This document shows positions 1-64,000 of a stretch of 64,000 nucleotides of DNA, piece after piece. Position numbers and translations under genes: made by a program. The notes beneath the pieces are model-generated. The model had not been told where the DNA came from. It ran no database searches and saw only the letters and a program-made list of their open reading frames with translations. The DNA comes from an uncultured Anaerolineae bacterium (GTDB lineage: Bacteria; Chloroflexota; Anaerolineae; Anaerolineales; Villigracilaceae), in assembly GCA_937120535.1 (NCBI GenBank), contig CAKZJX010000052.1, positions 1 to 64,000 of the forward strand, read 5' to 3'. The first letter of the stretch is position 1. Each line of letters opens with the position of its first letter.

Positions 1-174
1 CCCCAATTTTGTCTAAACTCGAGTTCAGATTTTCTCCCACATAAGCGCCTAAAATAAGCAAATGAATGGCAGATTTATCCCACTCTCCTCTAACCCGCCA
101 AAAATGTTTACAGTGTCGGTTGCTGCGGATAGCCGGTTTTTGGGATGGGCGCGGTTTTGTGGTTTAATTGCATT

Positions 175-915
175 ATGCGTTGGATTTACATTTCCCCTCA
201 TCTCGATGATGCTATTCTTTCTGCAGGGGGATTGATCTTCGATCAAGTTCACCAGGGACAACCGGTTGAGATTTGGACTGTTATGTGTGGTTTTCCTGAA
301 GAGGGGAAGCTTTCACCTTTTGCGCAGTTTTTACATGCCCAATGGGGTTTTTCTTCAACGGCGGAGACGGTTCGTCTGCGCCGGTTGGAAGATCGTCGGG
401 CTGCCGATCGCGTAGGCGCTCAGGTCTTCCATCTGGATATCCCGGATTGCATTTATCGTCGCAGCCCCGAAGGGGAGCCGCTCTATCCAATCGGTGTTTT
501 CGTCGATCCTCATCCGGCAGATTCCGATCTGCCCAGACAGATCACCGATCGACTGCAAGCCGGCCTGACCCCTGAAGATGTCGTCGTGTGCCCCCTGGCG
601 ATCGGTGGACATGTCGATCATATTTTGACGCGAAAGGGGGTGGAGGGGCTGAAACGGCGCATATGGTATTACGCCGATGTGCCGTATGTATTGAATGAGC
701 CGGGCGCCTTATCGCTTCTTGAAGGCAGCTATCGTTCTCAGCGCTTTTCGATTTCTCCCGAAGGGATGATCGCTTGGTTGGAGGCGGTTGAAGCCTATCG
801 TTCTCAACTCTCCACCTTATTCCAAGATGTAGATAGCATGCGACGCTCGATCCGAGAATACGGGGAACAGGGTGTTCGGCTCTGGATGCAGCAGGCTGGC
901 CGTTTCTCCTCCTAG
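175..915 (+). CDS. PIG-L/LmbE-family deacetylase
   Basis: This 246-residue protein belongs to the PIG-L/LmbE-like deacetylases, zinc hydrolases that remove N-acetyl groups from GlcNAc-type conjugates. PHLDD at residues 8-12 matches the family's HxDD metal site and HVDH at 146-149 would supply the remaining ligand; length is typical. The ATG at 175 is chosen because the family motif begins a few residues later; an upstream in-frame ATG at 145 would add ten residues unlike the family. No clear Shine-Dalgarno (SD) site is visible, but TTTAAT at 163-168 could be a -10 box very close to the start. The gene converges on prsW and stands alone. Its substrate (glycolipid, thiol precursor or cell-wall sugar) cannot be told from sequence. 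Confidence 0.85.
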   Translation: MRWIYISPHLDDAILSAGGLIFDQVHQGQPVEIWTVMCGFPEEGKLSPFAQFLHAQWGFSSTAETVRLRRLEDRRAADRVGAQVFHLDIPDCIYRRSPEGEPLYPIGVFVDPHPADSDLPRQITDRLQAGLTPEDVVVCPLAIGGHVDHILTRKGVEGLKRRIWYYADVPYVLNEPGALSLLEGSYRSQRFSISPEGMIAWLEAVEAYRSQLSTLFQDVDSMRRSIREYGEQGVRLWMQQAGRFSS

Positions 916-931
916 CAAAGCTCAACAAACG

Positions 932-1915
932 CTAAGCCGGCACGTAGGGCCTGAGGGTAGCGATTTCCTGACGGAGTTGGCCGACGATGGTATGATATTC
1001 GTCTCCTAATCGAGAGACCTGTTCTTTTTTATGGGCCAACTCTCCTAGGGCTTGATAGAAACGCGCTGTGTGACGAAAACGACCGCGGAACAAGGCGCTC
1101 AGAGCAGCGAAGATCGATCCGAACGGCGAAGCAGCAATATTCAGGTGGGTTTGAGCAATCAGGCCGGCCTTCACTTCCTCGGCAAGTTGACGGCGCAAGA
1201 GCAATCCTTCATGCCGGATCATCCACAGGGCGAATAGGAACATCAGAAACCAACCGCTCCAGTCGAGGAGCGTGCCGAGCAGCAAGCCTCCCAGGCCTTG
1301 GAGGATGCTGGCCAGAGCATTGTGCATAGCATGGGTGAACATCGCTACGCTCAAGCCAAGCAGTGGCGCTAGGACTTTCATCGGCCGGCTGCGGCTCATG
1401 CGTGCTACAGCAAATCCAATGCCAGTGAATGCGGTGTAAAAGGGATGTTGCCATCCCACCAGGATCACTCGAACAAAGACCAGAAACCAGAATCCTTCCC
1501 AGCCACCCTCGCTAAACCCACGGTCGTAAATATAAAACGCGTTTTCGGCAGCTGTGAATCCAAGCGCCGTCACGCCGGCATAGATCATCCCATCCAGGAT
1601 TGAGTCAAACTCATGACGAAACGCCAAGAAGACGATCAAAACGGCCAACCCTTTGAGAATCTCTTCAACAAATGGGGCGATCAGGATAGCCGTGGTGAGA
1701 TCGGTGGCCCACTCTGAGCCGGTAAACAGGTAAACGCCGATGCCTAGAGCGGTATTGATCAGGAATGCACCTCCAGCCGCAATAAATGCTCCCCAAAAGA
1801 ACACGGCACCCAACAAGATCTTCGGCTCTTTTTCGTATCGGTCTAGCCAGTACAAGAAAGCAGCAAACAAAAATGCGGGGACAAACCCGAAAAACAGTGC
1901 GCCGAGGAAGGCCAT
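932..1915 (-). CDS. prsW: PrsW-family intramembrane protease
   Basis: A 327-residue polytopic membrane protein of the PrsW family of glutamic intramembrane proteases, which in Bacillus cut an anti-sigma factor. The family's signature residues are all present: EEILK at 84-88, FTAAEN at 120-125, a histidine at 157 (QHPF) and HAMHN at 195-199. The first ~230 residues hold about seven membrane segments; the C-terminal ~100 residues are soluble and helical. An AAAGGA SD precedes the ATG. The gene begins 12 bases after the small beta-motif gene and lies downstream of the NACHT gene on the same strand, so it is probably co-transcribed with them. That context suggests a protease effector or a sensor-release role, but the sequence shows only the fold and catalytic motifs. 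Confidence 0.88.
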   Translation of the reverse strand: MAFLGALFFGFVPAFLFAAFLYWLDRYEKEPKILLGAVFFWGAFIAAGGAFLINTALGIGVYLFTGSEWATDLTTAILIAPFVEEILKGLAVLIVFLAFRHEFDSILDGMIYAGVTALGFTAAENAFYIYDRGFSEGGWEGFWFLVFVRVILVGWQHPFYTAFTGIGFAVARMSRSRPMKVLAPLLGLSVAMFTHAMHNALASILQGLGGLLLGTLLDWSGWFLMFLFALWMIRHEGLLLRRQLAEEVKAGLIAQTHLNIAASPFGSIFAALSALFRGRFRHTARFYQALGELAHKKEQVSRLGDEYHTIVGQLRQEIATLRPYVPA

Positions 1916-1927
1916 GCTTTTGTCCTT

Positions 1928-2368
1928 TCAACCGCCAGTTTGAGCTTCTTCTTTCATCTTTTCAGCCACTTTGCGGGCGATCATCCCAAAGCCGGCCCTG
2001 GGACTGGCGATCGTAGCCAGGACCACATCCAGAATGTCCGGCGCAATGCGTTTGATATTGCGCAGGCGTTGAGCCAGGAATCCCTCATTGGCTTGCGATC
2101 CCTTTTGATCTTCCTCCTCAAACATTTGGAGTTCCGATCTTAAGTCTTCTTTATCTGTTGGAGGGAGATTGGCCTGTGCGTCGAGGTCTTGATACACGCT
2201 GGCAAATTTCGGCGGCGCAGGAGCCACGTAGTTGTGATCTCCGGTCACGATCAAACTGTTTTCCAGGTTGCCCCCTATCACTACACTTCCATTGCCGGCA
2301 TAGATCACTTGATCGCGTCCTACAGCCTGACTTTTGGCTGGACGGCGTTTCTTGTTGGTGCTTCTCAT
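1928..2368 (-). CDS. Small protein with VGRDQ beta motif and C-terminal hydrophobic helix
   Basis: 146 residues of unknown function. A basic N-terminus (1-13) is followed by a beta-rich segment (16-48) beginning VGRDQ and with short G-N-S-V and D-H-N turns. The NACHT protein encoded just upstream carries a matching segment near its own N-terminus. Residues 55-90 are polar and acidic. Residues 103-137 form a basic helix, a hydrophobic stretch (about 109-131) with a Pro-Arg-Ala-Gly break, and a second basic helix. There is no signal peptide. A GGAGAA SD precedes the ATG; spacing is 46 bases from the NACHT stop and 12 bases to prsW. I infer an adaptor or effector working with the NACHT protein; the hydrophobic C-terminus could touch membranes. 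It is not assigned to a named family. Confidence 0.8.
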   Translation of the reverse strand: MRSTNKKRRPAKSQAVGRDQVIYAGNGSVVIGGNLENSLIVTGDHNYVAPAPPKFASVYQDLDAQANLPPTDKEDLRSELQMFEEEDQKGSQANEGFLAQRLRNIKRIAPDILDVVLATIASPRAGFGMIARKVAEKMKEEAQTGG

Positions 2369-2414
2369 GAGCGTTCTCCGATGGAAAAAGTATGATCCTT
2401 AGGGATATGGAGCT

Positions 2415-5168
2415 TCAGCTAAACGTCGGGGCAATCGCCACGCGAAAGCCCAAATCATCATTGAAGGTAAGGGGAATAGACCAATTGAAAAATGTAGTGC
2501 GAGCAAACCATTGGTAGCCGATCCACGATCCTCCACGTAAGATTCGATAACGTTGATCATCGTCGTACCAGGAATGAGTCCATTCCCAAACGTTTCCACT
2601 CATGTCCCAAACGCCGAATGGGCTAGCACCTTGAGGGAAGGCACACACAGAAGTCGTGCCGCCCAAGCCAGAACCGCCCGGATCGCTATCCCACGTGTTG
2701 GCAGCGGTTTTGTCAAAGCCATCGCCCCATGGATACTCGTAGCCGGTAGCGCCGCGCGCAGCGTATTCCCATTCTAATGTTGTTGGCAGGCGCACGGTGT
2801 ATCCAGTGGGTATGGAGACCACGTTTTTGGCCAGCCAATTGCAATAGGCTTCTGCCTCATACCAACAGATCCCTACCACCGGGAAAATAGGATTGCCCAA
2901 TTCGATGTTGTACCAGTAATAGGGAGCATTGCGTCGCGACAGAGGCCGATGTTCTAGCCAATCCCGTTCGATAGGATCGAGGGTGCGTTCATCGTAGGTT
3001 CCTGTTCGCCAAGCCCAACCGTTCTCGCTCCAAAACTCGCGATTTTGATAGCCGCCGGCCTGGACGAAGCGGGCGAATTGGGCGTTGGTCACCGGATACT
3101 TGCCTAGCCAGAAGCGATACCTCAATTGTCCTTTTTCCTTCCTTGTCCCAAACAGGAACTCGCCGGCCGGCACTTCGACGAATCGGTCTAAATCGATCGG
3201 GCGCCACCCCAAACGGCCCAATAGCAATCCCGCCCGCCGCCGTAGTTCTGGAGCCACCTGGGCATGTTGCATGGTCGATACCAAGGCCTGTACCGTGCGG
3301 TCTTTCGTTTGGAGTGGGACGCCGCCAGGCCAGGTATCCAGCACAGCCTCGCCGGCCAAGATCACCGCCTCGCCCGGTGCACCTGCTTGGGCTTCCAATA
3401 AGCGTTCCACCACTTCGCCGGCAACTTTTGGGAGTTGCTGACGAATGCCCAGATAGCCGATGGTCAACAGCGTGGGCTCACGCCAGGCCTGCTCTCCGAC
3501 ATGCTGGATCAATTTGTCCACAATCGGGGCGGCATTTCCTTGGCCGAGCAGTGCCAAAGCAACAGCTGAAAGATATTCCTCAAACGTCAGATGGATAAAG
3601 CCGAATTCTCCGGGGCCCCGTTCTAGCAACAGAGCAGCGTGTTCGCGCACATCTTGCAAGAATTGATGAGCAGCCTTTTCAGGCGCAGGGTTACCTTGTT
3701 CGCGGAAGAGCTCTTCCAATTTTCGGCTCAGATCGCCACGGTTGACTAAGCCGATCCCAGGGTTGGTCTCGTGCATCCACAGGGCCAGGGGTGCCAGGAT
3801 GCGTATTGTTTGCAATTCATCCAGATCGCGGCCAGGAGCGCGCCCGCTCAGGGAACGGGCACGATTCCAAGTGGAAAGCAGGGTGGTGACATATTGGTCG
3901 TAGAGTTGCACGCGGCGCTCGGGCAGGGTAACGCCTTGGCGCTTCATTAGCGCGAGGATGGTGAGCAGGAGAGGGGTGGCTGCCAAGCGCCGTACACCAG
4001 GATTGCGATAGATCGCATCGAGCAATTCACGCCGGTCCTGTTCAGCATCAATGCGGGCGATGAAGGTGTCGCCTTGGGCCTGCTTTTCAATGGTGGTGGT
4101 CCAGCGATAGACAAATTCCTCGATCTCGTCGTCGTCAAAATCCACCAGCGTGCATTCGATCAGGCCTTCGGCTGCGGGGCGCACGGCGCGATACCCAACG
4201 ATGCGGCTGGTGAGGACAAATTTATTGCCCTGCCGGCGATGAAAAGCAAAGAAATCCACCACCCGTTCGACCACCGTGTTGCGCAGATTCAGATCGCGAA
4301 CTTCATCCAGACCGTCGAGCAGGATCAGAGCACGGCCGCTTTGCAGCGCTTCGTGCAACATTGGGCCGATGCCGGCCTCGGCGCCGATATCGGAGAAGTA
4401 GCTGGCAATAAACTCATCCAAGCGGATGTCTTCTTCTTGAAGAGCGTTGGCATACACAGAGAGCGGCAGCAAGATGGGCAAGCGATTGTTCAAGCCGAGC
4501 GCCTCACCCTCGCCGCGCGCCAGACGCAAGGCCAAGTATTTCAGGAACGTGGTTTTGCCGGCCCCCGGATCGCCGAGCACGATCAGGCCGGGGTGGGCAC
4601 GAAGGATATCCAGCAGGGGAACAGGATCGCTCAGCCGTAGGGGGTGGGCGCTTTCGTCTATTGGGGCGCGGCCAGCCAGACTAAGTTCGCGCTTCCACGT
4701 TTCGCCGTTAGGGAGTTCAAGACGAGCCTTAAGAGGAACGTACACATCAAGGAGCCCTAGTTTTAGAGGAATGCGATCCAAAACCCCCATGCCTTTTAGG
4801 CTAAGGTAACTGTGTCGATCGAGCAGATAGGTGAGGTAGGAGACCGTAGCCCTTTGTAGATCGGGAGTGGGCAACGTGGATGGAACCCCACGCCAGAGCC
4901 GGTCTGCGATAATCACTGTCTGGGCATGGACGATAGTGCTATCACGGACATCTCCCTGTACAGCCAAGCTGGCATCTCCGGCTTGCACAGTCTGATCTCG
5001 CCCAACGATGTGTTGTCGGTTGAGCAAAGCGGCTTGAATGGCTTGCACTTGCGCCCGAAGTTCGTCTAGCTTTTGGTTGACGATCTCGTCGCCCAATTCC
5101 GGTCGCAGATTTTCTAAGCTGGCTATTTTGGCCTGTAACTCGGCCAGGCTTTCCTTTCGCCCGGACAT
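2415..5168 (-). CDS. NACHT STAND ATPase with C-terminal FGE/C-type-lectin-like domain
   Basis: A 917-residue signal-transduction ATPase. In order: coiled coil (about 4-50), VGRDQ beta motif (54-87) shared with the next gene, a linker, a NACHT ATPase with Walker A GDPGAGKT at 199-206 and Walker B LILLDGLDEV at 281-290, a helical winged/ARM-like region, and from about residue 670 a formylglycine-generating-enzyme (sulfatase-modifying factor) fold ending GNVWEW, RGGSW, GFRV. The two cysteines needed for formylglycine synthesis are absent from the final segment, so this domain probably binds a ligand. The start at 5168 has a GGAGGG SD four bases upstream; an upstream ATG at 5303 would run into the crp-like gene. 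STAND ATPases of this kind are commonly conflict or defence sensors. Downstream lie the small beta-motif gene and prsW. Confidence 0.9.
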   Translation of the reverse strand: MSGRKESLAELQAKIASLENLRPELGDEIVNQKLDELRAQVQAIQAALLNRQHIVGRDQTVQAGDASLAVQGDVRDSTIVHAQTVIIADRLWRGVPSTLPTPDLQRATVSYLTYLLDRHSYLSLKGMGVLDRIPLKLGLLDVYVPLKARLELPNGETWKRELSLAGRAPIDESAHPLRLSDPVPLLDILRAHPGLIVLGDPGAGKTTFLKYLALRLARGEGEALGLNNRLPILLPLSVYANALQEEDIRLDEFIASYFSDIGAEAGIGPMLHEALQSGRALILLDGLDEVRDLNLRNTVVERVVDFFAFHRRQGNKFVLTSRIVGYRAVRPAAEGLIECTLVDFDDDEIEEFVYRWTTTIEKQAQGDTFIARIDAEQDRRELLDAIYRNPGVRRLAATPLLLTILALMKRQGVTLPERRVQLYDQYVTTLLSTWNRARSLSGRAPGRDLDELQTIRILAPLALWMHETNPGIGLVNRGDLSRKLEELFREQGNPAPEKAAHQFLQDVREHAALLLERGPGEFGFIHLTFEEYLSAVALALLGQGNAAPIVDKLIQHVGEQAWREPTLLTIGYLGIRQQLPKVAGEVVERLLEAQAGAPGEAVILAGEAVLDTWPGGVPLQTKDRTVQALVSTMQHAQVAPELRRRAGLLLGRLGWRPIDLDRFVEVPAGEFLFGTRKEKGQLRYRFWLGKYPVTNAQFARFVQAGGYQNREFWSENGWAWRTGTYDERTLDPIERDWLEHRPLSRRNAPYYWYNIELGNPIFPVVGICWYEAEAYCNWLAKNVVSIPTGYTVRLPTTLEWEYAARGATGYEYPWGDGFDKTAANTWDSDPGGSGLGGTTSVCAFPQGASPFGVWDMSGNVWEWTHSWYDDDQRYRILRGGSWIGYQWFARTTFFNWSIPLTFNDDLGFRVAIAPTFS
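4908..5009 (-). other. Shared VGRDQ beta motif (copy in NACHT protein)
   Basis: Encodes residues 54-87 of the NACHT protein. It aligns without gaps to residues 15-48 of the 146-residue neighbour: VGRDQ, then AG two to four residues later, a serine-valine strand, a glycine turn, then S-x-IV. Both copies lie ahead of the rest of the protein. It may be a small beta domain for homotypic pairing of the two proteins. Confidence 0.6.
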
Positions 5169-5247
5169 GAAGCCCTCCACGCATTTTAGGGCAATTTTAT
5201 CGAATTTACCATCAGCTTGCTTTGCAGTCTTGTAAGGCGAGATTTTC

Positions 5248-5931
5248 CTAAATCCATGGGAGAAAAGCATCTCGATTAACAATGCGGATGCGGCGATCTT
5301 CAAGGCGGATGGCGCCGGTTTGTTCCAGCTCTTTGAGCGAGCGGGCCACCACTTCGCGAACGGTACCCAAATGGGCGGCCATCTGCTCTTGGGTGATGCG
5401 AGTTAGGATGATCCCTTGTTCGTCGGCCGGCAGTTCGCTGAGGAAGCGCGCCAGACGGTGGGTAATCTGATAGAAAGCCATCTCGCTGAGGGCGTCAACC
5501 ATGGAACGCAACAGGCGCCCAAAATTCAGGATCACCTTCTGGGCAAAAGGAGGGTGCTGCAAGATCAGCTCGCGCAGGGTGGTGCTCGGCACCAGCCAAA
5601 CCCGACATTGCTCCAGCGCCTCAACATTCACCGGGTTCGGGCCGCCATCAAAGGCCGGAACCTCGGCAAAGGTTTCTCCTGGGTGCAAAACGCGAATAAT
5701 CAGTTGCTTGCCCTTCGTCGAAAGGCGATAAATCTTGGCGCTTCCCGATAACAGCAAATACATGCCTTCACATGGGTCGCCTTCCAAGAACAGGATTTCG
5801 CCACGTTCATATTGACGCAAATGCATACAGCGGGCGACCTGCTCAATCAGGCTCTCCGGCATTGTGTCAAAGTATTCATGCTTTCGTAGGAAATTCAATC
5901 TTGTTTGGAAATCGGATACCAGGAAGCGCAT
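5248..5931 (-). CDS. Crp/Fnr-family transcription regulator
   Basis: 227 residues with the normal layout of the Crp/Fnr family: a cyclic-nucleotide-binding-like beta barrel (about 15-140), a long dimer helix, and a winged helix (about 165-220) with a recognition region reading TVREVVARSLKEL. No cluster of four cysteines is present, so it is not an Fnr-type iron-sulfur sensor. The beta-barrel motif GGPNPVNVEA differs from the cAMP-binding loop of Crp, so the ligand is unknown. The start lies three bases after the phosphoribosyltransferase stop, showing co-transcription. The NACHT gene starts 79 bases downstream. It may control that locus, but this is inferred from position only. Confidence 0.9.
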   Translation of the reverse strand: MRFLVSDFQTRLNFLRKHEYFDTMPESLIEQVARCMHLRQYERGEILFLEGDPCEGMYLLLSGSAKIYRLSTKGKQLIIRVLHPGETFAEVPAFDGGPNPVNVEALEQCRVWLVPSTTLRELILQHPPFAQKVILNFGRLLRSMVDALSEMAFYQITHRLARFLSELPADEQGIILTRITQEQMAAHLGTVREVVARSLKELEQTGAIRLEDRRIRIVNRDAFLPWI

Positions 5932-5934
5932 GCC

Positions 5935-6444
5935 TTAGCCATGACCGGTAAGTAGAACCTCATCTCCCCCGCGCTGAATTTCCCATGGATAGATGATGAA
6001 AGCATCCGTGATTGCTGCATAATAATCGGGGCGGGCGTTCCCAAACAAGTTACGATAGGGATTGAAATGTAGGACGCACGTCTCCGGAAAACCGCCAGCT
6101 AGCGAGACCCGATTCTTAACAGCGGTGATGGTGCGTCCGGAACCCCATACGTCGTCCACGATTAATGTTGGACGACCCCGCAGCAATTCATCTGACGGAA
6201 ATTGCAAGAATTCCGGCCAGGCCAGCTTGGCTTGAGGGCCGCCAATTTGAGAGGGGAAGTCAACAGCAGCGGTGAGCACGTGGGTAATATCCAGCGCCTG
6301 GGCCAGCAAACCGCCCGGAATAATGCCGCCGCGAGTGATCATGACCATCGCGGTAAACTCACGACGGAACTGAGGAATGAGATGATCGATCAAGCGATCC
6401 ACCTCTTCCCAAGTGATAAATTCACGACGAGCATTTGGCAACAT
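5935..6444 (-). CDS. Phosphoribosyltransferase, type I (xanthine-guanine/hypoxanthine-like)
   Basis: 169 residues with the type I phosphoribosyltransferase fold. The PRPP-binding loop reads VDDVWGSGRT at 96-105, and ITRGGIIPGG (36-45) matches the substrate hood and first loop seen in Gpt-like enzymes. Such enzymes join a purine base to PRPP for salvage. The acceptor base cannot be read with certainty, and a regulatory relative is possible. A TATAAT box lies on the minus strand at 6566-6571, giving a leader of about 115 bases. The gene heads a tight unit with the Crp/Fnr gene. Confidence 0.85.
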   Translation of the reverse strand: MLPNARREFITWEEVDRLIDHLIPQFRREFTAMVMITRGGIIPGGLLAQALDITHVLTAAVDFPSQIGGPQAKLAWPEFLQFPSDELLRGRPTLIVDDVWGSGRTITAVKNRVSLAGGFPETCVLHFNPYRNLFGNARPDYYAAITDAFIIYPWEIQRGGDEVLLTGHG

Positions 6445-6565
6445 ACCCTAATCCAACATCCTGGCCGGCGGAACAGACACTACTATCTTAGGATCGGTTG
6501 TTCACCGAACAGAACACTCCCAATCAAAGTTAGATTGCAACAGAGAATGGGCCAGAGATATGTTG

Positions 6566-6571
6566 ATTATA
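6566..6571 (-). promoter_or_regulatory. -10 box upstream of the phosphoribosyltransferase gene
   Basis: TATAAT on the minus strand, preceded by TTTGC, just beyond the O-methyltransferase stop codon. Transcription would start near 6559, leaving a ~115-base leader that contains a small inverted repeat TCGGT/ACCGA (around 6493-6507). The -35 region falls inside the upstream gene and is not obvious. Confidence 0.4.
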
Positions 6572-6576
6572 GCAAA

Positions 6577-7218
6577 TTATTTTCGCACTGCTACCATTAA
6601 TCCATCACGAATCGGGACAATCATGGCAATCCAGTCCGAGGACTGGGTGAGGTAGCGAGTCGCCTGGCGAATGGCCTGAGTGGATGGCGAGTTATCGGAG
6701 GGGTCAAGGACGCGCCCGTTCCAGAGCATATTGTCCAGGATGAGGACCCCGCCCGGTCGAAGTTTCTGCTCGATCACGGGCAGGGATTCGGGATAACCGA
6801 TCTTATCGATATCGTTGAAGATCAGATCGAACGGGCCTTCGGTCTCTCTTAACGTTTGAACGGCTTCGCCCACCCGATAAGTGATTACTTCCTCGTAGCC
6901 CAACAGGCTCAGATGGCGGCGTGCCTGCTCGGAGAGCGCTGCATCCCATCCTACGTGGAAGACTTGTCCTCCACCGTTTTCTTGGACCGCTCGGGCAAAC
7001 CAGGCGGTCGAGTAGCCGTAGCCCGATCCCATTTCGAACACTCGTCGTGCCCCGATCAGGCGGGCGACCAAGTAGCAAAAATAGCCGGAAGCTGGACCGA
7101 TGATCGGGAAATCAGTCTGTTTTGCCAGGTCTTCCATGCGTTGCATTTCTTCGGGCCGGGACGGGACGAGGTTATCTAGATAGTCGCTTAGATAGGGGGA
7201 AAAGAGGGGAAGAGGCAT
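6577..7218 (-). CDS. SAM-dependent O-methyltransferase (family 3)
   Basis: 213 residues resembling the catechol/caffeoyl-CoA-type O-methyltransferases, which move a methyl group from S-adenosylmethionine to a hydroxyl. The SAM-binding motif VFEMGSGYGYST begins at residue 60. FNDIDK (about residue 132) matches the acidic metal-binding segment, and ILDNMLWNGRVLD is a typical third motif. AAGGAG lies upstream of the ATG. It follows priA on the same strand after a 133-base gap that holds an inverted repeat at 7259-7276 (GTTCAG/CTGAAC). The substrate is unknown. Confidence 0.87.
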   Translation of the reverse strand: MPLPLFSPYLSDYLDNLVPSRPEEMQRMEDLAKQTDFPIIGPASGYFCYLVARLIGARRVFEMGSGYGYSTAWFARAVQENGGGQVFHVGWDAALSEQARRHLSLLGYEEVITYRVGEAVQTLRETEGPFDLIFNDIDKIGYPESLPVIEQKLRPGGVLILDNMLWNGRVLDPSDNSPSTQAIRQATRYLTQSSDWIAMIVPIRDGLMVAVRK

Positions 7219-7351
7219 TGCGGCTTGCTCCTTGAGCGATGACCGGTTACAGACGGATGTTCAGCGTTATCTGAACGTTTTGCAAGACCATTTTTGCGCA
7301 CCTCATGCCTGCCAATTCACGCGGATGATCGGGCAGAGGAAGGATGTGGAA

Positions 7352-9811
7352 TTATAACAGGCTGATGGGGTCGATCTCGATCCGCCACTCTGGCAGGGGG
7401 AGCAGGTGGCGCACCAGCGAGACGGGATTGGGGCCGCGGAGGATCACCTGCCAACGATAGAGGTTGTCCCATTTTGTGAAGAAACAAGGCACGGCCAGGA
7501 TGGTGGTTTGAGAGCGTCCCTCGGCGATAGTTTGCTCGTGCAGGAGGCGCTGTAGGCGTTGGGTTTCTGCTTGGGCATGGGCGGCATCGTGATGGCGGTA
7601 TTCGAGGCGCGCCAGGCGCTCAAAAGGGGGGTAGCCCAGTCGCCGGCGTTGTTCTAACTCGTATTCATAGAAGCCGTCTACATCGTGTTGGGCAGCAGCT
7701 CGGATGACGTAATGGTCAGGGGTGAAGGTTTGCAGAATCACTCGCCCGCCGCGCTCAGAACGCCCAGCCCGTCCGGCGACTTGGGTAAGGACGTGAAAGG
7801 CCCGTTCAGCAGCGAAGGGATCGGGTAGGTTGAGACCGACATCGGCCAGGATGATGCCCACCACGGTCACCAGGGGCAAGTCTAGGCCTTTGGCTAGCAT
7901 TTGGGTGCCGATCAGGATGTCCGCTTGATGATTGGCAAAGTGGGTAAGGATCAGGTGATGGGCGTCTTTGGTTCGGGTGGTTTCCCAATCCCAGCGCAGG
8001 GTGCGGGCTTGAGGGAATAGCGCCTGCACTTCGCTCTCTACTCGTTCAGTGCCCAGCCCGTAGTGACGGATTTGATCGCTGTTACAGGTTGGGCAGCGTT
8101 TTGGCATCTGGCGCTTGTAGCCGCAGCGATGGCAGAGGAGGGAGGGGGTGGAATGTCCGGGGAGTTGGGCATGATAGGTGAGAGACGTTTCACAGCGCGG
8201 ACAGGTGAGGGCGGCGCCGCAAGTGCGACAGAAAACATAGCTAGCGCTGCCGCGGCGGTTGAGGAATAGGATGGCCTGCTCTTGGCGCAGGAGCGCTTCG
8301 GCCAATGCCTCGACCAGCAGCCGGCTGAAAATGCTGCGGTTGCCGGCCTGCAGCTCGATGCGCATATCTACCACACTCACCGGCGGGAGGTGCCGAGCGA
8401 TGATGCGCCGGGGCAGGGAAAGCAGGCGCATTCGTTGGGAGTGGCCATGGATGGAGGTCGCGTTGATGGCATGAAAGCGCTGCTCCACGGTGGGCGTGGC
8501 CGATCCCATCACAAAGACTGCGCCACATAGGCGGGCGTATTCTCGGGCAGCGGTGACAGCATGGTAGAACGGTGGTTCCGATTGATAGTAGGAGCTATCG
8601 TGGCATTCATCGACCACAATTAGGCCAACGTTGGGTAGAGGCGCAAAGAGGGCGGAGCGCGGGCCGATGATCACTTGCAGATCTCCTTGGCGGGCGCGTC
8701 GCCAGGTGTCGTAGCGTTCGCCTTCGGAGAGTTGGGAATGCAAAACGCCCACCCGGCCAGGAAAGCGCCCTAAGAAGCGCCGCACGGTTTGCGGCGTGAG
8801 AGCGATCTCTGGAACCAGGATGATCGCCTGACGGTTGTGACGCAAAGTAGCCTCAGCAGCGCGCAGGTAGAGCTCGGTCTTGCCAGAGCCGGTGACGCCG
8901 TGCAGCAGAAAACTTGCCGGCTGGTTTTGTAGCTCCTGCAGGGCGGCCAGGATCGCTTGGAGCGCTGTTTCCTGTTCCGAGGTCAGGGTGAGATCGGTGA
9001 TGGTCTCCTCGGGTTCGATTCGCTGGAGCGGGTCACGGAATGTTTCGGCGGCAAACAGGCGGATCAGGCCGCGTTGTTCCAGGTAGTGGAGATCGGGGGT
9101 GGTACAGCCGCTTTCGGCACATACCCAAGAGACGTTGACCGGCTCGGAAGTGAGCAGAAGAAATTGCAGAGCGGCTTGACGGCGGGCTTGAGCTTGCCCG
9201 GTGCCTAGGTTGGACAGAGCGGCCGCAGCCTGGTCCGGCGGGACGGCTAGTTGGGCCATGCGGGCGAACTTGGGGCGGGTGCGCGCCGGCAGGAGCAGCG
9301 ACCGCTTTTGCAGCAGGCCGCGTTGCGCTAGGCGGTCGGCCGATCGACGCCACTCCAGGCGAGGCAAGCAACGGTCGATCTGGCGCCCGCGCAGGGGGCC
9401 GCGCCTCTGAAGCAGATGGAGCAACCGCTGTTCTATGGTTGATAGGCCGTCAAGAGAGATCGGTTCGGCGAGCAAGGTGTATAGGACGTCTGCTCGCTGG
9501 TTAAGGCCGGCCGGCAGCATCAAGCCAATGATGGCCGAGAGGGGTTGCACGTAGTATTCGCTAAGCCAACGGGCGAGCTGAATCTGAGGGGGGGTGAGAA
9601 CCGGCTGAGGGTCCAGGAGAGAGGCGATGGATTTGGTTTTAGCAGTCGAGGGGCGTTCAAGCAATTCGAGGACGACGCCCTGGACGATCTGTTGGCGAAA
9701 TGGGACGGTGATCAGCGAACCAGGGTAGATTTGGCCGGCCAGGTCGGGAGGGATGGAGTAATCGAACTCGCCGCTGATCGCCGGCAGGTTGACGGCCACG
9801 CGGGCAAACAT
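7352..9811 (-). CDS. priA: Primosomal protein N' (PriA replication-restart helicase)
   Basis: An 819-residue superfamily 2 helicase that recognises stalled forks and reloads the replicative helicase. The N-terminal DNA-binding region (3'BD and winged helix, about 1-260) precedes the helicase core, with Walker A GVTGSGKTELY at about 304, DECHD at about 398 in place of DEEHD/DEAH, and motif QVAGRAGRSERGG in the second RecA lobe. Eight cysteines in a CxxC...CxxC series (about 530-580) form the PriA zinc-binding insert. Length and order fit the family. It starts four bases after the MEMO-like gene's stop. The minus-strand run continues into the O-methyltransferase. Confidence 0.96.
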   Translation of the reverse strand: MFARVAVNLPAISGEFDYSIPPDLAGQIYPGSLITVPFRQQIVQGVVLELLERPSTAKTKSIASLLDPQPVLTPPQIQLARWLSEYYVQPLSAIIGLMLPAGLNQRADVLYTLLAEPISLDGLSTIEQRLLHLLQRRGPLRGRQIDRCLPRLEWRRSADRLAQRGLLQKRSLLLPARTRPKFARMAQLAVPPDQAAAALSNLGTGQAQARRQAALQFLLLTSEPVNVSWVCAESGCTTPDLHYLEQRGLIRLFAAETFRDPLQRIEPEETITDLTLTSEQETALQAILAALQELQNQPASFLLHGVTGSGKTELYLRAAEATLRHNRQAIILVPEIALTPQTVRRFLGRFPGRVGVLHSQLSEGERYDTWRRARQGDLQVIIGPRSALFAPLPNVGLIVVDECHDSSYYQSEPPFYHAVTAAREYARLCGAVFVMGSATPTVEQRFHAINATSIHGHSQRMRLLSLPRRIIARHLPPVSVVDMRIELQAGNRSIFSRLLVEALAEALLRQEQAILFLNRRGSASYVFCRTCGAALTCPRCETSLTYHAQLPGHSTPSLLCHRCGYKRQMPKRCPTCNSDQIRHYGLGTERVESEVQALFPQARTLRWDWETTRTKDAHHLILTHFANHQADILIGTQMLAKGLDLPLVTVVGIILADVGLNLPDPFAAERAFHVLTQVAGRAGRSERGGRVILQTFTPDHYVIRAAAQHDVDGFYEYELEQRRRLGYPPFERLARLEYRHHDAAHAQAETQRLQRLLHEQTIAEGRSQTTILAVPCFFTKWDNLYRWQVILRGPNPVSLVRHLLPLPEWRIEIDPISLL

Positions 9812-9815
9812 GCGG

Positions 9816-10667
9816 TCAGCAGGCCGAGGACTTTAGGACAACGGCGGCGCCGTATCCGACCACCTGGTGGAAGTCGCCGGTAACATCGCCCGATGTGGCG
9901 TAGTGGAGGACTTGAACGCGATCGGCGCCTAATGCGCGCGCCGCCCAGAGCACAGCCGCTACAGCAGCATGACCACAGGCGTACCCCTTACCCGTGTATT
10001 CAGCTTCAAAGATGGCGTTCGGGTCGAAGGATTCAAAGCGTCGCAGCATTTCGGAGTCGAGTTGGCGGGCCGTGGCCTGGTCGTAGAAATGGGAGAGATC
10101 GGTGCTAGCGACCAGCAGAGCGTTCTTCCCTTTCAGAACGGCCGCCAAAGCTCGGCCGAGGCCGTGGGCGGTCTCTGGTTCTTGGGCGCGGATCATGACC
10201 GGGATCAGGGTGAATTCTCGACTCAGGGCGCGCTGGAGGAAGGGAAGTTCGATCTCTAGAGAGTGCTCGCGATCGCGGGCAATGGGGAAGAGTCCGAAGC
10301 CCAGCTCGGATTTCAGGTGAACGTCTAGGGCGAGCAGGGCTTCTTTATCGGTGGGGATGGGACCAAGAGGGGTGTAGTAGGCGGCGTGGGCCGTGGTGAG
10401 CAGGGGATGAGGGTCGTAGTTGTGATAGGGAGACACCACAGCCACGGCATCCAAGGCCAAACCGCGGATGGCTGCGAAGGCGTATCCTGCCACGGGGCCG
10501 CTATAGCGATGGCCAGCATGGGGAGCGATCAGGGCGATTACTTGACCTTCTAGGCGAGGTAGGCGTGCGCTATCAAGGTAGGTATCTACGGCGCGGGCCA
10601 GACGCACCGGATCGCCTTCGTACCAGGTTCCGGCGATTGGAGAAGGACGAAGTTCCGTGAGCATCAT
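9816..10667 (-). CDS. amrB: MEMO1-like protein (AmmeMemoRadiSam system protein B)
   Basis: 283 residues of the MEMO family, related in fold to non-haem iron dioxygenases. Conserved segments are APHAGHRYSGP (about 48-58), SPYHNYDPH (79-87), STDLSHF (about 189) and ACGHAAVAA near 230, which together hold the family's His/His/Cys metal site. In bacteria it usually sits with an AMMECR1 protein and a radical-SAM enzyme (AmrA, AmrS); neither is beside it here, so it is solitary. The start follows a TACAAT box by seven bases with no SD, suggesting a leaderless mRNA. A second ATG follows at once (10664). The gene overlaps priA's leader region by four bases of spacing only. Confidence 0.9.
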   Translation of the reverse strand: MMLTELRPSPIAGTWYEGDPVRLARAVDTYLDSARLPRLEGQVIALIAPHAGHRYSGPVAGYAFAAIRGLALDAVAVVSPYHNYDPHPLLTTAHAAYYTPLGPIPTDKEALLALDVHLKSELGFGLFPIARDREHSLEIELPFLQRALSREFTLIPVMIRAQEPETAHGLGRALAAVLKGKNALLVASTDLSHFYDQATARQLDSEMLRRFESFDPNAIFEAEYTGKGYACGHAAVAAVLWAARALGADRVQVLHYATSGDVTGDFHQVVGYGAAVVLKSSAC

Positions 10668-10674
10668 CGAAACT

Positions 10675-10704
10675 ATTGTAGCACAAGAGCGCAGCTTCTT
10701 TCAA
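10675..10704 (-). promoter_or_regulatory. Promoter of the MEMO-like gene, leaderless type
   Basis: On the minus strand, TTGAAA (10699-10704), an 18-base spacer and TACAAT (10675-10680). Only seven bases separate the -10 box from the ATG at 10667, so the transcript would begin at or next to the start codon. Confidence 0.5.
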
Positions 10705-11270
10705 GGCGGAGCGAGGATGTTCTAAAAAATACCACTCTGTCCTTGCCATGACGCATTCGAGGGCTGGAATTACACAACCCCTTGCGGGCGCCAAAGAACG
10801 ACTCGACCAAATGGCGATAGGTGACCTGATGAGCTTGGTAATCCGCCTGGACTTGCCGGCGCACTGGGCGACGCGCCTCCCGATGCAGGCTCTCTTGCAC
10901 TCGCATCATGGCTTTTCCTCCCCCCGCATCTATCCAAGCCCATCCCTGCGTGTCCATCCCACACAGAGCGTCTCCCACCACCAAGCAGTCTTCCTTCAGC
11001 CCATGGTCGCCTGCTTCCTGCTACCAACCGTCATAGCACTCGCTCATCGGTATACGCCGTCCCCAAGCGCGCCCCAAGCAACTCCCATCCTGTTCGGGAT
11101 ATCGCCGCCACGGCGACGACTTGGATATGGGCGTGGACCTGCCGCGCTTGACTGCCTGGTCGCCATGCTTGGGTGAGCGGTGTGACAAACCCGACCCCAA
11201 TGCCCGCTCCAAGTTCGCCTCCTTTCAGCTTGCTCAACGCATACCAAAACGTCCCTGGTCCCGCAAGGTA
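10700..11270 (-). pseudogene. Decayed DDE transposase (IS4/IS5-like) remnant
   Basis: No intact reading frame spans this stretch, but minus-strand pieces in different frames look like one broken transposase. The clearest piece (10770-10984) reads LVVGDALCG, an acidic catalytic segment, then YRHLVESFFGARK, which fits the R-x3-E-x6-K part of the IS4/IS5 signature around the catalytic glutamate. An in-frame stop separates it from CYDGW further upstream, and a frameshift near 10785 breaks the end. The N-terminal part (about 11030-11270) includes LAGPGTFWYAL and SKLKGGEL. Terminal inverted repeats were not found. The assignment rests on motif resemblance only. Confidence 0.45.
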
Positions 11271-11319
11271 ATGAATATTTGGCCGGTATGGCCCGAGAGA
11301 GGCACGGCGAGAGGATGAA

Positions 11320-11442
11320 ATGAGCGGCTCGCTTTCGTTAGAGCGGCTTGGAACGCTGCTTCAGGTGACGATCGTCGTAGCATTGGTCGTTCTGGTTGAT
11401 CGTTGGATTCGTCAGCGGCGCTTTAGGATGATGGAAACCTAA
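11320..11442 (+). CDS. Possible 40-residue single-pass membrane peptide
   Basis: ATG at 11320 opens 40 codons ending TAA at 11442. A short polar N-terminus is followed by a hydrophobic stretch (residues 12-26, LLQVTIVVALVVLV) and a basic tail (DRWIRQRRFR), the layout of a small inner-membrane protein. GAGAGG lies six bases before the ATG. It sits between the transposase remnant and the end of the NUDIX gene on the opposite strand. No homologue is recognised, so it may be chance. Confidence 0.35.
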   Translation: MSGSLSLERLGTLLQVTIVVALVVLVDRWIRQRRFRMMET

Positions 11443-11519
11443 ATCGTGCTCACCGCTGCGCTACAAACCGGCGAGTTCTGCAACGACATCTTCGAGATTT
11501 GGGCGAAGAAGATAGAGCT

Positions 11520-12008
11520 TCAGCGCTCCAAGAGCGCTCGGCGGGTGACTTGGAAGGCCAAGGTGGGGAGATTGGAGAGGTCGAACCAACCTACGGCATC
11601 GGCGTCATCGCCGGCCATGAGCTGGCCGGATTGGACTTGGGCTGCGTAGAGGATCACGATGTCGGCGCCGCGTTCGTGCTCTCGGCCGGCAATCACGTCG
11701 AGCACCCGAGTTACACGCACGGTGAGGCCGGTTTCTTCGAGGCATTCACGCGCAGCGGCTTCGGCCGGGTCTTCGCCAGCGTTGACGAAGCCGGCCGGCA
11801 GGGTCCATAGGCCTCGGAATGGCTCGTTGACGCGGCGGACAAGCAGCACTTTGCCATCTTGTTCCACCAGCACCGCTGCGGCTACTTTGGGATCGGCGAA
11901 GTAAATCCAGCCGCAGTTGGGGCAGACCGGCCGTGTTTTGCCAAAGGTGAATTGGTGGGTGATGGGGGTGCTGCATTGGGGGCAGTAGTTTACCTGGGTG
12001 AAGGCCAT
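11520..12008 (-). CDS. NUDIX hydrolase with N-terminal zinc ribbon
   Basis: 162 residues. The N-terminus has two CxxC pairs (CPQC at 9-12, CPNC at about 29-32), as in zinc-ribbon NUDIX proteins such as the NADH pyrophosphatase group. The NUDIX box starts at the glycine before FVNAGED and contains RECLEETGL, matching G-x5-E-x7-R-E-x2-E-E-x-G. These enzymes split a nucleoside diphosphate linked to another group. The LPAGF just before the box is common in ADP-ribose or NADH hydrolases, but the substrate is not certain. It starts six bases after the anti-sigma gene's stop, so it is part of the sigma operon. Confidence 0.88.
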   Translation of the reverse strand: MAFTQVNYCPQCSTPITHQFTFGKTRPVCPNCGWIYFADPKVAAAVLVEQDGKVLLVRRVNEPFRGLWTLPAGFVNAGEDPAEAAARECLEETGLTVRVTRVLDVIAGREHERGADIVILYAAQVQSGQLMAGDDADAVGWFDLSNLPTLAFQVTRRALLER

Positions 12009-12014
12009 AGATCA

Positions 12015-12659
12015 TCAGGCGCGCCATTTGCGGGCCGTGGTGTAGCGCACGATCAGCATCGTTGCCGCTCCTAGCAGAGCGAGCAGGCCGAAGAGGATCT
12101 GCCCGCGAGCGAGAAGGAGGGAGAGGGGCGCTTCTTGTGGAACGTTGGAGAGGGGCTCGGCTGCGATGCGCAGGGAGGAATAATCTTCTTCTGGGATGGG
12201 GGTGGCGGGGGTGAGGTTTTCTTGGAGTTCCTGGGCAAGTGCTTTGGGGGTGTGGGGCGGCTCCGGTGACGGTTGTTCTTCCAGCGTGGCCGCCATCAGG
12301 GCCGGGGCAGCCGGCCCTGCTTCTGCCATCGGCATAGCGGCCGGCACTGGGAAGGGAACTTGCCTGACAAGGAAGACGAGAAGGAAGAGGAAGGTTGCAA
12401 AGGCGGTTGCCAGGCGCAGAACTGGGTAGAAGCGCGGCAGGGGAGGACGGCGACTGACCATCTGAGGGGTGAGGCTGAAGTTGCGTGGGGAGCGCCGGCG
12501 GGGGAGTTGGCGGAGGAGCGCTCGGGTTTCGCGCAGGGCTTGGAGGGCAGCAGCCAGCTCGGAGTCCGAAGAGAGGCGGGCCTCGAGGTGGATCGCTTCG
12601 TCGGGAGATAGACGGCCGTCGAGATATTCGGAGAGTCGTTCGAGGTCGCGTTGGTTCAT
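12015..12659 (-). CDS. Predicted anti-sigma factor, zinc-ligand-free
   Basis: 214 residues. The ATG at 12659 overlaps the sigma gene's TGA (ATGA), a strong sign of translational coupling and of an anti-sigma partner. Residues 1-50 (LSEYLDGRLSPDEA) resemble the anti-sigma helical domain but lack the H-x3-C-x2-C zinc motif. One membrane segment lies at about 83-102 (LATAFATFLFLLVFLV), followed by a Pro/Glu-rich outer segment and a second hydrophobic stretch near the C-terminus (ILFGLLALLGAATMLIV). So both ends may be cytoplasmic around an external loop, unusual for the family. An upstream ATG at 12722 is possible but lies inside the sigma gene. Confidence 0.75.
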   Translation of the reverse strand: MNQRDLERLSEYLDGRLSPDEAIHLEARLSSDSELAAALQALRETRALLRQLPRRRSPRNFSLTPQMVSRRPPLPRFYPVLRLATAFATFLFLLVFLVRQVPFPVPAAMPMAEAGPAAPALMAATLEEQPSPEPPHTPKALAQELQENLTPATPIPEEDYSSLRIAAEPLSNVPQEAPLSLLLARGQILFGLLALLGAATMLIVRYTTARKWRA

Positions 12660-13264
12660 GCGTTTTTCTCGTTCCTCAGACGGAAGGCAGAGGGCAAAAG
12701 TTCCCAGAAGTCCTGTAAACACTCTCGCAGGCGCAAGCGAGCACGCGCCAGGCGGCTTTTGATGGTGCCGATCGGAAGGCGCAAGGCGTGGGCTATCTCT
12801 AGGTAGTCCAATCCTTCGATGTCAGCTAGGACTACCACCAGGCGGAAGTCGGTGGGCAGGGCGTCTAGACAGTGTTGGATGGCGTGTTCCAGTTCTTGGG
12901 CTTCGAGTTGTTGGTCGGGCGTGAGGGCTGAGTCGGTCAGCCAGCGCGTGGTTTCGAGGTCGTCGCCCTGGTCGGTTTGGGGTTCCAGCGGAGCGGTGGG
13001 CCGGCGTTTGCGGCGGCGGAGCTCGTCGTAGCAGGCGTTGGTGACGATGCGTAGCAGCCAGGCTTTGAAGGATCCGCCTCGGTAGGAGGGAAGGGCTTGG
13101 AAGGCCGAGAGGAAGGCTTCTTGGGAGGCGTCGGCAGCCGCTTCTTCTTCTCCTAGGATGCGTAGGGCAGCGTTGAAGACCATGTCCTGGTAATGTAAGA
13201 CAAGGGTGTTGAAGGCGTTGAGATCGCCGCGCTGCGCCGAGGCAATGAGATGGGATTCGTTCAT
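12656..13264 (-). CDS. ECF (group IV) RNA polymerase sigma factor
   Basis: 202 residues with sigma region 2 (about 10-80; QDMVFNAALRILG and DASQEAFLSAF are typical) and region 4 (about 130-190; PTDFRLVVVLADIEGLDY, then IGTIKSRLARARLRL, the -35-binding helix-turn-helix). Regions 1 and 3 are absent, as expected for extracytoplasmic-function sigma factors. A minus-strand TAAAAT lies about 16 bases upstream of the ATG. It is the first gene of a sigma, anti-sigma, NUDIX operon. The signal it answers to is unknown. Confidence 0.93.
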   Translation of the reverse strand: MNESHLIASAQRGDLNAFNTLVLHYQDMVFNAALRILGEEEAAADASQEAFLSAFQALPSYRGGSFKAWLLRIVTNACYDELRRRKRRPTAPLEPQTDQGDDLETTRWLTDSALTPDQQLEAQELEHAIQHCLDALPTDFRLVVVLADIEGLDYLEIAHALRLPIGTIKSRLARARLRLRECLQDFWELLPSAFRLRNEKNA

Positions 13265-13448
13265 GGGCGAATCGGTGTGGGAATTTTATCAAGGTTTGGT
13301 GGGAGAGGGAGGAGGTGGTTTTGAGGCGGGTGGTGTTAAAACACCAAACCATCTGTCCGATGCAAGGGATGCATGGTGAACGGGAGGTGGGAAGGCAGGA
13401 GAAGTTCCCTAGGTTAGGTGAGGGGATCGGCGGGTGGGTTTCCCTGGC

Positions 13449-13877
13449 TTAGCATGGGGAGGACGTCGCCTGATAGGTGCGAGAAACCAGTTGATCGAAG
13501 GTGGTGCTCTTTAGGCGGTTGACCAGTTCGCGTTGGGCTTCGCACCACACGGGGCGCAGTGGGCAGTCTTCGCTGAAGGAGCAGTTGTTAGCGTCTCCTA
13601 CGCACTCGTTGAGTTGGATGGGGCCGTCAATGGCTTCGATCACTTCGAGCAAGGTGATGTCTTTGGGGTCGCGGGCCAGGGTCACACCGCCGCGGGCGCC
13701 GCGTGAGGTGTGGAGCAAGCCGGCGATGGAAAGTTGAGAGATGATCTTGGCAAGGAAAGAGGGGGGGATGTGTTGTGCTTGGGCTACTGTACTGGTCGCC
13801 GCACGCCGATTGGGACCCAACTGGGCAAGATAAAGCACGGCTCGAACAGCATAATCAGCTTGACGGGTGATTTGCAT
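13449..13877 (-). CDS. Rrf2-family transcription regulator
   Basis: 142 residues. The N-terminal winged helix begins MQITRQADYAVRAVLYLAQ, the family hallmark, with the recognition part PPSFLAKIISQL. A later loop holds three cysteines (ECV, NNC, EDC, spaced C-x6-C-x5-C), the usual iron-sulfur ligands of IscR/NsrR-like members; two more cysteines follow (WC and the final residue). So it likely senses redox state, nitric oxide or Fe-S supply. A GAGAGGTG SD precedes the ATG. It stands alone, with no Fe-S assembly genes next to it. Confidence 0.9.
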   Translation of the reverse strand: MQITRQADYAVRAVLYLAQLGPNRRAATSTVAQAQHIPPSFLAKIISQLSIAGLLHTSRGARGGVTLARDPKDITLLEVIEAIDGPIQLNECVGDANNCSFSEDCPLRPVWCEAQRELVNRLKSTTFDQLVSRTYQATSSPC

Positions 13878-14045
13878 GATCGAACACCTCTCTAGGGCAA
13901 TCTTGATAATGCTTGTCTACTTTTGTGTATTTTATTGTGAAATTGTATCCCAAGCAAGTGATGGAGGTCACAGACTAAATATGACCTTTTACTCCGATTT
14001 TTGTATGTTGATCGGGGAGAGAGAATCGGCCAAGCAGGTCGGCGG

Positions 14046-14897
14046 TTAGCGGGTAAGGGTGAGGTTGCCAGCGCCGATGTTGATCAGGAAGGTAAGGGCC
14101 GGCCCGTCGCCGCGTTGGATGTAGGTGTTGTTGTTTTGGGACCAGGTCGGGCCGGCGTGGACGTTGGTCAGGTTGCTCTCGACGGTCACCACGGAGGGGA
14201 CTCCTTCTGGGATGATCAGGATCAGGTTGCATAGGCCGGCATCCACGGTTACCACCCCCGATCGGCGTTGTTGGCCGGAGAAGTCGAGGGTGTAATCGCC
14301 GGCGCCACCTTGGAAGATGAGCGTGCCGAAATTGGCCCACCCCAGGCCGGCGATGGAGATGCGAGAAGCGCCGGTTTGGTAGCGAAAGATGGCCAGCTCG
14401 GCCGGATTGGGTTCGGAGAACGAGAGTTGAACGCGCGCTGCCCCATCTTGGATGGCAAGTCCGGTCAGAGCTAGGCCGCCCAGCTCGAAATGGCCCTGAT
14501 AGGCGCCGGCTTCGATGGTCAGGTCCAAGGGAACGCCCTGGGCAAGGCGGAGATCCCAGATGTGGACCAAGTTGGAGAGGGGAGGAAAGCCGGTCAAGGC
14601 GCCTTGGCCGGCCTGCAAGCGAATGCGCTCGCCCTCGGTCTGGAGGGTCGGTTGGAGGGCGCTGTAGTTGTAGGTGGCGGTTCCTTCGACCAGAGCGTCG
14701 GCTGCGCCGGGAGCAAGGATTAGCTCTCCTGCACCGAAAGTCAAGGTCAAGCGCGCCGGCAGAGTGGAGGGCGGCGGGATGGAAATCGCCTGGGTGACTT
14801 CGGGTTCGGGGGAAAGCGGGACAGGTAGAGGAACGCCTGGCCCACACCCCCCTGCGAGAAAGCTCACCCACAGCAACACTCGAAGGATACGGTTCAT
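14046..14897 (-). CDS. Lipoprotein with LiaF/toast-rack-like beta domain
   Basis: 283 residues. A signal peptide ends in the lipobox LAGGC (about 14-18), so the mature protein should be a lipid-anchored surface protein. The body is beta-rich with repeating strands (FGAGELILAPG, DLTIEAGAYQGHFELGG, IAGLGWANFGTLIFQGG, DYTLDFSG), characteristic of the N-terminal domain of DUF2154/LiaF-type 'toast rack' proteins. Such domains appear in envelope-stress proteins of Gram-positives and Chloroflexota; the exact role is unknown. It is the last gene of a minus-strand operon after the alpha/beta hydrolase, 13 bases downstream of it. Confidence 0.75.
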   Translation of the reverse strand: MNRILRVLLWVSFLAGGCGPGVPLPVPLSPEPEVTQAISIPPPSTLPARLTLTFGAGELILAPGAADALVEGTATYNYSALQPTLQTEGERIRLQAGQGALTGFPPLSNLVHIWDLRLAQGVPLDLTIEAGAYQGHFELGGLALTGLAIQDGAARVQLSFSEPNPAELAIFRYQTGASRISIAGLGWANFGTLIFQGGAGDYTLDFSGQQRRSGVVTVDAGLCNLILIIPEGVPSVVTVESNLTNVHAGPTWSQNNNTYIQRGDGPALTFLINIGAGNLTLTR

Positions 14898-14910
14898 CGG
14901 CTCAGCTAGC

Positions 14911-15753
14911 TTATCCGCGGGCCGTGCTGTACTCGTCCAGCCAGGCGATCAGGCGGCGGAAGAATCGTTCTTTCTCCAATTCGTTGTGCAGTTCGTGATA
15001 CCAGCCGTCCCATAGCTCGGTGGTAACATAGAACGGCGCTGCAGCTCCAAATCGACGGCTGGCTTCGGCGGAGGTCAGGCGGTCGGCGGTGCCGTGGACC
15101 AAGAGCATGGGGAGTGGGAAATCGGCGGCGTGGTCCAGGGCATAGAGGCCGGCGTCGAACAGGCTGACGAACAGGCGGGCCGAGATTTTGTCGTGGACCA
15201 GGGGATCCTGCTCATAGGCCTGCACCACTTGGGGATCGCGCGAGAGGGCGGCGGTCTCCAGGCCGCTGGCCTGGGTGAAGGAGGGGATAAGATTGTTCAT
15301 CAAGCGTCCTAGCTTCACTTTGATGGCTGGCGGCTGAAAGGCCAATTCCAAAAAGGGAGCGGTAGCAACGGCGCCGTTCAGGTTGGATGGGCGGCGGAGG
15401 GGATAGTTGATCACTAGGTTGCCGCCCATGCTGTGGCCGTAGAGGAAGCAAGGCCGATCAGGGTAGCGCTCCTCGATCTGCTTGAGAAAGGAGCTGATGT
15501 CATCGAGCAGCGCTTCATAGGAGGGCGTATGGCCGCGCGGCCCGCCAGATCGGCCATGACCACGGTGGTCGAAACCGAGCAGGGCGTAGCCGGCCTCCGT
15601 CAGGGTTGCGCCTACATGTTCGTAGCGCCCAATGTGTTCACCCAGGCCGTGGATCAGCCCGATGGCTGCTTTGGGAGGGACGTCAGGCAGCCAAGCTTTG
15701 GCAAACATGTTCAATCCATCCGACGAGGTCCATTGCCATTCCAGGGTGTTCAT
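14911..15753 (-). CDS. Alpha/beta hydrolase, monoacylglycerol-lipase-like
   Basis: 280 residues of the serine alpha/beta hydrolase fold. The nucleophile elbow is YGHSMGGN, GFDHRGHGRSGG marks the oxyanion region, and LLVHGTADRLTS plus a late WYHELHNE provide the Asp and His of the triad. The spacing matches bacterial monoacylglycerol lipases, which cut a fatty acid from glycerol; lysophospholipase activity is also possible. The ATG at 15753 is chosen because AAAGGAG lies seven bases upstream; an ATG at 15801 adds residues without support. It follows the GNAT gene and precedes the lipoprotein gene. Confidence 0.9.
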   Translation of the reverse strand: MNTLEWQWTSSDGLNMFAKAWLPDVPPKAAIGLIHGLGEHIGRYEHVGATLTEAGYALLGFDHRGHGRSGGPRGHTPSYEALLDDISSFLKQIEERYPDRPCFLYGHSMGGNLVINYPLRRPSNLNGAVATAPFLELAFQPPAIKVKLGRLMNNLIPSFTQASGLETAALSRDPQVVQAYEQDPLVHDKISARLFVSLFDAGLYALDHAADFPLPMLLVHGTADRLTSAEASRRFGAAAPFYVTTELWDGWYHELHNELEKERFFRRLIAWLDEYSTARG

Positions 15754-15860
15754 GTTGATGCTCCTTTCATCTCCGATCAAGTTGAGCGGGTTTTCCAACA
15801 CGGAGAGCCATTGTCGGCCGAGGACGGTTTGCGGGGAAATGCCAGGCCTAGAGGAGAGGC

Positions 15861-16715
15861 TCAGCCAATCCGCGCTGAGTAAATGGGATAGCGCTCTCCG
15901 GTGCGGATGAAGCCCATTTTGTGGTACACGGCCAGCGACGAGCGGTTGGTAGCTTGGGTGTTGACCGACAGCGAGGACAGGCCGCGCCGCCGGGCTTCCA
16001 TAATCAGGTGGGCCACCAAAAGTGACCCTAGGCCGCGGCCTTGCGTCTCTTGTCGGACTGCTAGGCGGGCCAGATGCGCTCCGGCGGGTTTGGCTGTCGA
16101 GAGTTGGTATCCTAATAAGCGGCTGTCTGCCTCGAGGACGGTGGCGAAGATGGCCTGCTCGAAAGCGATGGTTAATTCTTCTGCCGGCAGTTGCCAGAGG
16201 GGGGCAAAGGCATCGCGGTCCACTTCTAAAACGGCGGGCAGATCGTTCCGATGCATCGGACGGAGGCTAATGCCCGGGGGGAGGGGAGGCAATAGGACGG
16301 GCTGGCCGCGCCATTCCAGCATCACGATATCCTGCTGGTACGAGAATTCAGTGTAGGGCAGAAGCTCATGCAGCCAGTCGTGCAGAGCGAGAATGCCGAC
16401 ATCGATCACATTGGCATGTGCCAATTCAGCGCGGGCAACGTTCCACAGGGCGCGCCAGGCATCCATGGCCGAGATCGCTTTCCCGACAGCAAATAGCCGA
16501 ACCCAAGCCACTTGGAAGGCTTGGGGGGGACATGCCAGCGCTGCTAGAAGTCGATCGGCCTTTTCCAACACCCAGAAGTGGGACGAGCCTAACCAGTCTA
16601 GCGGAAGGCACCAATCCAGATGACGGTGGGCTTGGCTGCTATGGAAGAGCAGGTCGGAAAGGGCCGGCCGGTCCTGCAGCGTGGCAGACCGAACGCGAAT
16701 CGCAAGATCGATCAT
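15861..16715 (-). CDS. GNAT-family N-acetyltransferase
   Basis: 284 residues. The C-terminal half is a clear GNAT domain with the acetyl-CoA loop RQETQGRGLGSLLV, and the late AVYHKMGFIRTGERYPIY that closes the fold. The N-terminal half (1-130) looks like a degenerate GNAT domain (SATLQDRPALSDLL) without a CoA loop. Such two-domain forms are known among peptide or small-molecule acetyltransferases. Its ATG overlaps the TPR gene's stop (ATGA), showing coupling. The acceptor is unknown. Confidence 0.85.
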   Translation of the reverse strand: MIDLAIRVRSATLQDRPALSDLLFHSSQAHRHLDWCLPLDWLGSSHFWVLEKADRLLAALACPPQAFQVAWVRLFAVGKAISAMDAWRALWNVARAELAHANVIDVGILALHDWLHELLPYTEFSYQQDIVMLEWRGQPVLLPPLPPGISLRPMHRNDLPAVLEVDRDAFAPLWQLPAEELTIAFEQAIFATVLEADSRLLGYQLSTAKPAGAHLARLAVRQETQGRGLGSLLVAHLIMEARRRGLSSLSVNTQATNRSSLAVYHKMGFIRTGERYPIYSARIG

Positions 16716-17233
16716 CGAATGCGCAGCAGGAGTCTGAGAACACGCTGGAATAGGGTGGGCCGCTCAAGGGCGCCCAACCAACTTAGCATCTGAATAGCCG
16801 ATTCGTACCATTTTCCTTGTTTCAGATAGATGGAGGCGATGGATTTCAGCGTTAGGGCATACAGGTCGTTTGGGCCGCTTTGTTCGAGGAGGTCTGCTGC
16901 GCGCTGATAGAGCTCCAGCGCCGAGTCAAACTTGCGCAGGGCTTCAAGGGCGGCGGCCTGGTTTAGCAAAGCAGTTGCCTGGCGTGTTCGGTCGCCGTGG
17001 GCTTGGAAGACCGAATCGGTGCCGGCGGCTGCCTGCCAAGCCTGTTCGGGCAGATTGGCCTTGAGCAGCGCCACGCTGCGGTTGTTGGCCATCTCGGCCG
17101 CTTTTAGTTCATCATCTTGCTCTTGAAAGAGCTGACGAGCTTGGTCAAATCGGCGTGCTGCTTCGGTATAGTCCTGGTTTCGGTAAAGGTCTTCGCCTTC
17201 CCTGGCCAGTTGATGTGGATCGAGAGGGGACAT
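16712..17233 (-). CDS. Tetratricopeptide-repeat protein
   Basis: 173 residues, mostly helical. At least three TPR-like units are visible: AREGEDLYRNQDYTEAARRF (about 9-28), the A-L-L-N-Q-A-A-A-L-E-A-L unit near 85-110, and the Y-A-L-T-L-K-S-I-A-S-I-Y unit near 125-145. TPRs bind other proteins. The basic, hydrophobic tail (LFQRVLRLLLRIR) might meet a membrane. It lies 30 bases downstream of the tandem-XRE regulator and overlaps the GNAT gene by four bases. It may be a scaffold for the operon's products; no more can be said. Confidence 0.8.
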   Translation of the reverse strand: MSPLDPHQLAREGEDLYRNQDYTEAARRFDQARQLFQEQDDELKAAEMANNRSVALLKANLPEQAWQAAAGTDSVFQAHGDRTRQATALLNQAAALEALRKFDSALELYQRAADLLEQSGPNDLYALTLKSIASIYLKQGKWYESAIQMLSWLGALERPTLFQRVLRLLLRIR

Positions 17234-17263
17234 AGGCGCTTGGTTGATCGCAGGTCGATGGGT

Positions 17264-17941
17264 TCAAAAGGTAATGTCCAGCAGGCCTTCGGCAACAGCG
17301 CGCAGACGATCCCGTGAGAGATCGCTCAGTTTGCGTGCCAGTTCCAGATAGGGGACGTTCACCGGTTGCGTCACAAAGGCACGCAGGTCAGGGGGCAGTT
17401 TCAAGAAATTGCGAATGGCTTTTTGTTCGTTTATCCATTGGCCAATCGGGCCATTTTTGTCAAAGATCTCCTCCATGCGGTGGTTGACGGCCTCCAGCAG
17501 CACTTCCAGGTTGGGCAGCGGGATGGGGCGCTCGCCCAGCTCATATGATTTCAAACGACTGGCTGGGATCCCTGTCTCCTGCGCAAGTTGGCGCAAGGAT
17601 TTGTTGGCGTTCTCGCGCGCTTGGCGCAGCAAGGCGCCGATCATCCGCTGGCGGATGATCATCAACTGGGGCAGGTTGATGGATGCGGTGGGTGGGTCAT
17701 CATCTGAGATCGCTTCTTTGCCCCAGAAGTGTTCGATGGGGAGTTTCAAAGCATAAGCCAGCGCTTCAATCTCTGGCAGAGATGGAGCACGACGGCCTTC
17801 TTCGTAGGCCCGAAACGTGTTAGGGCTTACGCCGATGGCGTCGGCACATTCCTGGATGGTCTTGCGAGCCGCTAGGCGAGCATCGCGCAGCAGGACGCCG
17901 AGTTTCTTGGTGCGAATGACGATTTGGGAATGGGTATCCAT
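17264..17941 (-). CDS. Regulator with two tandem XRE helix-turn-helix domains
   Basis: 225 residues carrying two Cro/C1-type DNA-binding domains. The first (about 12-66) includes TIQECADAIGVSPNTFRAYE; the second (about 82-136) includes SLRQLAQETGIPASRLKSYE. The pair may let a monomer read a two-part site. The C-terminal 70 residues are helical with no known sensor domain. A minus-strand TATAAT at 18050-18055 supplies a promoter with a ~100-base leader. It heads an operon with TPR, GNAT, hydrolase and lipoprotein genes, which it may control. Confidence 0.85.
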   Translation of the reverse strand: MDTHSQIVIRTKKLGVLLRDARLAARKTIQECADAIGVSPNTFRAYEEGRRAPSLPEIEALAYALKLPIEHFWGKEAISDDDPPTASINLPQLMIIRQRMIGALLRQARENANKSLRQLAQETGIPASRLKSYELGERPIPLPNLEVLLEAVNHRMEEIFDKNGPIGQWINEQKAIRNFLKLPPDLRAFVTQPVNVPYLELARKLSDLSRDRLRAVAEGLLDITF

Positions 17942-18049
17942 GGATTGCTTGCTCTTTTTTATGGTAGAACAGGTTGAAGTAAACCGGGCTGGCTGCCTTT
18001 GCAGAAGGTTAGAAGGCTACAGCGTTTTCCGAGCATGCAGGATAGATGG

Positions 18050-18077
18050 ATTATAACGTGTTCTTCGGTGAGTGCAA
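18050..18077 (-). promoter_or_regulatory. Promoter of the tandem-XRE operon
   Basis: On the minus strand TTGCAC (18072-18077), a 16-base spacer and TATAAT (18050-18055). The 258-base gap between purA's stop and the regulator start holds this promoter and short inverted repeats (such as CCTTGC/GCAAGG), but no reading frame that I trust. Confidence 0.45.
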
Positions 18078-18199
18078 GCATCCACCAGCCGTGCGTGTTG
18101 GCCTTGCTAGCAGCAGCTGTTGCCCCGAGTGTGGCACGAGCAGGCCTCCAACATGGCAAGGAAGAGGGGAGTCCTAGAAATGCACTGGGCGTTGAGCGT

Positions 18200-19515
<1,316 letters not shown>

Positions 19516-19539
19516 TCAGAGGCAGGCGAAGGAAGCGGT

Positions 19540-19545
19540 TATAAT
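19540..19545 (+). promoter_or_regulatory. -10 box of the LysM gene, leaderless type
   Basis: TATAAT ends eight bases before the ATG at 19554, and no SD is present. Transcription would begin at or next to the start codon. No good -35 is seen. Confidence 0.5.
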
Positions 19546-19553
19546 CTCAGGCG

Positions 19554-20408
19554 ATGAACCGACGCTTCGCAACCCTGGCCCTAAGCGTGCTTGCCCTCTC
19601 GATCCTATTCCTCGGCCCCAGCCTTTCTGCCGGCGCTTCCTACCCCGGACAAGCGGTGGGATACGCCACCCCAACCCCTCAGCCCGACGGGCGGATCATC
19701 TACATCGTTCGGGCCGGCGATACCTGCATCGGCATCGCCCTCTTGAACGGCATCACCTTGCAACAGCTCTACGCCCAGAATCCCCAGATCAACACCGATT
19801 GCTCGAATCTGATCACGGGCATGCAACTGCTGATCGGCATCGGCGGTCCGCCGTCTTACACGCCTACCCCAGGGCCTTTGCCCACGCCCACCCTGCCGCC
19901 GCCCACTCCCACTCCCTTCAGCGGTACAACCGAGGTGTGCATTCTGCTGTACGACGACCAGAACGGCAACGCCCTGCATGAAGAAACTGAGCCGCCGGTT
20001 GCCGGCGGGCAAGTCAGTGTGATTGACATAACCGGCACGTACTCTCGAACCTTGAGCACAGTCAATGCCCTAGACCCGGACACCAGCGAACCGATCCGGA
20101 CCTGCTTTGACGACCTCAAGGGAGGCACCTACAACATCAGCGTAGCCATCCCCGAAGGATACAACCCCACCACTCAGATGAGCTATCGCCTAGAGGTGCA
20201 AGACGGCGATCGGGCGTTCGTGGATTTCGGCGCCCAGTCCAAGCGGGAGCAGGTCAGCGTGCCCGAAACCCCAGATGAAGCGCGGCGAATCCCCTGGCTG
20301 GGCGTTTTGGGCGGGTTGCTCCTCATGGCCGGCCTGGTCGCTGGGTGGTTTGCTCTGAGGCAGGGGGGTATGGGCAAGAACCGTTCTCTGCTGAGGCCGG
20401 GCCGGTGA
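19554..20408 (+). CDS. Secreted LysM protein with Sdr/Cna-B-like domain and C-terminal membrane anchor
   Basis: 284 residues. A signal peptide (1-28, LSVLALSILFLGPSLSAGA) precedes a LysM domain (about 51-95: VRAGDTCIGIALLNG, NPQI, LITGMQLLIG) that binds peptidoglycan or other GlcNAc polymers. A Pro/Thr-rich linker (100-122) leads to a beta-sandwich resembling Sdr-B/Cna-B domains (LYDDQNGNALHEETEPPVAGG), then a membrane helix near 245-265 and a basic tail. It is probably a cell-surface protein anchored by its C-terminus. The start is supported by the signal peptide. The convergent HIT gene ends eight bases after it. Confidence 0.85.
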   Translation: MNRRFATLALSVLALSILFLGPSLSAGASYPGQAVGYATPTPQPDGRIIYIVRAGDTCIGIALLNGITLQQLYAQNPQINTDCSNLITGMQLLIGIGGPPSYTPTPGPLPTPTLPPPTPTPFSGTTEVCILLYDDQNGNALHEETEPPVAGGQVSVIDITGTYSRTLSTVNALDPDTSEPIRTCFDDLKGGTYNISVAIPEGYNPTTQMSYRLEVQDGDRAFVDFGAQSKREQVSVPETPDEARRIPWLGVLGGLLLMAGLVAGWFALRQGGMGKNRSLLRPGR

Positions 20409-20415
20409 TAGGCGG

Positions 20416-20757
20416 CTAGCCCACTGGCCGCATGGGCCGGCCAGCCAACAGGTGCATGTGCAGGTGAAAAATTGTCTGTCCACCTTGGATGCCGGTGTTG
20501 ATAATTAAACGGTAACCATGTTTGTCCACGCCTTGTTCAGCAGCCATCCGCTTAGCCGCCAAGAGCAGGTGAGCCATCAACGCAGCGTCTTGCTCCTGCA
20601 GCTCGTTGAGCGAAGGAATGTGGCGGTTGGGCACGATCAGCAGATGCAATGGCGCAGCCGGATGAATATCGCGGAACACTGTGACCTGATCGTCTCGGAA
20701 GAGAATATCAGCGGGCGCCTGACCGGCAATAATACGACAAAAGATACAATCTCCCAT
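20416..20757 (-). CDS. HIT-family nucleotide-binding protein
   Basis: 113 residues of the HINT/HIT branch of histidine-triad hydrolases, which act on nucleoside phosphoramidates and related compounds. The N-terminal CIFCRIIAG and central HLLIVPNRH are typical, and HLHMHLL carries the catalytic triad. The start at 20757 gives the normal family length; a longer frame starts at 20937 but adds unrelated residues lying in the deacetylase region. It lies 37 bases downstream of the polysaccharide deacetylase gene and may be read with it. Confidence 0.94.
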   Translation of the reverse strand: MGDCIFCRIIAGQAPADILFRDDQVTVFRDIHPAAPLHLLIVPNRHIPSLNELQEQDAALMAHLLLAAKRMAAEQGVDKHGYRLIINTGIQGGQTIFHLHMHLLAGRPMRPVG

Positions 20758-20794
20758 GTTGTAGCGCTTTCGAAAGAAGAAATGAACAAGATGG

Positions 20795-21973
20795 CTAAGG
20801 AACGGCGGTAGGAAGCGGGCCAAGTGTTGGCGCGCAAACGATATCATAGTACTCCAATTCCACGACCTTGTTCTGCTCGGCATAGGCGGCGGCCTGGTTG
20901 CCGAGGCGACGGATGTCGTCCAATTTAGCGGCGGCATCAGTATCCCAATAACGCGGCAAGGTCATCAGCGGATCGCCGATCGGTCCCTCGGCGATGTCGT
21001 AGGGATTGGCCAGATCATCGGTATCAGCCTGGGGGATCCAATTGAACATCAGCGGCCCGCGTGGATTGACTGTGAAACCTAATTTGTAGCCCAACTCGCG
21101 GGCAATGCGCACCGGCCGCACTCCAAAGCCCCCGCCGGGCCAGATGATGGCGATGGGTGTTTTGCCGTAGTATTGTTGGAATACCTCGATCGAGCCTTGC
21201 AGTTCGCCGCGAATAAATTCTTCGGAAGAGTTATCGCTCATCGGGATGTTGTGCACCACACCGTGTGCTTGATGATCTACCCAGCCTTCGCGCTCCAGAG
21301 CAACGTTCTCGGCCAAGACGGGGTCTTGTCCGCCAAAGGCGCTGATCCAGCCGTTGATCACTGGCCAGCCCCACTTCTCCCAATAGGGACGAAACCAGGT
21401 GTTGAAGTTTTCGGCATACTTGCGATCGTCCACGATCAATACCACTGAGCGTTGTGGGATTCGAGCGTTGGTATAGAGGAAGTCGGCCAGTTGTTGGGTG
21501 GTGATGGCAGTGAAGCCCATTTCATGTAGGTCATTCATCAGTTTTTTGAAATCTTTGGAGCTGATGTTTTTGGGATCGGTGACTTGGGCGGTGGCCTTCT
21601 GGATGCCGTGGAACATGATCACCAATACGATGGTGCCAGGGACGGCGTTGTTGGGGTCCCAACGAGCACGTAGGTATTGGCAAGGGTCTTGAATGTACTG
21701 GTGAGGGGTGACAAAGGGGGCTAGCAGGTCGGTTTGGTAGGGAGGAGGTAGGGCCGGCGGCGTGCGCGGCACAAGCGGAGTGGGGCTGGCCGTGGGGGTT
21801 GCCGCCGGCGCCAAAGACCAGGCGGTGGCTGTGGCCACAGCGTGAACGGTAGCAAAGGCTTGGGTCATTATCACATCAAGGTCGGGGGTGAGTGCAGCAG
21901 GAGCCGCCTGGGGGAAGCACGAGGCCAAGAACGGGGCAATCAGGCTCAGGGAGAGGAGGAATCGGTAGATCAT
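20795..21973 (-). CDS. Lipoprotein with polysaccharide-deacetylase (NodB) domain
   Basis: 392 residues. A signal peptide ends in the lipobox FLASC (about 15-19), then a Pro/Thr-rich linker (60-80) and a NodB-like domain (about 115-350). The domain has VVLIVDDRKY, where the family has T-F-D-D, and HQAHGVVHN, where it has a H-x3-H metal site. This fits a surface carbohydrate esterase that removes N- or O-acetyl groups from cell-wall or extracellular polymers. The first motif is altered, so activity is not certain. It lies 12 bases after ino1 and 37 before the HIT gene. Confidence 0.8.
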   Translation of the reverse strand: MIYRFLLSLSLIAPFLASCFPQAAPAALTPDLDVIMTQAFATVHAVATATAWSLAPAATPTASPTPLVPRTPPALPPPYQTDLLAPFVTPHQYIQDPCQYLRARWDPNNAVPGTIVLVIMFHGIQKATAQVTDPKNISSKDFKKLMNDLHEMGFTAITTQQLADFLYTNARIPQRSVVLIVDDRKYAENFNTWFRPYWEKWGWPVINGWISAFGGQDPVLAENVALEREGWVDHQAHGVVHNIPMSDNSSEEFIRGELQGSIEVFQQYYGKTPIAIIWPGGGFGVRPVRIARELGYKLGFTVNPRGPLMFNWIPQADTDDLANPYDIAEGPIGDPLMTLPRYWDTDAAAKLDDIRRLGNQAAAYAEQNKVVELEYYDIVCAPTLGPLPTAVP

Positions 21974-21985
21974 GGCTAACGGGAG

Positions 21986-23068
21986 TTATTCGTTGCTTTC
22001 GCCGCGGATGAAGGCTTCCACCATCTCCCGCGCCACGCTGTCGCGGAATTGTTGGGGAGGGGTCTTGAAGAAGTAGGCGGAGGGACCAATGATCGGACCG
22101 GAGAGGCCGCGATCGAGGGCGATCTTGGCGCAGCGAATGGCGTCGATCATCACGCCGGCTGAGTTGGGGCTATCCCAGACCTCTAGTTTGGCCTCTAGGT
22201 TGAGCGGCACATCGCCAAAGGTGGTGCCTTCCATACGGATGTAGCACCATTTGCGATCGCTCAACCAGGGGACGTAGTCCGAAGGCCCTACATGGACCTG
22301 GTCGTCGGGCAGGGAGTAGGGGAGCATGGAGGTGACGGCGTTGGTCTTGGAGATTTTCTTGCTCTCCAGGCGTTCGCGTTCCAGCATATTGAGGAAATCG
22401 GTGTTGCCGCCGAAGTTCAATTGATAGGTACGGTCGAGGCGAACGCCGCGGTCGACGAACAGGGTTGCCAGCGTGCGATGCAGGATGGTGGCGCCGACTT
22501 GGGATTTAATATCGTCGCCCAGGATCGGCAGGCCGGCATTGCGGAAGCGTTTGCCCCAATATTCCGAGGAAGCGATAAAGACCGGGATGCCGTTGACGAA
22601 GGCACAGCCGGCCTCAATCACCTGTTCTACGTACCACTTGGTGGCCATCTCAGAACCAACTGGCAGAAAGTTGACCACGACATCGGTCTTGGTTTCTTTG
22701 AGCAGGCCGACGATGTCGGCGGTGGGGCCTGGGGCCTTTTGGATCAGGCCGCTCAGATACTTGCCCAGGCCGTCATGGGTCATGCCGCGCACGACCGGCG
22801 CCCCTAAGTGAGGGACATCGCAGAACGTGATGGTGTTGTTCGGCTCGGCAAAGATGGCCTCCGAAAGGTCTTTGCCTACCTTGGTGACGTTGATGTCAAT
22901 GCCAAGAGTAAATTCGATATCTCGGATGTGATAGTCGCCCAGGCGGGCGTGCATAATACCGGGGATGATTTCGTCATCTCGAGCATGCTTGTAATACTCC
23001 ACTCCCTGCACCAGAGAGGAGGCACAGTTTCCGACGCCGATGATGGCAACACGGACTTTTTTGGGCAT
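21986..23068 (-). CDS. ino1: Myo-inositol-1-phosphate synthase
   Basis: 360 residues, the size of the short prokaryotic (actinobacterial/archaeal) form. The enzyme turns glucose 6-phosphate into 1L-myo-inositol 1-phosphate using tightly bound NAD. The Rossmann motif [13 protein letters not shown] starts at residue 9; [15 protein letters not shown] (about 178) and [11 protein letters not shown] (about 208) are family signatures with catalytic lysine and asparagine. The product feeds phosphatidylinositol lipids and, in thermophiles, the solute di-myo-inositol phosphate. GGAGA lies before the ATG, and a minus-strand TAGAAT (23101-23106) before that. The histidine kinase gene is divergent. Confidence 0.95.
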
Positions 23069-23100
23069 ATGGGTCTCCTATGAAGTGTGGAATTGGCGCT

Positions 23101-23124
23101 ATTCTACCAGCCCTCAAGTATAAT
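23101..23124. promoter_or_regulatory. Divergent -10 boxes between ino1 and the histidine kinase
   Basis: Minus-strand TAGAAT at 23101-23106 faces ino1, and plus-strand TATAAT at 23119-23124 faces the kinase ATG at 23141. The two promoters lie in a 72-base gap and would overlap in their -35 regions. Confidence 0.4.
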
Positions 23125-23140
23125 CGGTGCTGCAGGTGAT

Positions 23141-24391
23141 ATGAGCAGCGAACGTATCAAACGTCTCCTGACCGTAATCCAGTTGTTGAGCCGATCGCCT
23201 GGCCTGGAGACCAGCTTGCAAGTTCTCGTTGAAGAGGTGAAGGAGTTGACGTTCAGCGAGTCGGCCTCTATCCTTAGCTACGATGCCTCGACCGACTCTC
23301 TGTATTTCTTGAGCGCCCCTGCTGAACAGCTCAATTTCTTGCGCAGTGTGCGTGTGCCGTTGGAGGGCAGCGCAGCAGGGTGGGTGTTCCGCCACGGCGA
23401 GACGTTGGTGATTCAAAACACCGCTCAGGATCAGCGTCACTTCAAGGAGGTGGATCGCTTGCTCGGTGGTCAGACGCGTTCCCTGGTGGCCATTCCGATC
23501 GTCTTCGGTGGTCAGCCGCTTGGGGTGCTCGAAGCGATCAACAAGCGCGATAAACAAGGATATGCTGAGGAGGATGTGCTGATCTTAGAGACGCTGGCTA
23601 CCCTAGCGAGCTTTTTGCTGCATGAACGTTTGTTGCAGCAACAGATGGAACAGGCGCGCAATCAAGTGGCTGACTTGGAGCGGATGAAAGCCGATTTTAT
23701 CGCCATCACCTCCCACGAACTGCGCACGCCGCTGGGGTTGATCTTAGGACATGCTTCTTTCCTCCGCGAGTTTGTTGGAACAGAATATCGCGAGCAGTTG
23801 GATATGATCATTCGCAACGCCACGCGGTTGAAGGAAATTGTGGATGGTTTATCTAGCATGGATAACATCCAAAAAGGCACGGCGCGCCTTCGCCAGCGGC
23901 AGGTCTCGATGGCCCGCTTGGTGCAGGATGTGGTGGAGTCGTTCTACGATGAGGCGCGGCGCAAGCAGATCGAGCTGCGTGCCGAGCTGGGTCAATCGCC
24001 CTTGACGGTGGAGGGAGATGCTTCGAAGATCGAGATCGCGTTAGATCATCTGGTGCGTAATGCCATCACGTTCACCGATCCCGGCGGGCATGTGGTGGTG
24101 CGGGCCGAGGCGGTGCCCGGTTATGTGCGAGTGCAGGTGGAGGACGATGGGATCGGCATTCCCAAGAAGGATCTGACGCGGATCTTTGAGCGGTTTTACC
24201 AGGTGGAGTCGCATCTCACGCGCAAACATGGAGGAATGGGCCTGGGCCTTTCGGTAGCCAAGGCGATGATTGAGTTACACGGTGGGCGTATTTGGGCAGA
24301 GAGCGAGGAGGGAAAAGGCAGTCGCTTCACGTTTTTGCTGCCGATCAATCCGGCACAGGCCGGTGCAGCGCGGAAAATCTTTTCCTCCTGA
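23141..24391 (+). CDS. GAF-domain sensor histidine kinase
   Basis: 416 residues. An N-terminal GAF domain (about 10-165) is followed by a coiled coil, a HisKA domain with the phospho-acceptor in ITSHELRTPLG (about residue 193), and an ATPase domain with N box DHLVRNAITF, G1 DDGIGIP, F box FERFYQ and G2 GGMGLGLSV. There is no membrane segment, so it is a soluble sensor. The ATG at 23141 has AGGTGAT just ahead; an upstream in-frame GTG at 23087 is less likely. No response regulator gene is beside it; the receiver protein at 40.6-41.1 kb is a remote possible partner. Confidence 0.93.
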   Translation: MSSERIKRLLTVIQLLSRSPGLETSLQVLVEEVKELTFSESASILSYDASTDSLYFLSAPAEQLNFLRSVRVPLEGSAAGWVFRHGETLVIQNTAQDQRHFKEVDRLLGGQTRSLVAIPIVFGGQPLGVLEAINKRDKQGYAEEDVLILETLATLASFLLHERLLQQQMEQARNQVADLERMKADFIAITSHELRTPLGLILGHASFLREFVGTEYREQLDMIIRNATRLKEIVDGLSSMDNIQKGTARLRQRQVSMARLVQDVVESFYDEARRKQIELRAELGQSPLTVEGDASKIEIALDHLVRNAITFTDPGGHVVVRAEAVPGYVRVQVEDDGIGIPKKDLTRIFERFYQVESHLTRKHGGMGLGLSVAKAMIELHGGRIWAESEEGKGSRFTFLLPINPAQAGAARKIFSS

Positions 24392-24411
24392 CCAAGCGGG
24401 CCGATTGAGCT

Positions 24412-25416
24412 ATGAATCCGGACTTTGTCATCATCGGTCAGTTGCGGCGCGAGTATCTCCTTCCTCCATTTGGACTGCCTCGGCTGGATGCACCCGGCGG
24501 AAATGTGTTGTACGCGGCAGGAGGGCTGGGAGTGTGGGAGTCGCGCATCGGCCTAGTGGCACGGGTCGGGGAGGATTATCCTCAGGAGTGGCTAAGAGCG
24601 TTGGAGGCGCGTGGTTGGGACCTTCGAGGGGTGCGCTTGCTGCCCGGTCCGTTGGATCAGCGCTTCTTTTTGGCCTGGTCAGAGGATTTGCGGCCGAGTC
24701 GAAGCGGAGCGGTGTCGCATTTCGTCCAGCGCGGGCTGCCGTTTCCCAAATCGCTGTTAGGATTCCAGCCCCAAAGCGATACTCTGACGGCTCAGAGCCA
24801 GCCCGATCCGGTTTCTCCTTTGCCGGCCGATCTGCCGCTGGATTATCTAGACGTGAAAGCCATCCATTTATGCGCGCTCGAGGCAGTCACTCAGCAGCGG
24901 TTCCTGGAACAGTTGGGAAGGGCTGTGCAGGTGATCACCGTTGATCCGCCTGGATCGTTGATGGCGCCAACATTTCAGCGACAGGTGCGCAGCTTGGTGA
25001 ACGGGATCACAGCATTTTTCCCTTCGCTAGAGGAGATTACAGCGTTGTTTTGGGGTGAAACCAACGATCCTTGGGAGATGGCAGCGGCCGTTGGCGAGTG
25101 GGGATGTGAGTTGGTGGTGATCAAGTGCGGTGAGTGCGGTCAGCTGGTGTACGATGCGGTAAGCAAGCGCCGCTGGGAGATCGGTGCTTATCCGGCGCGG
25201 GTGGCTGATCCTACCGGGGTGGGGGACGCGTTTTGTGGGGGGTTTTTGGCCGGGTATCTCAAGAATTACGATCCGGTGGAGGCGGCGCTTTATGGAAATG
25301 TCTCGGCCTCGCTGGCGATTGAGGGATCGGGGCCGTTTTATGCGCTGGATGCTATGCCTGGCTTGGCCCAGAGACGGCTGGAGGCGTTGCGGGAGTGGGG
25401 GGTGAAGAGGTGTTGA
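24412..25416 (+). CDS. PfkB-family carbohydrate or nucleoside kinase
   Basis: 334 residues of the ribokinase/PfkB fold. The ATP and catalytic-base motif DPTGVGDAFCGGFLAG is at about 263-278, and APGGNVLYAAGGLG near residue 23-36 is the sugar-binding start. The aspartate in GVGD is the general base. The family includes kinases for ribose, fructose phosphates, 2-keto-3-deoxygluconate and nucleosides, and the substrate cannot be told here. It begins 20 bases after the kinase gene with no clear SD and may be read through from it. The last coding bases lead into a 97-base gap with TACAAT at 25459-25464. Confidence 0.9.
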   Translation: MNPDFVIIGQLRREYLLPPFGLPRLDAPGGNVLYAAGGLGVWESRIGLVARVGEDYPQEWLRALEARGWDLRGVRLLPGPLDQRFFLAWSEDLRPSRSGAVSHFVQRGLPFPKSLLGFQPQSDTLTAQSQPDPVSPLPADLPLDYLDVKAIHLCALEAVTQQRFLEQLGRAVQVITVDPPGSLMAPTFQRQVRSLVNGITAFFPSLEEITALFWGETNDPWEMAAAVGEWGCELVVIKCGECGQLVYDAVSKRRWEIGAYPARVADPTGVGDAFCGGFLAGYLKNYDPVEAALYGNVSASLAIEGSGPFYALDAMPGLAQRRLEALREWGVKRC

Positions 25417-25458
25417 AGACAGGTGTGATCTTTGTAGGATATGAGCATTTGATTAGGA

Positions 25459-25464
25459 TACAAT
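25459..25464 (+). promoter_or_regulatory. -10 box upstream of the M20 peptidase gene
   Basis: TACAAT, 49 bases before the ATG at 25514, in the 97-base gap after the PfkB gene. No good -35 is visible at normal spacing. Confidence 0.3.
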
Positions 25465-25513
25465 TCTTGGCATTCTTTCAATTCAACGAAAGGCGATCGG
25501 GTATTTTGGGTGA

Positions 25514-26626
25514 ATGAAGACATGGGTTGAGAGGTTGGTCGATCTTGCTGTGCAGATTCAGCAGATCCCTGCGCCGACGTTTGAGGAGGAGGAACGGGCA
25601 GAATTCGTGCGCCGGCAGTTTTTGGCTGCAGGATTGCAGGAGGTGGGTATAGACCAGGCGGGGAATGTGCTGGGGCGATGGCCTGGTGAAGGGCCGGCCG
25701 GCCGGCCCTTGGTGGTAAGCGCTCATTTGGACACGGTGTTCCCGCGTTCGACGGAGTTGCGAGTTCGACGCCAGGGAAAACGCCTGTATGGCCCGGGATT
25801 GGGGGATAATTCGATCGGTGTGGCGGCCTTGCTGGGGTTGATCTGGCTGCTAAAGGAGAGGGGGATTCGCTTGCCGGGCGATCTCTGGTTGGTCGCTAAT
25901 ACGGGTGAGGAGGGGTTGGGCGATCTGCGAGGCATGAAGGCGGTGGTCCAGCATTTTGGCTCGCAGGTGATCGGTTATCTGGTGCTGGAAGGGATGGCGT
26001 TGGGGAATGTGTATCATCGCGGGGTGGCGGTGCATCGGTATCGAGTGGCTGTCCGGACGAGCGGTGGGCACGCTTGGTCGGACTACGGCCAGCCATCGGC
26101 CGTGCATGAGCTGGTGAAGTTGGCGTCTCAGATGATGGCTTTGCCTCTGCCGGCCTCGCCGCGCACTACGTTGAACATTGGGCGGATCGAAGGGGGCACT
26201 TCGGTGAACACGCTGGCCGCTCAGGCTTGGATGGAGATTGAGCTACGCTCAGAGGCGCTGAAGATGCTGGAGGGTTGGCTCCGGGCGGTGGAAACGCTGT
26301 TCGAAGCAGCCCGCCGGCCCGGGGTCCGGGTGGAAGCGCAGACGGTAGGACATCGCCCAGGCGGGGAGATGCCTCGATCGCATCCGTTGATCCGTTTGGC
26401 GGTGTCGTGTCTGCAGGAGCAGGGGATCGAGCCGAATTTGATCGGCGGGTCTACCGATGCGAATTTGCCGCTCAGCTTGGGATTGCCGGCCCTGGTGATG
26501 GGGGTGACCACCGGCGGCGGCGCTCATACGACGAAGGAGTTCATCGAGGTCGAGCCGATCGAGCAAGGCATGGAGGCGCTGGCGGCGTTTGTGCGTGGCG
26601 CGTTTGAAGTGGAGAGGTCGGCATGA
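25514..26626 (+). CDS. M20-family zinc peptidase
   Basis: 370 residues of the M20 metallopeptidase family (peptidase T, carboxypeptidase G2, acylaminoacid deacylases). SAHLDTVFP (about 75) provides a zinc-binding His and Asp, NTGEEGLGD (about 135) the catalytic glutamate pair, and GGGAHTTKEF (about 335) the last histidine. The middle (about 180-290) is the dimerisation insert. The repeated GGCCGG in codons 60-66 forms a perfect palindrome at 25690-25711. It overlaps the next gene by four bases (ATGA). The substrate is likely a small peptide or amidated amino acid. Confidence 0.9.
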   Translation: MKTWVERLVDLAVQIQQIPAPTFEEEERAEFVRRQFLAAGLQEVGIDQAGNVLGRWPGEGPAGRPLVVSAHLDTVFPRSTELRVRRQGKRLYGPGLGDNSIGVAALLGLIWLLKERGIRLPGDLWLVANTGEEGLGDLRGMKAVVQHFGSQVIGYLVLEGMALGNVYHRGVAVHRYRVAVRTSGGHAWSDYGQPSAVHELVKLASQMMALPLPASPRTTLNIGRIEGGTSVNTLAAQAWMEIELRSEALKMLEGWLRAVETLFEAARRPGVRVEAQTVGHRPGGEMPRSHPLIRLAVSCLQEQGIEPNLIGGSTDANLPLSLGLPALVMGVTTGGGAHTTKEFIEVEPIEQGMEALAAFVRGAFEVERSA

Positions 26627-27372
26627 ACGAGCGCAATCTGGAGAAGGCGGCGTTGCGCGGGGAGCCGTCGTATGTCTGGCGGGAGGGGCAGGAGCGTCGT
26701 CTGGCGATGATCGTGCGCGCCGCAGAGGAGCGGCTGCGCGGCCGGGTGTTGGAAAACGGCTGTGGGGTGGGGATGTACGTGGAGAAGTTGGCGACGTTTG
26801 GGGGGACGGTGATTGGGTTGGAGTATGACCTGCCGCGGGCGGCCGAGGCGCGACGACGATCGCCCCATGTGGTGAACGCGGCCGGCGAGGCGCTGCCGTT
26901 TCCGGCCGAGACGTTTGACGTGATCCTGAGCCACGAGGTGATCGAGCATGTCCAGGACGACCGGGCGGCGGTGCAGGAGATGGTGCGCACGCTGAAGCCC
27001 GGCGGGCGGATCGTGCTCTTTTGCCCCAATCGAGGTTATCCGTTTGAGACGCACGGCATCTATTGGCGTGGGCGCTATCGGTTTGGGAATATCCCTCTGG
27101 TAAATTATTTGCCGCGCCGTTGGCGCGATCGGTTGGCGCCGCATGTGCGGGTGTATTCGACCAGCGACTTGGAGAGGTTATTTGCTGGGTTGTCGGTTCG
27201 GTTTGTGGAACGCACGATCATTTTCGGGGCGTATGATAATTGGATCGCCCGCTTCGGGGGGTTCGGGCGGTTGGTGCGCGCTGTGTTGCAGGGGCTGGAG
27301 CGAACGCCGTTGCGCGTCTTTGGCTTATCGCATTTGTGGGTGATCGAGCGCCAAGCCGGCCCTGAGGCTTAG
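26623..27372 (+). CDS. Class I SAM-dependent methyltransferase
   Basis: 249 residues with a Rossmann methyltransferase core. Motif I is VLENGCGVGMYVEKL (about 42-56), the acidic residue after GLEYDL follows, and FDVILSHEVIEHVQD (about 98-112) is motif II typical of UbiE/Methyltransf_11 members. The C-terminal 90 residues contain a membrane-prone stretch. It overlaps the M20 gene by ATGA. Its TAG stop overlaps the E2 gene's stop on the other strand (27369-27372). The substrate is unknown. Confidence 0.88.
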   Translation: MNERNLEKAALRGEPSYVWREGQERRLAMIVRAAEERLRGRVLENGCGVGMYVEKLATFGGTVIGLEYDLPRAAEARRRSPHVVNAAGEALPFPAETFDVILSHEVIEHVQDDRAAVQEMVRTLKPGGRIVLFCPNRGYPFETHGIYWRGRYRFGNIPLVNYLPRRWRDRLAPHVRVYSTSDLERLFAGLSVRFVERTIIFGAYDNWIARFGGFGRLVRAVLQGLERTPLRVFGLSHLWVIERQAGPEA

Positions 27373-28652
27373 TCCCAGGTTTCTAGGGCCTCTTTCACTT
27401 TGGCGAGGAAGCCGTCGGCCACGGCACCATCGAGAATGCGGTGATCGAACACGAAAGACAGGTACACCATCGGGCGAATAGCCAAGGAGTCGTTGCCTTC
27501 GGCGTCGGTGACCACCACAGGTCGTTTGTGCATGGCGCCTATGCCCAGGATGCCGCATTGGGGCTGGTTGATGATCGGCATGGCGAAGAGGGAACCGCCG
27601 GTGCCGTGGTTGGTGAGGGTAAAGGTTCCGCCTTTGACGTCATCCGGTTGAAGTTTGCGGTTTCGGGCACGTTGGGCTAGGTCGTTTACGGCGCGGGCCA
27701 TGCCGAGCAGGGAGAGCGCATCGGCTTGTTTGATGACCGGCACGATCAGCCCTTCTTCGCCCAGGGAGACAGCCATTCCTAGGTTGATGTCTTTGTGGAG
27801 TAGGATGCCCTCCTCGGTCCAGGAGGAGTTGACGATCGGGTAGGCTTTTAGGCCGGCGACGATGGCCAGCATGAAGTAGGCAGTGAAGGTCAAGTTGACG
27901 CCGTCGCGCTCGAAGAGCGGCTTGTGGACCTGGCGGTGTTTGACAACTCGCGAGAGATCGGCTTCCATTACGGTGAGCACATGGGGCGATACGGATTTCG
28001 AGAGCACCATGTGCTCGGCAATCTGTTTGCGGATCAGGGTGTGTTTGATCAGGCGGTCGCCGGCGGCTGGCGTGGGTGCGGGTTGGGGGGCTGGCGGAAC
28101 GGGGGATGGCGCAGGCGGTGGTGTGGGGGCGGGAGCAGCCGGCGCGGCGGCTTGAGTTTGGCGTTGTCCCAGATGGTTCAGCACGTCTTGCTTGGTGATG
28201 CGGCCGTGCAGGCCGGTTCCGCGCACCTGGGAGAGATCGATCCCATGTTCGGCGGCCAGTTTGGCCACCACAGGCGAGATGAATCCTAACTCGCGCAGGG
28301 CCGGCCCAGCGGAAGGGGCAGGTGCTGGCGAGGGCTGAGGTGCTTGCACTCTTGATTCGTCAGGCCGAGACACAGCAGTCGTTTCGCCGGGTTTGGTTTC
28401 TTCGAGGCGTTCCCCGACCTGACCGATCCATGCCAGCAGTTGGCCCACTCGGGCCGGCTGTCCTTCGGGCACTTCGATCTTGAGGAGGATGCCCGAGGCC
28501 GGCGAAGGGACCTCGGTGTCTACCTTATCGGTGTTGACTTCGAGCAGTGGTTCCAGTTCGCGAATTGGATCGCCTTCCTTTTTGAGCCATTTGGTCACCG
28601 TTACTTCTTCTACACCTTCACCGAGCCGTGGAACAAGCACTTTTGTAGCCAT
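27369..28652 (-). CDS. 2-oxoacid dehydrogenase E2 (dihydrolipoyl acyltransferase)
   Basis: 427 residues with the classic E2 order: lipoyl domain (1-78) with the lipoylated lysine in NTDKVDTEV (about 42), a Pro/Ala-rich linker, a subunit-binding domain (about 118-155: ISPVVAKLAAEHGIDL, GTGLHGRITKQDV), a second linker and the catalytic domain. The active site is DHRILDG near the C-terminus (HxxxDG). It transfers an acyl group from the lipoyl arm to CoA. It lies 65 bases after the fused E1 gene; no E3 gene is nearby. The substrate (pyruvate or a branched-chain oxoacid) is unsettled; the pairing with an E1 of this type suggests the latter. Confidence 0.94.
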   Translation of the reverse strand: MATKVLVPRLGEGVEEVTVTKWLKKEGDPIRELEPLLEVNTDKVDTEVPSPASGILLKIEVPEGQPARVGQLLAWIGQVGERLEETKPGETTAVSRPDESRVQAPQPSPAPAPSAGPALRELGFISPVVAKLAAEHGIDLSQVRGTGLHGRITKQDVLNHLGQRQTQAAAPAAPAPTPPPAPSPVPPAPQPAPTPAAGDRLIKHTLIRKQIAEHMVLSKSVSPHVLTVMEADLSRVVKHRQVHKPLFERDGVNLTFTAYFMLAIVAGLKAYPIVNSSWTEEGILLHKDINLGMAVSLGEEGLIVPVIKQADALSLLGMARAVNDLAQRARNRKLQPDDVKGGTFTLTNHGTGGSLFAMPIINQPQCGILGIGAMHKRPVVVTDAEGNDSLAIRPMVYLSFVFDHRILDGAVADGFLAKVKEALETWD

Positions 28653-28717
28653 GTTCTCTCCAAGGGAATAAGATTTCCTGATCGGACTTATTTGTAGAGG
28701 GGTGTGATGAGGCGCGT

Positions 28718-31129
28718 TTACTTAAACAACGGATAGGCTGCCGGGTCCACCTCGTGCATCATTTCGTATACAACGTCAAAGATCGTCTCAGCATTGGGTT
28801 TGGACCAGTAATCGCCATCGTTGCCGTAGGCTGGACGATGGGGTTTGCCGGGCAGGGTGCGAGGCGGCGAGTCTAGGTAATAGTAGCCGCCTTGTTTTTC
28901 GATCACTTCTTGTAGCATATAGGCAGTGGTGCCGCCCGGAACGTCTTCGTCCACGAAGAGGATGCGGTTGGTCTTCTTGAGCGATTCCAGGATATGGCCG
29001 TGGATGTCGAACGGCAACAAGGTTTGGGCGTCGATCACTTCCACATCGATCCCCACCTGGCTCAAACGTTCAGCGGCGTTCAGGGCGATGCGACAGCAAG
29101 CGCCGTAGGTGACCAGGGTGAGGTCGTTGCCCGGGCGCAGCACTTCGGGGATACCGATCGGCACGGTCAGTTGGTCGATATTATCGGGCAGGCGCTCTTT
29201 GACGCGGTAGCCGTTGAGCACTTCGACGATCACCGCTGGCTCGTCGGCCTGGAGTAGCGTGTTGTAGAAGCCGGCGGCGCGCGTCATGTCGCGCGGTGTC
29301 AGCACGTACATGCCGCGCACTAGGTGGATTAGGCCGGCCATGAGCGAACCGGAATGCCAGATGCCCTCTAGCCGATGACCTCGGGTGCGCACGATCACGG
29401 GAGCTGCCTGTCCGCCGACAGTGCGCCAACGCAAGGCGGCCAGATCATCGGACATCAACTGCAAGGCGTAGAGCAGGTAATCTAGGTATTGAATTTCGCA
29501 GATCGGGCGCAGGCCGCGCATGGCCAAACCGATGGCTTGCCCGAGAATGGTGGCTTCGCGAATGCCGGTATCGGTCACCCGCCATTCGCCGTATTTTTCC
29601 TGCAGGCCCCGAAAGCCTTGATTCACGTCTCCCAGCCGGCCCACGTCTTCGCCGAAGGCGATCACCCGCGGTTCCCGCGCCAGGATCGCGTCAAAAGCAG
29701 CGTTTAGCACTTCGAAACCGAACACCGTCGGCGAAGAGGCCGAGTAAACCGGCTTGACATCGGGCACCTTCAAAGCTGTTCCGTTGTAGAGATGGGAGCT
29801 GTAGCGTTGCTCGTTGATCGCTTCTTGCTCGCGCTTCCATTGGATGAGTACCTGATGGGTTGGATGGGGCTCGTGGCGCAGCAGGCGCAACGCCTCGTGC
29901 ACGGCGGCATGAATATCGCGCCGGCTGAGCAAGGGCAGATCGGCCAGGCGATCTTTGATTTCCATCAAGGCCGCAGCGTGGAGCGATGTGGCAGCGATCT
30001 CATCTAACATGTCCATCACCTGAGCGCGCTCGTCCAGGATGGGCCCCATATAAGCATTCCAGGCGGCTTTGCGGATCTCCTCGACGTGTTCACGCTCAGA
30101 AATCTCGATAGCAGTCACTTCAGCATCGGTGGCGATCTCGGTGGCAATGATCCACTCGCGCATCTTGCGCAGGCAATCGTATTCTTGTTCCCACCTCAGG
30201 CGTTCAGGGCTTTTGTAGCGTTCGTGAGAACCACTGGTGCTATGCCCTTGGGGTTGGGTCAGCTCGATCACGTGCACCAGTTGCGGGATGTGGTAGGTAC
30301 GGGCGATCTCGGCGGCGGTCTGGTAGGTTTCGATCAGAGCCGGATAGTCCCAGCCGCGCACCTGGTACAAGTCATAGCCGCGCTCGCATTCCGGCGCTGG
30401 GCAGGGATCGCGCTGAAAGCCCTTCAAGATGGCAAAGATGTTTTCTTTGACCATTTGAAATTGATTGGGCACCGAGATGCCGTAGCCATCGTCGTAGACC
30501 GAGATCACCGCCGGCGCATGCAATACCCCGATGGCGTTCACACTTTCCCAGAAAAGCCCTTCAGCTGTCGAGGCGTTCCCGATGCTGACCCAGACGACCT
30601 CATCGCCGTTGCGCGAGAACTGTGGAAACGCTTGTAGATCGGGAATTTTTCGGTAGAGCACTGAAGCATAGGCCAGGCCCACGGCGCGCGGCATTTGCGA
30701 GGCAGTAGGGGAGAGGTCAGCGGCTACGTTGTACATCTCAACTTGGGGCAGCCAGGAACCATCTGGTGCGAGGTAACGCGAGACGAAGTGGGCGTTCATC
30801 ATTCGTCCGCCTGAGTTCGGATCGGCGTTCAGATCAGCATGGGCGTAGAGCTGGGCGAAGAACTGTTGAATGGTCATCACACCCAAGAAGAACATCCAGG
30901 TCTGATCGCGATAGTAGCCAGATCGCCAATCCCCCTTCCGAAAGGCCCGTGCGATGGCCAAGTTAACCAATTCCTTTCCGTCCCCAAAGATGCCAAATTT
31001 GGCTTTTCCGCTGAGCACTTCCCGTCGTCCGATCAAGCTAGCCTGACGCGAAGCATATGCCAAGCGATAGTCATCTAGGATTTCCCTCGGTTCGAGGGGA
31101 AGGAAAGCAGATTTTTTCTTTCTGGTCAT
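28718..31129 (-). CDS. 2-oxoacid dehydrogenase E1, alpha and beta subunits fused
   Basis: 803 residues carrying both E1 halves in one chain. Residues 1 to about 430 match the alpha subunit, with thiamine-diphosphate contacts at GNASTAEGLFW and YDDGYGIS. Residues about 455-803 match the beta subunit (FGEDVGRLGDVNQGFRGL, RTRGHRLEG, VPGGTTAYM). Alpha and beta are usually separate genes, though fused forms occur in Bacteroidetes and Chloroflexota. E1 decarboxylates the oxoacid and passes the acyl group to E2. GGAGAG precedes the ATG. It heads the E1-E2 unit. The substrate is not certain; the HSTSGSHERYK motif is like branched-chain enzymes. Confidence 0.93.
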   Translation of the reverse strand: MTRKKKSAFLPLEPREILDDYRLAYASRQASLIGRREVLSGKAKFGIFGDGKELVNLAIARAFRKGDWRSGYYRDQTWMFFLGVMTIQQFFAQLYAHADLNADPNSGGRMMNAHFVSRYLAPDGSWLPQVEMYNVAADLSPTASQMPRAVGLAYASVLYRKIPDLQAFPQFSRNGDEVVWVSIGNASTAEGLFWESVNAIGVLHAPAVISVYDDGYGISVPNQFQMVKENIFAILKGFQRDPCPAPECERGYDLYQVRGWDYPALIETYQTAAEIARTYHIPQLVHVIELTQPQGHSTSGSHERYKSPERLRWEQEYDCLRKMREWIIATEIATDAEVTAIEISEREHVEEIRKAAWNAYMGPILDERAQVMDMLDEIAATSLHAAALMEIKDRLADLPLLSRRDIHAAVHEALRLLRHEPHPTHQVLIQWKREQEAINEQRYSSHLYNGTALKVPDVKPVYSASSPTVFGFEVLNAAFDAILAREPRVIAFGEDVGRLGDVNQGFRGLQEKYGEWRVTDTGIREATILGQAIGLAMRGLRPICEIQYLDYLLYALQLMSDDLAALRWRTVGGQAAPVIVRTRGHRLEGIWHSGSLMAGLIHLVRGMYVLTPRDMTRAAGFYNTLLQADEPAVIVEVLNGYRVKERLPDNIDQLTVPIGIPEVLRPGNDLTLVTYGACCRIALNAAERLSQVGIDVEVIDAQTLLPFDIHGHILESLKKTNRILFVDEDVPGGTTAYMLQEVIEKQGGYYYLDSPPRTLPGKPHRPAYGNDGDYWSKPNAETIFDVVYEMMHEVDPAAYPLFK

Positions 31130-31467
31130 GCCACTCTCCAGAGAGAGAGATCACTCGTGCAGGATAGGCGTGTTTCAACAAAGTCGGTTGCGGCGAATGG
31201 GAGAGAGCAGATAGGATTATACAAGTTTATCCGAAGTCTGTCGAACCGAATTATGGAAACGGCAATTCCACCATCAAACAGCCTAGCGTTCGAACATCTC
31301 CAAACCCGTCAAAAATGTTACAATGTCGCCAGTCGGAAGGTGTTTGAAAATAATCATCCCTTTGCGACAAGAGCGATCAAAGGTGCTGGTCACGAACGTA
31401 AATAACGAATGTGTGAACATGGGGGTAAAATAACAACGTCAGCCCCTATCCCGCAACGGTGAGCCAT
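31130..31467. other. Divergent intergenic region with putative promoters and a repeated motif
   Basis: About 338 bases without a gene. It holds a 26-base motif at 31303-31328 that also occurs at 92-118, containing TACAAT, and a TAAAAT box at 31426-31431 ahead of the exonuclease-like gene. An 82-codon frame begins with GTG at 31157 but its product looks unlike a protein and I do not accept it. Confidence 0.4.
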
Positions 31468-32730
31468 ATGCTTCCTAATTCGCTGATCGCCAAACTGAAA
31501 GCCCTGGGCGTTTCCGTGGGGACGGATCATCTGCAGACCACGCACGCGCTAGAGAAAAACACACGTGCGGCCCCCATCCATGCTGTTCTTGATGGCGAGT
31601 ATTGCTCGACGCCGCGCGGTGAGCTGTTCGTAGTAGAGCAGAGCTTTGGGCCGGAATACCGCCATGGCCGGCAGCCACTGCCGATCGACTCCCTTCAAGG
31701 AATTGCCCAGGCCCTGAGCGATCCCCGTCTGGAGACGCTCTCCCCCTCCTCGCTGGTCTTTCTGGATATCGAAACTTCTGGCCTGACTGGGGGTGCAGGG
31801 ACTCTGATTTTCTTGGTCGGGGTAGGACGCTTCGACGGAGAGAGTTTTCGGTTAACGCAATATTTCCTGCATCGCCCAAGCGACGAGCCGGCCCTACTGG
31901 AAACCCTGCTACAGGTTCTTGCCCCTTACCATGTCTTGGTCACGTTCAACGGCAAAACCTTTGACGTACCGCTGCTCAACAATCGCTACACCTTGCACCA
32001 CATTCCCTCGCCACTAAAGGACCCTATCCACATCGATCTGCTCTCCTTCGCCCGCCGCCTGTGGCGAGAACGCTTGCCCTCGCGCACCCTGAAATCCCTA
32101 GAAGAGACCATCCTCGAGGCGTCACGCACCATCGATGAAGTGTCCGGCTATGAAATCCCTTGGCTCTACTTTAACTACCTGCGCACCGGCGATGCATCGT
32201 CGCTCAAAGGAGTCTTCCATCACAACGCCCTGGACGTCATCTCTATGGCAGCGCTCTTGAGCCACATCACCGCTCTCCTTCAGGACCCCTTTGCCGGCCG
32301 GCTGAATCATGGCTTGGATTTCTTTGCCCTGGGAAAGTTCTACGAAGCCCTCGACCATCCTGATATAGCAGCGCAGCTTTTCGAACATGCCCTCGCCTTC
32401 GATCTCGATCCCAACGATTTGGAACGCATCGTTCGGCGTCTGTCTACCTTACACAAACGTCGGGGCAACATCACGCAGGCCGTTCGCTTATGGGAGAAAG
32501 CCGCCTCCCAAGGACACTTATATGCCTTCGTAGAGCTGGCAAAATATTATGAACATCATCGCCACGACTACCCAACCGCTCTACGGTGGACAGCAGCTGC
32601 CCTCGACCACCTTGAAAAGCACCCCCTGCCGGCCCACGTCCGAGAGCGCCGGCAGAACGAATTGCGCCATCGCCTGAGCCGCCTGCAGACCAAAGTGCAG
32701 GTCGATTCAAAGACCAAAAAATCGGTATAA
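31468..32730 (+). CDS. RNase H-like (YprB/DEDD) exonuclease with C-terminal TPR region
   Basis: About 420 residues. An N-terminal region (1-85) is followed by a DEDDh exonuclease-type domain with FLDIETSGLTGGAGT (about 92), FNGKTFDVPLL (about 155), and HHNALDVISMA (about 250). These are the acidic residues and histidine of the YprB_like family, thought to act on nucleic acid 3' ends. The C-terminal third (about 265-420) holds TPR-like repeats. The ATG at 31468 has GGTGAG just ahead; a GTG at 31459 is an alternative. It is divergent from the E1 gene and ends eight bases before the next gene. Confidence 0.88.
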   Translation: MLPNSLIAKLKALGVSVGTDHLQTTHALEKNTRAAPIHAVLDGEYCSTPRGELFVVEQSFGPEYRHGRQPLPIDSLQGIAQALSDPRLETLSPSSLVFLDIETSGLTGGAGTLIFLVGVGRFDGESFRLTQYFLHRPSDEPALLETLLQVLAPYHVLVTFNGKTFDVPLLNNRYTLHHIPSPLKDPIHIDLLSFARRLWRERLPSRTLKSLEETILEASRTIDEVSGYEIPWLYFNYLRTGDASSLKGVFHHNALDVISMAALLSHITALLQDPFAGRLNHGLDFFALGKFYEALDHPDIAAQLFEHALAFDLDPNDLERIVRRLSTLHKRRGNITQAVRLWEKAASQGHLYAFVELAKYYEHHRHDYPTALRWTAAALDHLEKHPLPAHVRERRQNELRHRLSRLQTKVQVDSKTKKSV

Positions 32731-32731
32731 T
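32726..32731 (+). promoter_or_regulatory. -10 box of the polytopic membrane protein gene, leaderless type
   Basis: TATAAT lies inside the last codons of the upstream gene, and only seven bases separate it from the ATG at 32739. No SD is present. Confidence 0.5.
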
Positions 32732-32738
32732 CCCACCC

Positions 32739-34862
32739 ATGATTTCCTTTTACGATCGCCTGCTGCGTTTGATCTTTGTCCTGGCTTCGGCGGCCGTGCT
32801 CACTCAAGCCTCAATCGAAATGCATCATGTGGCTTGGGGCACCGGCATCTGGTTGGGTGAATATTCGCTCAAGTGGGGCCTTGGCTTCTTTGGGTTTGCT
32901 GCGGGCTGCCTGGGCTTGTTCATCGTGGCCGTGCTGGTAGCGTGGTGGCCCGAACGATGGATGACCATTCGCCTTTGGCTCACCCGCACCCGAAATCGTT
33001 TGCCGCTGCCCGTGCGGGGAGGATTCGCACTGACATGCGCCCTGGCGCCGGTGCTCTTCTTCCAATACACGATGTGGGGCGTGGTCTTTGCTGGTCCAGG
33101 TATGCGCCTTTTGGTATGGGGATTGTCCACGCTCGGGTTGGCGATTGCGATCGGGCGCGGGGAACAGCTGCTCGGTTGGAAAGAATCGCTGATTGCCTCA
33201 TTGGTCGGGGGAGCGTTGATCGGCATGGCCATCCCCCTAGCGACGGTAACCGATTATCCTTTCTCGTTGGGCTGGTCCGAAGGCAACCGCCTGTGGGATT
33301 ACTCCGTCCTGTTCGGCAGGGAGCGCTATCTGGTCCCGCCTGGAATGAAGCTGGCCCCCTTCCTCGACGTAGGACGCCAACTGATCGGCGGCTTGCCTTT
33401 CCTCTACCCCAATCTCACCATTCTCCAGGAACGTCTATGGCTGGGGCTGATAGGCATCTTGCCCTACGTCCTGCTCAGCTGGAGCATGTTTCACGTTCCG
33501 CACCATCGTTTGGCCGGCGTCCCGATTCCGGCCCTTCCGTGGCTCTTGGCCGGCCTATGGGGCTTCCTGTTCTTGCGCCAGGGCCCTATTCATCCGCCGT
33601 TGCTGATCAGCGCCATCCTGGTGGCTCTGGTTTGGCGGCGCTCGCTGTGGATCGCCGTCCCGGTCCTGATAGCTGCCGGCTACTTTGCCGCCGTCAGCCG
33701 CTTCACCTGGACCTTCGCCCCAGCCATGTGGGCCGGCATGCTCTGGTTTTCCAGCGCCGATCCCCAAGATCAACGCCTGGATCGTCGTGATTGGCATCGG
33801 ACCATTGCCCTGGCTCTGGCCGGCCTGGTGGGAGGGCTGCTCCTGCCGCAACTGACTGGCGTCCTGACCGACAAAGGCAACACTCCCATCACCCAAGTGA
33901 CCGACGCCCTAACGCGCCAACCCCTGCTCTGGTACCGCTTGCTCCCCAACAGCACCTATCCCCCCGGCATCCTGCTCGGCCTGCTCCTGGCCGTCCTGCC
34001 GCTCATCCTGGTGCTGGCCATCACCGTGTGGCGCGGCCTCTGGCGGCCCAACTTCTGGCAGCGCTTGGCCGTCCTGGGCGCCCTGGGCGCCTTCCTGATC
34101 GTCGGCCTGATCGCCAGCACCAAGATCGGCGGCGGTGGCGACCTGCACAACCTGGACATGTTCCTGATCGGCCTACTGTTCACGGCCAGCATTGCCTGGG
34201 AGAAAAACCTTCGCACCTCGAGCGGCAAGCTCTGGATAACAGAACAAGCCTCCCTTTCCCCCTGGCTACGCCTGCTCCTGATCGTCATGGTGATGCTGCC
34301 GGCCTACAACTCACTCATGCGCATGCGGCCCCTCCTCTACGCCGATGACTTCCAGCGCCTAAAAGTCCTGGCCGATGTAGAAGACCCCTATGCCGATCCG
34401 CGCGTGCTCGGTCTGCTGCCGCCCCGTCAAAAAGTCCGCGAAGTGCTCGACGTGGTGCGCGCTCGAGTGCAAGAAGCCGCTGCACGCGGCGAAGTGTTGT
34501 TCATGGATCAGCGTCAACTGCTGACCTTCGGATACATCCAAGGCGTTCCCCTGGTGCCGGAATACGAGAAGAAATACCTCATGGATCAAGCCATGGGAGA
34601 AACCGCCGCCCTGACCTTCCCTGCCTTCTATCGCGACTTAGGCCGACACCGCTTCACTCTCATCATCAGCGATCCCTTGCGCCTGCCCATCAAAGACAGC
34701 GAATATGGCTTTGGCGAGGAGAACAACGCCTGGGTGAAGTGGGTTGCCGTACCGATCCTGTGCTACTACGAACCGGACAAAACGTTCAAAGAATTTCGAA
34801 TACAACTCCTCATCCCGCGCGCCGCCGTCTCCCCGGACTGTGCGCTGCCTGTCTCACCCTAA
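32739..34862 (+). CDS. Large polytopic membrane protein of unknown function
   Basis: 707 residues with roughly 12-14 hydrophobic segments, the first at 8-24. A loop after segment 5 (around residue 185-225) contains LGWSEGNRLWDYS and the last ~170 residues are soluble. It resembles in outline the GT-C type glycosyltransferases or O-antigen-ligase-like proteins, but no catalytic motif is certain, so no function is given. TATAAT at 32726-32731 places transcription almost at the ATG. The methyltransferase gene follows after 29 bases. Confidence 0.8.
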   Translation: MISFYDRLLRLIFVLASAAVLTQASIEMHHVAWGTGIWLGEYSLKWGLGFFGFAAGCLGLFIVAVLVAWWPERWMTIRLWLTRTRNRLPLPVRGGFALTCALAPVLFFQYTMWGVVFAGPGMRLLVWGLSTLGLAIAIGRGEQLLGWKESLIASLVGGALIGMAIPLATVTDYPFSLGWSEGNRLWDYSVLFGRERYLVPPGMKLAPFLDVGRQLIGGLPFLYPNLTILQERLWLGLIGILPYVLLSWSMFHVPHHRLAGVPIPALPWLLAGLWGFLFLRQGPIHPPLLISAILVALVWRRSLWIAVPVLIAAGYFAAVSRFTWTFAPAMWAGMLWFSSADPQDQRLDRRDWHRTIALALAGLVGGLLLPQLTGVLTDKGNTPITQVTDALTRQPLLWYRLLPNSTYPPGILLGLLLAVLPLILVLAITVWRGLWRPNFWQRLAVLGALGAFLIVGLIASTKIGGGGDLHNLDMFLIGLLFTASIAWEKNLRTSSGKLWITEQASLSPWLRLLLIVMVMLPAYNSLMRMRPLLYADDFQRLKVLADVEDPYADPRVLGLLPPRQKVREVLDVVRARVQEAAARGEVLFMDQRQLLTFGYIQGVPLVPEYEKKYLMDQAMGETAALTFPAFYRDLGRHRFTLIISDPLRLPIKDSEYGFGEENNAWVKWVAVPILCYYEPDKTFKEFRIQLLIPRAAVSPDCALPVSP

Positions 34863-34891
34863 CCCTGCGGGATCCTTTCTCAAAGACCGAC

Positions 34892-35728
34892 GTGAACCTC
34901 CACTACCTCCTCCTCCGCCTCCTCCGCCGCTTCCTGCCTGAACCTCTGATCCGCTTCCTGCTTCGACAAGAAGTGATCCTGCGCCCTGGCCTAGAAACGC
35001 GCCAACCGGCCGAAGCCGCCGCCCGCTACGTCCGTGCCCTTCGGCGGCACGGTCGCTCGCTTGCCGAGAATCGGGTGCTGGTGTTTGGATACGGCGGCAA
35101 CTTTGCCATCGGCGCCGAGCTCGTTCGGGCCGGCGCTCGCCAGACCGTCCTGCTGGACCGATTCGCTCCTCCAGACGATCGCCGAAACCGCCTGCTCTTG
35201 TACCAATACCCTGAACTCTTTACCCTGAAGCAAGGTCGAGTGCATCCGCAAGAGCCTTATCTCGTCGTGGTTCACGACGACGTGCGTCGTCTTGAGACCT
35301 ACGAACCGTTTGACCTCGTCGTTAGCTCCTCGGTCTACGAACACCTGGACGATCCCGATGGCCTGACCGCTGCCCTAGCAGCCCACACCGCCCCCCAGGG
35401 AGTTCACATCCACTACATCGATCTTCGGGATCACTACTTCCGCCTGCCGTTTGAGATGCTCAAATTCTCCGAATCGGTCTGGAAGCGCTGGCTCAACCCG
35501 ACCAGCAACCTAAATCGCCTGCGCCTGCGTGACTATCAGCGCATCTTTGAAAAGTACTTCTCCGAACTTCACATCCAGGTCCTCGATCGCGATCCACAAG
35601 CCTTTGCTCGGGCTCGGCCATTCATCCGCCCCGAATTCCTGACCGGCGATGACGATCACGACACCGTTACCCTCATCGAAATCATCGCTATTGCGCCCAA
35701 AGGGCGCTATCCTGCCGCCCCATTATAA
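34892..35728 (+). CDS. SAM-dependent methyltransferase-like protein
   Basis: 278 residues from a GTG start at 34892. Residues 56-75 (VLVFGYGGNFAIGAELVRAG) form a Rossmann glycine loop and VVSSSVYEHLDD (about 140) the later strand of a class I methyltransferase. The N-terminus is a very basic amphipathic helix (LLLRLLRRFL). A longer frame opens at 34739 inside the upstream gene, which I reject. The substrate is unknown; the neighbouring membrane protein may be a partner in a surface polymer pathway. A strong terminator follows the stop. Confidence 0.75.
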   Translation: MNLHYLLLRLLRRFLPEPLIRFLLRQEVILRPGLETRQPAEAAARYVRALRRHGRSLAENRVLVFGYGGNFAIGAELVRAGARQTVLLDRFAPPDDRRNRLLLYQYPELFTLKQGRVHPQEPYLVVVHDDVRRLETYEPFDLVVSSSVYEHLDDPDGLTAALAAHTAPQGVHIHYIDLRDHYFRLPFEMLKFSESVWKRWLNPTSNLNRLRLRDYQRIFEKYFSELHIQVLDRDPQAFARARPFIRPEFLTGDDDHDTVTLIEIIAIAPKGRYPAAPL

Positions 35729-35730
35729 AG

Positions 35731-35780
35731 GGCAAACGGCTGGGTGAGGGGGGCACCCAACCGTTTGCCATTTATATTTT
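35731..35780 (+). terminator. Rho-independent terminator
   Basis: A near-perfect 16-base stem from 35731 to 35769 (GGCAAACGG, TGGGTG paired with CACCCA, CCGTTTGCC) with a seven-base G-rich loop and one mismatch, followed by ATTTATATTTT. It begins two bases after the methyltransferase stop. Confidence 0.9.
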
Positions 35781-35839
35781 ACTACATTCTCCCAGAAAAT
35801 GCAAGACAACAACCTAAGCTAAAAATTAAAGTTTTTCAG

Positions 35840-35911
35840 CGCCCTGGGTGGGAATCGAACCCACATTTAAGCCTTAGGAGTGCCTTGTTCTATCCATTGA
35901 ACTACCAGGGC
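35840..35911 (-). tRNA. tRNA-Arg (anticodon CCT)
   Basis: Read on the minus strand, a 72-base cloverleaf. The acceptor stem GCCCTGG pairs fully with CCAGGGC; the D stem GTTC/GAAC, T stem GTGGG/CCCAC with loop TTCGATT, and a seven-base anticodon loop CTCCTAA place CCT at 34-36. The anticodon stem AGGCA/GGCTT has one G-U pair and an A-G mismatch next to the loop. Base 35840 would be the discriminator; CCA is not encoded, so it must be added later. The A/T-rich flanks and the plus-strand terminator upstream set it apart as a single-gene unit. Confidence 0.93.
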
Positions 35912-36181
35912 AACCTAATTATAACGGAATCGAGAGAATTTTGTGGGAAGACATACTGTAACCTACGTTCCGCACCTGTGAGTGAGTTTTCGCTATATTT
36001 AGCCAATCATACTCAATTTGGGGTTTGTAGACCACATATAGCCATACAAAATATGGAGAATTTTGCAAAAACATGCTTTTGTTCCCCTATTCGTTGACGG
36101 TCGCGCTTGCTGATCGGGCAGCGTGTTTTCGAACATTCCCGCCCTTCATGCACCAAATCCACAGAGATATAATCTAGCTCA
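35912..36181. other. A/T-rich intergenic region upstream of the PhnD-like gene
   Basis: About 270 bases with no gene. The composition is clearly richer in A/T than the surroundings. It holds the tRNA promoter side (TTATAATTAG on the minus strand), a 21-base element at 36081-36101, TGTTTTCGAA at 36124-36133, and the TATAAT of the next gene. The two elements recur at 54639-54700. Confidence 0.5.
36168..36173 (+). promoter_or_regulatory. -10 box of the PhnD-like gene, leaderless type
   Basis: TATAAT followed after eight bases by the ATG at 36182. No SD. The -35 region (TTCATG at 36145-36150) is weak. Confidence 0.5.
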
Positions 36182-37237
36182 ATGCGCGGTGCTCTTGTGC
36201 TTCTCTTTGCACTCATCTTCTCGCTCCTTCTGACGGCCTGCGATGCGGCGCCCACCTCCTCCCCCGAGCCGTTACCCTCGCCCCCGCCGCCCGCTTCCTC
36301 TCCGACCCCGGGCCGGCTTGCCGTGCCCACGGCCGTTCCCACTCCCCAGGCGCAGATCCCTTTCGGCGTCCCCGAGCGTCCCATTCTCTTTGCCCTGCCC
36401 CCTGCGCAGGATGGCATTGTTTCTGAACCTGTCCAACAAGTCCTTCTTCACCTCTCCCACCTCACCGCTCTTACCATCCTCCCCTACGTCCCCACTTCCT
36501 ACCATGAAACCGTGGACGGCCTGACCCAAGGGCTCTTTCACCTAGCCTGGGTATCCCCCTTGGCTTACCTGCTAGCTCACCAACAAGGTCAGGCCGATAT
36601 TGCCCTGACCTCGATTGTTCTGGGTCGAGAACGCAGAGCAAGCCAATTTCTGGTCAACCGTGCCCTAGTGCAAAATCGGACCTTCACGCTATATTATGAT
36701 CCCCTTACAGCAGCCAACCTAGCCGATTCCACCACCGCCCTAGCTCAATTTGCCGGCGCCAGGCCCTGCTGGCCCGATCCCTACTCACCAACCGGCTACA
36801 TCGTTCCCCTAGGCCTACTGCATCAGAACAACATCCAGACCAAGCCCGGCGCCTTCCTCCAAGGGCATACCACCGTGGTCAAGGCGCTCTACCAGGATGT
36901 AGAAGGGCTCCTGTGTCAATTTGGCGCTACTGTGGCCGACGAACGCATCTTCCTGGCGACCGAATTGCCCGACGTCGCACAGCGCGTGGCCATCGTCTGG
37001 ATGAGCGATCCGATCGTTCCGTTCGATGGAATCGCCTATGCCGCCGCTCTGCCCGATGAGCTGCGCGCTCGCCTGACGGCTGCTTTTCTCTCTATGGCCC
37101 AAACCGAGGAAGGGTTGAGCGCACTGCGCCAAGCGTTCCAGATTGACGGCCTAAAACCGGTGGATGACACGTTCTATTGGCCGTTGCGCGCAGCGGTTGA
37201 CCAAGCAGACCTTTCCTTAGATACTCTGATCCGCTGA
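36182..37237 (+). CDS. PhnD-like periplasmic substrate-binding lipoprotein (copy 1)
   Basis: 351 residues. A signal peptide ends in lipobox LLTAC (about 16-20), then a Pro/Ser-rich linker and a type 2 periplasmic-binding fold of the phosphate/phosphonate (PhnD) class. Copy 2 at 59.0-60.1 kb shares PCW...SP-x-GY, GAF-x-Q-x-H, C-x-FGAT and VIW...PI-x-P-x-DG. No PhnC or PhnE transporter genes are near either, so they may work with a transporter elsewhere or act as sensors. The start codon lies eight bases after TATAAT. A Crp/Fnr gene follows on the same strand after 59 bases. Confidence 0.85.
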   Translation: MRGALVLLFALIFSLLLTACDAAPTSSPEPLPSPPPPASSPTPGRLAVPTAVPTPQAQIPFGVPERPILFALPPAQDGIVSEPVQQVLLHLSHLTALTILPYVPTSYHETVDGLTQGLFHLAWVSPLAYLLAHQQGQADIALTSIVLGRERRASQFLVNRALVQNRTFTLYYDPLTAANLADSTTALAQFAGARPCWPDPYSPTGYIVPLGLLHQNNIQTKPGAFLQGHTTVVKALYQDVEGLLCQFGATVADERIFLATELPDVAQRVAIVWMSDPIVPFDGIAYAAALPDELRARLTAAFLSMAQTEEGLSALRQAFQIDGLKPVDDTFYWPLRAAVDQADLSLDTLIR

Positions 37238-37296
37238 AGCCCATCCCTGCTAGTTCACCCATCTTTTGCCAATTTTAGAACAGTCACGAATAACCC

Positions 37297-37971
37297 ATGC
37301 TTGATGCTTCTCAAATGGCTCTCCTAATGCACTCTCTACCCTGGCTGCAAGAAGCCGACCTCGATCTGTTGCGCGAGATTCAGCAAACAGCCCTCTTTGC
37401 TCGAATCCCCGCCGGCCGAGATGTCTTCCTGGAGGGCGATCGGGTGGATGGGATTGCTCTGATCCTCTCCGGCGTGGTTCGGGTCTACAAAATCAGCGAG
37501 ACCGGTCGCCAGATCACTCTCTATCGGTTTGGCGTAGGGCAATCTTGCATTTTGTCGGCCAATGCCATCCTGAGTCAGAAGACCTTTCCGGCCATTGCCA
37601 CGGTGGAACGAGACGCAGAAGCGGTGATCATTCCCTCCGACGTGTTCCGCAAGTGGGTGCGACAACACGACCTTTGGCGTGAATTTGTCTTCGAATTGCT
37701 CTCGCAACGGCTGGTTACGTTGATGGAGGTCATCAACGAGGTGGCGTTTGGTCGGATGGATGCACGCCTAGCCGCTTTTCTACACAAGCGCGCCCTTCTG
37801 CAGAATCCGATTCGTATCACCCATCGAGAGATTGCAGCCGAGCTCGGCAGTTCCCGCGAGGTGATCAGCCGTCTGCTGGAGGATTTTGCTGAGGCCGGCC
37901 TGGTTCGCCCAGGGCGAGGCGAGATCGACGTTTTAGACTTGGATGGTCTAGAAGGCCGCGCCATTGGGTGA
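37297..37971 (+). CDS. Crp/Fnr-family transcription regulator
   Basis: 224 residues. The cyclic-nucleotide-binding-like barrel (about 20-135, IPAGRDVFLEGDRVDGIALIL) is followed by a dimer helix and a winged helix with THREIAAELGSSREVISRLLEDF. There is a cysteine in GQSCILSANAILSQ where Crp has its ligand loop, but no Fnr-type cluster. Unlike the copy at 5.2 kb it lacks nearby conflict genes. The upstream PhnD-like gene might be its target or partner. The start ATG at 37297 has no clear SD. Confidence 0.9.
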   Translation: MLDASQMALLMHSLPWLQEADLDLLREIQQTALFARIPAGRDVFLEGDRVDGIALILSGVVRVYKISETGRQITLYRFGVGQSCILSANAILSQKTFPAIATVERDAEAVIIPSDVFRKWVRQHDLWREFVFELLSQRLVTLMEVINEVAFGRMDARLAAFLHKRALLQNPIRITHREIAAELGSSREVISRLLEDFAEAGLVRPGRGEIDVLDLDGLEGRAIG

Positions 37972-38046
37972 CTTTGTCACAGACAGGGCAATCAAGGTAG
38001 GATATAACCAACGCAGTCTATTATTGATTCCCAAAGGAGAGCAGAT

Positions 38047-38247
38047 ATGACCCGTAATATGTCCAATCTGGATCGCATCTTGCGTGTTGTGGTGGCGGTG
38101 ATATTCGTCTTCTTATACTTCAGCGGCGTGGCGAGCGGTGCTCTGGGCATCGTTCTGCTGGTGCTAGCAGTCGTCTTCGTGCTGACCTCGCTGGTTGGTG
38201 TTTGCCCGCTTTACGTGCCGTTCAAGATCAGCACCTACAAGAAATAG
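38047..38247 (+). CDS. DUF2892-family small membrane protein
   Basis: 66 residues, two membrane helices (about 13-30 and 33-50) and a VCPLYVPFKIST end, which matches DUF2892 proteins. These are often fused to or beside rhodanese or thioredoxin domains in sulfur metabolism. AAAGGAG lies about seven bases before the ATG. It follows the Crp/Fnr gene, which may control it. The function is unknown. Confidence 0.88.
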   Translation: MTRNMSNLDRILRVVVAVIFVFLYFSGVASGALGIVLLVLAVVFVLTSLVGVCPLYVPFKISTYKK

Positions 38248-38293
38248 GATAATTCAAGCCACAGTGATCTCCCGAAGAGAACTTTTCCTCTTT

Positions 38294-38320
38294 GGGAAGA
38301 TCGTTTTTAGGGATCTTCCC
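38294..38320. repeat. Inverted repeat between convergent genes
   Basis: A perfect nine-base stem GGGAAGATC/GATCTTCCC with a nine-base loop, between the DUF2892 gene and the convergent methyltransferase gene. It may act as a transcription terminator in both directions, although the T-run lies in the loop and not after the stem. Confidence 0.4.
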
Positions 38321-38366
38321 CCGACAACCTTCGCCGGAGGAAGAAAATCGATGGATCGGCTGGAGC

Positions 38367-39293
38367 TTAGGAGGCGGATGGTTCGGAGGGGCTTAACCGA
38401 GCAGCGTATTCCAGTCGGAAGTCGTAGATTCCATCGCGGTATTCGTAACGATGCCTGCAGGTCGGGCAATCGGCGCCAGCTGGATGGACTACCAGGGGCC
38501 AGGTCTCGCAGGCCGGGCAGCGAAAGAGCAGTTCGGCCGGCGGCGAAGCCAGGGGGGTTCCGCGTCGTCGAGCGCGGACGAACACCGACGGGGTCAGTTG
38601 CCACCATTCGCCGGTCGGCTGCAAGAGGCCATCGAGTGCGGCTAGGTAGTGAAATGGAACCAGGCGCTTGAGCAAGGCAAGGCGAAAGTGCGATACGGTG
38701 CGCTTGGCTTCGATGGTGAAGCCAGCTTCATCTAGCCAGGCGAAGATGGTTTGTGGGTGGAAATCGAAGTTCAGTGGAGCAAACTCCACCGGTTCTAGGT
38801 CAAATGGATTCCATGCTTGGCGGCGCGCTAGCCAGCGTAAGATAGCCTTTAGGTTGCGCTTATTGGCAAATTCGAGAAGGAAGATGCCGCCCGGTTGCAG
38901 TACGCGCGCTGCCTGGACCAGGGCGCGTGGCGCATCGGCCATGTGGTGCAGGGTGCGGATCATGGTGGCTGCATCGAACAGGCTATCGGCAAAGGGCAGG
39001 CGGTAGGCGTCTGCCGCCGCGTATACGTAGCGTTCAGAGCGCCCCAGCCGAGCTTGGGCCTGTTCGAGTTGGGTGTGAGAATAATCGAGCAGGACGATCC
39101 GCTCAAAGCCGATGTAGCGGGGCGTGTTGCGGCCGGCCCCGGCCCCGATCTCCAGCAACAGGCGACCTCCTTTGGGCAGCAGGCTTTGCAGGGCGATGGC
39201 CTCAGCAGCATCTTCGTAGGCTCGGTTGCCTTGTTCCCAGAAGGAGGTCTGGTAATCGGAATCGGTGTAGTCGCAGATCGGGGGATGGTTCAT
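38367..39293 (-). CDS. Methyltransferase with C-terminal zinc-ribbon segment
   Basis: 308 residues. The SAM-binding motif [16 protein letters not shown] is at about 46-61, with [19 protein letters not shown] as the second motif. The final 55 residues contain CPAC and CPTC, a Trm112-like zinc ribbon often seen in methyltransferases of small molecules or lipids. The ATG overlaps the UDP-glucose dehydrogenase stop (ATGA). This order, a sugar-nucleotide dehydrogenase then a methyltransferase, suggests work on a uronate or glycolipid. The substrate is not shown. Confidence 0.85.
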
Positions 39294-40603
39294 GGTTGAT
39301 GGTTGTAGCCGCGCCCGACAGAGCGATAGGTGAAGCCCAGTTGTTTCATTAGAATCGGATCGTAGATGTTTCGTCCGTCAAAGATGACCGGCGTGCGCAT
39401 CAGGCTTTTGATCCTTTCTAAGTCGAGCTGTTTGAACTCATTCCACTCGGTGACCACGATCAGCGCATCACATCCTTCGGCCATGCTGTAAGGGTCGTCA
39501 AAGAGATCCACAGCGGGCAAGATGGAGCGGGCTGCGTCCATAGCAGCTGGGTCGTAGGCCCGCACTTGAGCGCCGCTCTCGATCAGCCCATGGGCGATGT
39601 CAATCGATGGGGCATCGCGCATATCGTCGGTGTTGGGCTTGAAGGCCAATCCGAGCAGACCGATGGTTTTGCCTTTGACGGAACCGCCTAGAAGTTCTGC
39701 CGTGCGCTGTACGGCTGCTTTGCGCTGCCGGTAGTTGACCTTCACGGCTGCGTCCAGGATGGGGGTTTCGAGCGCTTTCTCTTTAGCCATGTAGGCCAAA
39801 GCGCGCACGTCTTTGGGAAAGCAGGAGCCACCCCATCCCAGGCCGGCGTCCAGGAAGAGTTTTCCGATGCGAATGTCGTAGCCCATGCCAGCCGCCACCT
39901 CTTTGACATCGGCTCCGAGCGCTTCGCAGATTTCGGCGATCTCGTTGATGAACGAGATTTTGGTGGCCAAGAAAGCATTGCTAGCATATTTGATCATTTC
40001 TGCCGTGCGCAGATCGGTGATAACGATCGGGGCGCGCAGGGGGAGATGCAGTTCTGCCACTTTGTTGGCAGCTTCTTTATCGAGCGAGCCGATGACAATG
40101 CGATGGGGATTCATGAAGTCGCTGATAGCGGTGCCCTCGCGCAGAAATTCTGGGCAGGAAACCACCGAGAAGGGGATCGGTTTGGGCTGCGCGCTGCGCA
40201 CGATATCGGCCACCCAGTCTCCGGTGCCGATCGGAACCGTGGATTTGTTGATGATGATCAGGGGGCCGGTCATGTTCTGGGCGATAGAGCGGGCCGCAGC
40301 GGCAACGTACTGCAGATCCGCTTCTCCGTTGACCCCGGAGGGGGTGCCCACCGCAATAAAGATGAATTCACACCCGTGCAGGGCTTCTGCATAGGAAGTG
40401 GTGAAGGACAGACGACCAGCTTTGACGTTGCGCTTGACCAGTTCGTCGAGACCAGGTTCGTAGATGGGCATGATGCCCTGCTTGAGATTTTCGATACGCT
40501 TCTTGTTCATGTCGAGCGCCACCACTCGGTTGCCCAGGTCGGCGAAGCAGGCGCCCGTGACAAGACCGACGTATCCAACGCCGATGACACAGATTTGTTT
40601 CAT
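39290..40603 (-). CDS. UDP-glucose 6-dehydrogenase
   Basis: 437 residues, the size of the family. It oxidises UDP-glucose to UDP-glucuronate with two NAD. The Rossmann motif [18 protein letters not shown] starts at residue 7, and [16 protein letters not shown] (about 258) carries the catalytic cysteine and lysine. The late [17 protein letters not shown] is the NAD-binding third segment. Its ATG overlaps the receiver gene's TGA, and its stop overlaps the methyltransferase start. UDP-glucuronate feeds surface polysaccharides or glycolipids. Confidence 0.94.
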
Positions 40604-41052
40604 GGGGATGATCTACCTCTTGTTTTAGGAGGATGGACTCGAGCAAGGCCAATTGTCGGCTTGGGTTGGAAGAGGACTCTTTGCTTGACGCAGCAACGAA
40701 GCCGCCTATTTTCAAAGGCGGCCACCCAAATGGGCTTGGAGAAATAGCCATCGCAGCCGGCCTCCGAGGCGCGCTTGCGGTCACAAGGCAGGGTGTGGGC
40801 GGCGAGGGCTAGGATGGGGATGTGACGAGTGGCCTGATCTGTTTTGAGACGGGCGGCGGCCTCCCAACCATCAAGCTCAGGCAACGGAAGATCCATGAGG
40901 ATCAGGTCGGGTTGTTTGCGCTGTGCCATCTCCACCCTTTCGATGCCGTTGGCTGCCGAGATAACGTGGTCGCCGAAGCGTTCTACCAGAAAACGCACTA
41001 GCTGCGGGTTATCAAGGTTATCCTCGATGATCAGGATTTTGGGTTTGCTCAT
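40600..41052 (-). CDS. Single-domain response regulator with aberrant C-terminus
   Basis: 150 residues. Residues 4-118 are a receiver domain: acidic pair at EDNL (10-13), phospho-acceptor in [11 protein letters not shown] (about 53), and lysine in YFSKPI. The usual conserved threonine/serine is alanine (LALAAHT). After KPI the chain departs from the family: [13 protein letters not shown] and a Pro/Arg-rich tail replace the last helix, as though a frameshift had occurred there. It has no output domain. It overlaps the UDP-glucose dehydrogenase gene by ATGA. The kinase at 23.1 kb is the only candidate partner in the window. Confidence 0.8.
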
Positions 41053-41072
41053 TGTCTTAAATATACTACAAT
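41045..41072 (+). promoter_or_regulatory. Promoter of the glycosyltransferase gene, leaderless type
   Basis: TTGCTC (41045-41050), a 16-base spacer and TACAAT (41067-41072). The ATG at 41080 lies seven bases on. No SD. Confidence 0.45.
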
Positions 41073-41079
41073 TGGTCCG

Positions 41080-42237
41080 ATGCGGTTGCTGTTTGTGGCC
41101 GATGGCCGCTCACCGATTTCACGCAACTGGATACGCCATTGGCTCGATCGGGGGGACGAGGTGTATTTGGCCTCGACCTTTTCTTGCGATCCTTTGCCGA
41201 GCTTGGCCGGCTTTGCGGCGATTCCGGTGGCGTTTAGCGGGTATCGTCCGATTTGGGCTCGAGGTGTACCTGCGGCCGGCCAGCGCGATGCGCGCTTGAT
41301 CCGTCTGCGCCAGGCGATCCGCCACTGGTTGGGGCCGTTGCGCTTGTCGCAAGATGCTCAAGGTCTACGTCGGTGGGCGGAGCAGGTGCAACCCGATCTG
41401 GTTCATGCGATGCGCATCCCGTATGAAGGGATGTTGGCCGCCAACGCCGGCCTGCAAGTGCCGCTGGTGGTGTCGGTCTGGGGCAATGACTTTACGTTGC
41501 ATGCGCCGGCCACGCCGTTAATGCGTCATCATACTCGCTGGACGATGTTGGTGGCCGACGGGGTGCATGCAGATTGTGAACGCGATATTCGTCTAGCGCG
41601 CCAATGGGGGCTGGACTCGAGCAAACCGACGCTGGTTGCGCCGGGGAATGGAGGCGTTCGCCGCGAGGTGTTCTTCCCTCCGCCACAACCGGTGGAGGAG
41701 CCGGTGGTGCTCAACCCACGCGGGTTTCGGGCGTATGTGCGCAACGATACGTTCTTCCGCGCTATCCCGTTGGTGTTGAAGGAAGTGCCGACGGCGCGCT
41801 TTTTGTGCGCCGGCATGGCCGGCCAGACCGAAGCGCTGCGCTGGATCGAGCGCCTCCACATCGGCCACGCAGTGGAGTTGCTTCCCCTGCGCCCTCACGC
41901 TGAGATGGCCAAGCTGTATCGCCGTGCGCAGGTCTTGGTCTCGCCGGCAGTACACGACGGGACGCCTAACACGCTGTTGGAGGGCATGGCCTGCGGGTGT
42001 TTCCCCGTGGCTGGCGATCTGGAATCGATTCGGGAATGGATTTGTGATGGGGAAAACGGCTTGCTGTTCGACCCCGCAGATCCGCAGGCGCTGGCGAGGG
42101 CGGTGATCCGCGCCATCCAGGACAAAGGCCTGCGCCAACGGGCAGCAGGCCAAAATGCTCAGCTGATTGCTGAGCGTGCCGACTATGCGCGTTCGATGGA
42201 ACGAGCAGAGAGGTTTTATCACATGCTGCGCCGCTAA
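41080..42237 (+). CDS. Glycosyltransferase family 4 protein
   Basis: 385 residues with a GT-B fold. The N-terminal Rossmann domain begins MRLLFVADGRSPISRNWIRH. The C-terminal domain holds the nucleotide-sugar contacts: SPAVHDGTPNTLLEGMACGCFPVAGD is the GT4 acidic E-x7-E region (about 288-315). It transfers a sugar to a lipid or glycan at the cytoplasmic face. The start follows TACAAT by seven bases. Its position next to the UDP-glucose dehydrogenase unit (opposite strand) suggests surface glycolipid or polymer work. The acceptor is unknown. Confidence 0.9.
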   Translation: MRLLFVADGRSPISRNWIRHWLDRGDEVYLASTFSCDPLPSLAGFAAIPVAFSGYRPIWARGVPAAGQRDARLIRLRQAIRHWLGPLRLSQDAQGLRRWAEQVQPDLVHAMRIPYEGMLAANAGLQVPLVVSVWGNDFTLHAPATPLMRHHTRWTMLVADGVHADCERDIRLARQWGLDSSKPTLVAPGNGGVRREVFFPPPQPVEEPVVLNPRGFRAYVRNDTFFRAIPLVLKEVPTARFLCAGMAGQTEALRWIERLHIGHAVELLPLRPHAEMAKLYRRAQVLVSPAVHDGTPNTLLEGMACGCFPVAGDLESIREWICDGENGLLFDPADPQALARAVIRAIQDKGLRQRAAGQNAQLIAERADYARSMERAERFYHMLRR

Positions 42238-42241
42238 CCGC

Positions 42242-42457
42242 TCACCCGCGCGAGGCGCGCAGTTCCTCCAGGCGTTTTTGCAGCTCTGCGCGACGCGCTT
42301 CAGCGGCTTGTCGCACTTCGGCGACAAACGAGGCGCCGCGTTGGCGAATCTCAGCGCGCAGCTGTTCCCCCGATTCGGGAGCTAGCAACAAGGCGATGGT
42401 TGCGCCAACCAACGCACCGATCAGCAGTCCGATCAAGAAACCAAATATCCGTCGCAT
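42242..42457 (-). CDS. YtxH-domain small membrane protein
   Basis: 71 residues. One membrane helix (MRRIFGFLIGLLIGALVGATIALLL region) is followed by LLAPESGEQLRAEI, the hallmark of the YtxH family, then a charged coiled coil. Members are general-stress proteins of unknown role. The ATG at 42457 has GGAGGG five bases upstream; an ATG at 42478 is less likely. It converges on the glycosyltransferase gene. Confidence 0.85.
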   Translation of the reverse strand: MRRIFGFLIGLLIGALVGATIALLLAPESGEQLRAEIRQRGASFVAEVRQAAEARRAELQKRLEELRASRG

Positions 42458-42548
42458 GGGACCCTCCAGGTTAGCCATCTGAGGTACATGGGTCGTGCCC
42501 AGCTTGCTCAGCGTGGTTGATTATAGGCCAAAAGGGGAAATTGTGGAA

Positions 42549-42554
42549 TATAAT
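42549..42554 (+). promoter_or_regulatory. -10 box of the panB-panE unit
   Basis: TATAAT about 190 bases before the panB start. No strong -35 is seen 16-18 bases upstream. Confidence 0.4.
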
Positions 42555-42559
42555 ACATA

Positions 42560-42747
42560 CATAGAGCGAGATGACAGCCGGAGAGGCCGGCCCCGGAAGA
42601 CCCAGATCCGCAGGCATCCCTTAGGGGAGCGTGACGGATGGAGTTCCTGAGATGGGCCGGCGGCGAGCGGCTCACTATTTCTTCGGCTTTCCTTGGCGCA
42701 GAATGGGGGCAGGCGCCGAGGGGACTCTACCATAGTTGGAGGGTACC
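42560..42747 (+). ncRNA. Structured leader of panB, candidate regulatory RNA
   Basis: A ~188-base transcribed leader precedes panB. It holds a nine-base-pair hairpin with a 13-base loop at 42691-42721 (CCTTGGCGC/GCGCCGAGG), an outer pairing GAGTTCC with GGGACTC around it (about 42642 and 42720-42726), and G/C-rich inverted segments at 42575-42600. The hairpin ends 16 bases before the SD GGAGGG (42738-42743). The pan RNA motif occurs before pantothenate genes in Chloroflexota and Firmicutes; whether this is that motif I cannot say. Confidence 0.4.
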
Positions 42748-43620
42748 TTGTCCACAACAATTCCTGTTTCCGAAGTTCAGCGCAAGAAGGTCACCACGCT
42801 CACGCTGCGCCAGAAGAAGGAGCGCAGCGAGCCGATCACCATGTTGACGGCATACGACTATCCTACTGCCTTGATCTTGGATCGGGTAGGCGTGGATGCG
42901 ATCTTGGTAGGAGACTCGCTGGGCATGGTGGTGTTGGGCTATACGAATACCTTGCCGGTGACCATGGAGGAGATGCTCCACCACTGCCGAGCGGTGGCGC
43001 GCGGGGCAAGTTATGCCTTGTTGGTCGGCGACATGCCTTTCTTGTCGTATCAGGTCTCGGTAGAAGAGGCGGTGCGCAATGCTGGGCGTTTCCTTCAGCA
43101 GGGCGGCATGGACGCCGTGAAGTTGGAGGGGGGAAGAGAACGGTTGGAGGCTATCCGCGCTATCGTGAGCGCCGGCATTCCAGTGATGGGGCATCTTGGG
43201 CTGACGCCGCAGTCGGTCCATCAGTTGGGCGGCTTTCGTCCTCAGGGTCGGACGGCCTGGGCAGCTCGACGTTTGCTGGAAGATGCGCTGTTGCTGGAGG
43301 AGGCCGGCTGTTTCAGCTTGGTGTTGGAGTCGGTTCCGGCACGTTTGGCAGAGCTGATCTCGCAGCGGCTTTCCATCCCCACGATTGGAATCGGGGCCGG
43401 CCGGGCATGTGATGGTCAGGTGTTGGTCACCCATGACCTGCTAGGGCTGTTTGACCGCTTTACGCCGCGCTTCGTCAAGAAGTATACCGACCTGTATGGC
43501 GAGATGCAACGCGCCTTCAGCGAATACGTTGCCGACGTGCAAGCCAGACGTTTCCCTGGCGCAGAACACGAGCTAGAGATGCCCGAGGAGGAATGGCAGG
43601 CCTTTCTGCGAGCCGGCTAA
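42748..43620 (+). CDS. panB: 3-methyl-2-oxobutanoate hydroxymethyltransferase
   Basis: 290 residues. It adds a hydroxymethyl group from methylenetetrahydrofolate to 2-oxoisovalerate, giving ketopantoate for CoA synthesis. MLTAYDYPTALILDRVGVDAI is replaced here only in short parts to the family's first strand; LVGDSLGMVVLGY (metal and substrate site), MPFLSYQ and LGLTPQSVHQLGG are hallmarks, and IGIGAG plus CDGQVLVTHDLLG finish the barrel. The start is TTG at 42748, with GGAGGG four bases upstream; an in-frame TTG at 42736 would sit inside that SD. panE follows after 23 bases. Confidence 0.95.
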   Translation: MSTTIPVSEVQRKKVTTLTLRQKKERSEPITMLTAYDYPTALILDRVGVDAILVGDSLGMVVLGYTNTLPVTMEEMLHHCRAVARGASYALLVGDMPFLSYQVSVEEAVRNAGRFLQQGGMDAVKLEGGRERLEAIRAIVSAGIPVMGHLGLTPQSVHQLGGFRPQGRTAWAARRLLEDALLLEEAGCFSLVLESVPARLAELISQRLSIPTIGIGAGRACDGQVLVTHDLLGLFDRFTPRFVKKYTDLYGEMQRAFSEYVADVQARRFPGAEHELEMPEEEWQAFLRAG

Positions 43621-43643
43621 GCGACGTGAGGCGCTTCGGAAGC

Positions 43644-44570
43644 ATGGACGATCGCGACGAACCTATCCTCATCATGGGTAGCGGGGCGCTGGCCTCGCTC
43701 TTTGCCGCCCGCCTAGCTGCCCAGGGCGTGGATGTCACTCTGTTTGGCACCTGGCAAGCGGCGTTAGAAGCCCTGGAACGGAACGGGGTTCGCCTGGTGG
43801 TTGGGCCGGCTTCAGAGCTGGTCTATCGGGTGCGCGTGGCGCGGGAGCCGCAGGCGGTTCGTGGGGTGCGATGGGCGTTAGTGTTGGTCAAGGCTTGGCA
43901 AACCGAACGGGCGGCTCGTCAACTGGCAGCGTGCTTGGCCGAGGATGGGGTAGCGCTGACCTTGCAGAACGGCCTGGGGAACGATGCCATCTTGGAGCGG
44001 TTTCTGGGGGCCGAACGGGTAGCGATCGGGGTGACCACGATCGGGGCGACGTTGCTTAATCCGGGGCAGGTGCGGCCCGGGGGAGAGGGGATCATCTCGG
44101 TGCAGGCACACCCGCGTCTCGGTCTGCTGGAAGCGGTGCTGCGTCGGGCCGGGTTTGGGGTGGAGAGGGTGGAGGACGTGCAGTCGCTGGTTTGGGGAAA
44201 ATTGGTGATCAATGCGGCCATCAACCCTCTGACGGCGTTGCTAGAAGTCCCAAACGGTGAGTTGTTGCGCCGTCCGACGGCGCGAGCGATGATGGGGCGC
44301 TTGGCTGTTGAAACGGCTGCAGTTGCAGCGGCTCAAGGGATCTGCTTGCCGTTTCCCGACCCGATTGAGGTTGCCGAGCGGGTAGCGTTGCAAACAGCGG
44401 CCAATCTTTCCTCGATGTTGCAAGATGTACGTCGCGGCGCACCCACCGAGATCGATGCCATTTGTGGCGCTGTGGTACGTCTGGGGGAACGCTATGGTGT
44501 GCCGACACCGGTCAATGAGGTGTGTTGGCATCTGGTGCGCGCTCGAGCGGCAGCAAGTGTTTCGTGGTAA
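43644..44570 (+). CDS. panE: 2-dehydropantoate 2-reductase
   Basis: 308 residues. It reduces ketopantoate to pantoate with NADPH. The N-terminal glycine loop ILIMGSGALASLFAARLA (about 8-25) and the central VLVKAWQT and LQNGLGN are signatures; KLVINAAINPLTALL carries the catalytic lysine region. The ATG at 43644 follows GGAAG; a frame from 43593 overlaps panB. With panB it forms a two-step part of pantothenate synthesis; panC and panD are not in the window. Confidence 0.93.
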   Translation: MDDRDEPILIMGSGALASLFAARLAAQGVDVTLFGTWQAALEALERNGVRLVVGPASELVYRVRVAREPQAVRGVRWALVLVKAWQTERAARQLAACLAEDGVALTLQNGLGNDAILERFLGAERVAIGVTTIGATLLNPGQVRPGGEGIISVQAHPRLGLLEAVLRRAGFGVERVEDVQSLVWGKLVINAAINPLTALLEVPNGELLRRPTARAMMGRLAVETAAVAAAQGICLPFPDPIEVAERVALQTAANLSSMLQDVRRGAPTEIDAICGAVVRLGERYGVPTPVNEVCWHLVRARAAASVSW

Positions 44571-44600
44571 GATGAAGTTATCCGGTTTCGGAGGTCTGTC

Positions 44601-45503
44601 GTGTGGCGTATCCTTGTTTTGCTTCTGATGATTATCGTTTTGTTGGGGCCGCCGTCGGCTGTTCGTGGTCAGACGGAACCGAGGTTGAGCTCGGTGGAGG
44701 TATGGCTCTGGCCGGAATACGACGCACCAACCGCGCTCGTGATCTTGCGAATGGTCGTCGCTGCAAATGTCTCCTTGCCTATGCCGATGACGTTTCGCAT
44801 TCCGGCGCGCGCCGAGAAGCCTCATGCCCTGGCGGTCGGCCCATCCTTTGACCAGATAGCCGACCGTGTATATAAGCTGGAAAGGGATGGCGAATGGCTG
44901 AAGGTGGAGGTGACTGTGGATGAGCGCGCCATCCAGTTGGAGTATTATGACCCGGCTCTGATCAAACAAGGTGCGGATCGTTCGTATCGTTTTGTCTGGC
45001 CAGGCGACTATGCGGTCGAGAACCTGCATGTGGAGGTGCAACAACCGTTCGATGCCACTGCGATGAGTATTGATCCATATTTGCCGAATGTCACTCCTTC
45101 TGAGAATCGATTGATCTACTATAGCAACGATTTTGGCCCGCTAGGGGCCGGTCAGACCTTTGAGTTGTCCTTCCGCTATCAGAAGGCCAGCGATACGCTC
45201 ACTGTTTCTTTTCTGAGGCCCGAGCCAGCGACTTCGCTGGGGGAGAATGTGGCCGGCCGGATCACCTTGAACACCTATCGGTTGTGGCTGATCGGGATAT
45301 TTGTCCTGCTGACCGTCGCCCTCGGCGCTGCGTGGTATTACTACCGATCGTCTGCTTCGAGCCGGCCAGCGCGTCGTCGTCACCGTCCGCGTTCGGAAAG
45401 GGCAGAAACCGATCTCTATTGCCATCAGTGCGGGACGCGCGCTCAGCGCGGCGATCGATTCTGCCGGGTATGCGGCGCCCGGCTCCGCACGGGTGCTGAT
45501 TGA
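44601..45503 (+). CDS. Exported beta-domain protein with membrane helix and C-terminal zinc ribbon
   Basis: 300 residues from a GTG start with GGAGG six bases upstream. A signal-type segment (1-22, ILVLLLMIIVLLGPPSAVRG) leads to an outer beta-rich region (25-210), a membrane helix (about 218-240) and a basic cytoplasmic tail ending in a double zinc ribbon CHQCG-x10-FCRVCG. The layout matches Chloroflexota proteins of unknown role. Topology implies sensing outside and binding inside. It follows panE after 30 bases and may be read with it. No function is claimed. Confidence 0.78.
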   Translation: MWRILVLLLMIIVLLGPPSAVRGQTEPRLSSVEVWLWPEYDAPTALVILRMVVAANVSLPMPMTFRIPARAEKPHALAVGPSFDQIADRVYKLERDGEWLKVEVTVDERAIQLEYYDPALIKQGADRSYRFVWPGDYAVENLHVEVQQPFDATAMSIDPYLPNVTPSENRLIYYSNDFGPLGAGQTFELSFRYQKASDTLTVSFLRPEPATSLGENVAGRITLNTYRLWLIGIFVLLTVALGAAWYYYRSSASSRPARRRHRPRSERAETDLYCHQCGTRAQRGDRFCRVCGARLRTGAD

Positions 45504-45812
45504 CAGGAAGAATGAGGACAAAAGCAGGGGGAAAGCTATGATTTCTATCTTCCCTTACTCTCAGCACGATTTAACTAAATATCGGTAGAATTCCTCTGCA
45601 AAACCTAAGAATGTTCTGTGGTATACCCATTGCGCCGGTTGAAAACGGACGACATGTCCCGAAGCATGTTCGAGACAGGATGATGCACTTGGTGATCGAC
45701 CAACTACTGTCTCGCATGCCGACGTGGAGCTGGCAGCACTCAGTTTGGTAATTGCGATACCCCTGGATGCGCTTGGTGAAATCATCGCACTTTATTATTA
45801 TGGAGGTTGAAC
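45504..45812. other. Intergenic region before ccmE with an ORF fragment
   Basis: 309 bases. From 45643 to 45810 a stop-free plus-strand frame encodes about 55 residues ending LGEIIALYYYGG and running into the ccmE SD. It has no start codon until GTG near 45724 and is preceded by a TGA, so it may be the end of a broken gene. TTTAACTAAATATC (about 45568) gives A/T-rich promoter-like sequence, but I cannot place a promoter. Confidence 0.4.
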
Positions 45813-46295
45813 ATGGGTCGTTCGAAGTTCTTGCTCGGTGGTCTGTTTATCCTCGCAGCGGTGGTCTATCTGATCGTCTCTTCAACCCAACAGGCTGCTG
45901 AGTATTTCATGACAGTGGATGAACTCTATGCCCAGAAGGATGCTGTTCTGGGCAAAAATTTGCGCGTCTCCGGCGCAGTGATCGGAGACACGATCCAGTA
46001 TGATCCTCGGACGCTTACCCTAACGTTTCAGGTCGCCCATGTGCCGGGCAACAACCGTGAAGTGGAAGCTATGGGTGGCCTGGCCGAAGTGCTCAAACAG
46101 GCAGTGAATGATCCGAAGCGCAACCGTCTTATCATTGTATATGTGGGTCCCAAGCCCGATCTGCTTCGCCACGAGGCGCAGGCGATTGTCACCGGCCGCT
46201 TGGGTGAAGATGGCGTCTTTTATGCCGAGGAGCTGCTGTTGAAGTGCCCGACCAAGTACGAAGAGGCGGTTCCTGCTCAGGCCTCTGAGAGCTAG
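45813..46295 (+). CDS. ccmE: Cytochrome c maturation protein CcmE, CxxxY type
   Basis: 160 residues. A membrane anchor (6-24) precedes an OB-fold haem chaperone. In most CcmE proteins a histidine (HxxxY) binds haem; here the motif is KCPTKY with cysteine at 145 and tyrosine at 149, the CxxxY form known from archaea and some anaerobes. It takes haem from CcmC and passes it to CcmF. The ATG at 45813 has GGAGG six bases upstream; an in-frame TTG at 45807 is not used. It opens the ccm operon. Confidence 0.92.
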   Translation: MGRSKFLLGGLFILAAVVYLIVSSTQQAAEYFMTVDELYAQKDAVLGKNLRVSGAVIGDTIQYDPRTLTLTFQVAHVPGNNREVEAMGGLAEVLKQAVNDPKRNRLIIVYVGPKPDLLRHEAQAIVTGRLGEDGVFYAEELLLKCPTKYEEAVPAQASES

Positions 46296-46407
46296 CATGA
46301 TCGGGCCTGGAACGCGTTCGACTGGGCAATCGGCAAGGATCGTTCTCTCGATGCGCACTAACGTTTGGTGTACTCTCTAGATGGGATTTATCTTCTCAGG
46401 AGATGGC

Positions 46408-48471
46408 ATGCTAGCCGAATTCGGTTATGGGATTTTATTGGTGACGTTTCTGCTCACGTTGTATTGCATTAGTGCAGCACTTTTGGGCGCCTTGAACAAG
46501 TCGCTCGCCCTGGTGGAATCGGCCCGCCGGGCAATGTTTTTAACGTTTCCCTTGCTTTCGCTGTCGGCGTTGGCGTTGGTTGCGCTTCTGCTGCGCGGGG
46601 ATTTTAATGTGCAGTTTGTCTACGAGGTCACCAGTCGGTCCATGCCCATCTATTTGAAGATCACCGCTTGGTGGGGTGGGCAAGCCGGCTCGTTGCTCTT
46701 CTGGTCCTGGCTCATGTCGGCGTTTACTGCGTTGGCAGCGATGCGTCGTTGGGATCGGGATCAGGAGTTCCTGCCCTGGGTGCTGGTGGTAAGCGGGGGA
46801 ACGTTGGCGTTCTTTTTGGCGTTGAATGTCTTTTTTGAGAATCCGTTTGCCCGTCTCTATCGCCTTCCGGATGGAACTATTGGAGGCTATACCTTCCAGC
46901 CGGCCCTGTCGACTCCGGTGTACCCTTCCGATGGTCGCGGCCTGAACCCCTTGCTGCGTCATCCTGGGATGATCATTCACCCACCGATGTTATACCTGGG
47001 ATTCGTGGCCTTTGTGATCCCCTACGCGTTTGCCATAGCCGCTCTAGTCACTGGTCGTACAGACGATCGCTGGATTCGGATCACGCGCCGCTGGTCCCTG
47101 TGGGCCTGGTTGTTCCTGTCGCTTGGCTTGGTTTTGGGAGGTCGCTGGGCATACGACGTCTTGGGATGGGGCGGGTATTGGGCCTGGGACCCAGTGGAGA
47201 TCGCCGCCTTTATGCCCTGGCTCACTGGCACAGCGTTCTTGCACTCGGTGATGATCCAGGAAAAGCGGGGCATGCTCAAGCAGTGGAACATGGTGCTGAT
47301 TATCTTGACCTATTCCCTGGTGATCTTCGGCACCTTCTTGACCCGCTCTGGCGTGCTCTCCTCGGTGCACTCCTTTGCCCAGAGCGCCATCGGGCCGGCC
47401 TTCTTTGTCTTCATCGGTGTTACCTTTGCGCTCTCGGTCGGCTTGTTGATCCACCGCTGGGGAGATCTAAGGGCCGAAGCCGAGATGAAATCCTTGCTTT
47501 CCCGCGAGGCGCTTTTCTTGCTGAACAACTTGCTGTTCATAAGCATACTCATCGTGTGTTTCTGGGGCGTGATCTTCCCCTTGATCTCTGAGCTGGTCAC
47601 TGGGCAGAAGGTTACCGTGGGGCCCCCGTTCTACGAGCGGGCCAACGCTCCGCTGTTTGCCGCTCTAATGCTGCTGATGGGGGTGGCTCCTCTCTCGGCA
47701 TGGGGACATTCTACCGTGCAAACCCTAGGGCGCGCTTTGTGGAAACCTGCTGTGGGAGCATTGCTGATCACCCTTCTCCTGTATTTTACCTACACCCGTA
47801 ACGCTATCGCCCTGATTGGCTTTTTCTTAGTAGCCCTGGTGGTCTTGGTGGCTGTGTACGAGTTCTGGCGGGGAGCTCGCGCTCGACAGCGGGCCCAGCA
47901 GGAGAATTTCTTCCAAGCCTTGATCCGCCTGATCGCTCGCAATCGTCGTCGCTATGGTGGATACATCATCCACCTTAGCATGATGATGATGGCGATCGGC
48001 ATCCTGGGCATTGAGCTTTTCCAGACCGAGACTCAGGGGACGCTGGGGGTGGGCGAAGAGTTATCCCTGCAAGGATATCGCTTGGTCTATCGCGATGTCG
48101 CCCGTTGGGACGACCTGGCAGGCGGGGTCAATCACACGCGCGCCGTGGTTGAGCTGTATCGAGGCGAACGTTATCTGACGACTCTTGCTCCGCGCATCGA
48201 TTTCTATTACGATGCTCAACAGAACATGACCATCCCCGGTGTGCGTTCCACCCTGGCCGACGATGTCTATGTCTTGCTGTTGTATTGGGAACCGGTTTCG
48301 GCCCAGGGGGCCACGTTCAAGTTGTATGTCAATCCGCTGGTCAACTGGCTTTGGCTGGGTTCGTTGGTGTTCTTGCTGGGCGTGATTGTCGCTGCCTGGC
48401 CGGAGAGGGATCCCGAGCCGGCCTCGGTGCGCGTGCCGCGCTCAGCCCGCCAGACCAGTTCGGCCGATTGA
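46408..48471 (+). CDS. ccmF: Haem lyase subunit CcmF
   Basis: 687 residues with about 14-15 membrane helices. It joins haem to the apocytochrome's CxxCH. The tryptophan-rich WD domain reads GWGGYWAWDPVEIAAFMPWL (about 255-274), and WWGGQAGSLLFWSW (about 90-103) and HPPMLYLGFV carry conserved tryptophan and histidine ligands. The ATG at 46408 follows AGGAG and gives the family's N-terminus; an ATG at 46381 is upstream. CcmH follows after 45 bases. A large outer domain lies near the C-terminus before the last helix. Confidence 0.94.
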   Translation: MLAEFGYGILLVTFLLTLYCISAALLGALNKSLALVESARRAMFLTFPLLSLSALALVALLLRGDFNVQFVYEVTSRSMPIYLKITAWWGGQAGSLLFWSWLMSAFTALAAMRRWDRDQEFLPWVLVVSGGTLAFFLALNVFFENPFARLYRLPDGTIGGYTFQPALSTPVYPSDGRGLNPLLRHPGMIIHPPMLYLGFVAFVIPYAFAIAALVTGRTDDRWIRITRRWSLWAWLFLSLGLVLGGRWAYDVLGWGGYWAWDPVEIAAFMPWLTGTAFLHSVMIQEKRGMLKQWNMVLIILTYSLVIFGTFLTRSGVLSSVHSFAQSAIGPAFFVFIGVTFALSVGLLIHRWGDLRAEAEMKSLLSREALFLLNNLLFISILIVCFWGVIFPLISELVTGQKVTVGPPFYERANAPLFAALMLLMGVAPLSAWGHSTVQTLGRALWKPAVGALLITLLLYFTYTRNAIALIGFFLVALVVLVAVYEFWRGARARQRAQQENFFQALIRLIARNRRRYGGYIIHLSMMMMAIGILGIELFQTETQGTLGVGEELSLQGYRLVYRDVARWDDLAGGVNHTRAVVELYRGERYLTTLAPRIDFYYDAQQNMTIPGVRSTLADDVYVLLLYWEPVSAQGATFKLYVNPLVNWLWLGSLVFLLGVIVAAWPERDPEPASVRVPRSARQTSSAD

Positions 48472-48516
48472 GCTGTTCGCTCGCCAGTCTCAAGTGAAGT
48501 GTGTTGGGAGAACAAG

Positions 48517-48999
48517 ATGATGCGCCTGATGCGACTGTCCTGGTTGATCCTATTGTTGGCCGCCTTGGCGGTAAGGCCGGCCTGGGCCCAGGGGCCTAGG
48601 CCTCCAACCGACGACGAAGTCAATGCCATTGCCCGAAAGTTGTATTGTCCGGTATGTGAGAACACCCCGCTGGATGTCTGCCCGACTCAAGCCTGTGCCC
48701 AATGGCGCTCCCTGATCCGCCAAATGCTGGCTGAAGGCAAAACCGAGCAGGAGATTGTGCAATACTTTGTGGACAACTACGGGGCACGCGTGTTAAACGA
48801 GCCCCCTCGACAAGGATTCCACTGGTTGGCCTACCTGGTGCCGCCGCTCGCCATTCTGGTTGGAGTGGCGATCGTGGTGCAAGCCTTTCGAGCGATGAAA
48901 CGGCCGGGGCCGGCCGCGCCCACCGCCAGGTCCGACCAAGAAGCGCTTCTCGACGAGTACCTGTTGCGGCTCGAGGAAGAATTGCGCCGTCAGAGGTGA
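48517..48999 (+). CDS. ccmH: Cytochrome c maturation protein CcmH
   Basis: 160 residues. A signal peptide (1-22) precedes a three-helix domain with LYCPVC at about 44-49, the redox CxxC that handles apocytochrome thiols. Two further cysteines follow (DVC, QAC), which is unusual. EGKTEQEIVQYFVDNYGARVL is typical of the family, and one membrane helix follows near 110-130. The ATG-ATG at 48517 has GGGAGAA upstream. It lies between ccmF and ccmG, as in known operons. Confidence 0.92.
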   Translation: MMRLMRLSWLILLLAALAVRPAWAQGPRPPTDDEVNAIARKLYCPVCENTPLDVCPTQACAQWRSLIRQMLAEGKTEQEIVQYFVDNYGARVLNEPPRQGFHWLAYLVPPLAILVGVAIVVQAFRAMKRPGPAAPTARSDQEALLDEYLLRLEEELRRQR

Positions 49000-49035
49000 T
49001 CCGCCGTTTGCTCACCATCCACTCCGGAGAAAACG

Positions 49036-49611
49036 ATGGCAGAGACCATGTCCTCCCCTGTTCGTCGTAGTGTCCCAATATGGGCCCAGGTGTTGATTTG
49101 GTCTGCTTTAGTGGTGCTGCTGATGGTGATTGGGATCGTTCTAAATCGGCGTAGCGAAGGCAACATCCAGGTGGGCAATCGCATCCCCGACTTCACCTTG
49201 CCGCTGTTCAGCGGATATGAGTCCAATGACCAGAGTGAGATCCGTTTTTCCGATCTGCGCGGCAAGGTGGTGGTGATCAATTTCTGGGCTTCGTGGTGCA
49301 AACCGTGTGAACTGGAGGCAGCCGACCTGCAAGCCGCCTGGGAGTATTATCGCCCTACCGGCCAGGTGATCTTCCTGGGTGTGAATTACGTGGATACCGA
49401 ACCCGAAGCTCGGCTTTACCTGCAAAAATTCGGGATCACTTATCCAAATGGCCCCGATCTGGGAACACGCATCTCTCAACTGTTCCGCATCAGCGGCGTT
49501 CCTGAGACCTACTTTGTAGATAAGAACGGCGTCTTGCGCTACGTGCGGGTGGGGCCGTTTACATCGTTAGAAGAGATCCAACGGCAAGTAGACCTGTTGC
49601 TTGCGGAGTAA
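49036..49611 (+). CDS. ccmG: Thioredoxin-like protein CcmG/TlpA
   Basis: 191 residues. A membrane anchor (about 15-35) is followed by a thioredoxin fold outside the membrane. The active site is FWASWCKPCELEA (about 89-101), and the GVPETYFVDKNG loop holds the cis-proline. It reduces the CxxC of CcmH or of apocytochromes. SD GGAG lies upstream. It follows ccmH after 36 bases. Confidence 0.92.
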   Translation: MAETMSSPVRRSVPIWAQVLIWSALVVLLMVIGIVLNRRSEGNIQVGNRIPDFTLPLFSGYESNDQSEIRFSDLRGKVVVINFWASWCKPCELEAADLQAAWEYYRPTGQVIFLGVNYVDTEPEARLYLQKFGITYPNGPDLGTRISQLFRISGVPETYFVDKNGVLRYVRVGPFTSLEEIQRQVDLLLAE

Positions 49612-49620
49612 AGACCGTCC

Positions 49621-50160
49621 ATGGAAATCGGTAGTCTCTTTTTGATCCTAGCCGTGGCCATTTTGGCCGGCCTGTATGTTGTCCAGCCCTTCCGTCGAAT
49701 GCAGAGAACCCCTTCTCGTGTTCGCTCAAACACCGAAGAACACGAAATCTCTGCTCTCTTGGCTGAGCGCGATCGCATCATCCAGGCCTTGCAAGAATTG
49801 GATTTCGACTACGTCCTGAACAAGATCCCCGCCGATGACTATCCTCAGCAACGGGTCGAGTTGCTCCGCAGAGGGGCTGAGGTGTTACGTCGTCTGGATA
49901 GCCTGCTGGGCGCCTCCTCAGGCATAGCTTTGGGTGGCAGTGCCGAGGAGCGGCTCGAAGCTGCAGCAGCGGCGCGCCGGGCCGATGCTGCTGTCGCTTC
50001 CGGCCAGCTCGCTTTGCAGGACAACGATGAGATCGAGGCTCTGATTGCCGCTCGCCGCAAAGTCCGCAAGAAAAAATCGGCCGGCTTTTGCCCGAATTGT
50101 GGAAAACCCGTCCTGGCTTCCGATCGGTTTTGCGCCTCTTGTGGTACGCCGATCCAGTGA
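49621..50160 (+). CDS. Membrane-anchored zinc-ribbon protein of the ccm cluster
   Basis: 179 residues. An N-terminal membrane helix (4-22) is followed by a helical domain (about 48-85: LAERDRIIQALQELDFDY, KIPADDYPQQR) and a C-terminal double zinc ribbon CPNCG...CASCG. The helical part resembles CcmI/CycH-like cofactors in position, and the short KIPxxxY element recurs in the next protein. It may help hold apocytochromes, but this is inferred from its place. It starts nine bases after ccmG. Confidence 0.78.
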   Translation: MEIGSLFLILAVAILAGLYVVQPFRRMQRTPSRVRSNTEEHEISALLAERDRIIQALQELDFDYVLNKIPADDYPQQRVELLRRGAEVLRRLDSLLGASSGIALGGSAEERLEAAAAARRADAAVASGQLALQDNDEIEALIAARRKVRKKKSAGFCPNCGKPVLASDRFCASCGTPIQ

Positions 50161-50197
50161 TGTCTGATCGATCCCCTTTTTCTCTCGTCTAGCGCTT

Positions 50198-52066
50198 ATG
50201 ACTCGTTTCATTTTTCTCCTTCTGTTTTCCGCCTTGATTCTTTCGGCGTGTAATCTTTCCTTGGCCCAAGATGTCACCCCGCCGCCCGATTATGTGCCTC
50301 CCACGGCACCTCCCACAGTAGGCCCTGCTGCGCCGCCTGAGCCGCCCGATCCACAACGTGGCGCCGCCATCTATGCCCAATCGTGCGCTCCCTGTCATGG
50401 AGAGCGCGGGATGGGGGATGGCGTTCAGGGAAAGCAACTGCCGGTACCTGTGCCTCCAATTGGCCTGTATCAGGTGGGCCGGGCCGCCGTGCCAGCCGAG
50501 TGGTATCGCATCGTGACTCAAGGCAACATTGAACGCTTCATGCCGCCCTTTGCCAGCCTCTCGGTACAGGAACGTTGGGATGTGGTGGCCTATTCCCTGA
50601 CTCTTCACGTCTCGCAAGCCGAGCTGCAACGCGGCCGGGAGCTGTTTGAGACTTTCTGCGGCGATTGTCCGCTGGACCTCTTCCGAGATGCGACGTGGAT
50701 GGCTTCGCGTTCCAACGATGAACTGGCCCGCATTCTTCGCGAAGGGATAGGGGACTTTGCCGGCCTGGCCCCGCAAATGAGCGATGGATTCAACGAACTG
50801 GCCGCCTACGTCCGCACCTTATCGTTTGCCGCTTCCGCTTCGGACCCTCAGCCGGCCGCGGCCGAACCGAGCGCCCTCTCCCCTCAAACGACGCCGGTCC
50901 CTACTTCGGTCCTCTCTGCGCCCGAGACAACCCCCTCGCCTGAAGCAACCAATCGGCCTTCAGCGGCTACTTCGCCAGAAGAGCCCTCCGAAGGCCTTGT
51001 CCGCGGCAGGGTGCTTGGCGGGATGAGCGGCTTGGTCGTTACCTTGCGCGGCTTTGATCATGCGAAATTGGTACAAGGAGAAATTTCGGAAGAGCTGACC
51101 TTTACCACCATTGTCGATGCAAACGGCGAGTTCGTTTTCCGCGAGGTAAAGACAAGCGAAGATATTATCTACTTTGCCGAAATAGCCTATCAAGGAGTGA
51201 CCTACGTCTCCGATCCTGTTGCGGGTGTGACTTCCGAGCTTATCTTGCCTGATCTTCGAGTTCACGAGGCCACCACCGATCAATCCAACATGATGTTCGA
51301 GCAGGTGCACTTCTTCGTCGATGTTTCTGAAGAAGGGTTTATCCGGGTCGTTGGGTTATATTCTTTCTCAAATCTTGGTGATAAAACGGTTGTCATCCAA
51401 GCTACAGACAGCGTACCCTTTTTGCCTACCCCAAACAACGCTCAGAACGTGGAATATCAGTTGGTTGAAGGCAGTGCAGCGATCTTGAGCGCTGAGGGGG
51501 GCTTTGCTCTGCCCCCTCAATCGCAGCCATATGGGATCACTCATTTTTATGTTGTGCCTTATGAAGGCAAGGTGGAGATCGCTCAACCGTTCGTCTGGCC
51601 TGCTCAGTCGATCGTTCTGCTGGCGCCGGAAACCGTTCAGTTGAGCACGTCTCAGCTCACTTGGAGAACGAAGCAGAATTTCCAGGGAGTAAACTACAAC
51701 TCGTTTAGTGGTGGCCCGATCCGGGCCGGCGATACCCTGCTTTTTACCGTTAGCAGGCCGCCCCTCAGCCTTGCCAATCTAATGTCGGGCATTTCCCAGC
51801 AAGGTCTACTGCTTGGCATTGGCGCCCTGGGCTTGGCCTTGATCTTGGCTGGTGTCTGGCTATATATCAGCAACGTTCGCACAGCCAAGGAAGACGAAGA
51901 GGTATCGGAGTTCGGAAGCGAAGAAGAGATCCTGGACGCAATCATCGCCTTGGACGACTTATATCGCTCAGGCAAGATCCCCGAAGAGAGCTATCAGACT
52001 CGGCGCAAAGAATTAAAGAATCTGCTCAAGCAGATGCGAAATGGAAGCCATTCGAGCAATGCCTGA
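50198..52066 (+). CDS. Cytochrome c-like lipoprotein with degenerate second haem site
   Basis: 622 residues. A signal peptide ends in lipobox ILSAC (about 14-18). The first c-type domain (about 55-140) has CAPCH (66-70) and a later methionine ligand region. The second (about 148-215) has FCGDCPLD, where CxxCH is expected, so it should not bind haem in the usual way. A Pro/Ser-rich linker leads to a beta-rich outer domain (about 270-530), a membrane helix (about 540-565) and a short helical tail with KIPEESYQTRR. It lies inside the ccm cluster and may be an electron carrier or a partner in assembly. Confidence 0.85.
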   Translation: MTRFIFLLLFSALILSACNLSLAQDVTPPPDYVPPTAPPTVGPAAPPEPPDPQRGAAIYAQSCAPCHGERGMGDGVQGKQLPVPVPPIGLYQVGRAAVPAEWYRIVTQGNIERFMPPFASLSVQERWDVVAYSLTLHVSQAELQRGRELFETFCGDCPLDLFRDATWMASRSNDELARILREGIGDFAGLAPQMSDGFNELAAYVRTLSFAASASDPQPAAAEPSALSPQTTPVPTSVLSAPETTPSPEATNRPSAATSPEEPSEGLVRGRVLGGMSGLVVTLRGFDHAKLVQGEISEELTFTTIVDANGEFVFREVKTSEDIIYFAEIAYQGVTYVSDPVAGVTSELILPDLRVHEATTDQSNMMFEQVHFFVDVSEEGFIRVVGLYSFSNLGDKTVVIQATDSVPFLPTPNNAQNVEYQLVEGSAAILSAEGGFALPPQSQPYGITHFYVVPYEGKVEIAQPFVWPAQSIVLLAPETVQLSTSQLTWRTKQNFQGVNYNSFSGGPIRAGDTLLFTVSRPPLSLANLMSGISQQGLLLGIGALGLALILAGVWLYISNVRTAKEDEEVSEFGSEEEILDAIIALDDLYRSGKIPEESYQTRRKELKNLLKQMRNGSHSSNA

Positions 52067-52093
52067 ACCGGCAGTTGCCCTGCGTGGTAGACC

Positions 52094-52792
52094 ATGATTG
52101 AAGTTCGCCATCTTGTCAAGCAGTTCGGCCCCAAAACAGTGTTGCGTGGGGTCAACTTTTGCGTAGAGCGCGGGGAATTTGTGGCCTTGCTCGGTCCGAA
52201 CGGGGCCGGCAAGACCACCTTTCTGCGCATCCTGGCTTCGCTCTCGCGCCCGTCCTTGGGCGAGGTGCGTATTGCCGGTTATCGCCTACCCCATCAAGCG
52301 GCTCAAGTGCGTGCCCGCTTGGGCGTGGTGACCCATCTGCCGTTGCTCTATGGCGATCTGACGGCTCAAGAGAATCTGGAACTCTATGCGCGCCTGTACG
52401 GCCTAACCGATTTCCAGGCTCGAATCCAAGAGATCCTAGAACTGATTGGCTTGGAGGCCCGTCGCCACGACCTGGTGCGCACGTTCTCGCGCGGCATGCA
52501 GCAACGCCTGGCCATCGGGCGAGCCCTGTTGCATCACCCAGACGTGATCCTGTTCGATGAACCCTACACTGGCCTCGATCAGGATGCTTCGGCCATGCTC
52601 GATACCATCCTGCGTTCCATAGCGGTCCAGGGTCACACCATCGTGATGACCTCTCATGACTTGGCCCGTGCCGAGGACTTGGCGACTCGCTTCGACGTGC
52701 TCTCTCGTGGGGTGATTGCCGCATCGGCTGCGCGTCACGAGTTGAACCACACCAATCTGCTCGCTTTCTACAAGCAAGCGCTGACGTCCTAA
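52094..52792 (+). CDS. ccmA: Haem-exporter ABC ATPase CcmA
   Basis: 232 residues. Walker A LGPNGAGKTTFL (about 35), signature FSRGMQQRLAIGRAL (about 136), Walker B VILFDEPYTGLD and the H-loop VMTSHD mark an ABC ATPase. With CcmB it drives release of haem-loaded CcmE. It begins 27 bases after the cytochrome-like gene; CcmB follows after 21 bases. The short length fits CcmA. Confidence 0.9.
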   Translation: MIEVRHLVKQFGPKTVLRGVNFCVERGEFVALLGPNGAGKTTFLRILASLSRPSLGEVRIAGYRLPHQAAQVRARLGVVTHLPLLYGDLTAQENLELYARLYGLTDFQARIQEILELIGLEARRHDLVRTFSRGMQQRLAIGRALLHHPDVILFDEPYTGLDQDASAMLDTILRSIAVQGHTIVMTSHDLARAEDLATRFDVLSRGVIAASAARHELNHTNLLAFYKQALTS

Positions 52793-52813
52793 GGCGTCAG
52801 ATAGGATCCGCCC

Positions 52814-53488
52814 ATGCCTTTGTTCCTGAGAGCTACGTTTGCTATAGTAAGGAAGGATCTAACCGCCGAGTTCCGCTCGCGCGAGCTGTTCTCGGCGATG
52901 TTGGTCTTTTCCTTGCTCGTGATCGTGATCTACAACTTTGCCTTAGAACTCACCCCCACTATCCGTCGTGAGGTGACCTCAGGTGTTTTGTGGACAACGT
53001 TTGCCTTCGCCGGCACCCTGGGTTTGAGTCGCTCGATGGCCGTCGAAAAAGATCGCGGCAGCTTGGATGGCCTGCTGTTAGCGCCGGTGGACCGCGCAGC
53101 CATCTACTTTGGAAAAGTGATGAGCAACCTGGTGTTTATGTTGCTGGTAGAGGTCTTCATCTTGCCTATTTACTCGGCCCTATACAACATCAATTTGTTC
53201 CATCCCGGTTTATTGCTGGTGATCTTGCTCGGTTCGCTGGGATATGCGTCGGTGGGTACGCTCTTGGCCACGATGAGTGTGCAGACGCGCACCCGCGAAG
53301 TGTTGCTGCCGATCCTGCTCTTTCCGGTTGCGATTCCGGTCTTGTTAGCGGCTGTAAAAGCGAGCACCGGTTTTCTCAATGGTGCAACCCTAGCCGAGAT
53401 TTGGCCTTCTCTCAATCTGCTGATCGCCTACGATGTCATCCTTTCATCGGCAGCGTTTATGGTTTTCGATCAGGTTGTGGAAGAATAA
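52814..53488 (+). CDS. ccmB: Haem-exporter permease CcmB
   Basis: 224 residues with six membrane helices. MLVFSLLVIVIYNFALEL near the start, FAGTLGLSRSMAVEKDRGSLDG and the outer loop with DRAAIYFGKVMSN match CcmB. It pairs with CcmA. It is followed by ccmC after 107 bases, a gap that holds an AAGGAG SD for the latter. Confidence 0.9.
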   Translation: MPLFLRATFAIVRKDLTAEFRSRELFSAMLVFSLLVIVIYNFALELTPTIRREVTSGVLWTTFAFAGTLGLSRSMAVEKDRGSLDGLLLAPVDRAAIYFGKVMSNLVFMLLVEVFILPIYSALYNINLFHPGLLLVILLGSLGYASVGTLLATMSVQTRTREVLLPILLFPVAIPVLLAAVKASTGFLNGATLAEIWPSLNLLIAYDVILSSAAFMVFDQVVEE

Positions 53489-53594
53489 AGCGTCCTATAT
53501 GCGATACGAGTTGACTTGCCAACTTCCGATCGGGACTGCCTCGTTTATTACCTTGAACAACCCTTTCCTGAAACTTACCTAAGGAGTATTTTCC

Positions 53595-54290
53595 ATGTCC
53601 CCTCGACCTCTTGTGCTCAAGATCCTAGATGTCCTTGCCTTTCTCTCTCTGGTGGTGGCTACGTATTTTGCCCTGATCTATGCACCTACCGAAGCTGTGA
53701 TGGGCGAAGTACAGCGTCTGTTCTACTTCCACGTCGGTACAGCCTGGGTGGGTATGTTGGGCTTTATGTTTGCTGCCGGCTTTGGCATTGTCTATCTGGC
53801 AACCAAAAACTTGAAGTGGGATGTGGTGAGCGTGGCGGCAGTGGAAATTAGCGTGATGTTCTTCTTCCTCGCCATTGCTTTGGGGTCCATTTGGGCACGC
53901 CCGGTGTGGAATACGTGGTGGACCTGGGATCCTCGCCTGACCACTGCGGCCATCACTGAATTGATCTTTATCGCTTACTTCATGCTGCGCGCCGGCATCG
54001 AAGACCCAGAACGGCGTGCTCGGTTTGGCGCCGTGTATACCATCCTCGGTGGACTTAGCGTTCCGATCACCTTCCTGGCCATTCGCCTGTTCCGCACGAT
54101 CCATCCGGTGGTCTTTGGAACTGCTGTTGAGGGCCAGGAACAGATGGCGATGACCCCCGACATGCGCGTGGCGTTCGTGGTGGCCATGATCGCCTTCTCG
54201 ATTATCTTTGTTGACTTGTTCTGGCATCGCATCCGGATCGGGCAGTTGCATGCTCGTGTAGAGCAGCTAAAGCTCAAAACTATGTCCTGA
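53595..54290 (+). CDS. ccmC: Haem-handling protein CcmC
   Basis: 231 residues, six membrane helices. The WD motif reads NTWWTWDPRLTTAAI (about 112-126), flanked by VQRLFYFHVG and TIHPVVF, which carry the histidines that hold haem next to CcmE. It loads haem onto CcmE's CxxxY site. AAGGAG lies before the ATG. CcmD follows after 15 bases. Confidence 0.94.
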   Translation: MSPRPLVLKILDVLAFLSLVVATYFALIYAPTEAVMGEVQRLFYFHVGTAWVGMLGFMFAAGFGIVYLATKNLKWDVVSVAAVEISVMFFFLAIALGSIWARPVWNTWWTWDPRLTTAAITELIFIAYFMLRAGIEDPERRARFGAVYTILGGLSVPITFLAIRLFRTIHPVVFGTAVEGQEQMAMTPDMRVAFVVAMIAFSIIFVDLFWHRIRIGQLHARVEQLKLKTMS

Positions 54291-54305
54291 AAGGAGCGTC
54301 TTCAT

Positions 54306-54458
54306 ATGCAAACTCCTCCTAATACCAGCGCCTACATGATCGGCGGTTATGTATTTACGTATATTGTAGGGGCCATCTACCTGCTCAGCCTGATCCTCCG
54401 CTATCGAAATTTGCAACGCGAACTGGAGATGTTGGAGCATCTTGAATCGGGATCGTGA
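54306..54458 (+). CDS. ccmD: CcmD-like small membrane protein
   Basis: 50 residues from ATG 54306. A tyrosine-rich start (SAYMIGGYVFTYIVGAIY) leads into one membrane helix and a basic, charged tail, the layout of CcmD, which helps release haem-loaded CcmE from CcmC. AAAGGAG lies about ten bases upstream. It closes the ccm operon after ccmC. No other reading frame covers the region. Confidence 0.75.
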   Translation: MQTPPNTSAYMIGGYVFTYIVGAIYLLSLILRYRNLQRELEMLEHLESGS

Positions 54459-54716
54459 TCCTACGCACCTCATTCAAGCCATGGTGAAGGTGCTCTAAAA
54501 TCACACTTTGTGGGAGTTGCCAGACATTCCTCGGCCAGGATGGCTGCAACAACCGTTAACGCATTTTGACAACCAGGAGGAAGATGCATTGCTCTTCGCC
54601 CGGAGGTCAAACACGGTTGCTCACAAATTCGTTTATGCGTTCCCCTAGTCGTTGACGGTACGTTCCAGTACACCTGTTGCAGAGGCCAAATGTTTTCGAA
54701 TGCCCTCGATCCACCA
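54459..54716. other. Intergenic region after ccmD with elements shared with 36.1 kb
   Basis: About 258 bases with no gene that I accept. A 21-base element at 54639-54659 and TGTTTTCGAA at 54691-54700 match, in the same order and direction, those at 36081-36133. A minus-strand frame across the elements could instead be a relic of coding DNA. Confidence 0.45.
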
Positions 54717-54744
54717 TTGAGAAGTGGCCAGAATTCGCTATAAT
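54717..54744 (+). promoter_or_regulatory. Promoter of the transglycosylase-like gene
   Basis: TTGAGA (54717-54722), a 16-base spacer and TATAAT (54739-54744). The ATG at 54758 is 13 bases on, so the leader would be about seven bases and no SD is seen. Confidence 0.5.
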
Positions 54745-54757
54745 CCAAGTTGTAGCG

Positions 54758-56395
54758 ATGAGATTCTCTGCTTGGCGAAAGCTTCTTCTGCGGCCGATCG
54801 TCTTGATTCTGTTGAGCGTAGCGCTTCTTCACCCAGTTCGTGAAGGGGTTGCTGCGCCTTCTTCTTCTCCCCCCGGCCCGGATCGGTTCACGTCCATCAC
54901 CGTTCGGTATACTTCGTATACCTGGTACATGGCCACCTATAAGCACAACAAGATCGTCTGTACGATCGTTGTGGATTACGAGGGGATTCCCAAGCTAAAG
55001 GATGTTTATATTGACTGTGGCGACAAGCTAACTGAAGAGTGGATCAGCCAACCCCCTTGCCTGAACGTACAACGCCCGAATCAGTGTCAAGGCTATTACA
55101 TCTTTCTAGCCAAGGTCGAGGAGAAGGAGAAAGAGGTCGCTGTTGAGTTGCCTGCACCCACCGTTTGGATAGACGTGACCGATTGTTCGCCGGTGGCTTC
55201 TCTAGCGACCAACGTTTGCGAATATATTCCTAAGCTCGTCTTGCGGGCTGAGGAACCCCTGCCGGAGCATCGCATTCTGAGCATTGAGGGCCGGCTGGAC
55301 GGTCAGCCGTTCTCCTGCCCCAGCGAAACCTGTTTGCTCGAACTTAAACCCACGCCACCCAAAGGGGTGCCATTAGAGTTCTGGGCGTATTCGTCGTTTG
55401 GCGATAGCAGTCCAAAGTTTACCGCTCGGGTGCGGGTGACCGATGCGGATTTCGGCAATCCTGATGCGCCGACCTGGTTTGTGGATGTGCGTTCTCATCA
55501 ATGGATCGGGGTGCCCACGGCCAGTTGTGCCGATGTTTGGCAGATCTTTCCGCCGGTCGGAGGGCCGCCGCAATGGCTCTCGACGCCCAGCCACCCCAGC
55601 GGCCTGGCGAGCAACATCTCCTACAACTATCTGGCAGCTAACTTGATCCGTCGCGGCGTCGTAGATGTGAGCGCCTGTCCGGACGGTGGCTTGTTGCCTG
55701 ATCGTCGCTCGCCGAGTGCCTGTGGCTTAAATGCCGCCCAGCAGGCGGTCACCGATTGGCAGAATCGCTTCGATGAGTTGATCTGGCAGGTTGCTCAGAA
55801 GACGGGCGTGCCGGCCCAGTTGCTCAAAAATCTATTTGCTCGCGAAAGCCAATTCTGGCCGGCCCAGGTTTCGCCGGCCGGCGATACAGGTCTTGGCCAA
55901 CTCACTCCCGACGGCGCCGATACCACCCTGTTGTGGAACCCGTCGTTTTATCAGGCTTTCTGCCCCTTGATCCTATCGGCCGAAACCTGTGCCACACCCT
56001 ATATACACCTCGAGCCAGAGACTCAAGAGTTGCTGCGCCATGCCCTGGTGCGCAGCGTGGACGCCTCGTGCGCCGATTGCCCGTTGGGGATTGATATTGA
56101 TCGCGCCAACTACAGCGTGACGGTCTTCGCCCACACCCTGATGGCCAACTGCCACCAGGCGGCGCAGGTGATCTGGAATTATTCCGGCAAAAAGATGCCC
56201 GAGGAGATCAATATTTCCTATGAGGACATGTGGAAGTTCACCCTGATCAACTATAACGCCGGCACCGGCTGCCTGGCCGACGCCTTTCAGCAAGCCTTTA
56301 GAAAGGGCGAACGCCTGACCTGGGAGAACGTGTCACGCTACTTAGCTCCGGCCTGCCGTGGCGCCATCCCCTACGTGAACGACCTCAGCCGCTAA
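54758..56395 (+). CDS. Secreted protein with lytic-transglycosylase-like domain
   Basis: 545 residues. A signal peptide (1-33, LILLSVALLHPV) leads to a cysteine-rich beta region (about 35-280), then an SLT-like domain (about 345-530). VAQKTGVPAQLLKNLFARESQ supplies the catalytic glutamate in ARES, followed by SPAGDTGLGQLTPDG, the family's G-A-x-G-L-x-Q-L-x-P. Such enzymes cut peptidoglycan strands. Many paired cysteines suggest disulfides, so it is folded outside. It stands alone after the ccm operon. The partner carrying the beta domain is unknown. Confidence 0.8.
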   Translation: MRFSAWRKLLLRPIVLILLSVALLHPVREGVAAPSSSPPGPDRFTSITVRYTSYTWYMATYKHNKIVCTIVVDYEGIPKLKDVYIDCGDKLTEEWISQPPCLNVQRPNQCQGYYIFLAKVEEKEKEVAVELPAPTVWIDVTDCSPVASLATNVCEYIPKLVLRAEEPLPEHRILSIEGRLDGQPFSCPSETCLLELKPTPPKGVPLEFWAYSSFGDSSPKFTARVRVTDADFGNPDAPTWFVDVRSHQWIGVPTASCADVWQIFPPVGGPPQWLSTPSHPSGLASNISYNYLAANLIRRGVVDVSACPDGGLLPDRRSPSACGLNAAQQAVTDWQNRFDELIWQVAQKTGVPAQLLKNLFARESQFWPAQVSPAGDTGLGQLTPDGADTTLLWNPSFYQAFCPLILSAETCATPYIHLEPETQELLRHALVRSVDASCADCPLGIDIDRANYSVTVFAHTLMANCHQAAQVIWNYSGKKMPEEINISYEDMWKFTLINYNAGTGCLADAFQQAFRKGERLTWENVSRYLAPACRGAIPYVNDLSR

Positions 56396-56451
56396 AAACA
56401 GAGGGACATTTTGGCGCACTTTCCATCGCAACAAGCCACTTGTTAGACGAA

Positions 56452-57291
56452 TTAGGGTTCCTCCGTCTCAGGGGGCTGATGGATGCGGGCATAAATCTCG
56501 CGCTTGCTCCAACCGCTGCGGCCTGCCAGCTCGGTGGCGATCTGGCGGGCCGGCTTGCCTTGTCGTCGTTCCTGGTCAATGGCCGCTTGCAGGGCCTCTG
56601 CGCTCCAGCGGGCCGGCCTGCGATCGGGGGCACCGCCCACCACCAGCGTGAACTCGCCGCGCACCGGCGCCGTGCTGAAGTAGGGAATGGCCCGATGTAG
56701 AGGGCCGCGCCAGAATTCCTCAAACATTTTGGTCATCTCACGGGCGATGCAGGCCGGACGATCCCCGAGCACCTCCAGCAGGTCATGCAGCGACTCGAGC
56801 AGGCGATGCGGCGACTCGAGGAAGATCAGCGTGTAGGGCAGATCGGCAACGGCCTGCAGGAAGCGCCGACGTTCCGAGCGTTTATGAGGCAGGTATCCTA
56901 GGTAGAGAAAGGCGTCAGTCGGCAGGCCAGAGACGCTCAGGGCGGCGATCGGCGCTGAGGGGCCAGGAATCGGCCGCACGTCAAAGCCCGAATCGAGCGC
57001 TGCCCGGATCAGTTCGTAGCCTGGGTCGTTGACTCCGGGCGTGCCGGCGTCAGAGACCAGGGCCACATCGCCTTCTTCAAGTTTTTTTAAGATGTAGTCC
57101 AGCTTGGAGCGCTGGTTGTGCTCAAAGTAACTGGTCAGTTCGGTGTGGATGTCGAAGTGGGTCAGGAGCTTTTTGGTATGGCGAGTGTCTTCAGCGGCGA
57201 TCAGGTGCGCTTCGCGCAACACGCGCACTGCGCGCGGGCTCATATCCTCCAAGTTGCCCAGCGGTGTGGCCACAACGTACAGGGTTCCCAT
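56452..57291 (-). CDS. rsmI: 16S rRNA C1402 2'-O-methyltransferase
   Basis: 279 residues. RsmI adds the 2'-O-methyl group to C1402 in the decoding centre. VVATPLGNLEDMSPRAVRVL at the start, LVSDAGTPGVNDPGYEL and PGPSAPIAALSVSGLPTDAF are signatures of this tetrapyrrole-methylase-fold family. The C-terminus has KREIYARIHQ. The ATG at 57291 lies one base after the mutase stop, giving a tight two-gene unit; the frame's other ATG at 57324 is inside that gene. Confidence 0.95.
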   Translation of the reverse strand: MGTLYVVATPLGNLEDMSPRAVRVLREAHLIAAEDTRHTKKLLTHFDIHTELTSYFEHNQRSKLDYILKKLEEGDVALVSDAGTPGVNDPGYELIRAALDSGFDVRPIPGPSAPIAALSVSGLPTDAFLYLGYLPHKRSERRRFLQAVADLPYTLIFLESPHRLLESLHDLLEVLGDRPACIAREMTKMFEEFWRGPLHRAIPYFSTAPVRGEFTLVVGGAPDRRPARWSAEALQAAIDQERRQGKPARQIATELAGRSGWSKREIYARIHQPPETEEP

Positions 57292-57292
57292 C

Positions 57293-58972
<1,680 letters not shown>

Positions 58973-59044
58973 AGGCGTCTCCTCTTTGGACGTGTGATCG
59001 GGTTTGTAGGTGCTTTTGATTGTAGCCGAAGTTGACCGGCTGCG

Positions 59045-60094
59045 CTACCGATCAGGTCGGGATTCTAGGGTGGCAATCAGCGCGTCTAGGTCGGCGCCAG
59101 AAGCTTCTAGGTAGCGCCGAAACTCGACGTAGAATAGATCGTCCACTGGGATTAGGTCCTCCATAGAGTAGAGAGCTTGGAAGACTTGTTTGCCTTCTGG
59201 CAGTGGCAGCAGCAGATAAATGGTCTTTTGAAGCTCGGCGGCCACGTCGGCGGGGACCATCGCCGAGAGGAACAACCCATCGTAGGGGATGATGGGCGGG
59301 ATCTGCCAGATGACAATCACTTCGTCGAGCAGGAAGGGGTGGCTTTCTCGTAGGGGCGGGTAGAGACGAGCATCTACGTAAGTAGCGCCAAAGTCGCAGA
59401 TGCCGCCCAGGCGGAGGGCGCGCACCACGTCGAAGTGACTTTGAACGAAAGCGCCTTCTTGAGTCGGGATGCGGTACCAGTTCAACAGTCCAAACGGAAT
59501 CAGGTAGCCAGCGGGCGAGGCGGGGTTGGTCCAGCAGGGTTTTTGGTCACGGAGCTGTTCGAGGGCGACCGGGGCCGACGCTGTGTTCTGCTGGCGCAGC
59601 GGATCGAAATAGGCGGTGAAGCGATCGCTGGGGCCGATGAATTGCGCACCGTAGGAGGCTGTTCCCTGGCGCGTGGAGGCGTAAAAGGCGCGCACGGCGT
59701 CGTGCTGATAGGCCTTGACCAGGGCGAAGGGCGGCAAGGCCGCTAGGTGTACGTTCCCTTTTTGCAGGGCTTGGATCAGGTCGGGGTAGGAGAAAGGCGC
59801 CACGGCGAGGAAACGATAGCCGCTTCGTTCTGAGAGCAGGGCGGCGAGCTTGCGGGCGTGGCCGATTTGTTCGGCGGCGGGGAAGCGCGAGGGGGGTAAG
59901 GCTAGCACCAGGGGATTGTCTTCGGCGCCAAGAGGGGAACGAGGTGTGGCGGTGGGTGGAGGCAGCGCAGTGGGTGTGGTAGTCGGCAAAGGAGAGGCCG
60001 TGGGACGCGTCGGAAAAGGCAAAGACGGCGCGCAGGCTGTCCACAGCAGGAGAAGCAGGAGCCAGATGGAGGGTCGGGAAAGGAGCGCCGGCAT
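59045..60094 (-). CDS. PhnD-like periplasmic substrate-binding lipoprotein (copy 2)
   Basis: 349 residues. Lipobox LWTAC (about 17-21) follows a short signal, then a Pro/Thr-rich linker and a PhnD-type binding fold. PCWTNPASPAGYLIPFGLL, GAFVQSHFDVV and CDFGATYVDARL match copy 1 at 36.2 kb. The start at 60094 gives a normal signal peptide; a frame to 60175 adds unlikely residues. No permease or ATPase gene is adjacent. The substrate may be a phosphonate or phosphate ester, or it may be a solitary sensor. Confidence 0.82.
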   Translation of the reverse strand: MPALLSRPSIWLLLLLLWTACAPSLPFPTRPTASPLPTTTPTALPPPTATPRSPLGAEDNPLVLALPPSRFPAAEQIGHARKLAALLSERSGYRFLAVAPFSYPDLIQALQKGNVHLAALPPFALVKAYQHDAVRAFYASTRQGTASYGAQFIGPSDRFTAYFDPLRQQNTASAPVALEQLRDQKPCWTNPASPAGYLIPFGLLNWYRIPTQEGAFVQSHFDVVRALRLGGICDFGATYVDARLYPPLRESHPFLLDEVIVIWQIPPIIPYDGLFLSAMVPADVAAELQKTIYLLLPLPEGKQVFQALYSMEDLIPVDDLFYVEFRRYLEASGADLDALIATLESRPDR

Positions 60095-60221
60095 CGGGAA
60101 GTACGCTAATTTTACGCCTGGATCCTTAGGAAGGCCATCGGTATTGCTGAGGTAAAGAAACCCTGGGCCGGCCACATTTGGGAGAGATTGCGGTAAGATA
60201 AATCATCGCTCAGGTGAACCT

Positions 60222-60670
60222 ATGTCGTTGATTGTGGTGGATTCGCTCGCTAAATCCTTTGGCGCTGAAGAAGTCTTTCGTCAGGTGAGCTTTTCGGTGG
60301 CTCGGGGAGCACGGCTGGCCATCGTGGGACCCAACGGTTGTGGCAAGACCACCCTGTTGCGCATCCTGAAGAGGAGCGTGAGAAAGCCGATGCGCGGGCA
60401 ATGGCCTCTGCCCCTAGGCCGGCCCCCTCGGCTGTCGAACGGCGTTCTGCCGACTCCGCCAAGAAGCGTGAAGAGCGTCGGCGCTTGGCCCGCATCCAGG
60501 AAGTTGAGCAGACCATCAGCGCCCTCGAAGCCGCGTTGGCCGCGATCAGCGCCCAGCTCGAACAACCCCATCTCTCCCCTCAACACGTCGCCGCCCTAGG
60601 GCAGGAATACGAGCGCTTACAGCGTCAAATTGATGAGAAGCCAGCCGAGTGGGAACGCTTACAGTCCTGA
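60222..60670 (+). pseudogene. ABC-F ATPase gene with large internal deletion
   Basis: The first 48 codons (60222 to about 60365) encode the start of an ABC-F protein: VVDSLAKSFGAEEVFRQVSF and Walker A VGPNGCGKTTLLRIL. The frame then becomes Pro/Ser-rich nonsense. In the next frame, from about 60366 to 60668, is the coiled-coil C-terminus of the same family (EVEQTISALEAALAAI, LGQEYERLQRQIDEKPAEW). All between, including the signature, Walker B and second ATPase domain, about 500 residues, is missing. The parts join at CGCATCCTGAAGAGG. It cannot give a working ribosome-associated ATPase. Confidence 0.85.
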
Positions 60671-60746
60671 TCACAAAGCCCTTTGCCTGCACTATAATGG
60701 GCTTGGAAACCTTGCGCTGTTCCATCCCTTTCATAAAGGAGCTACC

Positions 60747-60896
60747 ATGTCCCCGTCTGAGCCGACTCAACCTGTCTCCCCACCGCCCTCACCAAGCTCC
60801 TCCAGCGGGCGCTGGAATTGGATGATCATCCTCGGCTTCTTGGCCCTGCTGTTGATCTGCGCCGTGGTCTTCGCCTTCCTGGTGGCTCCTCGCTAG
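60747..60896 (+). CDS. 49-residue single-pass membrane protein
   Basis: 49 residues from ATG 60747 with AAAGGAG six bases upstream. The first 23 residues are Pro/Ser-rich; one hydrophobic helix (about 26-46, MIILGFLALLLICAVVFAFLV) follows, then a three-residue tail. It is probably a real small membrane protein, tail-anchored. TATAATGG at 60691-60696 could be a promoter. It lies between the ABC-F remnant and rlmB. The function is unknown. Confidence 0.65.
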   Translation: MSPSEPTQPVSPPPSPSSSSGRWNWMIILGFLALLLICAVVFAFLVAPR

Positions 60897-60996
60897 GGCA
60901 TAGCTGGGCAAAATTCCCTGCCGGCAATCGACCCTGAGCTCGGTCGAGCGCGGTCGCTGCGCGCCGAAATCCTGTTCCTGCGTCCATCGTCCTGGC

Positions 60997-61749
60997 ATGA
61001 GAGAGTTCCTCTACTCCCGCAATGCCGTGTTCGAAGCCCTACGCGCCCAGCGCCGGCGAGTGTTCCGCCTGTTGGTCGCCGAAGGGGTGCATGAGAGGGG
61101 CCGGCTGCTTGATCTGCTCCGCCTGGCTGTGCAGCGCGGCATCGAAGTGCAGCGCCTGCCCCGTAGCCGACTAGACGGCATCCACGAGCATCACCAGGGT
61201 GTGGTGGCCGAAGTCGAACCCTATCCGTATGTCACCCTGGCCGACATCCTGGAGCATGCCCGCCGGGCCGGCGAGCCGCCATTCATCCTGCTGCTCGATG
61301 CCTTGCACGACCCCCAGAACTTTGGAACCCTGCTGCGCACCGCCGAAGCCGTGGGCGTGCATGGCGTGGTCATTCCCCTGGCGCGCACAGTGACCGTGAC
61401 CCCGGCCGTGGTCAACGTCTCCTCAGGGGCTAGCGAGCACCTGCTGATCGCCCAGGCCAACCTAGCGCAGACCCTCGAATCCCTACGGGAGGCCGAGGTG
61501 TGGGTGGTCGGCCTCGACCCGCGCGGGGTTCCTCTGGACGAATCGCATCGGCACTTCCTGCGCGGCGCCTTGGGGGTGGTGATCGGCTCCGAGGGGAGTG
61601 GTTTACGCGAGTTGACGCGTCGCAAATGCGACGTCTTGCTCACTTTGCCGATGCGCGGTCGGGTAGAATCGCTTAACGCTGCTGTCGCCGGGTCGGTGGC
61701 TTTATACTTGGCTTACCTGGCGCGAATGACACAATTTCACACGGAGTAA
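60997..61749 (+). CDS. rlmB: 23S rRNA 2'-O-ribose methyltransferase (TrmH/RlmB family)
   Basis: 250 residues of the SPOUT class. The N-terminal substrate-binding domain begins MREFLYSRNAVFEALRAQRR. Motif 1 is LLLDALHDPQNFGTLLRTAEA, motif 2 IGSEGSGLRE, and motif 3 LPMRGRVESLNAAVAGSVALYL, the knot that holds SAM. RlmB methylates G2251 of 23S rRNA; the paralogue that acts on U2552 or tRNA cannot be fully ruled out. The GH1 gene begins two bases after its stop. Confidence 0.93.
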   Translation: MREFLYSRNAVFEALRAQRRRVFRLLVAEGVHERGRLLDLLRLAVQRGIEVQRLPRSRLDGIHEHHQGVVAEVEPYPYVTLADILEHARRAGEPPFILLLDALHDPQNFGTLLRTAEAVGVHGVVIPLARTVTVTPAVVNVSSGASEHLLIAQANLAQTLESLREAEVWVVGLDPRGVPLDESHRHFLRGALGVVIGSEGSGLRELTRRKCDVLLTLPMRGRVESLNAAVAGSVALYLAYLARMTQFHTE

Positions 61750-61751
61750 CC

Positions 61752-63074
61752 ATGCCAGAAGCAACATATCACTTTCCGCGAGGCTTCTTGTGGGGCGCGG
61801 CAACCGCCGCCCATCAAGTGGAAGGAAACACCACCAACAACCAATGGTGGAAGTGGGAACAAGAAGGGCATACCAACGGCCTATCGGGCCTGGCGTGCAA
61901 TTGGTGGAACGGACGCTGGAGGGAGGACTTCGACCGCGCCGCCGAGGCCGGCCAGAACGCCCACCGCTTCTCGGTGGAATGGAGCCGTATCCAACCTGCG
62001 CCCGACCGCTGGGATGAAGACGCCCTGGAGCGCTATCGGGCCATGCTGCGCGGCCTGCGCGATCGCAACATGACCCCCCTGATCACCTTGCACCATTTTA
62101 CCGATCCCCTGTGGGTCTACGAACAAGGTGGCTGGGAAAACGACCAGATCATCAGCTGGTTTGAGCGCTTCGTTCGCAAGACGGTGGACGCCCTGAAAGA
62201 ATACTGCACGCTCTGGGTGACGATCAACGAACCCAACATTTATGCCCTGAGCGGCTACGTCGGTGGCACCTTTCCGCCAGGGGTGAACGACGTCCGACGT
62301 GCTATGCGCGTTCAGGCCAACATGATACGCGCCCACGCCGCCTCCTATCGGGCCATCCACGCCATCCAGCGCGAATCGCGCGTCGGCTATGCTCTTCATT
62401 ATCGCCCCATGGTGGCCCGTTCCTGGTCGCCGCTCGATCATCTGATGCGTTCGATTCGCTACAACGGCATCAACATGGCCTTTCCCTCGGCCATCAGCAC
62501 CGGCGTCATGAAATCGCCGCTGGGCAACCTCGCCATCCCCGAAGCGCGCGGCACCCAAGACTTCCTGGGAATCAACTACTACTCTCAAGACACTGTCTGG
62601 TTCGACCTGCGCAACCCCAAAGAATTGTTCACCCGTTCCGGTTATCCCTCGGAGGCCGATGTGAGCGAGAACCGCTTCATTGCCAACATCCCCGAGGGCT
62701 TCTATCACACATTAGAATGGGCCGTCAAAACCTATCCCAACCTGCCCATCCTGGTCACCGAAAACGGCGTAGAGGATTCCACCGACCGTCTACGGCCGCG
62801 CTACCTGGCCCAACATATTCATCAAATGTGGCGCGCCGTCAACTTCAACTGGCCCATCAAAGGCTATTTCCACTGGACGTTGGTGGACAACTTTGAATGG
62901 GAGCGCGGTTGGACGCAACGCTTTGGCCTGTGGGCGCTCGATCCGCAGACGCAGAAGCGCGTCAAACGTCCTAGCGCTGATCTCTATGCTGCCATTTGCA
63001 AAGAAAACGGCCTGTCTTCGGAAATGGTACAAACCTACTGCCCCGAAGTGGCCGATACCCTGTTCCCAACCTGA
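61752..63074 (+). CDS. Glycoside hydrolase family 1 beta-glucosidase
   Basis: 440 residues. A retaining beta-glycosidase that frees glucose or galactose from beta-linked sugars. The acid/base is in TINEPN (about 157), the nucleophile in VTENG (about 337), and the start reads FPRGFLWGAATAAHQVEG, typical of GH1. It has no signal peptide, so it is cytoplasmic. It is coupled to rlmB by a two-base gap. Length is slightly below the family mean of about 450, with all barrel strands present. A GNAT gene follows after eight bases. Confidence 0.94.
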   Translation: MPEATYHFPRGFLWGAATAAHQVEGNTTNNQWWKWEQEGHTNGLSGLACNWWNGRWREDFDRAAEAGQNAHRFSVEWSRIQPAPDRWDEDALERYRAMLRGLRDRNMTPLITLHHFTDPLWVYEQGGWENDQIISWFERFVRKTVDALKEYCTLWVTINEPNIYALSGYVGGTFPPGVNDVRRAMRVQANMIRAHAASYRAIHAIQRESRVGYALHYRPMVARSWSPLDHLMRSIRYNGINMAFPSAISTGVMKSPLGNLAIPEARGTQDFLGINYYSQDTVWFDLRNPKELFTRSGYPSEADVSENRFIANIPEGFYHTLEWAVKTYPNLPILVTENGVEDSTDRLRPRYLAQHIHQMWRAVNFNWPIKGYFHWTLVDNFEWERGWTQRFGLWALDPQTQKRVKRPSADLYAAICKENGLSSEMVQTYCPEVADTLFPT

Positions 63075-63082
63075 TCCTCCCC

Positions 63083-63976
63083 ATGAGCAGTTCGATGGCG
63101 GTTCCCATCCCATCCCGAGCTGGCTTCACCGACCCGCGCCCGGTCATCCGCCCGGCTCTGCCGCGCGACAAAGCCGATGTCGCCGCCTTCACTAAATCCA
63201 TCTGGGACGGCCACGATTACGTGGGGCTGGTCTTCCCCGAATGGCTGGCCGATCCCAAGGGCATGTTATTGGTGGCCGAGTATGGTGGCCGCTGCGTGGG
63301 ATGCGCCAAGGCCACCCAGCTTGCCGCCGATCAATGGTGGCTAGAAGGTTTTCGCGTCGATCCAGCCGTTCAAGGGCGGGGCATCGGCTCTCGGCTCGAC
63401 GCAGCGATCAACGCTTGGTGGGATGTCCATGGTCAGGGAGTGGTGCGCTTGATGACACATGCCCGACGCGTGCAGGTCCATCACCTGTGCGAGAAACGCG
63501 GCTACCGACGTTGCGGCGAAGTGTGGTACTTCTGGGCTGAGCCATTGTCCGAACCGGCATCGAATTTCTCTCCCCTGTTGCCAGATCAGGCTGAGCAAGC
63601 CGCATCGTTTGTGCGTCAAACAGCCCCTGGCCGGCTGCTCGGCTTGGATTGGGCGTTTGCCGATCCAACCCCGGAGCTGCTGCAGCGGCTGGCCGAGGCC
63701 GGCCAGGCCTTCTGGTGGGGTGAGCAGCGGGGGCTGGTGACGTTCTGGGAGGAGCAAGAAGACCAAGGATGGTCTTGGGTGATCGGCCTGGAGGCCTGCG
63801 CTGAGGGGCATCGTGTCGACCTGCTGAGCCAGGTCCGTGGCCTAGCAGCGGCGCACGGCAAGAACGCTGCTTGGATGAACATCGCTGATCAGGCGACGAT
63901 CCAGGCCTTGGAGCGCGCTGGGTACGTCCGAATGTGGCAGGAGCCAGGGATTCTCTATGAGAGGCGGAAGGCGTAG
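63083..63976 (+). CDS. GNAT-family N-acetyltransferase
   Basis: 297 residues. The N-terminal half is a GNAT domain: RPALPRDKADVAAF at the start, then WWLEGFRVDPAVQGRGIGSRL, the acetyl-CoA loop with QGRGIG (about residue 95). The C-terminal half (about 160-297) is a second, weaker domain of similar kind. The ATG at 63083 has no strong SD; an ATG at 63095 is possible. It overlaps nothing and is read in the same direction as the GH1 gene. The substrate is unknown. Confidence 0.82.
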   Translation: MSSSMAVPIPSRAGFTDPRPVIRPALPRDKADVAAFTKSIWDGHDYVGLVFPEWLADPKGMLLVAEYGGRCVGCAKATQLAADQWWLEGFRVDPAVQGRGIGSRLDAAINAWWDVHGQGVVRLMTHARRVQVHHLCEKRGYRRCGEVWYFWAEPLSEPASNFSPLLPDQAEQAASFVRQTAPGRLLGLDWAFADPTPELLQRLAEAGQAFWWGEQRGLVTFWEEQEDQGWSWVIGLEACAEGHRVDLLSQVRGLAAAHGKNAAWMNIADQATIQALERAGYVRMWQEPGILYERRKA

Positions 63977-64000
63977 CTGGGACTCGAGTGGAGATGTTTC

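Follow-up and report, generated by a model that had tools for sequence, protein, structure and literature searches.

A NACHT protein from an Anaerolineae bacterium with a conserved C-terminal segment of DGR-target type

In a 64,000-nucleotide stretch of DNA from an uncultured Anaerolineae bacterium (hereafter "the window"), one gene encodes a protein that ends in RGGSW...GFR. This is the kind of C-terminus that diversity-generating retroelements (DGRs) diversify. The initial annotation proposed that this end resembles formylglycine-generating enzyme (FGE), lacks its active-site cysteines, and might be a DGR target. Is the segment diversified, and if not, what is its likely role? All position numbers refer to the window unless a locus is named, and the labels G, C, and L denote genomes, contigs, and loci of the compared set. 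The relevant features of the gene are:

2415..5168, minus strand: NACHT-FGE gene (the frame is open to 5303; judging from the sequence, the ATG at 5168, which follows GGAGG, is the probable start)
2436..3188, minus strand: FGE-sulfatase / C-type-lectin-fold domain (Pfam, AlphaFold2, Foldseek)
4098..4586, minus strand: NACHT NTPase domain (Pfam)
2442..2537, minus strand: RGGSW...GFR segment, equivalent to a DGR variable region and conserved here

The FGE-sulfatase domain of Pfam matches amino acids 705-955 with 171.5 bits; the cut-off is 23.3, so this match is not due to chance. The same gene encodes a NACHT domain (amino acids 239-401, 46.8 bits versus a curated cut-off of 26.7; amino acids are counted from base 5300), which was not part of the initial annotation. 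By its domains, the protein is of the STAND/NACHT type. Read on the minus strand, it ends in RGGSWIGYQWFARTTFFNWSIPLTFNDDLGFRVAIAPTFS-stop, and the codons following RGGSW are ATC GGC TAC, as had been claimed. There are no cysteines between RGGSW and the stop, which we take to be the stretch that corresponds to the C-terminal loop with FGE's two active-site cysteines. (The exact cysteine columns are unaligned here because the phmmer alignments of true FGEs end before the loop.) The AlphaFold2 model of the FGE domain has a pTM of 0.82 and a mean pLDDT of 76.9, and its Foldseek matches include EgtB, SUMF2, and FGE; the structure matches listed include a "C336S mutant" of FGE. These results bear out the description of a cysteine-free, FGE-like C-terminus. 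They support the view that this end looks non-catalytic and is of the type that DGRs target: by fold and position, with a C-terminal RGGSW...GFR in the register of the templates described below, this is a DGR-type variable protein.

We searched the window's own genome, which is 98% complete and a draft of 140 contigs, for the parts of a DGR. The repeat in the window matched only itself, so the template that the initial annotation had suggested looking for was not found anywhere in this genome. As controls, the same type of search recovered a phage template-target pair at 5e-37, and local BLAST recovered 10/10 known template repeats at E <= 1e-25. Pfam matches to reverse transcriptase (RT) are on two contigs, C16 and C124, and none are on C52, the window's contig, in agreement with the earlier claim. 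The RT on C124 has an RVT_N domain, and its gene is interrupted by the contig end. bAvd is found on C16 only, besides a sub-threshold match on C23. A search of the genome for a DGR-type RT thus did turn up one DGR, in what we read by eye from the neighboring ORFs as a phage tail region:

L003 (contig C16), 3770-6583: complete phage-type DGR with RT, bAvd, template (4916-5036), and variable region (5400-5506) in a target with the FGE fold

The template and the target of this DGR have 10 differences in 107 aligned bases, all at template adenines. At E <= 0.001, the template matches only itself and its own target, so we rejected the idea that the phage DGR acts on the window gene. In sum, we found no template repeat with adenine-specific differences for the window gene, and no RT and Avd at its locus or fitting it elsewhere in the genome.

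In contrast to the window gene, close relatives elsewhere in the order are genuine DGR targets. In nine fetched loci, we identified 12 template-variable pairs, which were recognized by their adenine pattern, and 182 of their 184 mismatches are at template adenines. (The same scan of nearby copies also gave variable-variable pairs, as well as copies without the adenine pattern, whose mismatches at copy adenines were 11/29 in L075, 2/9 in L078, 17/34 in L108, and 13/32 in L113.) RT and/or Avd genes adjoin the repeats of the relatives that are targets. Two close relatives, with 57-60% identity over the protein, are DGR targets whose template repeats keep the register of the window's segment. The targets G031:C112 (12/13 mismatches at adenines) and G404:C431 (20/21) represent two lineages closest to the window's clade. 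A more distant relative (52% identity), from a Candidatus Contendobacter MAG, is also a target, with 15/15 mismatches at adenines. The fetched stretch of G031:C112 contains a template and Avd and no RT that we could find; the RTs of G031 are on other contigs. The templates of the relatives approximate RGGSWNNNxRNxRCAYRNRNxPDNFNNNxGFR, and both their length and their register equal those of the window's segment. More broadly, bAvd matches are present in 35 of 61 related genomes (23 above the cut-off), and a comparison of coordinates places many of them next to NACHT-FGE paralogs. L102 and L227 have RT and Avd, and no template was found at either.

Two other observations concern these loci. In L079, near 2762, the variable region hits a stop directly after GFR, and the partner's continues with CTVSLAISES. 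In L075 and L076 (G049:C18, at about 26-52 kb), at least five FGE-ended genes are clustered, NACHT paralogs included; bAvd had no match in G049 at E <= 0.001.

If the window gene were diversified, its orthologs should differ in the segment. Our ortholog search used only the NACHT and middle part as its query, which leaves the motif out, and found matches at E <= 1e-100 in 43 of 400 genomes of the order. Among the 30 loci listed, all 28 with a readable C-terminus carry the motif with few changes, and so do five further orthologs at 72-76% (G084, G276, G343, G019, and G027). Overall, the motif is nearly unchanged in 33/33 readable orthologs whose NACHT part is at least 72% identical, the window included. 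(L204 and L218 stop short of the C-terminus and so are outside the 33, as is G378.) The next relatives, at 62-69% (G031, G049, G404, and G227), do not have the motif. We will use "frozen" for the fixed-motif orthologs of the window gene with no DGR parts found at their loci.

Several measures agree that strong purifying selection acts on the segment that would be the variable region. Among 13 orthologs (window included), 19 of the 27 residues in the segment are invariant, and the residue is the same throughout at 10 of the 12 codons that would be mutable under the relatives' templates. The dN/dS ratios, which are rough with dS close to saturation, are 0.035 for the 27 segment codons versus 0.123 for the rest of the FGE domain and 0.115 for the NACHT and middle part. 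Across 78 frozen pairs, the mean identity is 0.76 in the body and 0.87 in the segment. In the matched control of seven pairs from DGR-linked branches, the identities are 0.55-0.85 in the body and 0.12-0.50 in the segment (the lowest value is owed partly to a one-residue length difference). One comparison omitted L188, which has a stop. The codons that were suspected of being variable are instead conserved between species, so we found none that are hypervariable. The suggestion of a DGR target holds for the fold, for the type of C-terminus, and for two close relatives, and fails for the window gene itself.

DGR parts are missing from the frozen loci as well. An adenine-tolerant scan of the available flanks found a template repeat at 0/40 frozen-type loci (31 distinct sequences), and no RT, Avd, template, or DGR relic was found beside the frozen loci examined. 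We also scanned contigs in the databases with the pattern W[IM]GYQWF. The resulting set of 70 loci has 41 distinct sequences that are selected for the motif, and these loci were kept out of the conservation count. The pattern had 60 matches in viral contigs, none of which encode a relative of the sensor, and 486 plasmid records match, none with a single place covering over 80% of the query.

There may be a second frozen segment. L110 (G006:C28) and L111 (G031:C141) have nearly identical segments, RGGSFNDT[VA]FGSR[AT]SYRR[GP]YPPG[FY]FYPFLGFR, in two genera, and no template for them was found in the available flanks.

How did the motif become fixed? We built a phylogenetic tree without the columns of the segment; the outgroup, which was our choice, contains DGR-linked loci, and L119, L083, L141, L122, and L151 were left out as near-identical or short. 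The 22 frozen rows form one clade (support 97/93). Near it, at a fork that is partly unresolved, are the DGR targets L079 and L226 (100/100), L227 (which has RT and Avd), and L092 (which has neither). The tree requires three changes, or four if the ancestor is taken to be without a DGR; this margin is thin, given a partly unresolved tree. DGR cassettes do decay in the NACHT-FGE family, because only an RT stub remains behind the segment in the paralogs L095, L096, L099, and L101, and the RT is in pieces behind the NACHT-FGE gene of L116. (The RT piece of L104 is near a contig end and was excluded from this count.)

The codons of the window are consistent with past diversification. All 12 selected mutable-site codons are reachable from AAY or AGG via adenine changes if third bases are matched by class; two of them are TGG at sites that read AGG in relatives. 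Of the adenine-bearing codons in the G031 template, 16/18 fit the window at codon positions 1 and 2; template codons 9 and 23 are misfits. Compared to the relatives' templates, the adenine bias of the window is modest (p = 0.006-0.03 for codon positions 1 and 2, 0.03-0.08 for all positions), and it is confounded because the same sites form a putative binding surface anyway. After GFR, the tail is VVIAP in both the window and L092, and SLAISE[SF] in the DGR sisters. A DGR past can only be inferred, because no relic lies beside any frozen locus examined. We favor loss of a DGR over its never having been there by about two to one.

The main competitor, which we regard as possible and rather doubtful, is that the clade never had a DGR: the FGE-like binding domain of this NACHT protein would be an ordinary conserved one, and its relatives would have captured cassettes separately. 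The frozen loci without relics fit this account, and so does the lack of any cassette that we could find at L092 and L146, which lie outside the frozen clade. Similar templates at DGR loci in distant NACHT branches, as if cassettes move, fit it too. It has more trouble with the DGR parts in several lineages around the clade (L079, L226, and L227; L093, L094, L228, and L143), with a segment whose length and register equal those of the templates, and with the recurrent decay of cassettes in the family. A live DGR target whose template is missing from the assembly is next to impossible, even though the fold and position are of the DGR type and the genome is a 140-contig draft. The residues are conserved between species, and G125, a genome in a single contig, carries the motif once, with an RT match of only 30% identity. 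G002 similarly has one copy of the motif, and its best matches to a cellular DGR RT are one at 30% and a stop-containing stub of 33 residues. G005 keeps the fixed motif despite two intact cellular DGRs; outside the gene itself, its repeat has only scaffold matches of 25-29 bases, plus a 70% match on C147 with another query. With no template copy, conserved residues, and positive controls, we rejected a live target for the clade.

Alternatively, the domain could be a working oxidoreductase of the EgtB or FGE type. EgtB is the best Foldseek match (1.8e-15), and EgtB and OvsA are among the phmmer matches. Against this, the score of 86.9 bits is far short of the curated EgtB cut-off of 360, and there is no cysteine in the loop that holds the two active-site cysteines of FGE. 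Also, the best solved relative across the RGGSW...GFR stretch (by phmmer) is SUMF2, which is not known to have FGE activity, and the conserved sites are those that are randomized in relatives. We consider an enzyme very unlikely.

We propose instead, with a probability of roughly 0.6, that the segment is the end with which a STAND/NACHT sensor, of a family often diversified by DGRs, would bind its ligand, and that selection has kept one variant of its surface, with no DGR parts at the locus. The genes next to the sensor suggest how it might signal:

1928..2368, minus strand: TCAD2-domain gene, separated from the upstream sensor gene by 46 bases
2246..2335, minus strand: N-terminal module of the TCAD2 protein that matches the sensor's
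4929..5018, minus strand: the sensor's N-terminal module, which is similar to that of the TCAD2 protein

The alignment of the two modules scores 66, versus 41 for the best of 500 shuffles; in G031, the corresponding values are 158 and 51. The TCAD2 gene adjoins the sensor in 12/12 orthologous loci, and in a second set, both genes are in one locus in 18/18 cases (8 of these loci are in both sets). One part of a putative TCAD2 ternary conflict system, the TCAD2 partner gene, is present beside the sensor. A gene for a PrsW-type protease (932-1915) follows 12 bases after the TCAD2 gene, and was not found beside the pair in the 12 orthologous loci. PADLOC recognized neither the sensor nor the TCAD2 protein nor PrsW. 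In 13/19 frozen loci (such as L125, 2224-7406), genes for a FIST-domain protein and a GAF histidine kinase lie upstream, a hint that part of the clade operates in a sensory context; they are absent beside the sensor in the window and its genus.

Under the reading that we prefer, the ancestor would have been a DGR target whose cassette was later lost. The fixed surface would bind one invariant ligand, binding would drive oligomerization of the NACHT domain, and the signal may reach the TCAD2 protein via their common N-terminal module. The near-unchanged tail across many species suggests a sensor fixed on one target. We infer a NACHT sensor that descends from DGR targets and whose binding site was fixed, probably via DGR loss, on an invariant ligand. 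We lean slightly towards the fuller account: once a DGR-diversified NACHT receptor had arrived at a useful specificity, its cassette was lost, and the single site has been maintained since then in many genera, as in an innate receptor of the pattern-recognition type. If so, a hypermutating immune-type sensor became fixed, and diversifying and fixed receptors coexist in the genome G005.

The window protein has the fold and the GNVWEW, RGGSW, and GFR motifs of the SUMF2 / FGE / EgtB family (PF03781), but unlike those proteins, its loop is cysteine-free and of DGR-template length, and it is fused to NACHT. In STAND systems with a shared effector-associated (EAD) domain (PMC7159879; PMC10907252, DGR 6), the sensor and a small neighbor likewise share an N-terminal module; in our case, a TCAD2 protein takes the partner's place, and we saw no constant protease or nuclease gene. 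Similar, too, are the DGR-diversified STAND/NACHT-CLec sensors of Dore et al. 2024 (PMC10907252), which also combine NACHT with a C-terminal FGE/CLec domain and RGGSW...GFR. Direct relatives of the window gene are such targets, whereas the window locus is without RT, Avd, or template repeat, and its segment is conserved, not variable. That article states that CLec domains on STAND proteins are not yet experimentally characterized. For ligand identification, a member with an invariant surface would offer the simplest starting point, as the target should not differ from strain to strain.

In the titles and abstract openings of a partial literature, we found no report of a fixed DGR-type region that is conserved across genera. 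If our reading is true, this is a measured case of selection fixing DGR-type variation, a possibility raised for all3226 of Nostoc PCC 7120 (PMC7517822). That remnant variable protein is likewise a DGR-type target without a nearby RT, and its authors suggest that the diversification parts were lost after a variant was selected. all3226 retains remnant template-variable homology in one genome, whereas the window gene has none left and is conserved across many species.
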